NCBI GenBank assembly: GCA_012798435.1
Contig: JAAZNF010000044.1
Location: 1-32,038 of the forward strand
Origin: Myxococcales bacterium
GTDB lineage: Bacteria; Myxococcota; B64-G9
Reading direction: 5' to 3'
DNA length: 32,038 bases
Part shown: positions 1-32,038 of the stretch, in pieces
How positions within the stretch are numbered: the stretch's first letter is position 1
Layout: every line of letters starts with the position of its first letter
The notes under the pieces: model-generated
Told to the model about the DNA's origin: nothing
Databases searched by the model: none
Seen by the model: only the letters and a program-made list of their open reading frames with translations
Position numbers and translations under genes: made by a program

Positions 1-61
1 GCCGAGCCGCGGTTTTCGAAATCAACCAGCAAAAAAAGGTAAAAGATCTCGCAGGAGCTGC

Positions 62-100
62 GCGAGCGGGCGGCTTCAGACAAGAAAAGCGCCCGCTCGC
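62..100. repeat. GC-rich hairpin upstream of the lipoprotein/TonB receptor operon
   Basis: An 11-base arm GCGAGCGGGCG (62-72) is perfectly complementary to CGCCCGCTCGC (90-100), leaving a 17-base loop that ends in AAGAAAAG. No T-run follows on the plus strand. On the minus strand a T7 run lies about 25 bases beyond the stem, so a minus-strand terminator is possible but not clean. The stem could end transcription from the gene left of the window. A similar hairpin with an equal-sized loop lies on the other side of the operon, at 4460-4500. Confidence 0.6.
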
Positions 101-164
101 TGGTCGGGCTTGGGGCGGCTTGGGAGAATTCAGCAGCAAAATCAAAACAAAAGGGGCTGGCCCT

Positions 165-184
165 GATGAAGTGCGATGAAGTGC
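165..184. repeat. Perfect tandem 10-base repeat upstream of the promoter
   Basis: GATGAAGTGC occurs twice back to back (165-174 and 175-184), ending 20 bases before the TTGACA of the lipoprotein promoter. A 10-base period is about one helical turn, so both copies would face the same side of the DNA. This is what an activator site would look like, but no regulator is identified. Confidence 0.45.
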
Positions 185-204
185 AAATCGTGCAAACATC
201 TTGC

Positions 205-231
205 TTGACATGGCCGTAAAAATAGAATAAT
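205..231 (+). promoter_or_regulatory. Candidate sigma70-type promoter of the lipoprotein/TonB receptor operon
   Basis: TTGACA (205-210) is a perfect -35. AATAAT (226-231) is the best -10 by sequence, but the spacer is only 15 bases; at 17 bases the hexamer is TAATCA. A start near 238 would give a leader of about 57 AT-rich bases ending in the strong ribosome site AAGGAGG (282-288). Confidence 0.5.
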
Positions 232-294
232 CACAGGACGCGTTTGTATATAACTATGTAAATTTATTTCAGTTTTCCAAAAAGGAGGAAGTGA

Positions 295-1413
295 ATGCGA
301 AGCGCAAGAAAGTATGGGGTGGTAATCGCCGTCCTGGCCGCGCTTGGGCTCGCGGCCTGCGAGAAGGATCTCGCGCCCTTCCCGCAGTGCGCGGTGAACC
401 TGGACTGCGAGCGGGACCACGGCAAGGCCAAGGAGGGCTGCAACTGGAAGTGCACTTTCTCCAACGAGTGCATCCAGATCTGCCCCTGCCAGACGGCCGC
501 GGACTGCACGTCCGATCCGGGTGACGATTGCCGCTGGCTGTGTGTCGCCAACAAGTGCACCCAGGACTGTGGCAAGTGCTCGGTGGACGCGGACTGCGCG
601 GAGATGGTCGACCCCGGCTGCCTGCCCAAGTGCACCGACGGCTGGTGCGACGAAACCTGCCCCACCTGCACCAGCAACCCGGCGACCGAGTGTTCGTCGC
701 TAGGCAGCCCCGGCAAGGTGAATTTCGGAAAGGACGCCAACGGCGAGGACATCGTAGTTCCTTGTGTCTGGTCTTGCAACGCCGACGAGATGTGCGAGGC
801 CGACTGTCCGGATTGCCAGACGGCCGATGACTGCTCGGCCTCCGGCCGGCTCGGCTGCGAGGCGACTTGCGAAGCCGACTCTATGAACATCAAGCACTGC
901 GGCGAGACCTGCGAAGAGACCGCTTGCTTTACCGAGATGGCCGGCGGTTGCTACGCCGCTTGTCCGGACAAGTCTTTCCCGAGTAGCCGCAACACTTGCA
1001 AGACCGGCGACTGCTGCGGCGCGGGCCTGGTGTGCTGCGTCCCGGTCCCGTTCCCCGAGTGCACCAGCCTGGACGGCGCGTACTGTGCCCCGGCTGGCGA
1101 GAGCTGCGCCGCAGGATTCTCCGCCGACGGTTGCCCCGAGTGCGGCTGCTCGAGCCTTGGCTCGGGCACCTGCTGCACTGCCACATGCAACGACAGCGAG
1201 GACTGCGGCCCCGGACAGTGCTGCCTGCCGGCCATGGGCACGGGAACTCCGACCTGTGGCCCCTGCCCCGGCTTCTGCGCGGCCAATGGCGGCGTGTGCC
1301 AGGCGGGGACCACCTGTGAGCACGCTGTGGTAGTCCCGGACGCCTTCTGCTTCGGCGAGAGCTGCTGTCTGGATCCGGCGGGGCAGCGCAACCTGTGCTG
1401 CGCGGCCTACTGA
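295..1413 (+). CDS. Cysteine-repeat outer-membrane lipoprotein
   Basis: A 372-residue protein with a lipoprotein signal: basic start, hydrophobic stretch 8-20 and lipobox L19-A20-A21-C22. Position +2 is Glu, not Asp, so Lol sorting to the outer membrane is expected. I count 61 cysteines (about 16%). From about residue 32 to 210 there are roughly five tandem units with the pattern C-x4-5-D/E-C, a spacer, C-x2-3-C, C-x3-C and P or G. The last 170 residues carry CC pairs in a different spacing. Such density suggests disulfide-stapled small repeats on the cell surface, or metal binding; neither is shown. The ATG has AAGGAGG six bases upstream. Its TGA runs into the ribosome site of the TonB receptor 12 bases on, so the two are probably translated together. 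No enzyme motif is recognised. Confidence 0.85.
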   Translation: MRSARKYGVVIAVLAALGLAACEKDLAPFPQCAVNLDCERDHGKAKEGCNWKCTFSNECIQICPCQTAADCTSDPGDDCRWLCVANKCTQDCGKCSVDADCAEMVDPGCLPKCTDGWCDETCPTCTSNPATECSSLGSPGKVNFGKDANGEDIVVPCVWSCNADEMCEADCPDCQTADDCSASGRLGCEATCEADSMNIKHCGETCEETACFTEMAGGCYAACPDKSFPSSRNTCKTGDCCGAGLVCCVPVPFPECTSLDGAYCAPAGESCAAGFSADGCPECGCSSLGSGTCCTATCNDSEDCGPGQCCLPAMGTGTPTCGPCPGFCAANGGVCQAGTTCEHAVVVPDAFCFGESCCLDPAGQRNLCCAAY

Positions 1414-1425
1414 GGAGGTGACATC

Positions 1426-4410
<2,985 letters not shown>

Positions 4411-4459
4411 CCGTCCGATTTCCCTCCTGTTCTAGATAGATCTCCTTCATTTTCTTTTT

Positions 4460-4500
4460 CGTCTGGCCGCGATGCCCCAGAAAGCAAGCGCGGCCAGACG
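4460..4500. terminator. Hairpin after the TonB receptor gene
   Basis: CGTCTGGCCGCG (4460-4471) and CGCGGCCAGACG (4489-4500) form a perfect 12-bp stem around a 17-base loop. The hairpin lies 49 bases after the receptor stop and 80 bases before the rbfA -35. A T-rich tract (4447-4459) precedes the stem on the plus strand, while no U-run follows it, so it is not a canonical intrinsic terminator. Position and stability still favour a transcription or mRNA 3' boundary. Confidence 0.5.
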
Positions 4501-4580
4501 TGCAACACACCTCATGAGCGCCTGGCTGCGCTGGCTCTTTCGGCCTCGCAGCCGGGCACCCCCAACCAGGGCTCGCGAAA

Positions 4581-4610
4581 TTGACACCCCTGCCCGCTCG
4601 CGGCTAGGAT
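4581..4610 (+). promoter_or_regulatory. Promoter of rbfA-nrnA, probably leaderless
   Basis: TTGACA (4581-4586), an 18-base spacer and TAGGAT (4605-4610). The ATG of the fusion gene starts at 4617, only six bases after the -10. The predicted first transcribed base therefore falls at or next to the A of the start codon. No purine-rich ribosome site is present between the two. Confidence 0.7.
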
Positions 4611-4616
4611 GCGCCC

Positions 4617-5945
4617 ATGTCAACCGTCCGCCTGGAACGCATCGCCGAGCAGCTCAAGCAGGAGATCAGCGCCCTGTTGCAGAAGGGCCTCAAGGATCCC
4701 CGCATCGGCTTCGTCACCATCACCGGCGTCAAGATCACCGCCGACCTGTCTTCGGCCCGGGTGTTCTTCAGCACGCCCGGCACGCCCGAGCAACGGGCGG
4801 AATCCGAGCAGGGCCTCAGCAGCGCCGCCGGCTTCATCCGCGCCACGCTCAAGAAGCGCCTGCGGCTGCGCACCATCCCGGAGATCTCCTTTCACTACGA
4901 CCGCAGCCTGGACGACGGCGACCGCATGGAGCGCCTGCTCAAGGAGGTCCGTGCCCAGGAGGGCTGGGACGATCCCAACCGGGTGCGCGGCTCGGCCAGC
5001 GAGGTGGCCCGCGCCCTGCGCGAGCACAAGAGGTTCCTCGTCACCACCCACACCAATCCCGACGGCGACGCCATCGCCTCGATGCTCGCCATGCGCCGTC
5101 TGCTGCTCCAGCTCGGCAAGGAGGTGCGCGCCTACCACGTCGAGGACGCCCCGGTGAACTTCCGCTTCCTGCCGGATCTCGCCGAGGTGCGGCGCGACTT
5201 CGGTGATGAGGCCTTCGACGTGACCGTGGTGCTCGACTGCTCGGAGCTCGAGCGCGCCTGCCCCCTGCCCCCGCCCGAGCGCCGGGGCATGCTGGTCTCC
5301 ATCGATCACCACCTATCGGCCGAGCCGCTGGGCGAGAGATACCTGCTCGATCCCCTGGCCTCGTCCATCGGCGAGCTCATTGCCGAGGTGCTGGTCGAGC
5401 TCGGCATCGAGCCTGACCGGGACCTGGCCACCTGCATCTACACCTCGATCCTCTCCGACACCGGCTCCTTCCGCTATTCGAACACCACTCCCCGCGCCCT
5501 GCAGACCGCGGCCCGCATGCTGTCGGCCGGCGTGCAACCCTGGGAGGTGGCGCGCGCGGTGTACGAATCCCAGCCCGCCGCGCGGCTGCAACTCTTGGCC
5601 AGGGTATTGCCCACGCTGGAGATCGAACCCCGGGGCCGGTACGCCTCTATCGTCATCCTGCTCGAGATGTACCAGCAGAGCGGCGGCGGCGAGGAACTCA
5701 TCGACGGGTTCATCAACTTCCCGCGGGGAATCCAGGGGGTGGAGGTGGCCATCCAGTTCCGCGAGACCGCCCCGGGACGCTTCAAGGTGAGCTTCCGCTC
5801 GGCGGGAAAGGTGGACGTGGCCGAGATCGCCGGCTCCTTCGGCGGCGGCGGCCACCGCAACGCCGCGGGTTGCACGCTCGAGCACCCCCTGCCCGAGGTC
5901 AAGCGCAGGATCTACCAGGCGGTGGAGGCGGCCCTCCCCGAATGA
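4617..5945 (+). CDS. rbfA-nrnA: RbfA fused to an NrnA-type DHH/DHHA1 phosphoesterase
   Basis: A 442-residue protein that joins two normally separate proteins. Residues 1-112 are a full-length RbfA, the KH-fold factor for 30S maturation, with KDPRIGFVTITGV and SSARVFFS blocks. After a short linker (about 113-125), residues 126-442 match a whole NrnA-type nano-RNase/pAp phosphatase. It has motif I HTNPDGDA (145-152), the VVLDCSE block, DHH at 230-232, a YTSILSDTGSFRYSN segment and the DHHA1 signature FGGGGHRNAAG starting at 408. All metal-ligand motifs are present, so the phosphoesterase should be active on 2-5-mer RNA or pAp. One frame runs through the linker with no stop. The two are commonly neighbours in bacteria; fusion would link 30S assembly and RNA end turnover. 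The ATG lacks a ribosome site (see the promoter entry). The stop overlaps the truB start as ATGA. Confidence 0.93.
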   Translation: MSTVRLERIAEQLKQEISALLQKGLKDPRIGFVTITGVKITADLSSARVFFSTPGTPEQRAESEQGLSSAAGFIRATLKKRLRLRTIPEISFHYDRSLDDGDRMERLLKEVRAQEGWDDPNRVRGSASEVARALREHKRFLVTTHTNPDGDAIASMLAMRRLLLQLGKEVRAYHVEDAPVNFRFLPDLAEVRRDFGDEAFDVTVVLDCSELERACPLPPPERRGMLVSIDHHLSAEPLGERYLLDPLASSIGELIAEVLVELGIEPDRDLATCIYTSILSDTGSFRYSNTTPRALQTAARMLSAGVQPWEVARAVYESQPAARLQLLARVLPTLEIEPRGRYASIVILLEMYQQSGGGEELIDGFINFPRGIQGVEVAIQFRETAPGRFKVSFRSAGKVDVAEIAGSFGGGGHRNAAGCTLEHPLPEVKRRIYQAVEAALPE

Positions 5946-6859
5946 ACCTGCCGGGTGCAGCCCCCGACGGGGTGTTGCCGGTGCGAAAGAGCGCCGGCAT
6001 GACCTCCCACGACGTGGTGGAGCGGGTGCGCCGGCTCCTCCGCGTCCGGGCCGGGCACACCGGCACCCTCGACCCCGCGGCCCGCGGCCTGCTGCCGGTC
6101 GCGCTGGGCGAGGCCACCAAGCTCACCCGCTGGCTCTCGGCCTCGGACAAGCGCTACCGGGCGCGGGTGCGCCTGGGATCCGCCACCGACACTCTGGACG
6201 CCGCGGGTCAGGAGGTGGCACGGGCGCCGGTGCCTCCGCTCGAGGAGACCGTTCTGCGCGAGTGCTGCGCGCGCTTCGTGGGGACGATCGAGCAGGTGCC
6301 CCCCATGCACTCGGCCATCCGGGTGGGCGGCAAGCGTCTGTATCAGCTCGCCCGGCGCGGCGTGGAGGTCGAGCGCGCCCCGCGAAGGGTGCGGATCGAA
6401 CGGATCGAGCTGGTCTCCTTCGCGGCGGACACCTTCGAGATCGACGTGCGCTGCTCCGCCGGGACCTATATCCGCGCGCTGGCCGCGGACATGGCGCGCG
6501 CCCTCGGGACCGTCGGTCACCTGGCCGAGCTGGAGCGAACCGAGGCCGCTGGCTTCAAGCTGGAGCAGGCGGTGGCACCCGACGAACCCGAGCAGATGCT
6601 CCGGGCGATCGAACCGCTGGAGCGCCTGGTCCGCCGCTTTCGCTGTCTCGAGGTGCCGAGAGAGGCGCTGCTGCCGCTGGCCCGCGGCCGGGAGCCGCGG
6701 GCCGAAGAGCTGGCGGCGCTGGGGCTGGCCGGGCTGGACGACCAACCAGTCGTGCTCATCCCGCCCGAACAGGCACCCATGCTGGTCCTTGGCCCGGACC
6801 CGGAGGCGGGCACCGCGCGCCTGCGGATCCTGCGGGTGCTGCGGCCGGAACGAAAGTGA
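5942..6859 (+). CDS. truB: tRNA pseudouridine-55 synthase TruB
   Basis: A 305-residue enzyme that converts U55 of the tRNA T-loop to pseudouridine. The N-terminal block RKSAGMTSHDVV is followed by the catalytic motif GHTGTLDP, with the nucleophile Asp44. Further TruB blocks are QVPPMHSAIRVGGKRLYQLAR and the CSAGTYIRALAADMA segment. The C-terminal 55 residues are a divergent PUA-like region. An in-frame start 24 codons upstream would lie inside nrnA. I prefer the ATG at 5942 because it overlaps the preceding TGA (ATGA), typical of translational coupling, and because the protein then begins just before the first conserved block. It is part of the rbfA-nrnA-truB-rpsO-pnp RNA block. Confidence 0.93.
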   Translation: MNLPGAAPDGVLPVRKSAGMTSHDVVERVRRLLRVRAGHTGTLDPAARGLLPVALGEATKLTRWLSASDKRYRARVRLGSATDTLDAAGQEVARAPVPPLEETVLRECCARFVGTIEQVPPMHSAIRVGGKRLYQLARRGVEVERAPRRVRIERIELVSFAADTFEIDVRCSAGTYIRALAADMARALGTVGHLAELERTEAAGFKLEQAVAPDEPEQMLRAIEPLERLVRRFRCLEVPREALLPLARGREPRAEELAALGLAGLDDQPVVLIPPEQAPMLVLGPDPEAGTARLRILRVLRPERK

Positions 6860-6880
6860 GCACCCTGACCGGGAAATATG

Positions 6881-6909
6881 TTGACAACCCGAAGGGAATC
6901 GCGTAGGTT
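6881..6909 (+). promoter_or_regulatory. Promoter of rpsO
   Basis: TTGACA (6881-6886), a 17-base spacer and TAGGTT (6904-6909), giving a start near 6916 and a leader of about 33 bases. It lies in the 89-base gap after truB, so rpsO can be expressed apart from the upstream genes. Confidence 0.7.
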
Positions 6910-6948
6910 CTCGCCCGTTTCAGGGGTGGATGTAGCCTGGAGGACAGG

Positions 6949-7218
6949 ATGGCGTTTCGACCTGGTCAAAAAACGGAAGTGATCCAGAAGTATCGGGTCC
7001 ACGAGAAGGATACCGGTTCGCCGGACGTGCAGGTGGCCCTGCTCACCGAGAGGATCGCGTACCTCACCGACCACTTCAAGACCCACAAGAAGGACCACCA
7101 CTCGCGGCGCGGCCTGCTCAAGCTGGTCAGCCAGCGCCGGCGTCTGCTGGACTTCCTCAAGCGGTCGGACGAGGAGCGCTACAAGGCGCTCATCAACAAG
7201 CTGGGCATTCGCAAGTAG
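6949..7218 (+). CDS. rpsO: 30S ribosomal protein S15
   Basis: An 89-residue protein of exactly the usual S15 length. It has the conserved [16 protein letters not shown] segment and the [24 protein letters not shown] helix that contacts 16S rRNA helix 22 and the central domain. In the 30S subunit it is a primary binder needed for assembly of the platform. The ribosome site GGAGG (6939-6943) precedes the ATG by five bases. The next gene is pnp, as in many bacteria. Confidence 0.97.
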
Positions 7219-7222
7219 GTGG

Positions 7223-7271
7223 GGCCGCCACGGCGGCCGATGAGAGGCATGACGGGGAGCATCGGCTCCCC
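7223..7271 (+). terminator. Two stem-loops after rpsO
   Basis: GGCCGCC/GGCGGCC (7223-7229 and 7232-7238) and GGGGAGC/GCTCCCC (7254-7260 and 7265-7271, loop ATCG) lie directly after the rpsO stop. No clear U-run follows, only a T/G-rich stretch. They may attenuate read-through from rpsO into pnp or serve as RNA processing sites. In Escherichia coli the rpsO-pnp gap holds a terminator and an RNase III hairpin, so structure here fits the locus. Confidence 0.5.
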
Positions 7272-7300
7272 TGGTTGGTGTTGGCCGGATTCCGCGGCCG

Positions 7301-7331
7301 TTGACAACAGACGGGAGCACTTGGTTCTAAA
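7301..7331 (+). promoter_or_regulatory. Candidate promoter of pnp
   Basis: TTGACA (7301-7306) is a perfect -35. The -10 is uncertain: GTTCTA at 17 bases spacing or TCTAAA (7326-7331) at 19. The resulting leader of about 140 bases contains a CTCGAG-AAGC-CTCGAG inverted repeat (about 7341-7356) and ends in AAGGAGAG seven bases before the pnp ATG. Confidence 0.45.
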
Positions 7332-7480
7332 ACCCCTCTCTCGAGAAGCCTCGAGCGCGGCGTTGTAGGACTGAATGCATCCCGCCGGTTGATCTTCTTT
7401 CACGGAATCCAAACATATCCCCCGCATGGACGTCGTGCGCCCGGTGCGGCCACGCGTCCCAGAGAGAAGGAGAGTAGAAA

Positions 7481-9577
7481 ATGCCTATGAAGAAATCCGT
7501 TCGGCTCGGCGAGTCCGAGTTCACCCTCGACGTCGGCCGGGTGGCCCGGCAGGCGGACGGCTCCTGCCTGGTCCGCTTCGGCGACACCATGGTGCTGGTG
7601 GCCGCGGTGGCCGCCGCCAAGCCGCGTGAAGGAGTCGACTTTCTGCCGCTGACCGTGGACTACCGCGAGAAGGCCTCCGCCGCCGGCAAGATCCCGGGCG
7701 GCTTCTTCAAGCGCGAGGGCCGCCCTACCGAGACCGAGATCCTGAACAGCCGCATCATCGACCGCTCCATCCGGCCGCTGTTCCCCAAGGGCTTCGCCCA
7801 CGAGACGCAGGTGCAGGCCCTGGTGCTGTCGGCGGATCCCCAGAACGCCCCCGACGTGCTGGCGGCCACCGGCGCCTCGCTGGCGCTGTGCCTGTCGGAC
7901 GTGCCCTTCGCCGGCCCGCTGGCGACCGTGCGCGTCGGGAGGATCGACGGCCAGTGGCGGGTCAACCCCAGCTTCAAGCAGGTGGAGGCCTCGGACGTGA
8001 ACCTGGTGGTCTCGGCCACCCGCGAGGCCATCTGCATGGTGGAGGGCGAGGCGCGCGAGGTGTCGGAGAAGGACCTGGTGGACGCGCTGATGTTCGCCTA
8101 CGAGCAGGCCCAGGGACTCATCCGCATCCAGGATGAGCTCATCCAGGCGCTGGGCAAGCCCAAACGCACCTTCACCCCGCACGCGATCGATCCCCGGGTG
8201 GCGGCCTGGACGCGGGAGCAGGTGGGCGGGCGCCTGGGCCAGCTCATGTCCATCCCGGTCAAGCTGGATCGCTACCATTTCATGGAGGCCATCCGGCTGG
8301 ATCTGCAAGAGCGCGTGGTCCAGGCCTTCCCGGACGTCGAGCACGCCACCCTGGACGTGTTCGAGACGCTGGAGAAGATGCACCGCGACCTGGTGCGCGG
8401 CGCCATCGCCCGCGAGGGTCGACGGCTGGACGGCCGCGGCCTCACCAACGTGCGCCCCATCACCTGCGAGGTGGGCGTGTTGCCGCGCACCCACGGCTCG
8501 GCGCTGTTCACCCGTGGCGAGACCCAGGCGCTGGTCACCACCACGCTGGGCACCACCCAGGACGAGCAGTTGATCGAGAACCTGGAGGCCGAGTTCACCA
8601 AGAAGTTCATGCTGCACTACAACTTCCCGCCCTTCTCGGTGGGTGAGGTGCGGCCCATCCGCGGCCCGGGCCGGCGCGAGATCGGCCACGGCGCGCTGGC
8701 GGAGCGCTCCATCAAGTCCATGCTCCCCAACCACCAGGACTTCCCCTACACCATCCGCGTGGTATCGGACATCCTGGAGTCCAACGGCTCCTCTTCCATG
8801 GCCACGGTGTGCGGCGCCTCGCTCTCGCTCATGGACGCCGGGGTCAAGCTGCACAAGCCGGTGGCCGGCGTGGCGATGGGCCTCATCAAGGAAGAGAGTG
8901 GCTTCCACGTGCTCACCGACATCATGGGCGACGAGGATCACCTGGGCGACATGGACTTCAAGGTGGCGGGCTCGCGCGACGGCATCACCGGCATCCAGAT
9001 GGACATCAAGGTGACCGGCATCGACCGGGCGGTGCTGGAGCGCGCCCTGGCCCAGGCCCGGGAGGCCCGCCTGCACATCTTGCGCGAGATGGAGAAGACG
9101 CTGGCCGCCCCGCGCCCCGACCTCAGCCCCTACGCCCCGCGCATCACCACCATCCAGATCAAGCCCGAGCGCATCAAGGACGTGATCGGGCCGGGAGGCC
9201 GGGTGATCAAGGATCTGGTGGCGCGCACCGGCTGCTCCATCGACGTGGAGGACGATGGCACGGTGCGGGTCGGCTCCTCGGATCCGGAGATGGCCAAGGA
9301 GGCCATCCGCATCATCCGCGAGCTGACCCAGGAGGCCGAGATCGGCAAGCTGTACATGGCCACGGTGCGCAAGATCACCGACTTCGGGGCCTTCTGCGAG
9401 ATCCTGCCCGGCACCGACGGCCTGCTGCACATCAGCGAGCTCTCCGACAAGCGGGTGGAGAAGGTCAGCGACGTGCTGCGCGAGGGCGACGAGGTGCTGG
9501 TCAAGGTGGTCAGCATCGACCGCCAGGGCAAGATCCGCCTCTCGCGCAAAGAGGCGCTCAACCAGAAGCCCGAATGA
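7481..9577 (+). CDS. pnp: Polyribonucleotide nucleotidyltransferase (PNPase)
   Basis: A 698-residue phosphorolytic 3'-5' exoribonuclease, normal length for the family. Domain order: first RNase PH core (about 10-145), all-alpha linker (to about 230), second RNase PH core (about 305-540), KH (about 555-615) and S1 (about 620-690). The second core holds [16 protein letters not shown] and the catalytic acidic block [15 protein letters not shown]. The KH loop [10 protein letters not shown] and the S1 start [20 protein letters not shown] are intact. It acts in mRNA decay, alone or with RNase E and a helicase. The ribosome site is strong. Its stop overlaps the start of dut. Confidence 0.97.
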
Positions 9578-10038
9578 GCCGCGCCGCGGCCAGGCCTCCC
9601 CGGGTGCTGCTCCGGCGCCTGCCCCACGGCGCGGGCCTTCCCCTGCCCGCCTACGCCACCGCCGGGTCGGCGGGGCTCGATCTTCCGGCGGCCGTCGCCG
9701 AGACCGTGGTCATCGGCCCGGGCCAGACCCTGGCGGTGCCCACTGGAATCTGTCTGGCCATTCCCGAGGGCTTCGAGGGCCAGGTGCGGCCCCGCAGCGG
9801 CCTGGCCCGGCGCTGCGGCCTCACCGTCCTCAACGCGCCCGGCACCATCGACGCCGATTATCGTGGCGAGCTCGTGGTGTTGCTCGTCAACCTGGGCCAG
9901 CAACCCGTGTCGATCGATCGCGGCATGCGCGTGGCCCAGCTGGTGATCGCCCCCGTGGCCAGGGCCGAGCTCGTCGAGGCCGACACCCTGCCCGAGACCT
10001 CGCGTCAGGATGGCGGTTTCGGACACACCGGGACCTGA
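9574..10038 (+). CDS. dut: dUTP diphosphatase
   Basis: A 154-residue trimeric-type dUTPase that hydrolyses dUTP to dUMP and pyrophosphate, keeping uracil out of DNA and feeding dTMP synthesis. All five family motifs are visible: AGLDL (33-37), RSGLA (74-78), [10 protein letters not shown] (90-99, with catalytic Asp93), RVAQLVI, and the glycine-rich GGFGHTG tail. The ATG at 9574 overlaps the pnp TGA, so the gene is probably translationally coupled to pnp. Longer in-frame extensions upstream lie inside pnp and are not credible. Confidence 0.95.
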
Positions 10039-10154
10039 CCTCCCGAACCCCGATCCCAAACCCAAAACTCTTGTCGGACGTCCACAGTTGTGGTAGGCGG
10101 GATCCGAAGTGTTTCCGCTGACATAACCGGTTGCGGTCAAAACAGGAGACTACC

Positions 10155-13100
10155 GTGCTCTGTTTCCGCTGCGGCAGCCACAATCCGGACGGCAGTGAGT
10201 TCTGTTCCCAGTGCGGCCAGAAGTTCGGCGAAAAGAAGAAGACGCCCGCCGAGCCGGTGGCGGCGCCGGTGTCCGCACCGCGCCCCACGGAGAAGCCGCC
10301 CGAGGAGGCGCCGCAGCTCCAACCGGGCCGGCAGATCGGGGAGCGCTACCAGGTGAAGGCCGTCGTCGGCACCGGTCCGGTGGGTACGGTGTACCGGGCC
10401 CACGACCTGGAGATCGACGTGGACGTGGCGGTGAAGGTCATCGCGGGAAAGCTCCTGCAGACCAAGGAGGAGAAAAAGAAGTTCCTGGTGGAGATCCGCA
10501 ACGCCCGCAAGATCAACCACCCCAACGTGGTGCGCCTGTACGATGAGGATCAGCAGGAGGACCTCACCTTCTTCACCATGCAGCTCCTCGAGGGGCTGAG
10601 CCTGCGCAAGATCATTCGCTTGCGCCAGGAGAAGAACCAGCAGTTTGCCATCAAGGAGATCGAGCCCATCTTCTCCCACGTCTGCCAGGCGCTGGACCGG
10701 GCGCACGAGGTCTGCGTGCACGGCGGGCTCAAGCCGGAGAACGTCATCGTCCTGCCGGACATGCTCAAGCTGACCGACTTCGGGTTGCTGGAGGCCTTGC
10801 CGCGGCGTCCTTTCGTGGCCGCCCAGGCCGCCGCACACTGCCTCGCGTACCTCGCGCCCGAGATTCGCGAGGGCGAGCAGCGGGCCGAGCCTGCCGCCGA
10901 TACCTATTCGCTGGGCGTGATCCTGTGGGAGATGATCTCCGGGCGCCTGTACGAAGGCCCGGCCTCCAGCCTCGGCCAGGTGCCGGCGGAGTTCGAGCCT
11001 TTGCTTCCGGTGGTGAAGCGCGCGCTCAACGAGCAACCCGGCAAGCGTCCGCGCACCGCCCGCGAGTTCTTTGACGAGCTGCACACCGCCATGGCCCCGG
11101 GCCGGTCCCGGGTGTCCCGTCCACCTCGTCCGGCCCCCGCGCGCGAGGAAGAGAAGCCCGCCGCCGCGCCGCAGCCAGCACCGACGGCACGGCCGTCCAC
11201 CCGTCCCGAGATGCCCGCCGTGTCGCGCCCGCCCAAGCCGGCCCCGGCGGCGCGCAAGGTGAGCGACGGGTTCGACGATGCGCCCCCCACCGTGGTCGAC
11301 GCGGCCATCATGCTCGACTCGCCCCGCAAGGAAGAACCCGCCGCGCCCACACCGCCGGTCGATGAGAACCGATTGATCGAGGAGCTGGCCGGGGAGGCCC
11401 AGGAAGAGGTGGAGGCCAACGCCGCCGAGCGGGAGTCGGTCAGCGATGGGGAGATGATGGAGGAAGAGATTACGGACGAGACCTCCGGGGCCAAAGACCA
11501 GGAGGCGGCCGAGGACGGCAGCGAGACACAGGTGGCTCGCCCCGCCACTCCGGTTCGTCCCGCACCGGAGCGTCAAGCCGAGGTACGGGTGGCCCTCCCG
11601 GTCAACCAGCAACTCCCGGTCGCGGCTGCGGTCCAATCGCAGGCGCCCAAGAAGAAGACTTCCAGTGTCATGCGGCGCGCGCCGGCGCCGGTGTCCGCCG
11701 GGCCGTCTGCCGCCCGTTTCTCGTCGCCTCCGGCGGGCGTCCCGCCGGTTTCGCAGGGGCCCGGGGGCGCGGTGTACCCCGGCGCCCCGTACCCGCCGCA
11801 GGCCTATGGCCCGTTCAGCCAGCCGGTCATCTACACCCAGCCGCCGGCGCCGCCCTCGCGCCTGCCCTGGATCGTGCTGATCCTGGGCATCCTGGTGTTC
11901 GCCGGGGCCCTGGCCGCAGTGCTGGTACTGATGAAGAGCCAGCAGGACGAGCTGGCCGAGACCAAGAAACTCCTGGCCGCGGCCATCACCAAGGAGCCTT
12001 CCAAGGCGCCGGAGACCCAGATTCAACCGCCGCCGGCCGCCGACGCCGAGAAGGCCCGGGCCGCCGCTGAGGAGGCGCGCAAGGCCGAGGAGGCGAAGAA
12101 GGCCGAGGAAGCGCGCAAGGCTGAAGAGGCGAAGAAGGCCGAAGAGGCACGCCTGGCCGAAGAGGCGCGCAAGGTCGAGGAAGCGAAGAAGGCCGAGGAG
12201 GCCAAGAGGTTGGAGGAAGCGAAGCGGGCCGACGAGGCGCGCAAGGCCCTGCTGGCCAGCCGCAACCCGGAGGACCGCCGCCGGGCGCGGGAGGAAGAAC
12301 GCCGCGCCCGCGAGGAAGAGCGGCGCCGCATCGAAGAAGAGAAACAGCGCGCCCGCGAGGAGGCCCGCCGCAAGGCCGAGGAGCGAGCCGCCGAGGAGCG
12401 GGCCCGCAAAGAGGAAGAGGCCCGCCGCAAGGCCGAGGCCGAGAAGGCCCGCACCGCGAGCCGTTTGCCGGTGGAGGAGGTTCCGGACGTCGGCGGCGGC
12501 GAGAGCCCGCCTCCAGAGCCCGTCCGCCCGGCCGAGCCCCCGCCCTCGCCCCCGGCCCCGGTCGAGGAGGAGAAGGTCGCCGCGGCCGCGCCCCCTGCCG
12601 GCAAGGGCGCTTGTCCCCGGGGCATGATCCACATCCCCGGCGGCGACGCGGCCATCGGCTCGGCGATCAGCGACCCCATGCGCAACTTCGGCGAGATCAA
12701 GCTGCACACCGTGACGGTGGGCGCCTTCTGCATCGACATCTTCGAATACCCCAATGGCAAGGGCGCAAAACCCGTGACCGGCGTCTCCTGGGCCCAGGCC
12801 GACCAGATGTGCAAGAAGAAGGGCAAGCGCCTGTGCACCGAGGAGGAGTGGGAGTTCGCCTGCAAGGGCCGGGGCAACCTGAGCTTCCCCTACGGCAACA
12901 CCTTCGATCCGGAAGCCTGCAACTCTCAGAACGCGGACGGCGAGGGCCGCGAGGTCGGCGTCAGCGGCGCCTTCGCCAAGTGCTTCTCTCCCTTCGGGGT
13001 GGCCGACATGAGCGGCAACGTCAGCGAGTGGACCGCCTCGCGCTGGGCGGACGGCGTCGGCGATCGCACCTACAAGGGCGGCTCGGCCTCGCGGCCCAAC

Positions 13101-13190
13101 TGGGCGGTGCGCTGCGCCAGCCGCAGCAACCTGCCGCCGGGCTCGTCCAAGGGCGACCTGGGTTTCCGCTGCTGCGCCGATCCGAAGTGA
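10155..13190 (+). CDS. Zinc ribbon, pseudokinase, TM, TolA-like helix, FGE-like domain protein
   Basis: A 1011-residue protein starting at GTG, five bases after AGGAGA (10144-10149); a TTG eight codons upstream lacks this. Residues 3-20 form a zinc ribbon (Cys3, 6, 17, 20). A Ser/Thr-kinase fold spans about 60-330. It keeps the glycine loop GTGPVG (72-77), Lys94, Glu113 and DFG (208-210), but the catalytic HRD is H189-G190-G191, so the catalytic Asp is absent. A long Pro/Ala/Glu linker follows, then one membrane helix (about 570-595). Residues about 630-770 are an E/A/K/R-rich helix with KAEEARKAEEAKK repeats resembling TolA. An FGE-sulfatase/SUMF1 domain lies at about 817-1011 (GMIHIPGG, RLCTEEEWEFAC, MSGNVSEW, LGFRCC). 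The first Cys of the formylglycine-generating enzyme pair is replaced by Asn (SRPNWAVRCASRS). Predicted layout: cytoplasmic sensor head and periplasmic FGE-like tip. A weak TTGTCG (10071) is the only upstream promoter hint. Confidence 0.9.
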   Translation: MLCFRCGSHNPDGSEFCSQCGQKFGEKKKTPAEPVAAPVSAPRPTEKPPEEAPQLQPGRQIGERYQVKAVVGTGPVGTVYRAHDLEIDVDVAVKVIAGKLLQTKEEKKKFLVEIRNARKINHPNVVRLYDEDQQEDLTFFTMQLLEGLSLRKIIRLRQEKNQQFAIKEIEPIFSHVCQALDRAHEVCVHGGLKPENVIVLPDMLKLTDFGLLEALPRRPFVAAQAAAHCLAYLAPEIREGEQRAEPAADTYSLGVILWEMISGRLYEGPASSLGQVPAEFEPLLPVVKRALNEQPGKRPRTAREFFDELHTAMAPGRSRVSRPPRPAPAREEEKPAAAPQPAPTARPSTRPEMPAVSRPPKPAPAARKVSDGFDDAPPTVVDAAIMLDSPRKEEPAAPTPPVDENRLIEELAGEAQEEVEANAAERESVSDGEMMEEEITDETSGAKDQEAAEDGSETQVARPATPVRPAPERQAEVRVALPVNQQLPVAAAVQSQAPKKKTSSVMRRAPAPVSAGPSAARFSSPPAGVPPVSQGPGGAVYPGAPYPPQAYGPFSQPVIYTQPPAPPSRLPWIVLILGILVFAGALAAVLVLMKSQQDELAETKKLLAAAITKEPSKAPETQIQPPPAADAEKARAAAEEARKAEEAKKAEEARKAEEAKKAEEARLAEEARKVEEAKKAEEAKRLEEAKRADEARKALLASRNPEDRRRAREEERRAREEERRRIEEEKQRAREEARRKAEERAAEERARKEEEARRKAEAEKARTASRLPVEEVPDVGGGESPPPEPVRPAEPPPSPPAPVEEEKVAAAAPPAGKGACPRGMIHIPGGDAAIGSAISDPMRNFGEIKLHTVTVGAFCIDIFEYPNGKGAKPVTGVSWAQADQMCKKKGKRLCTEEEWEFACKGRGNLSFPYGNTFDPEACNSQNADGEGREVGVSGAFAKCFSPFGVADMSGNVSEWTASRWADGVGDRTYKGGSASRPNWAVRCASRSNLPPGSSKGDLGFRCCADPK

Positions 13191-13287
13191 GCGTATTTTC
13201 CGCGGCGATCTCGCTCCTCCACGTTGGCTTCTCTATTGGCGATGTTTACGGGGCTGTCTTGTAGTCACATTTCCAGGCGTAGCCTGC

Positions 13288-13359
13288 GCTCGGCTTGCGC
13301 TGTCAAGGGCCTTCGGTCCCTGCGGGATTCGCGTTGCTCACCCTTGACAGCAGCCGAGC
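13288..13359. repeat. Long imperfect inverted repeat in convergent gap
   Basis: The left arm GCTCGGCT-TGCG-CTGTCAAGGG (13288-13309) pairs with CCCTTGACAG-C-AGCCGAGC (13341-13359). That is 18 base pairs broken only by a 4-versus-1 internal loop, enclosing a 31-base loop. It lies between the convergent genes ending at 13190 and 13578. No T-run follows on either side. Confidence 0.7.
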
Positions 13360-13379
13360 TTCGGAAAATCCGCTGATAT

Positions 13380-13415
13380 GAAGAGCATGCAGGCATGCTC
13401 TTCCTGCGCCAGGAA
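13380..13415. repeat. Two overlapping perfect palindromes
   Basis: GAAGAGCATGC-AG-GCATGCTCTTC (13380-13403) is a perfect 11-bp inverted repeat with a two-base centre. It overlaps a second one, TTCCTG-CGC-CAGGAA (13401-13415). The two stems share bases 13401-13403, so as RNA they would be alternatives at their edge. Confidence 0.7.
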
Positions 13416-13440
13416 GACCTACCTCATATGATCCAACACA

Positions 13441-13470
13441 GGTCGCAGGGTCCCTGAAGCCAGCGCGACC
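13441..13470. repeat. Nested inverted repeat
   Basis: GGTCGC (13441-13446) pairs with GCGACC (13465-13470) and encloses a smaller AGGG-T-CCCT repeat (13447-13455). It is the last of four palindromic elements in about 185 bases of the convergent gap. Confidence 0.5.
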
Positions 13471-13577
13471 AGGCCAATGCGTGAAGATTTGTGACTAAGT
13501 GACAGCCGCAGCGGAGCGGGAGAATGAGAGAATGCTCGAGGCACGTTTTCGAGAGACGACGAACGGGCGCGTGGCGG

Positions 13578-14525
13578 TCACTCTTCGGGGAGGACGGTGC
13601 ACACGCGGTTGCGCCCGGACTCCTTGGCCTGGTAGAGGCCCTGGTCGGCCCGCTCGATCAGGGCCTCGGGGGTACCGATGGTGTCGTGCGGGCACACCGC
13701 GAAACCGACGCTGATGGTGACCTGCGCCTGCGCTTCTTCCTGGCGGAACTGGGCGTGCTCCACGTTGCCCCGGATGCGCTCGGCCACGATTCGGGCCTGC
13801 GACAGGTTCGTCTCCGGGCACAGGATGGCGAACTCCTCCCCGCCGTAGCGGGCCGCGATGTCCACCCCGCGGATGGAGCGCCGGATGACCTCGGCGGTGT
13901 GGCGCAGCACGTAATCGCCGAACAAGTGACCGTGGGAATCGTTGAGCCGTTTGAAGTGATCGAGGTCCAGCATGAGCAATGCAAGCGGGTTGCGGTAACG
14001 CTGCATGCGCTGGAACTCGTAGCCGATGCGCTTCTGGAAGTACAGGCGGTTGTACACGCTGGTGAGCCCGTCGGTCATGGAGAGTTCGGAGAGCTTCTCG
14101 TTCACCTGTTGCAGGCGCTGGTTGGCCGACAGCAGCTCGTCCTGCAAGGACTTGAGGCGCAGCATGGACTTCACGCGGGCCAGCAGCTCGAGGTCGTTCA
14201 GGGGCTTGATCAAGTAGTCGTCCGCCCCCAGCTCCAGGCCCTGGATCTTCTGCTGCACGTCGCCGCGGGCGGTCATCAGGATGACCGGCAGAAAGCCGAA
14301 GCTCTTGTTGCTGTTGGCCCGCACGATGCGGCAGATCTCCCGTCCGCCGAGGTCCGGCATCTCCACGTCGATGAGCAGTAGATCCGGTTTGTCGTCCCGC
14401 AGGCGGGCCAGGGCCTCCTGCCCGCTCTTGCCGGTGAGCACCTGGTAGCCGGCCCGCTCCAGCCAATCCGCGGTCGTTCGCAACACCACCGGATCGTCGT
14501 CCACCACCAGGATCTTGGCGTTCAT
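13578..14525 (-). CDS. Response regulator diguanylate cyclase (REC-GGDEF)
   Basis: A 315-residue two-domain protein of PleD/WspR type. The REC domain (about 3-122) has the acidic pocket DDD at 9-11, phospho-acceptor Asp53, Thr85 and Lys107. A helical linker (about 122-148) with heptad character would allow dimerisation. The GGDEF domain (about 150-310) has the active loop GGEEF (228-232), metal-binding DLDHFK (187-192) and an inhibitory I-site RGVD (219-222) five residues before it. It should therefore make c-di-GMP from two GTP when phosphorylated and be product-inhibited. The start ATG at 14525 has GGGGAG just upstream and begins right at the REC strand; an earlier in-frame ATG adds 25 unconserved residues. 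The cognate histidine kinase is not in the window. It is divergent from the Clp-N-like gene. Confidence 0.93.
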   Translation of the reverse strand: MNAKILVVDDDPVVLRTTADWLERAGYQVLTGKSGQEALARLRDDKPDLLLIDVEMPDLGGREICRIVRANSNKSFGFLPVILMTARGDVQQKIQGLELGADDYLIKPLNDLELLARVKSMLRLKSLQDELLSANQRLQQVNEKLSELSMTDGLTSVYNRLYFQKRIGYEFQRMQRYRNPLALLMLDLDHFKRLNDSHGHLFGDYVLRHTAEVIRRSIRGVDIAARYGGEEFAILCPETNLSQARIVAERIRGNVEHAQFRQEEAQAQVTISVGFAVCPHDTIGTPEALIERADQGLYQAKESGRNRVCTVLPEE

Positions 14526-14543
14526 GTTCTCCCCGTACGGTCC

Positions 14544-14573
14544 ATGATGAAGCGGATCCCGGTACGCTGTCAA
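14544..14573 (-). promoter_or_regulatory. Promoter of the diguanylate cyclase gene
   Basis: On the minus strand TTGACA (14568-14573), an 18-base spacer and CATCAT (14544-14549). The start would be near 14537, leaving a leader of about 12 bases that holds just the GGGGAG ribosome site. It stands back to back with the promoter of the Clp-N-like gene; the two -35 elements are 26 bases apart. Confidence 0.55.
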
Positions 14574-14599
14574 ACATCTAGCCACAAGCGGGCGCGGCA

Positions 14600-14628
14600 T
14601 TGACTCCTTGCTGCGCTATACCTACACT
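14600..14628 (+). promoter_or_regulatory. Promoter of the Clp-N-like gene
   Basis: TTGACT (14600-14605), a 17-base spacer and TACACT (14623-14628), giving a start near 14635. The strong ribosome site AGAGGAGG begins at 14635, so the leader would be only about 13 bases. The TTG at 14600, which could be read as a start codon, is part of this -35. Confidence 0.65.
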
Positions 14629-14647
14629 GCGCGCAGAGGAGGACGCA

Positions 14648-15061
14648 TTGCCCGCCACTCTGGAGATGCTGGTGAGCTTCGCCGCCGACGACGCGCGCCG
14701 CCGCGGCTTCCGCGTGGTGGGCATCTACCACCTGCTGTGGGCGGTCCGCCAGCACGAGCCGGAGCTGTTTGTGCGCTGGCTGGAGCGGGCGGGAGTTCCC
14801 CCGGAGCCCTTCGTCAAGTTGCTGGAGGCGCTGCTTCGGCCTCGCCGGGCGGGGGGCGGCATGCCTCGGGACCGGCTGGACAACGAGCTTCTGGAGCAGG
14901 CGCTCTCCATGGCACGGCGCGCCGCCGCGGAGCGAGGAGAGGTGGCTCAGGCGATCCACCTCGACGGCGTGCTGGAGCGCCTGGCGGAGGATCCCATTCG
15001 CTCGTTGTGCCAGCGCTTCGATCTGCCGTGCCGCTCGCCGGAAAGGCCGTCCCAGGCCTGA
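14648..15061 (+). CDS. Small stand-alone Clp N-domain-like protein
   Basis: A 137-residue, largely helical protein. Residues about 3-65 read like a Clp_N repeat (helix, A-x3-A-x3-G, then a YHLLWAV block in the place of the family's EHLLLAL, then LERAGVPPEPF). A second, weaker copy follows at about 78-128 (ALSMARRAAAERG, AIHLDGVLERL, LCQRFDLP). Two such repeats make the N-domain of ClpA/B/C, which binds substrates and adaptors; no AAA+ module is present here. The TTG start is chosen because AGAGGAGG (14635-14642) lies five bases before it and the predicted transcript begins only at about 14635. It may act as an adaptor or decoy for a Clp chaperone; this is inference. Its stop lies seven bases from the convergent glycosyltransferase stop. 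It is divergent from the diguanylate cyclase. Confidence 0.72.
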   Translation: MPATLEMLVSFAADDARRRGFRVVGIYHLLWAVRQHEPELFVRWLERAGVPPEPFVKLLEALLRPRRAGGGMPRDRLDNELLEQALSMARRAAAERGEVAQAIHLDGVLERLAEDPIRSLCQRFDLPCRSPERPSQA

Positions 15062-15068
15062 TCGACCG

Positions 15069-17429
15069 TCAACGGACCCGCACGTAGGCCGAGCGCACCC
15101 GGTTGTCGCCGTCGTGGGCATATTTCTGGCTCACCGGCAGGCGGATGTTGCCTTTCCAGAAGCCCATCCACAAGGTGAACCCCTCGTAAGGATAGTTGGC
15201 GGGAACGCTCATCTCGTGCTCGTCGCGGACGAGATCGCCGACCTGCCACTCGGAGGTGGGGTACAGGCCACCCAGCGGCGCGTGGTCGCCGAACACCCGG
15301 TGCGCGCCGCCCTGGGGGCCGTCGCCGTGGATGAAGACCAGCCAGTCGTCGTTCACCGGCGCGGTGCAGCGGAAGAAGTACGAGATGCGGAACGACTCGC
15401 CGCGCCGCACCTCCTCCGGCTCGAGCTGGTAGCCGACCAGGCGGATCTTGCCCTCGAAGTCCACGTCCAGGGGGCGCGCCCCGGCGGGGAGCTCGGTGAG
15501 CAGCGATGCCTTCACCCGGCGCTCGCCCTCGGGATCGCGCTCGGTGGACACCAGGCAGCTAAAGGGGTGTTGATCGTAGATCACGTACAGCGAACGGTTC
15601 AGCCGGCGCTGGACGTGCGGCCGCAGATCGGCCAGCAGCGCCTTGCAATCCCGGCCGTAGCCCGCGCCCAGGATGAGGAAGCTGCGCTCCGGACGCCGCA
15701 GGAATTCGATGGCCTTCTCCACGTTGGGTTGATCCGCCTGGGAGAGATCGGCCGCCCGGTTGTCGAAGTAGAACGACACACTACGTTCCAGCCAGCCATT
15801 GTAGTGGGCGATGGGCGCCTTCCCGCCGGTCTCCTTCATATAGGCTCGGTAGAGCGGCTCCTGGGTGAAGGTGCGGGTCACCCGCGGCAGGATCCAGGCG
15901 GTGAGAAAGACGCAGATGCTCCCGGCCACGACCACCATGCCGGCGAAGGCCGCCCGCCCGATGCGCCGGCGGAAGAACAGCCAGGCCAAAAGGAGCAGCC
16001 ACAGCCCTCCCGCCACCGCGAAGAACGGGTACGGGTTGAGCTGTGGCGGCAGCGGGTAGCCGTAGTAGTAGTCGAACAGGTGCACGAACCACTGGTAGTC
16101 GTGCAGCACGTCGATGAGCAGCACCGCGCCCACCGGCAGCGACAACATGACGAGCAGCCGCATCCAGGCCCGATCGTCCTCGTCCACCATGCGTGACAGG
16201 AACACCCCGATCAACACGGCCAGGAAGGGCACCGCCGGAAAGATGTAGTGGTGGAACTTGGTCTGGAACAGGCTGAAGGCGGCATACGGCACCGCCGCCG
16301 CCAGGAACACCCACAGGTTGCGCCGGCCGGCGCCCTCCAGGTCGGAGGCGTTCCAGCGCAGGAAACGGATGACGGCCGCCGGCAACAGCGCGAACCAGGG
16401 GAACAGGGCGAAGCCGATCTGTTTGACGTACACGTCGAAGGTGCCCTCGGGCTTGCCGATGGTCCCGGCGGCGCGGTCGAAGTGGTGGTAGATCACCGCC
16501 TCGCGCACGAAGGGCCAGCCGTGCCGGGCGATCATGAAGATGTGCCAGGGCAGCACGATCAGCATCAGCAGGCCGAACCCCATCCAGTTGATCCGATCCC
16601 TGGCGCCGAGTTGCCGCACCGCATCCAGGCCCAGCAGGTACACCAGCATGAACGAGACCACCACCAGAAGCAGCATGCCGGCGAAGCGGACGTCCCGGGT
16701 CGCCAGGTAGAAGTACACCGCCGCGACGGCGAGGATGGTCCCGCAGGCCGACCACTGGCGCCAGCCGATGCGCCGGAAGAACCCGAGATCCATTCGGATC
16801 ACGGTCATGGCGAACACCACCCCGATGGGGATGAACAGCGCCAGCAACCACTTGGACAAGAACGCCAGCGCGGTGAGCAGGTAAAAGACCATCACGTGGG
16901 CGGGGCGGCCGTTCTCCGAGCGGGAGAGGATGTAATAACCCAGGGCCGCGCTGCACATGCTGACGAAGGGCATGTCGAACATCACCTGGTGGGCCAGCAG
17001 CGCGTACATGGGCGTGGTGAGCAGCACCAAGGCGGCGAACAGGCCGGCGCGCCGGTCGAAGAGCCGCGACACCCAGCCGTAGGTGAGCAGGATGCCGGCC
17101 AGCGCCATCAAGAAGATGGGCAGCCTCCCCGCGAAGTGCACCCAGGGGTCGCCGGGGTCGGAGATGTTGAAGGCGGCGAAGGACGCCCGCAGCAACCACA
17201 AGGGCAGGATGGGCTTGGACCACCAGTTGTCCTGGCCGCGGTACCAGGGATCCATCCAGGTGTCGTGATCGGCCATCTCCTTGGCCACCTGGGCGTAGTG
17301 CGGCTCCCAGGGATCCCAGAAGGCGTAGCTTCCCAGGTTGGGCAGGTAGGCCCCACAGGTGAGCGTCACGAGGAGCAGCAGCCGCAGCACGTCCGGATGA
17401 GAAAGCACGAGGCGTAGTCGAGAACCCAT
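15069..17429 (-). CDS. GT39/ArnT-type membrane glycosyltransferase with C-terminal beta domain
   Basis: A 786-residue polytopic protein. After a first membrane helix (about 14-32) the first periplasmic loop carries the acidic motif FWDPWEPHYA (Asp39, Glu42), the place of the catalytic acid in PMT/ArnT-type GT-C enzymes. About a dozen hydrophobic helices follow to about residue 530. These enzymes move a sugar from a polyprenyl-phosphate donor to protein or lipid on the outer face of the inner membrane. Residues 661-786 are a soluble beta-rich domain with GLYPTSEWQVGD and a PYEGFTLWMGFW motif; similar tails occur on other bacterial GT-C proteins and may bind carbohydrate. The ATG has AGGAG ten bases upstream. 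The gene has its own promoter. Acceptor and donor cannot be read. Confidence 0.88.
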   Translation of the reverse strand: MGSRLRLVLSHPDVLRLLLLVTLTCGAYLPNLGSYAFWDPWEPHYAQVAKEMADHDTWMDPWYRGQDNWWSKPILPLWLLRASFAAFNISDPGDPWVHFAGRLPIFLMALAGILLTYGWVSRLFDRRAGLFAALVLLTTPMYALLAHQVMFDMPFVSMCSAALGYYILSRSENGRPAHVMVFYLLTALAFLSKWLLALFIPIGVVFAMTVIRMDLGFFRRIGWRQWSACGTILAVAAVYFYLATRDVRFAGMLLLVVVSFMLVYLLGLDAVRQLGARDRINWMGFGLLMLIVLPWHIFMIARHGWPFVREAVIYHHFDRAAGTIGKPEGTFDVYVKQIGFALFPWFALLPAAVIRFLRWNASDLEGAGRRNLWVFLAAAVPYAAFSLFQTKFHHYIFPAVPFLAVLIGVFLSRMVDEDDRAWMRLLVMLSLPVGAVLLIDVLHDYQWFVHLFDYYYGYPLPPQLNPYPFFAVAGGLWLLLLAWLFFRRRIGRAAFAGMVVVAGSICVFLTAWILPRVTRTFTQEPLYRAYMKETGGKAPIAHYNGWLERSVSFYFDNRAADLSQADQPNVEKAIEFLRRPERSFLILGAGYGRDCKALLADLRPHVQRRLNRSLYVIYDQHPFSCLVSTERDPEGERRVKASLLTELPAGARPLDVDFEGKIRLVGYQLEPEEVRRGESFRISYFFRCTAPVNDDWLVFIHGDGPQGGAHRVFGDHAPLGGLYPTSEWQVGDLVRDEHEMSVPANYPYEGFTLWMGFWKGNIRLPVSQKYAHDGDNRVRSAYVRVR

Positions 17430-17467
17430 GTCGCACCGACTCCTAGCTCGGGTGAACGGACCGCGGC

Positions 17468-17496
17468 ATTTCAGCAGAACCCCCCTGCCCTGTCAA
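17468..17496 (-). promoter_or_regulatory. Promoter of the GT39 glycosyltransferase
   Basis: On the minus strand TTGACA (17491-17496), a 17-base spacer and TGAAAT (17468-17473), predicting a start near 17461 and a 32-base leader with AGGAG. The promoter overlaps the last codons of the decayed beta-helix gene upstream. Confidence 0.7.
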
Positions 17497-17999
17497 CGCG
17501 ACCCGCACTATCCTCCAGATATCTGCTCTCGATGATGTTGTCGCGCATGAGCGGGTGCTGCACCCAGTCCTGGTCATCGTGGTAGATGCCTATGCCGTTT
17601 CCCGTAATTGCACAGCTCTTGATATCGACGGGCATTCCGTATCCACCCAGCGACCATTGGATGCCAGACTCCGAATTGCCAACGATTGAACATCCGATCA
17701 CGTGCCCCAGCGGATTCTCAATCCCCACGCCGTTGTCTTCAACGATGCATCTGACGATCTGATTTAGCCCGATCGCAAGGATTTCGGTCGTCGGGTCAGA
17801 AAAGACCAACGCATACGTCCTCGGCGCAGGCGCCGTCGCGGCAGCCGCCGGCGCATTCCGCCTCCTCCGCGTCGTAGCCACACAGCCCCAAGGGTCCGCA
17901 GTGGCCCGGCACCCGATAGTAGAGCTGAATTCTAGGCCAACTCGGTAAAACCCGCCACCCGGGATCGCCGAGGCCGTCTCCCTTCGAACATTCGCCCAC
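17471..17999 (-). pseudogene. Frameshifted Cys-rich / parallel beta-helix protein remnant
   Basis: Two minus-strand frames join into one sensible protein. The first (GTG at 17999 down to about 17800) ends with a Cys-rich segment (HCGPLGLCGYDAEE, then ECAGGCRDGACAEDVCVGLF) and a stop. The second continues SDPTTEILAIG and then three or four beta-helix rungs (RCIVEDNGVGIEN, GCSIVGNSESGI, SCAITGNGIGIYHDD, MRDNIIES) to a stop at 17471. The switch lies at a TTTT tract near 17800-17803; one base change there restores the frame. Parallel beta-helix repeats are typical of secreted or surface polysaccharide-acting proteins. The rung part is less GC-biased than neighbouring genes. No signal peptide is visible, so the 5' end is probably lost. 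A real two-gene arrangement is less likely. Confidence 0.6.
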
Positions 18000-18329
18000 T
18001 ACCTCAACCTGGCCTGGAGTATCGCGACCTGCTGTTCGAGTTGGTTGATTCGAACCACCAGATCCTTGATGACCTCGTTCTGTGCCGACACCGTAGCCGA
18101 GAGGTTCCGGCCCTCACTGCCCGTCCTCGTCCACGGCGCGCACGAACGGAGTCAGACTGGCATGGTCGAGCTGCCGACCCGGATCTTCCGCGTTGTATTG
18201 ACCATCCGGCAGCCGCCGCTAGGACGCTCCGTTCGGCAACTGGTTTTAGAGACCCCGAACGATCGTGCCAAAATACGCTCCGACGTTGTTCCCCGCGCCA
18301 CCACCAATGAAGGTGTAGTTATTGACACT
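17999..18329 (-). pseudogene. Decayed GGG-repeat (YadA-head-like) surface protein, 3' end
   Basis: On the minus strand one frame from about 18326 reads VNNYTFIGGGAGNNVGAYFG, the pattern of YadA-head-like or tail-fibre-like repeats. It then meets in-frame TAA (18246-18248) and TAG (18219-18221), continues as DGQYNAEDPGRQLDHASLTP-FVRAVDEDGQ to TGA (18114-18116), and resumes one base shifted as EGRNLSATVSAQNEVIKDLV-VRINQLEQQVAILQARLR to a TAG at 17999-18001. The last segment is a coiled coil, as at the C-terminus of trimeric fibrous proteins. Two stops and one frameshift show that it is no longer expressed whole. The 5' part is missing. Confidence 0.6.
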
Positions 18330-18615
18330 CCTCCCCGCCGCCTGCCGGCGGCTTGGTCTGGATGAAAAACCGCCTACGCCAATCTTGTCTCGTTGTTGGC
18401 GGATTTCCGGGAGGAGATCGCGCTCTGGTTAGAAGCCTGCCTGCCTGCTTGCCTGCCTGCGCAACATCCGTGCCCTCATGGCCTGCCCGCTTGTCCCTTC
18501 TTCTAATTTCGTGAAAGCATCCTCCCGAAGGCGATGGAGAATGTCAAGATGCACCCCGGCGGCGCTTGCGCCCGCTGGGTTCGCGAGGCAATATCATGGA
18601 GGACAAGGAGAACCC
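18330..18615. other. Gene-free stretch with a simple repeat
   Basis: No gene is seen between the decayed surface-protein remnant and the small lipoprotein gene. It contains a CGCCAA/TTGGCG inverted repeat near 18377-18402 and the tetranucleotide repeat listed separately. A weak promoter-like pair TTGCGC (18566) and CAATAT (18589) precedes the lipoprotein gene at 17 bases spacing. Confidence 0.4.
18435..18460. repeat. GCCT tetranucleotide repeat
   Basis: About six consecutive GCCT units with one C-to-T change. It lies in non-coding DNA about 180 bases before the lipoprotein start, so phase variation by frameshift is not possible, though promoter spacing effects cannot be excluded. Confidence 0.6.
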
Positions 18616-19125
18616 ATGACCCGGACGCGTGTTTTCGTTTTGGCTCTTGGGATCTTTTCTTCGGCCTGCGGCCTGGACGTGGTCGAGTTCACCATCACCC
18701 AGACCGGCCAGGTGGGCATGGCCTCGCTGCAGTTCCCCGGGATGGAGCAGTTCGGCGGGACGCTGCTCAGGGCCCTGTCCGACCGCAGCGTCGATCCCGA
18801 CGACGTGGACTCCATGCGGGTCACCTCGGTGGTGCTCTCCATGACCGCGGACGGGGGCCTCACCCGGGACCTCACCTTCCTGCACGGGCTGATGTTCACC
18901 GTGCAGGCCAACGGGATGGTCGCCACCCGCCTGGCGGGCCAGGATCAGTTCTCCGCCGGAACCCGGCGCGCCTCCATCCCGGTGACGCCCGAGCTCGAGC
19001 TGAAGCCGTACCTCGAGGCCGGCGGCATGGCCCTCGGCGCCAGCGCCAGCCTGGATCCGCCGCCCCCCGACCGGGTCGATCTCCAGCTGGACATCAAGCT
19101 GCGGGTGGACGTGAACGCCATCTGA
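18616..19125 (+). CDS. Small candidate lipoprotein of unknown function
   Basis: A 169-residue protein. The ATG has AAGGAG (18605-18610) five bases upstream. The N-terminus MTRTRVFVLALGIFSSACG is a short signal peptide with SSAC at the cleavage site; Ser at -3 is not the best lipobox, so lipid attachment is likely rather than sure. The mature part has alternating hydrophobic/polar segments (VVEFTITQTGQVGM, VTSVVLSMTADG, RVDLQLDIKLRVDVNAI) suggestive of a beta-sandwich, with no recognised motif. It is flanked by minus-strand genes on both sides and is a single-gene unit. Confidence 0.75.
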   Translation: MTRTRVFVLALGIFSSACGLDVVEFTITQTGQVGMASLQFPGMEQFGGTLLRALSDRSVDPDDVDSMRVTSVVLSMTADGGLTRDLTFLHGLMFTVQANGMVATRLAGQDQFSAGTRRASIPVTPELELKPYLEAGGMALGASASLDPPPPDRVDLQLDIKLRVDVNAI

Positions 19126-19250
19126 GGTTCTTCAGATCACCGACCGCACCGGGTGCCCTCTCGCGGATCGCGCGATGTCCCTCTACCCGCCGCCATGCTT
19201 TGTAGAATGGAGCGGACCCCGCCTTGACCGCCAAGACACCGTCCGGGGCG

Positions 19251-19271
19251 GTTGACCCACGGCTTTCGCGG

Positions 19272-19276
<5 letters not shown>
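19251..19276. terminator. Hairpin between convergent genes
   Basis: GTTGACC (19251-19257) and GGTCAAC (19270-19276) form a perfect 7-bp stem with a 12-base loop; the right arm overlaps the stop codon of the acyl-CoA dehydrogenase gene. A second weaker stem (ACCGCC/GGCGGT, about 19228-19252) abuts it. No U-run is seen. It may end transcription of either convergent gene. Confidence 0.4.
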
Positions 19277-21122
<1,846 letters not shown>

Positions 21123-21175
21123 GCACGCCTCCCTTTTTTCGGTGCGGGCGGGGTCGAGCCCCGCGGGTTGTGGGC

Positions 21176-21204
21176 TATGTAGCCGATATGCGCGCGCCCG
21201 TCAA
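21176..21204 (-). promoter_or_regulatory. Promoter of the acyl-CoA dehydrogenase gene
   Basis: On the minus strand TTGACG (21199-21204), 17 bases, TACATA (21176-21181). The -35 contains the TGA stop of the upstream WYL-regulator gene, so the promoter sits at the 3' edge of that operon. Confidence 0.5.
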
Positions 21205-22202
21205 ATGCCGCCCTCCGGTGCCGCTGCCGCCGGGGAGCCGGCGCCGCCGGCCAGGACGCGCGCCTCGTCCCGCAGCCGCTCGGCGAGCTGTGGCGGCGAC
21301 AGGATGCGCGCCTCCCCGGCGAAGGAGGCCGCGTAAGACAGCGCGAATTCGTCGCTGACGTCGAACAGGTGGAGGCGCAGGCCGCCGTCCGGCTCGGGCT
21401 GGCAGCCCTCCCCTCCCCACTTCTCGCGCACCCAGCGCGCCACCGCCGGAGAGAAAGACATCACCACCTCGCGCGAGCCGCGGGGGGGGAGGCGCAGGGC
21501 CGCCTCCACCGTTCCCGGCACGTCGATCTCACCCATGGGGTCGAAGATGCGATCGGTGAGCGTGGCCTGCTGGATGCGGGTCAGGCGGAACACCCGCACC
21601 GCCTCCCGGCGGGTGCAGAAGGCCACCAGGTACCAGTGGCCCCGGGAGAGGTGCAGGCCCAGGGGCCGCACGCTGCGCGCGATGACCTCGCCCCGGCCGG
21701 CGCTGAAGTGCCGGATGTCCACCTCACGCCGCTCCTCCACCGCATGGCGCAGCACCGAAAGGTGCGGCGCGGCCTCGCCGCTCTCGAACACGAAGCGCTC
21801 GGCCAGATCCGCCACCAGCCGGCGCATCTCGGGAGGCAGGGCCGAAAGGATGCGCGAGATCGCTCCCTCCATGGCCACGGCCGCGTCCCCCATGGCCGGG
21901 GTGCAGAACATCCGGCCGGCGCACACCAGGGCCAGGGCCTCGAAGAGGGTGAAGTTCACCGGGCGATCGAAGGACTGGTGCAGGTGCACGTACACCCGGC
22001 CCGCCTCCTCGTAGATCTCGATGAGGTCGTCCGGCGCGAACGGCGGTTGGCCGATCATGAGCAGAAAGTCGATCTCCTGCCGCAGCTCGGCCTCCGGCAT
22101 CCCGAGCCGCCGCGACAACTCGGCCAGGGAGGCCCCCCGGTTGCGCACCACGTAGGGGACGAGGAACAGCAGGATGCGCAGGCGCTGGTTGAGATCCCTC
22201 AT
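21201..22202 (-). CDS. WYL-domain regulator, second of a pair (PafC-like)
   Basis: A 333-residue protein. The N-terminal 60 residues form a winged helix-turn-helix-like domain (LAELSRRLGMPEAELRQEIDFLL). A WYL-domain region follows at about 150-230 with SVRPLGLHLSRGHWYLVAFCTRR, then a C-terminal WCX-like extension. WYL proteins sense nucleic acid or nucleotide ligands; in actinobacteria the adjacent pair PafB/PafC activates DNA-damage genes. The ATG at 22202 overlaps the TGA of the first WYL gene (ATGA), so the two are made together and may form a heterodimer. A longer in-frame start inside the upstream gene is rejected. Confidence 0.87.
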   Translation of the reverse strand: MRDLNQRLRILLFLVPYVVRNRGASLAELSRRLGMPEAELRQEIDFLLMIGQPPFAPDDLIEIYEEAGRVYVHLHQSFDRPVNFTLFEALALVCAGRMFCTPAMGDAAVAMEGAISRILSALPPEMRRLVADLAERFVFESGEAAPHLSVLRHAVEERREVDIRHFSAGRGEVIARSVRPLGLHLSRGHWYLVAFCTRREAVRVFRLTRIQQATLTDRIFDPMGEIDVPGTVEAALRLPPRGSREVVMSFSPAVARWVREKWGGEGCQPEPDGGLRLHLFDVSDEFALSYAASFAGEARILSPPQLAERLRDEARVLAGGAGSPAAAAPEGGI

Positions 22203-23212
22203 GCGTGTTCCTCGCCGATTCTTCGCCAGGCGGCCTGAACCCGCTCGCACAACTCCGGGGGCGACAGCGGCGTGGCGCGCCCTCGGTACCACAGCACCGT
22301 CGGCACCAGGCCATCGAGCGAGGTGACCTCGAGTTCCAGGATGCGGGATTCGCCGTCCTGCTCGACCTGGCAGGCGCGATGTCCGAACTCGGCCACCGCC
22401 GCCTCCGCCACCGGCGGTTCGAAGCGGATGCGCGCGCGCACCGGCGGATGAGACCGGATCTCCCAGGGTTCGCGGGCCACGCGCTCGGAGAGCTTCAAGC
22501 CCTCCGGGAACTCGAAATCCGGCGTCTTGGGCTTGAGCGGGTTCACCGAGAGCCCCCGGATGCGCTCCAACAGGAACACGCGGATGTCGCGCCGGGTGTG
22601 GCAGTACGCCACCAGGTGCCAGGCTCCCCGGCGCAGCACCAACCCGTAGGGGTCCACCCGGCGCTGGCTGACCTCGTCGCGCCAGAAGCCATGGTAGGAC
22701 AGGGTCACCGACTTGCGAGCCACGATCGCCCGCCGAAGCGCGCCGAGGTGCTCCTGCAAGCGCGGATTGCCCTCCTGGGGAACGCGCCCCAGCGAGCGCG
22801 GCAGGGCGAAATCGCGGCCGGCGTCCTCACGGCTCCCGGCCGCCCAGGAGATCTTGTTGAGCGCCAGCAACAGGTCGTCGTGGAAGGGCGACGCCTCGAG
22901 GTGGAGCGCCGCCACGCCGGCCAGGAAGAACATGGCCAGCTCCTCGGGCGCAAGCTTGACCGCGGGCAGCGCATAGCGCTCGCGCCGGATGAGGTAGCCC
23001 TCGTCCGAGAGTTCGTCCCCGGCCTGGTATTCCAGGGGGATGCCCAAATCGGTGAGGTCGGCCTTGTCGCGCTCGAACTTGCGCAGGGCGGCCTCCTCCG
23101 AGCAGTCGCCGTAGTCCTCGGGGAAGGCCTCCCGGATCTCCGAAAAGGGCACCGGGCGCCGCGTATTGAGCAGAAGCGCCAGCAGGTCCAGCAATCGCTC
23201 AGCCCGCTTCAT
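22199..23212 (-). CDS. WYL-domain regulator, first of a pair (PafB-like)
   Basis: A 337-residue protein. An N-terminal HTH (KRAERLLDLLALLLNTRRPV, then RKFERDKADLTDLGIPLEYQ) is followed by a helical region. The WYL domain lies at about 155-230 with VTLSYHGFW and the binding-motif segment RRVDPYGLVLRRGAWHLVAY, and a WCX-like C-terminal part ends with LSPPELCERVQAAWRRI. The start overlaps the end of the repeat-protein gene by 14 bases, and its stop overlaps the next WYL gene. It is thus the third gene of a tightly coupled set: lipoprotein, repeat protein, WYL, WYL. The pairing resembles PafBC; whether DNA damage is the signal here is unknown. Confidence 0.88.
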   Translation of the reverse strand: MKRAERLLDLLALLLNTRRPVPFSEIREAFPEDYGDCSEEAALRKFERDKADLTDLGIPLEYQAGDELSDEGYLIRRERYALPAVKLAPEELAMFFLAGVAALHLEASPFHDDLLLALNKISWAAGSREDAGRDFALPRSLGRVPQEGNPRLQEHLGALRRAIVARKSVTLSYHGFWRDEVSQRRVDPYGLVLRRGAWHLVAYCHTRRDIRVFLLERIRGLSVNPLKPKTPDFEFPEGLKLSERVAREPWEIRSHPPVRARIRFEPPVAEAAVAEFGHRACQVEQDGESRILELEVTSLDGLVPTVLWYRGRATPLSPPELCERVQAAWRRIGEEHA

Positions 23213-23981
23213 CCGTCACGTCTCCGCTGGCCCCTGCCCAGCGCCCCCGGATGCGTCCGGCGCGGTCCAGGTGGAGGCCCTCGGGCAGGACCTCCTCGAC
23301 CCGCTTGCGGAAGCCCTTCACGTCCCAGTCGAGCTTTTGCAGCGCGTCGGCCACCGCGGCCCGGATGCGCAGGGGCGTCTCGTCGTCGGTGAGCAGGTCG
23401 AGCATCGGCTCGCGGGCGCGCTCGTCGGCGCGCCGCACCAACGCGCCCAGCGCCTCCACCTGCACCTCGTCCCGGTGATCGCGCAGAAAGGAGATCAGGG
23501 TGGGCACCACCCGCGGGTCGTCGTACTCGGCGAGCTGGGAGACCAGCAACACCTTGCGCTCGGGATCGGTGGTGTAGCTGGTGCCCAGCTTCTCGAGCGT
23601 GCCGATGATGACCGACACCGCCTGTTCGGGCGGCGCCACCGCGGCCAGCAGGCGCAGCGGCCAGGTGACCGGCACGCGCGTGGCGTCGCGCCGGTTGAGG
23701 TATTCCTCGATGGCCGGCACCGCCTCGGCGCCGAACCCCTGGATGATACCGAAGACCTCTTGCTTCTCCTCCTCGTCGCGGATGGTGTGATCGATGTTGA
23801 CCATGAACCGCTCCAGCAGGCCGCGGCACCCCTCCAGCCCGCCCAGGGCGCGGAAGAACTCCACCGCCCGCTTGCGATCCTCTCCGAAACCGAAGCGGTT
23901 CTTGATGTGCTTGCGGTGACGCTGAACGGCGCGCTCGTGCCGCCGCGCCTGCCAGCGCTGCCAGAAGTCGGCCAGGCTCAT
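23199..23981 (-). CDS. HEAT-like repeat protein of unknown function
   Basis: A 260-residue, all-helical soluble protein with no signal peptide. A basic N-terminal helix (WQRWQARRHERAVQRHRKHI) is followed by HEAT-like repeats at about 60-235: GAEAVPAIEEYLNRRDA, YDDPRVVPTLISFLRDHRDE, VQVEALGALVRRADERAREP and RIRAAVADALQKLDW. Such repeats act as protein-binding scaffolds. The ATG at 23981 overlaps the TGA of the preceding lipoprotein gene; the 3' end overlaps the first WYL gene by 14 bases. Four-fold coupling suggests it works with the WYL pair, perhaps as an inhibitor or adaptor; this is inference. Confidence 0.8.
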   Translation of the reverse strand: MSLADFWQRWQARRHERAVQRHRKHIKNRFGFGEDRKRAVEFFRALGGLEGCRGLLERFMVNIDHTIRDEEEKQEVFGIIQGFGAEAVPAIEEYLNRRDATRVPVTWPLRLLAAVAPPEQAVSVIIGTLEKLGTSYTTDPERKVLLVSQLAEYDDPRVVPTLISFLRDHRDEVQVEALGALVRRADERAREPMLDLLTDDETPLRIRAAVADALQKLDWDVKGFRKRVEEVLPEGLHLDRAGRIRGRWAGASGDVTDEAG

Positions 23982-24628
23982 GTCCCGACCCTCCAGGAGA
24001 GCTCGGCCACGCCGAAGGCCGATGACAGGCGGATCACCAGCGAGCCGCCCGATTCCGACAGGATGGGGTTGCCGTTCGCCTGTTGCAGCGGGAACGTCAC
24101 CAGGTACGAGCGGCCGTAACCGTTGAGGTACGGGAAGAAGGCCTGCAGGTTGGGACCGCGGCCCTTGAAACGGTGGATAGAGGCCGGCGGCGTTCCGAGC
24201 TGATCGGCGCCGCCCCACAGGGCCATGCGCCACACCGAGCCGCGCTCGTCGAGGTTGTTCCAGGAGTAGTCCGAGGTGTCCATGAAGACGAAGAACTCGA
24301 GGCCCCGGCCCTCGGAGGTGGCCAGGCGCTCGAGGTCGCTGTCCACCTTGCCGGGATCGATGCCGAACACCGCCAGGTACTGCACCCCGAAGGCCTGCCG
24401 GAACTTCGGCGAGAGATACGTCGCGTGTACGAACATCACCCGGTCCAGGCCGTGGTACACCCGGCTCGAGGAGGTCCAGCGTAAAAGCTCCTCCTCGTAG
24501 CCGCGGCTGAGGTTCTGCAGTCCGCGGATGTCCGGCGGCGGCGAGCAGGCCGCGCCGACCAGCGCCACCACCGACATCACCGCCAGCCAGGCGCGGGTCC
24601 GCGTCGCTTTGCTTCTGCCATTCACCAT
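23978..24628 (-). CDS. Lipoprotein of unknown function
   Basis: A 216-residue protein. The signal MVNGRSKATRTRAWLAVMSV-VALVGAAC is a textbook lipoprotein leader; the mature protein begins CSPPPDIRG. The body has no motif I know. It has RVMFVHATYLSPKFRQAF, a FFVFMDTSDYSWNN segment and a C-terminal beta-rich part (RSYLVTFPLQQANGN, GGSLVIRLSSAFGVAELSWR), suggesting an outer-membrane lipoprotein with a beta fold. Start choice: ATGs at 24640, 24700 and 24727 are also in frame. I favour 24628 because a TTGACC-17-CATGAT promoter ends eight bases before it and it gives the cleanest signal peptide. GAGG eight bases before 24640 is the main alternative. It is the first gene of the overlapping lipoprotein/repeat/WYL/WYL set. 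Confidence 0.78.
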   Translation of the reverse strand: MVNGRSKATRTRAWLAVMSVVALVGAACSPPPDIRGLQNLSRGYEEELLRWTSSSRVYHGLDRVMFVHATYLSPKFRQAFGVQYLAVFGIDPGKVDSDLERLATSEGRGLEFFVFMDTSDYSWNNLDERGSVWRMALWGGADQLGTPPASIHRFKGRGPNLQAFFPYLNGYGRSYLVTFPLQQANGNPILSESGGSLVIRLSSAFGVAELSWRVGT

Positions 24629-24635
24629 GCGGCGG

Positions 24636-24664
24636 ATCATGCCCCGCGCCTCGTCCGGGGTCAA
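24636..24664 (-). promoter_or_regulatory. Promoter of the lipoprotein/repeat/WYL/WYL set
   Basis: On the minus strand TTGACC (24659-24664), a 17-base spacer and CATGAT (24636-24641). The predicted start is near 24629, next to the ATG at 24628, so the message would be leaderless. Confidence 0.5.
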
Positions 24665-24904
24665 GCGATCCGGCGCCCGGCCCAACTCCTGAGATTCCAT
24701 CCTTTCACAAAGGAACGCATGCCCCATGGACGCCCATTGGCATGAAGAAAAAACCTGCTGTCAGGGAAAAACCGAACCAACGAAATGCCCTCGCAGCCGG
24801 TGAGGAGCAGGCTGGAATACCCGGCAAGAGCTTTTTCGTTCATGAGATGTGGGCGCCCGCATTGGAGTCCGGGGAAGCTCCAGCGCGGCCCGTCCCGGGC
24901 GATC
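24665..24904. other. Intergenic stretch, nothing assigned
   Basis: This is the gap between pyrE and the lipoprotein promoter. A 60-codon minus-strand frame (24661-24843) is present but has no ribosome site and overlaps the promoter, so it is not called. I see no strong hairpin, tRNA or repeat in it. Confidence 0.4.
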
Positions 24905-25486
24905 TCAGGCCGGGGGATCCCCCGCCACGAAATCCGCGCGCGAGAACAGCGCCTCCAGCGGCCGGCCGGTGGCCTGGATGGCCGCGGCACCGCCCTCGCA
25001 GCGATCCACCAGGGCCAGCACACCCAGGACCTTCAGGCCGGCCTCCTCGGCGCGCTGGATCGAACGCAGCGTCGAGGCCCCGGTGGTCACCACGTCCTCC
25101 AGCAACACCACCGGGTCGCCCGGGGCGAGGTTCCCCATCCCCTCGATCCAGGCCGCGGTGCCGTGGGCCTTGGGCTCCTTGCGGATGATGAAGGCGTGCA
25201 GCGGCGCCCCTTGCTGGGCGCTGAGCACCGCCACGGCGCTCACCAGGGGATCGGCGCCCAGGGTGGGCCCGCCGACCGCCCGGGCCGCGGGGAAGCGCGC
25301 CCGGATGCGTTCCAGAAACAGCACGCCGCACAGGCGGGCGCCCTCGGCGTGGAGCGAGGTCTGCTTGCAATCGATGTAGAAGTCGGAAACCTTGCCCGAG
25401 CTGAGCACCACTCGGCCGGCGCGGAAGGAACGCTCCCGCAGCAACCCGAGCAGGCGCTCTCGCTCTTGGCTGGACGCCGGGGACAT
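24905..25486 (-). CDS. pyrE: Orotate phosphoribosyltransferase
   Basis: A 193-residue PRTase that joins orotate to PRPP to give OMP in pyrimidine synthesis. The start region SFRAGRVVLSSGKVSDFYID is typical of bacterial PyrE, with the substrate-loop DFYIDCKQTSLHAEG. GGPTLGADPLVSAVA, the FIIRKEPKAHG loop and the PRPP-binding motif VVLLEDVVTTGAST follow. Length is normal. It begins four bases after the stop of the third bactofilin gene, so it is cotranscribed with the cytoskeletal genes, an unusual setting for a housekeeping enzyme. Confidence 0.95.
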   Translation of the reverse strand: MSPASSQERERLLGLLRERSFRAGRVVLSSGKVSDFYIDCKQTSLHAEGARLCGVLFLERIRARFPAARAVGGPTLGADPLVSAVAVLSAQQGAPLHAFIIRKEPKAHGTAAWIEGMGNLAPGDPVVLLEDVVTTGASTLRSIQRAEEAGLKVLGVLALVDRCEGGAAAIQATGRPLEALFSRADFVAGDPPA

Positions 25487-25489
25487 GGA

Positions 25490-26032
25490 TCAACGGCGCT
25501 TGCGGACGACGATCTTCTTCTTCGAGGCGCCCTCTTCGTCAACGAGTTCTTTCTTCTCGATGTGGGGCTCGGGCTTGGGCTCGGCGCGTGCCGGCGCCGG
25601 GCGCGCGGGAACCGGGGTGGGCCGGGCCGCGGTTGCGCTCGCCTTGCGCGCGGGCTCGAAACGTGCCGGTTTGGCCACCACGGCGCGGACGGGGGACTCG
25701 CGGTTGGAGGCCACGTCTCCCATGTCGACCTGCCCCTTGAAACGGGCGCCCTCGGTGATGATGACACGCGGCGCGCGAATGTCGCCGATCATGCGCCCGG
25801 TCTCGGCGAGCTCCACCGATTCGGTGGCGTTGACGTTGCCCACCATGATGCCGCTGATGATGGCGTTGCACACCGAAACCTCGGCCTTGACCACGCCGGT
25901 GGGCTCCACGATCAGGGTCTTGCTCAAATGGACCGAGCCCTCGATCCGTCCCTGCACGGTGAGGTCCTCATCGCCCTGGAGGTTGCCCTTGATGAGGATG
26001 GTCTGGCCGACGATCGTATTGGTATCCGCCAT
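25490..26032 (-). CDS. Bactofilin with a long basic tail
   Basis: A 180-residue protein. Residues about 8-103 are a bactofilin core: a right-handed beta-helix of short rungs such as ILIKGNLQGDEDLTVQGRIE, LIVEPTGVVKAEV and RVIITEGARFKGQVDM. Bactofilins polymerise without nucleotide into cytoskeletal filaments at the membrane. The C-terminal 75 residues are a Pro/Ala/Lys/Arg-rich tail ending KKKIVVRKRR, absent from the two neighbours. Such tails bind partners, DNA or membrane. It is the third of three tandem bactofilin genes. Confidence 0.93.
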   Translation of the reverse strand: MADTNTIVGQTILIKGNLQGDEDLTVQGRIEGSVHLSKTLIVEPTGVVKAEVSVCNAIISGIMVGNVNATESVELAETGRMIGDIRAPRVIITEGARFKGQVDMGDVASNRESPVRAVVAKPARFEPARKASATAARPTPVPARPAPARAEPKPEPHIEKKELVDEEGASKKKIVVRKRR

Positions 26033-26062
26033 GGCAGGCTCCTTTGTGTTCCGGCCGGACCG

Positions 26063-26374
26063 CTAGCGGTCCATGTCCACGTTGCCCTTGAACTTGGCCC
26101 CGTCGGCGATCAGGATACGCGGCGCCTTGATGTTGCCCACCACCCGGCCGTCGGACTTGATCTCCACCTTGGAGAAGGCCTGGATGTCGCCCGTCACCGC
26201 CCCGGAGATCTCCACGTTCTGGGTCTGGATGTCGGCCTCCACCGTGCCGGAGCTCTCCACCAGCAGGCTCTCCTTGAGCATGATCTTTCCCTTGACCGTG
26301 CCCTGCACCACCAGATCCTCGTCACCGCTGATTTCTCCGTCGATCACAATGGATTTACCGATGACGTTGGCCAT
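26063..26374 (-). CDS. Bactofilin, minimal core
   Basis: A 103-residue protein consisting almost only of the bactofilin beta-helix core: VIGKSIVIDGEISGDEDLVV, QGTVKGKIMLKESLLVESSG, VEADIQTQNVEISGAVTGDI and APRILIADGAKFKGNVDMDR. No tail is present. It is the middle of three tandem paralogs, 27 bases after the first and 30 before the third, so it probably copolymerises with them. Myxococcus xanthus BacNOP is a known case of three clustered bactofilins; no parAB partner is visible here. Confidence 0.93.
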   Translation of the reverse strand: MANVIGKSIVIDGEISGDEDLVVQGTVKGKIMLKESLLVESSGTVEADIQTQNVEISGAVTGDIQAFSKVEIKSDGRVVGNIKAPRILIADGAKFKGNVDMDR

Positions 26375-26401
26375 AGGATTCTCCTCTCAGGTTTCGCTCT
26401 C

Positions 26402-26746
26402 TCACAGGATCCCGTCGGGCAGTTCCACGTCCATGTCCACCTTGCCCTTGAAGCGCGCTCCGTCCTCGATCACCACCACCGGAGCCTTGATGTCCGAGGT
26501 GACCCGGGCGTTGGCCTGGATGGCCACCCGGTCGCTGGCCTCGATGTTGCCGCTCATCTCGCCCCGGATGGTCAGTCGCTCCGACTTGATGTCGGCGCGC
26601 ACCACACCGGTCTCCTCGATGGTCAGGTGGTTCTTCAAGGAGATCTCCCCCTCCACCGTGCCCTCGATGATGAGGTCCCCCTCCCCGCTCAAGTTGCCGC
26701 GAATCGCGATGCCCTTTCCGATCACACCCGGTGGTTCGTTGGCCAT
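26402..26746 (-). CDS. Bactofilin, first of three
   Basis: A 114-residue bactofilin: a short leader MANEPPG, then the beta-helix core (VIGKGIAIRGNLSGEGDLII through APVVVIEDGARFKGKVDMD) and a short acidic end. The ATG at 26746 has AAGGAGG seven bases upstream; a far longer in-frame extension to 27004 reads as non-coding and overlaps pssA, so it is rejected. It is promoter-proximal in the bactofilin-pyrE operon. The three cores are clearly related to one another and likely arose by tandem duplication. Confidence 0.92.
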   Translation of the reverse strand: MANEPPGVIGKGIAIRGNLSGEGDLIIEGTVEGEISLKNHLTIEETGVVRADIKSERLTIRGEMSGNIEASDRVAIQANARVTSDIKAPVVVIEDGARFKGKVDMDVELPDGIL

Positions 26747-26832
26747 GAAAAGCCTCCTTGATCGCTTTCGCCGGGCGAGGCCAGTCCCCGCGGCGGCGGA
26801 TTCTCTCGCAAGATTCCTTCCGGCTCCGGCGG

Positions 26833-26862
26833 ACCATAACAGCAGCGGCCGCGCCTTGTCAA
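26833..26862 (-). promoter_or_regulatory. Promoter of the bactofilin-pyrE operon
   Basis: On the minus strand TTGACA (26857-26862), an 18-base spacer and TATGGT (26833-26838), predicting a start near 26826. The -35 overlaps the stop codon of the upstream phosphatidyltransferase gene. Confidence 0.65.
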
Positions 26863-27611
26863 CCGTTGCCTCCCGCCGGATCCTGGGCCGGCGCGCCGGG
26901 CTCTCCCGGACGTAACACCAGGCCCGAAACCAGCCCGACCAAAAGGTACAAGAGCGCCAGACCCAGCAGGTACTCGGGAAAACGTCGCAGGATGCCGCAG
27001 GCATACGCGCCCAGGATGTTCAAGGCCTGGAACCAGTTGAACCAGCGCTGCTTGCGCGGCACGAGCTTCGGGATGGGCAACCGCGACACCATGCCCAGGC
27101 CCAGCAGCGTAAGCAACGCCGGGAGCCAGGGCAGGAACGCCGCGGGCAAACCGTATCGGATGCACAACAGGATCCCGCTGCTGACCAGCGCGCCACACAG
27201 GGTGGTGGGGACGCCCGAGAACCAGCGGGACGGCACCCCGCTCGCCGTCAGGTTGAAGCGCACCAGTCGCAACGCGGTGAACAACGCGTACAGGACGCAA
27301 CCTGCCGCCGCGCTCACGAAGGCGCCCCCGTGCTCGGGAAGGCCCATGGCCCGCAGGTACTGGAACAGAAGCACCGCTGGCGCCAACCCGAAGGCGGTGA
27401 AGTCCGAGAACGAATCGAACTCGGCGCCGAAACGCGAGGTGCCCTTCACCAGTCGGGCCAGCGTGCCGTCCAGCTTGTCGAGGAGCACCGCCCACAGGAT
27501 CATCCAGGCGGCCCACTCGAGGTGCGAGAGCACCGAGGCCAGCACCGAGGCCAGCCCCAGGCCGAGGCTCAAGCCGGTGGCGAGGTTGGGCAGAAGAAAA
27601 CGCCAGTTCAT
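26859..27611 (-). CDS. pssA: CDP-alcohol phosphatidyltransferase (phosphatidylserine synthase-like)
   Basis: A 250-residue membrane enzyme. The CDP-alcohol phosphotransferase signature D-x2-D-G-x2-A-R-x8-G-x3-D-x3-D is complete in DKLDGTLAR followed by GAEFDSFSD, with about eight hydrophobic helices around it. The fit to bacterial phosphatidylserine synthase is best (NLATGLSLGLGL start, FSDFTAFGLAPAVLL, CVLYALFTALRLVRFN), so it likely transfers phosphatidyl from CDP-diacylglycerol to serine for PE synthesis; another alcohol cannot be ruled out. The ATG at 27611 overlaps the TGA of the hydrolase gene. Confidence 0.88.
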   Translation of the reverse strand: MNWRFLLPNLATGLSLGLGLASVLASVLSHLEWAAWMILWAVLLDKLDGTLARLVKGTSRFGAEFDSFSDFTAFGLAPAVLLFQYLRAMGLPEHGGAFVSAAAGCVLYALFTALRLVRFNLTASGVPSRWFSGVPTTLCGALVSSGILLCIRYGLPAAFLPWLPALLTLLGLGMVSRLPIPKLVPRKQRWFNWFQALNILGAYACGILRRFPEYLLGLALLYLLVGLVSGLVLRPGEPGAPAQDPAGGNG

Positions 27612-28450
27612 TTCTGTGCCACGCGCTCCCGCAGCCAGGCGATGAGATCGTCCACCACCCGCTGGCGCTCCACCTCGTTGTAGATCTCGTGGAACAGGCC
27701 GTCGTAGACCCGCAGCGTCTTGTCGGCGCCGCCACAACGCTCGAAAAAGGCGCGCGTCTCGGAAAGGTCCGACAGGCGATCGTCGCCGGCGGCCTGGATC
27801 AGCAGGGGCAGGGACAGGCGGCCGGCGTCGGCCAGGGTCTGCTTCTGGGCGGCGACGGTCTCGGTGAACCAGCGGGCGGAGCACACCCGGCTCACCAGCG
27901 GATCCGCCGCGTAGCGCTCCACCACCTCCCGATCGTGGCTGAGCCAGGCCGGGTCCAGGCCGGTGGACATGCTGAGGGTGGGGAGCCATCGCGAGACGAA
28001 GTTGCCCACGGCGCGCTTGACCGCCGGGACCTTCATGGCCAGCCCCAGGAACGGCGAGCTCAGGACCAGCGCCGCCAGGCCCTCGCCCTCCGACTCCGCC
28101 AGGCGGGCGGCGATCAGCCCACCCAGGCTGTGCCCGAGCAGCACCGGGCGCGCAAAGCCCAGGCCACGGCACTGGTCCAGGAAGGAACGGGTATCGTTGA
28201 GATACTCCTCGAAGCTGTCGATGTGCGCCCGCCGGCCGCCGCTCTGGCCGTGGCCGCGGTAGTCGAAGGCCGCCACGGAGAAACCCGCCTCGTTCAGGCG
28301 GCGCGCCAACTCCAGGTACCGTCCCGAGTGCTCGGCGAATCCGTGGACGATGGCCACCAGGCCCCGCGGCGAGGCCGTGTCGATGCGGCGGAAGAACAGG
28401 CGCACGCCGTCGCGGGCGTCGAAGAAAGATTCGGTCTTGGGTTCGGGCAC
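27608..28450 (-). CDS. Alpha/beta hydrolase, monoacylglycerol lipase-like
   Basis: A 280-residue serine hydrolase. The oxyanion-hole strand IVHGFAEHSGRY (34-45), the YRGHGQSGG loop and nucleophile elbow GHSLGG with Ser108 match the monoacylglycerol lipase/lysophospholipase family. The probable acid is Asp224 (AAGDDRLSD) and the His is His254 (GLFHEIYNE). It should cleave an ester of a monoacylglycerol or lysolipid; coupling to the phosphatidyltransferase by an ATGA overlap fits lipid metabolism. The GTG start at 28450 is chosen over an upstream ATG (28507) because GGAGGAG lies four bases before it and the upstream ATG falls in the -35. Confidence 0.9.
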   Translation of the reverse strand: MPEPKTESFFDARDGVRLFFRRIDTASPRGLVAIVHGFAEHSGRYLELARRLNEAGFSVAAFDYRGHGQSGGRRAHIDSFEEYLNDTRSFLDQCRGLGFARPVLLGHSLGGLIAARLAESEGEGLAALVLSSPFLGLAMKVPAVKRAVGNFVSRWLPTLSMSTGLDPAWLSHDREVVERYAADPLVSRVCSARWFTETVAAQKQTLADAGRLSLPLLIQAAGDDRLSDLSETRAFFERCGGADKTLRVYDGLFHEIYNEVERQRVVDDLIAWLRERVAQK

Positions 28451-28478
28451 GAGGCTCCTCCGGTCAGGGTCCGGGCGG

Positions 28479-28507
28479 ATTGAAGCACCTTTGCCGGACC
28501 GCGTCAA
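28479..28507 (-). promoter_or_regulatory. Promoter of the hydrolase-pssA pair
   Basis: On the minus strand TTGACG (28502-28507), 17 bases, TTCAAT (28479-28484), start near 28472. It lies in the 69-base gap after the kinase gene. Confidence 0.55.
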
Positions 28508-28519
28508 CGCAACCCGGCC

Positions 28520-29986
28520 TCAGCGATGTTTCTTGTGCGGGCGAGGCGGCCTGCGCGGGGGCTTGCGGAAGCGGGCCGCCAGGGTGGACTCCCGCTCCTC
28601 CTCGATCACCATCTTCCGTCGCAGCACGCCGCCGCTCGCGCGCCGCACCTCGACCTCGTGGCTCCCCACCGGCAGGGCGATGCGGCTCAGCGGAACCGCT
28701 CCCAGGTCCTCGCCGTTGACCCACACGTGCGCCGGTTCGTCGGAGGTCACCGAGAGAAACCCCACCGGGTCCGGCCGCAGCCACAGCCGCCAGGCCCCCC
28801 AACCGGCGAAGGCCACCACCGCCGACGCCAGCAGCGCCAGCAACACCAGGACGGGCCGTCCCGGCCGCCGGGTTGAACCCCTCTCGTCCAGTGTGGGACG
28901 CGGCTTCACTTGGGCATCCGGCAAGGAGGTCTCGCCGGTTCCGGGAGCCACCAGGTCCAGCACCTCGTCGACGTGGATCTCCTGGGTGCGGTCGCCTCCG
29001 CCCTCGCCCGGCGGCAGGAAGGCCGCCAGGTTGGCCTCGGTGGCCGGGGCGGAGCGCGCCTCCCGGATCTGCCGGGCGCGCTCACCCAGCCGGCGTTTGA
29101 GTTCGTTGGCCGAGAAGCGCCGCCAGAAGGGTTGCAGGGCGCGCGCCAGGGCCTCGCCATCCTGGAACCTCTGGGCCGGCTCCTTGGCCAGGGCCTGCGC
29201 CGCCACGCCGTCGAGCGCGCGGGGCAGTCCTTTCACCTTCCGGCTGGGAGGCTCGGGCTCCTCGTATAGCAGGCGGTCCCACACGTCCTGCGCCAAAACC
29301 GCCGCGAACGGGCTGACGGTCGTCAGCATCTCGTACAGCACCACCCCCAACGAGAACAGGTCGGCGCGACCATCGATCTCCTTGCCCTGCACGTACTCCG
29401 GCGCCATGTACTCGTACTTGCCCTTGAGGATCCCCGGCTGGGTGTGGCTCACCGCCTCCAGGGCCCGAGCGATGCCGAAGTCGGTGATCTTCACCTCGCC
29501 TTGCACCCCGATCAGGATGTTGCCGGGCGAGATGTCGCGGTGGACCACCGTCCCGCCGCCGTGGCCCCCGCGGTGGGCGCAGTCCAGGCCCCGCGCCACC
29601 TCCGACACCACGAAGGCGGTCTCCTCCAGGCTGAGCACCGGCGTCCCCGGCGCCCCCTGGTGCAGGATGTCCTCTAGGTCGGCGCCCTCCAGAAATTCCA
29701 TCACGATGTAATAGTAGGAACCTGTGTTGATCAGATCGAAGGTGCGGACGATGTTGGGGTGCTGCATGCGCGCCGCCAGGCGGGCCTCGTTGACGAACAT
29801 GCGCACGAACTCGCGGTCCGCCGACAGGCGCGGGAACAACCGTTTGATGGCGACGGGACGCACCCGGCCGTCGGGCAGCGCCTCCTCGGCGCGGAAGATC
29901 TCGGCCATGCCGCCCTTACCGATCGCCTCCACCAGGGTGAAGGGCCCGATGCGTTGCAGCGCTGGCCGTTCCTTGCTCGAAGACAT
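28520..29986 (-). CDS. Ser/Thr protein kinase with a periplasmic PEGA domain
   Basis: A 488-residue receptor-type kinase. The kinase domain (about 14-290) is complete: glycine loop GKGGMAEIF (23-31), Lys48, Glu67, HRD at 149-151 within [11 protein letters not shown] at 169-171 and [11 protein letters not shown] disordered stretch leads to one membrane helix (about 379-403). The outside part (about 408-470) is a PEGA domain ([42 protein letters not shown]), a beta fold often found on envelope proteins. A very basic tail follows. The ATG at 29986 has GAGG close upstream. The gene is 52 bases after the CgeB-like gene and probably cotranscribed with it. It contrasts with the kinase-like protein at 10155-13190, which lacks the HRD Asp. 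Confidence 0.93.
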
Positions 29987-30038
29987 GACCTCGGATTCAT
30001 CCCCGGAAGCAGCGCCCCGAGCGACCACCAGCCGGCCT

Positions 30039-31856
30039 TCACACGTCCACGCTGATGACGGGTCGGTCCAAAAGTTTCTTCCAGCTTCGGCCCGGTGGGG
30101 CGGCGACGTAGGAGAAGTGATCCAGCGACAAGAACTCGCCGGGCGAGCCGGTCAGCTCCTCGGCGCGCAGCAGGTCTTTCAGCCGGCCGGACTGAAGCGA
30201 GTCGACCCGCAGCATCGCGCTGGCGGCGGGCAGGCGCTCCACCCTGCGGAACTCGTGACCCGCCTGGCGCAGCTCGATCCGTCCCTCGGCCGTGGCCTGG
30301 AAATGGCTGGCCTTCCCCAGCGCCGGCTCCTTGGCGAACCGCGCCGCCAGCGAGTAGTCGAGCAGGTAGCTGGGCCCGTAGTAGTGGCCCGGCCGGAGGC
30401 TGGTCACCAGGTCCACCCCGCTCTCGCGGATCACGGGCAAGAGCTGCTCCGCCTCCACCTCGGAGGGCAAGCCCAGTACCAAAATCTCGGGGAAACGGAG
30501 GCGCAGCACCTCCAGGTCGGCCGCGTTCACCGGCGGCTCGCCGAGGATCCAGATGGCCTCCGGGAGCCGCAACTGCCGGTCCAGGGTGCTGCCGAACCAC
30601 TTGAGGTCGCGGCGCTCGCGGATGGGTACCAGGCAGCCCAGGCCCTGGATGCCGGTTTCCGGGGTGGGCAGGTTGAGGGTCGAGCAGATGGTCGCCAACC
30701 GATCGGCGCAGGTGTTCGACTGTAGCACGGCGCGAAGGCCCAGCAGGGATTGACGCGCCCAGGCCTCGTCGTCCTCGGTGAGACGGGCCAGGTGCTCGTG
30801 AGTGTCCTGCGCACTGCGCGCCAGGCACACCGCGTCCTTGCCCAACACCCGCTCGATCCCCAGCGCAGCCGAACTCACCACCGGCGCGCCGCAAGCGAGC
30901 GCCTCCATCACCCGGCGCGAGAACATGGTGGGCGAATCGACGACCGAGTTGGCGTTCAGCACCACCCGGTAGCGCCGGTAGGCCTGGATCGTCTCGGCGT
31001 ACGACAGTCGGCCGCGGACACAGGACTGGTATCGGCGCGGAAAGCGGTAACGCAGCGCGCGCAGCCCGCGTTCGCCGTGGTGCGGGTCGAAGATGTCGAG
31101 CCCGAACGGAATCGCCGGGGCGAGCAGGCTCTCCAGCTGGGCTCGCCGCCAGGGACGGTCGGCCCAGTAGCTCCCGGCGAAGCACACCCGGTTCTCGCGG
31201 GGCGCCTCCACCACCGGGTGGTGCAACCTCGGCTGAGCGGCGAAGGGAAGCACGTGCACGTTCTCGTGCCGCAGCCTCCGGTGATACTCGGGGATGCTGT
31301 TGGCGTCGGTGGTGAAGACGTGGTCGAACAGCTGAGCCACCGGCAGGAACCGCCGCAGGTGCAGCGGGTCGTCTTTGTTCCAGAACAGCGTGGGGATGCC
31401 GCGGCGCCGGCAGAAGCGTAGCAGCTCTTCCAGGCGGCCGTCGAGCAGGCGCGTCAGCGGATCGTCTACCAGACCCCGCCAGCGGCCCCCGTTGCCACGC
31501 CAGGTGGACTCCACCAGCAAGAAGTGCGGGTCCGTGCGGGACAGCACCTCGCGGTAGTCGTCGGGCCCGAAGCCGATGAGCTCGCACTCCAAGGCGAAGG
31601 TGGCCTGGGAGAACTCGTCCAGGATGCCCGCCACCCGCAGCGTGCCTTCCTCACCGGAGGAGCCCAGGCAGCGATCCGGCAGCGGCGCGGTGTGCAGCAC
31701 CTCGCGCACCCGGCGCAGGATCTGGGCCGGCCCCGCCAGCATCTTCTCCAACCGGATCTCGAGATCCTCGCGGGCCTGCCGCGCGCTGAACAGCAGCTTC
31801 TCCAGCACTCCCTGCCCCTCGTCTTCCAGCGCTCGGTTGTGGCGTGTCTGGGACAT
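30039..31856 (-). CDS. CgeB-like glycosyltransferase with degenerate GT-A tail
   Basis: A 605-residue protein. A coiled N-terminus (1-60) leads to a CgeB-type GT-B fold. The N-half (about 65-230) has LLVESTWRGNGGRW and GIPTLFWNKDDPLHLRRF. The donor-side half (about 250-400) has ENRVCFAGSYWADRPWRRAQ, VVLNANSVVDSPTMFSRRVM and EALACGAPVVSS, matching family GT1-like CgeB domains. The C-terminal part (about 440-600) resembles a GT2-type domain. The place usually occupied by a DDDDYYGPNYL-like metal site reads LRPGHYYGPSYLLDYSLA (around residue 491), so its acidic residues are gone. Function: probable sugar transfer to a surface polysaccharide or protein; substrate unknown. The ATG at 31856 has GGGGAG upstream; an in-frame extension to 31988 crosses the promoter. 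Confidence 0.85.
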   Translation of the reverse strand: MSQTRHNRALEDEGQGVLEKLLFSARQAREDLEIRLEKMLAGPAQILRRVREVLHTAPLPDRCLGSSGEEGTLRVAGILDEFSQATFALECELIGFGPDDYREVLSRTDPHFLLVESTWRGNGGRWRGLVDDPLTRLLDGRLEELLRFCRRRGIPTLFWNKDDPLHLRRFLPVAQLFDHVFTTDANSIPEYHRRLRHENVHVLPFAAQPRLHHPVVEAPRENRVCFAGSYWADRPWRRAQLESLLAPAIPFGLDIFDPHHGERGLRALRYRFPRRYQSCVRGRLSYAETIQAYRRYRVVLNANSVVDSPTMFSRRVMEALACGAPVVSSAALGIERVLGKDAVCLARSAQDTHEHLARLTEDDEAWARQSLLGLRAVLQSNTCADRLATICSTLNLPTPETGIQGLGCLVPIRERRDLKWFGSTLDRQLRLPEAIWILGEPPVNAADLEVLRLRFPEILVLGLPSEVEAEQLLPVIRESGVDLVTSLRPGHYYGPSYLLDYSLAARFAKEPALGKASHFQATAEGRIELRQAGHEFRRVERLPAASAMLRVDSLQSGRLKDLLRAEELTGSPGEFLSLDHFSYVAAPPGRSWKKLLDRPVISVDV

Positions 31857-31876
31857 CCGGACCGCTCCCCGCGGAT

Positions 31877-31906
31877 TCCATACCACCCCCGGCGCGCGGG
31901 CGTCAA
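31877..31906 (-). promoter_or_regulatory. Promoter of the CgeB-like gene
   Basis: On the minus strand TTGACG (31901-31906), an 18-base spacer and TATGGA (31877-31882), start near 31870 and a very short leader with the GGGGAG ribosome site. Confidence 0.45.
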
Positions 31907-31921
31907 CGGAATAATCGGCCC

Positions 31922-32038
31922 TCAGGATAAAAGGACGCGGGCGACCTGCACGACCCAGGCCGTGGCAACGGCCAGCACGCGCAGCCATCCCCCTCCCCGC
32001 GCCAGCGTCCCGCGTTGCCCCCAGGCGGCGACCAACGC
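31922..32038 (-). CDS. 3' end of an unidentified gene, cut by the window edge
   Basis: The last 38 codons of a minus-strand frame that enters from the right edge and stops at TGA (31922-31924), 65 bases before the CgeB-like start. The translation ends RGGGWLRVLAVATAWVVQVA-RVLLS, an amphipathic or hydrophobic helix like the C-terminus of some polysaccharide-related transferases. Same direction and short gap suggest membership in the same surface-glycan cluster. Too short to identify. Confidence 0.5.
   Translation of the reverse strand, partial: ALVAAWGQRGTLARGGGWLRVLAVATAWVVQVARVLLS

Follow-up and report, generated by a model that had tools for sequence, protein, structure and literature searches.

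The window, i.e. the complete stretch of 32,038 nucleotides analysed here, carries at positions 10155..13190 (+ strand) a gene whose product is probably a bitopic receptor or scaffold of the inner membrane, whereby its kinase fold would bind ATP with no need for catalysis. The reading frame, derived from the ORF list and the sequence, encodes 1011 aa and begins with a GTG start codon preceded by an AGGAG site, i.e. a good ribosome-binding site. From the N- to the C-terminus the protein consists of a zinc ribbon, a Hanks-type kinase fold, one membrane helix, an E/A/K-rich segment and an FGE-like domain. Cys3/6/17/20, Lys94, Glu113, HGG (189-191) and DFG (208-210) are all located where the original prediction had placed them, and the kinase and FGE folds it had proposed were both borne out by domain profile search and structure prediction (Pfam, AlphaFold2, Foldseek). 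Within its own genome this is the sole frame with both kinase and FGE, as judged by the coordinates of 47 kinase and 9 FGE hits.

The N-terminal zinc ribbon (10161..10214, +) was assigned by Pfam Zn_Ribbon_1 with E 6.6e-5 and 23 bits, slightly below the curated cut-off of 25 bits. All four cysteines (Cys3/6/17/20) are present in 103 of 106 sequences. The Hanks-type pseudokinase domain comprises residues 64-313 (10344..11093, +). It is recognised by Pfam Pkinase with E 3.7e-34, and an AlphaFold2 model of zinc ribbon and kinase, built with the relatives' alignments, reached a pLDDT of 90.3. The best Foldseek match of the kinase model is Mtb PknA (4ow8, E 2.2e-18), and other bacterial kinases such as PknB were retrieved as well. 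The domain is a Hanks-type (eukaryotic-like) Ser/Thr kinase fold.

In agreement with the proposed pseudokinase with ATP contacts, Lys, glycine loop, Asn and DFG Asp are kept and the catalytic base varies. Lys94, the ATP-binding lysine of the VAIK motif (10434..10436, +), is invariant in all 106 sequences together with His189, Gly74, Gly77 and Asp249; the structure alignment comprises 15 invariant kinase columns. Asn196 is kept in 104/106 sequences and the Asp of the DFG motif (10776..10784, +) in 100/106. Based on these residues, nucleotide binding by the kinase fold is very likely kept in most species. It may not be universal, since six relatives have lost the DFG Asp.

The HRD motif is replaced by HGG (10719..10727, +), as seen in the 106-sequence alignment, whereby Gly191 occupies the position of the catalytic base. 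Hence the window protein lacks the catalytic Asp of an active kinase and, having lost at least one of Lys, HRD Asp and DFG Asp, is by its sequence classed as a pseudokinase. Across the family the HRD Asp is absent in only 35 of the 106 sequences (position 191: D71, N23, G5, A4, S3). The Asp-bearing forms read HSD/HGD/HTD/HAD; the Arg of HRD is found in 0/106 sequences and the alphaC Glu in 20/106. As expected from the original prediction none of the homologs has HRD, but the catalytic Asp is frequent and eight relatives combine Lys, Glu, Asp, Asn and DFG-Asp, four of them belonging to the window's own family. The notion of a catalytically dead kinase can be kept for the window protein and for many lineages, but not for each member, some close relatives having a full catalytic set. 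Gly191 itself turned out to be atypical: same-family relatives carry Asp (6/8) or Asn (2/8). Among the other kinases of the own genome, 30 fetched loci of the 47 kinase hits yielded HRD in 24 of 25 with a readable motif and HGN in one (L088, C102:79313-79993). A second Ser/Thr kinase of the window (L086; 28520-30028, - strand) has a normal HRDISPGN motif.

A maximum-likelihood tree was built without the key kinase columns. Many of its branches are weakly supported and the change counts are thus approximate: the tree implies at least 20 switches between D and non-D, and the 25 changes at site 191 correspond to the 72nd percentile of 236 sites (median 17.5). Lys94 and His189 changed 0 times and Asn196 changed twice. 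Switches are found between very close relatives and also in finished genomes, hence sequencing error is an unlikely cause. The restriction of position 191 to D/N/G/A/S suggests that the constraint is relaxed, not absent. Phosphotransfer seems not to be a constant feature of the family; some members may have it, given the 71 of 106 sequences with Asp and the eight with all five key residues. Kinase activity sometimes survives the loss of the HRD Asp.

The FGE-like domain (residues 820-1011; 12612..13187, +) is supported by Pfam FGE-sulfatase (E 1.7e-29), by an AlphaFold2 model using the relatives' alignments (pLDDT 92.0), by Foldseek matches of this model to CalU17, SUMF2 and human FGE, and by conservation, with 46 positions conserved at 93% or more. 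It has the fold of the enzyme and lacks the catalytic Cys336 and Cys341 of the copper site. In the alignment with SUMF1, Cys336 falls into a 3-residue gap, Asn982 (13098..13100, +) is placed on the catalytic Cys341 and Cys987 (13113..13115, +) on Cys346. In human FGE, Cys346 and Cys235 form a structural disulfide (PMC4505483); the equivalent partner here is Cys903. The Asn982 column never holds Cys (94 sequences), and a conserved catalytic Cys is missing in 94/94. The proposed loss of the active site in a non-enzymatic fold, including the absence of a Cys/copper site, is thus supported, but the register was wrong. The original prediction had regarded the Cys of SRPNWAVRC as the surviving member of the catalytic pair, whereas this residue is the structural Cys987 and both catalytic cysteines are gone. 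The error goes back to the 341-346 spacing being taken for 336-341, with four residues in between in both cases. A half-intact catalytic pair is ruled out by the SUMF1 alignment.

Ten cysteines of the domain are invariant in 94/94 complete sequences, and no other column has Cys in more than 20. Being invariant and even-numbered, they fit extracytoplasmic disulfides in an oxidising periplasm. Five disulfides are possible, whereby two (886-1006, 903-987) would match human FGE and the remaining three may be family-specific. An FGE-like domain of the same short, Cys-rich type was observed in L189 of the own genome (C74), a Cys-rich repeat protein that looks secreted and ends in GFRCC like the window protein.

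Consistent with the predicted single membrane helix, hydropathy reveals one strong hydrophobic segment at residues ~571-594 (11865..11936, +; maximum 3.08), and all complete relatives have a hydrophobic segment ahead of the FGE domain. One TM helix combined with ten invariant C-terminal cysteines points to an external FGE domain opposite the kinase, which agrees with the placement of the two ends as predicted. Residues 314-570 (11094..11864, +) represent a low-complexity Pro/acidic linker, presumably cytoplasmic, of which little beyond short motifs is conserved or alignable among close relatives. Comparison of close sequences revealed PPTVVDA (11283..11303, +), with Thr present in 7 of the 8 close sequences, the window protein among them, and PPMVVDT in L046; an ATQPLDA-type motif occurs in 42 other sequences. 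Our guess is that FHA proteins could dock onto these motifs at a phosphorylated Thr.

Of 155 genomes sampled across the phylum, 113 contain a strong relative, with one copy in 112 genomes and two in G020, whose second copy (L170) shows 38% identity. Most of 39 related genomes hold one clearly separated relative. Identities amount to 64-68% within the same family and ~39-52% elsewhere in the phylum, compared to ~38% or less for other kinases. The relatives' DNA was taken for 105 loci including L170. Judged by their size and wealth of kinases, the genomes may belong to Myxococcota. MAGs of Archangium, Kofleriaceae and Labilithrix gave no match above 40% identity, and in the phylum group to which the Kofleriaceae MAG belongs, only 4 of 58 genomes have a match at E <= 1e-44. 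The viral contigs searched gave no match, and matches on plasmids were general kinases and FGE-like proteins only. The conserved upstream neighbour is dut (dUTPase; 9571..10038, +; Pfam dUTPase), located directly upstream in 84/102 relatives with a usual gap of ~110 bp; the rpsO-pnp-dut region houses the gene in many relatives. We see an even chance that these genes constitute a hitherto undescribed family of transmembrane pseudokinase receptors, near single-copy and phylum-wide, whose members retain nucleotide binding while the catalytic base drifts between species, possibly with active and dead versions alternating among close relatives of the same architecture and gene position.

The protein might instead be an ordinary transmembrane sensor kinase of an unusual non-RD type which still phosphorylates its substrates, at least where Asp is kept, Gly191 being a lineage-specific loss or compensated. 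We regard this as possible but rather unlikely. The prevalence of Asp191 (71/106) and of the DFG Asp (100/106) would agree with it, as would the full K/E/D/N/D set in eight relatives, four of them same-family. However, an active kinase is difficult to reconcile with D and non-D having switched at least 20 times on the tree, and the alphaC Glu is absent from 86/106 sequences and the HRD Arg from all. Even the large family f8, which mostly has Asp at 191, is without this Glu. Moreover Gly191 is encoded by GGG and differs by two steps from GAC, the usual codon, which makes a very recent change less likely.

Clearly improbable is the idea of a rigid, TolA-like rod that spans the periplasm with the FGE domain at its tip and transmits force or signals to the outer envelope. 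The ~140-residue E/A/K helix on which it was based is real in composition, with 137 mostly E/A/R/K residues (629-765; 12039..12449, +), but Pro705 interrupts it, leaving two helices of no more than ~75 and ~60 residues. Similar long helical runs, i.e. 60 or more residues free of Pro/Gly, exist in only 22/93 relatives and are missing in 71/93. The tether between TM helix and FGE domain ranges from 29 to 305 aa (median 85) and is shorter than 60 aa in 44/93; it is often Pro-rich, and close relatives (e.g. L049, L052) have a Pro/Lys-rich tether instead of E/A/K. A conserved long helix as in a TolA-type periplasm-spanning rod is thus not found, tether length and composition being variable, and the Pfam matches of the protein include no Ton/Tol-type domain. 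The predicted 20-nm rod to an outer tip is not supported. Since the tether is short or broken by Pro/Gly in most of the 93 relatives, the family cannot have force coupling by a rod as its common function, and a rigid rod would be a local feature at best. By far the least probable explanation is gene decay with loss of both activities. Both active sites are indeed altered, but the matched frames are free of internal stop codons, the gene is near-universal in single copy at a conserved position, and the conserved columns (46 in FGE at 93% or more, 15 invariant ones in the kinase) speak against decay. The pseudogene reading was rejected on these grounds.

We hence favour a receptor or scaffold of the inner membrane. 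A non-catalytic, disulfide-stabilised FGE-like domain would be exposed to the periplasm on a variable tether and probably bind a ligand or protein partner, with one helix passing through the inner membrane. On the cytoplasmic side, the zinc ribbon and kinase fold would be attached by a long, disordered linker that carries a conserved Thr motif. The kinase fold, seemingly under no selection for phosphotransfer, would most likely serve as an ATP-dependent conformational switch or as a docking platform for other signalling proteins.

PknB/PknA-type kinases (Mtb PknA 4ow8, S. aureus PknB/Stk1 4eqm) share with the window protein the cytoplasmic Hanks fold, a linker, one TM helix and an external sensor. 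In contrast to them the window protein has an N-terminal zinc ribbon, lacks the catalytic base and the HRD Arg, and exhibits an FGE-like domain in place of the PASTA repeats. EssB/YukC of the T7SSb is a cytoplasmic pseudokinase that is anchored in the membrane, has an external part and acts as a scaffold (PMC12599244). In EssB all three motifs are gone, ATP binding included, whereas the window protein keeps the VAIK Lys and DFG; T7SS genes were not seen in the window. Seven bacterial pseudokinase families were reviewed in 2025 (ActPs1-3, GLW, CP1, DYD and DLHK; PMC12599244). Like the present family they are bacterial Ser/Thr pseudokinases, several of them membrane-associated. They deviate in all three motifs or in the ATP/metal motifs, whereas the present family deviates mainly at HRD. 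With the VAIK Lys in 106/106 and the DFG Asp in 100/106 sequences, it is set apart from all seven by the descriptions in that paper.

A kinase and an FGE-like (NirV/DUF323) domain within one protein are known from a chlamydial kinase, which is classed among the kinases and not the pseudokinases (PMC1262709) and may deviate in zinc ribbon, TM layout and active-site loss. Among solved structures, human SUMF2/pFGE (1y4j; E 8e-29 with the family profile) is closest to the FGE domain in sequence; it has been described as a non-functional counterpart of FGE. SUMF2 is a stand-alone eukaryotic protein, whereas the domain of the window protein is shorter, with ten cysteines that never vary. A literature search for the zinc ribbon-kinase-TM-FGE architecture found nothing. 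Taken together the kind of protein is already known, but the family appears to be new.

Bacterial pseudokinases are little studied, and this conserved family offers a natural D/N/G/A/S series at the catalytic position, with architecture and gene position constant across the series, in kinase-rich bacteria. It thereby permits a direct test of kinase activity versus ATP-bound shape alone in a bacterial receptor. The FGE-like domain would represent a non-enzymatic module outside the cell, one that automatic annotation would wrongly call an enzyme.

Some further features of the window were observed. An imperfect hairpin-like stretch, TGTCAAGGG ... CCCTTGACA, was spotted by eye 3' of the gene at 13290-13355; it is absent from the output of the repeat finder, and the sequence of its left arm is unique within the window. 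A response regulator with a GGDEF domain (13578-14600, - strand) is convergent with the pseudokinase gene and found at that site only in same-family genomes. At 4617-5945, RbfA and a DHH/DHHA1 (NrnA-like) phosphoesterase are fused in one frame; this fusion shows 58-60% identity to same-family relatives.
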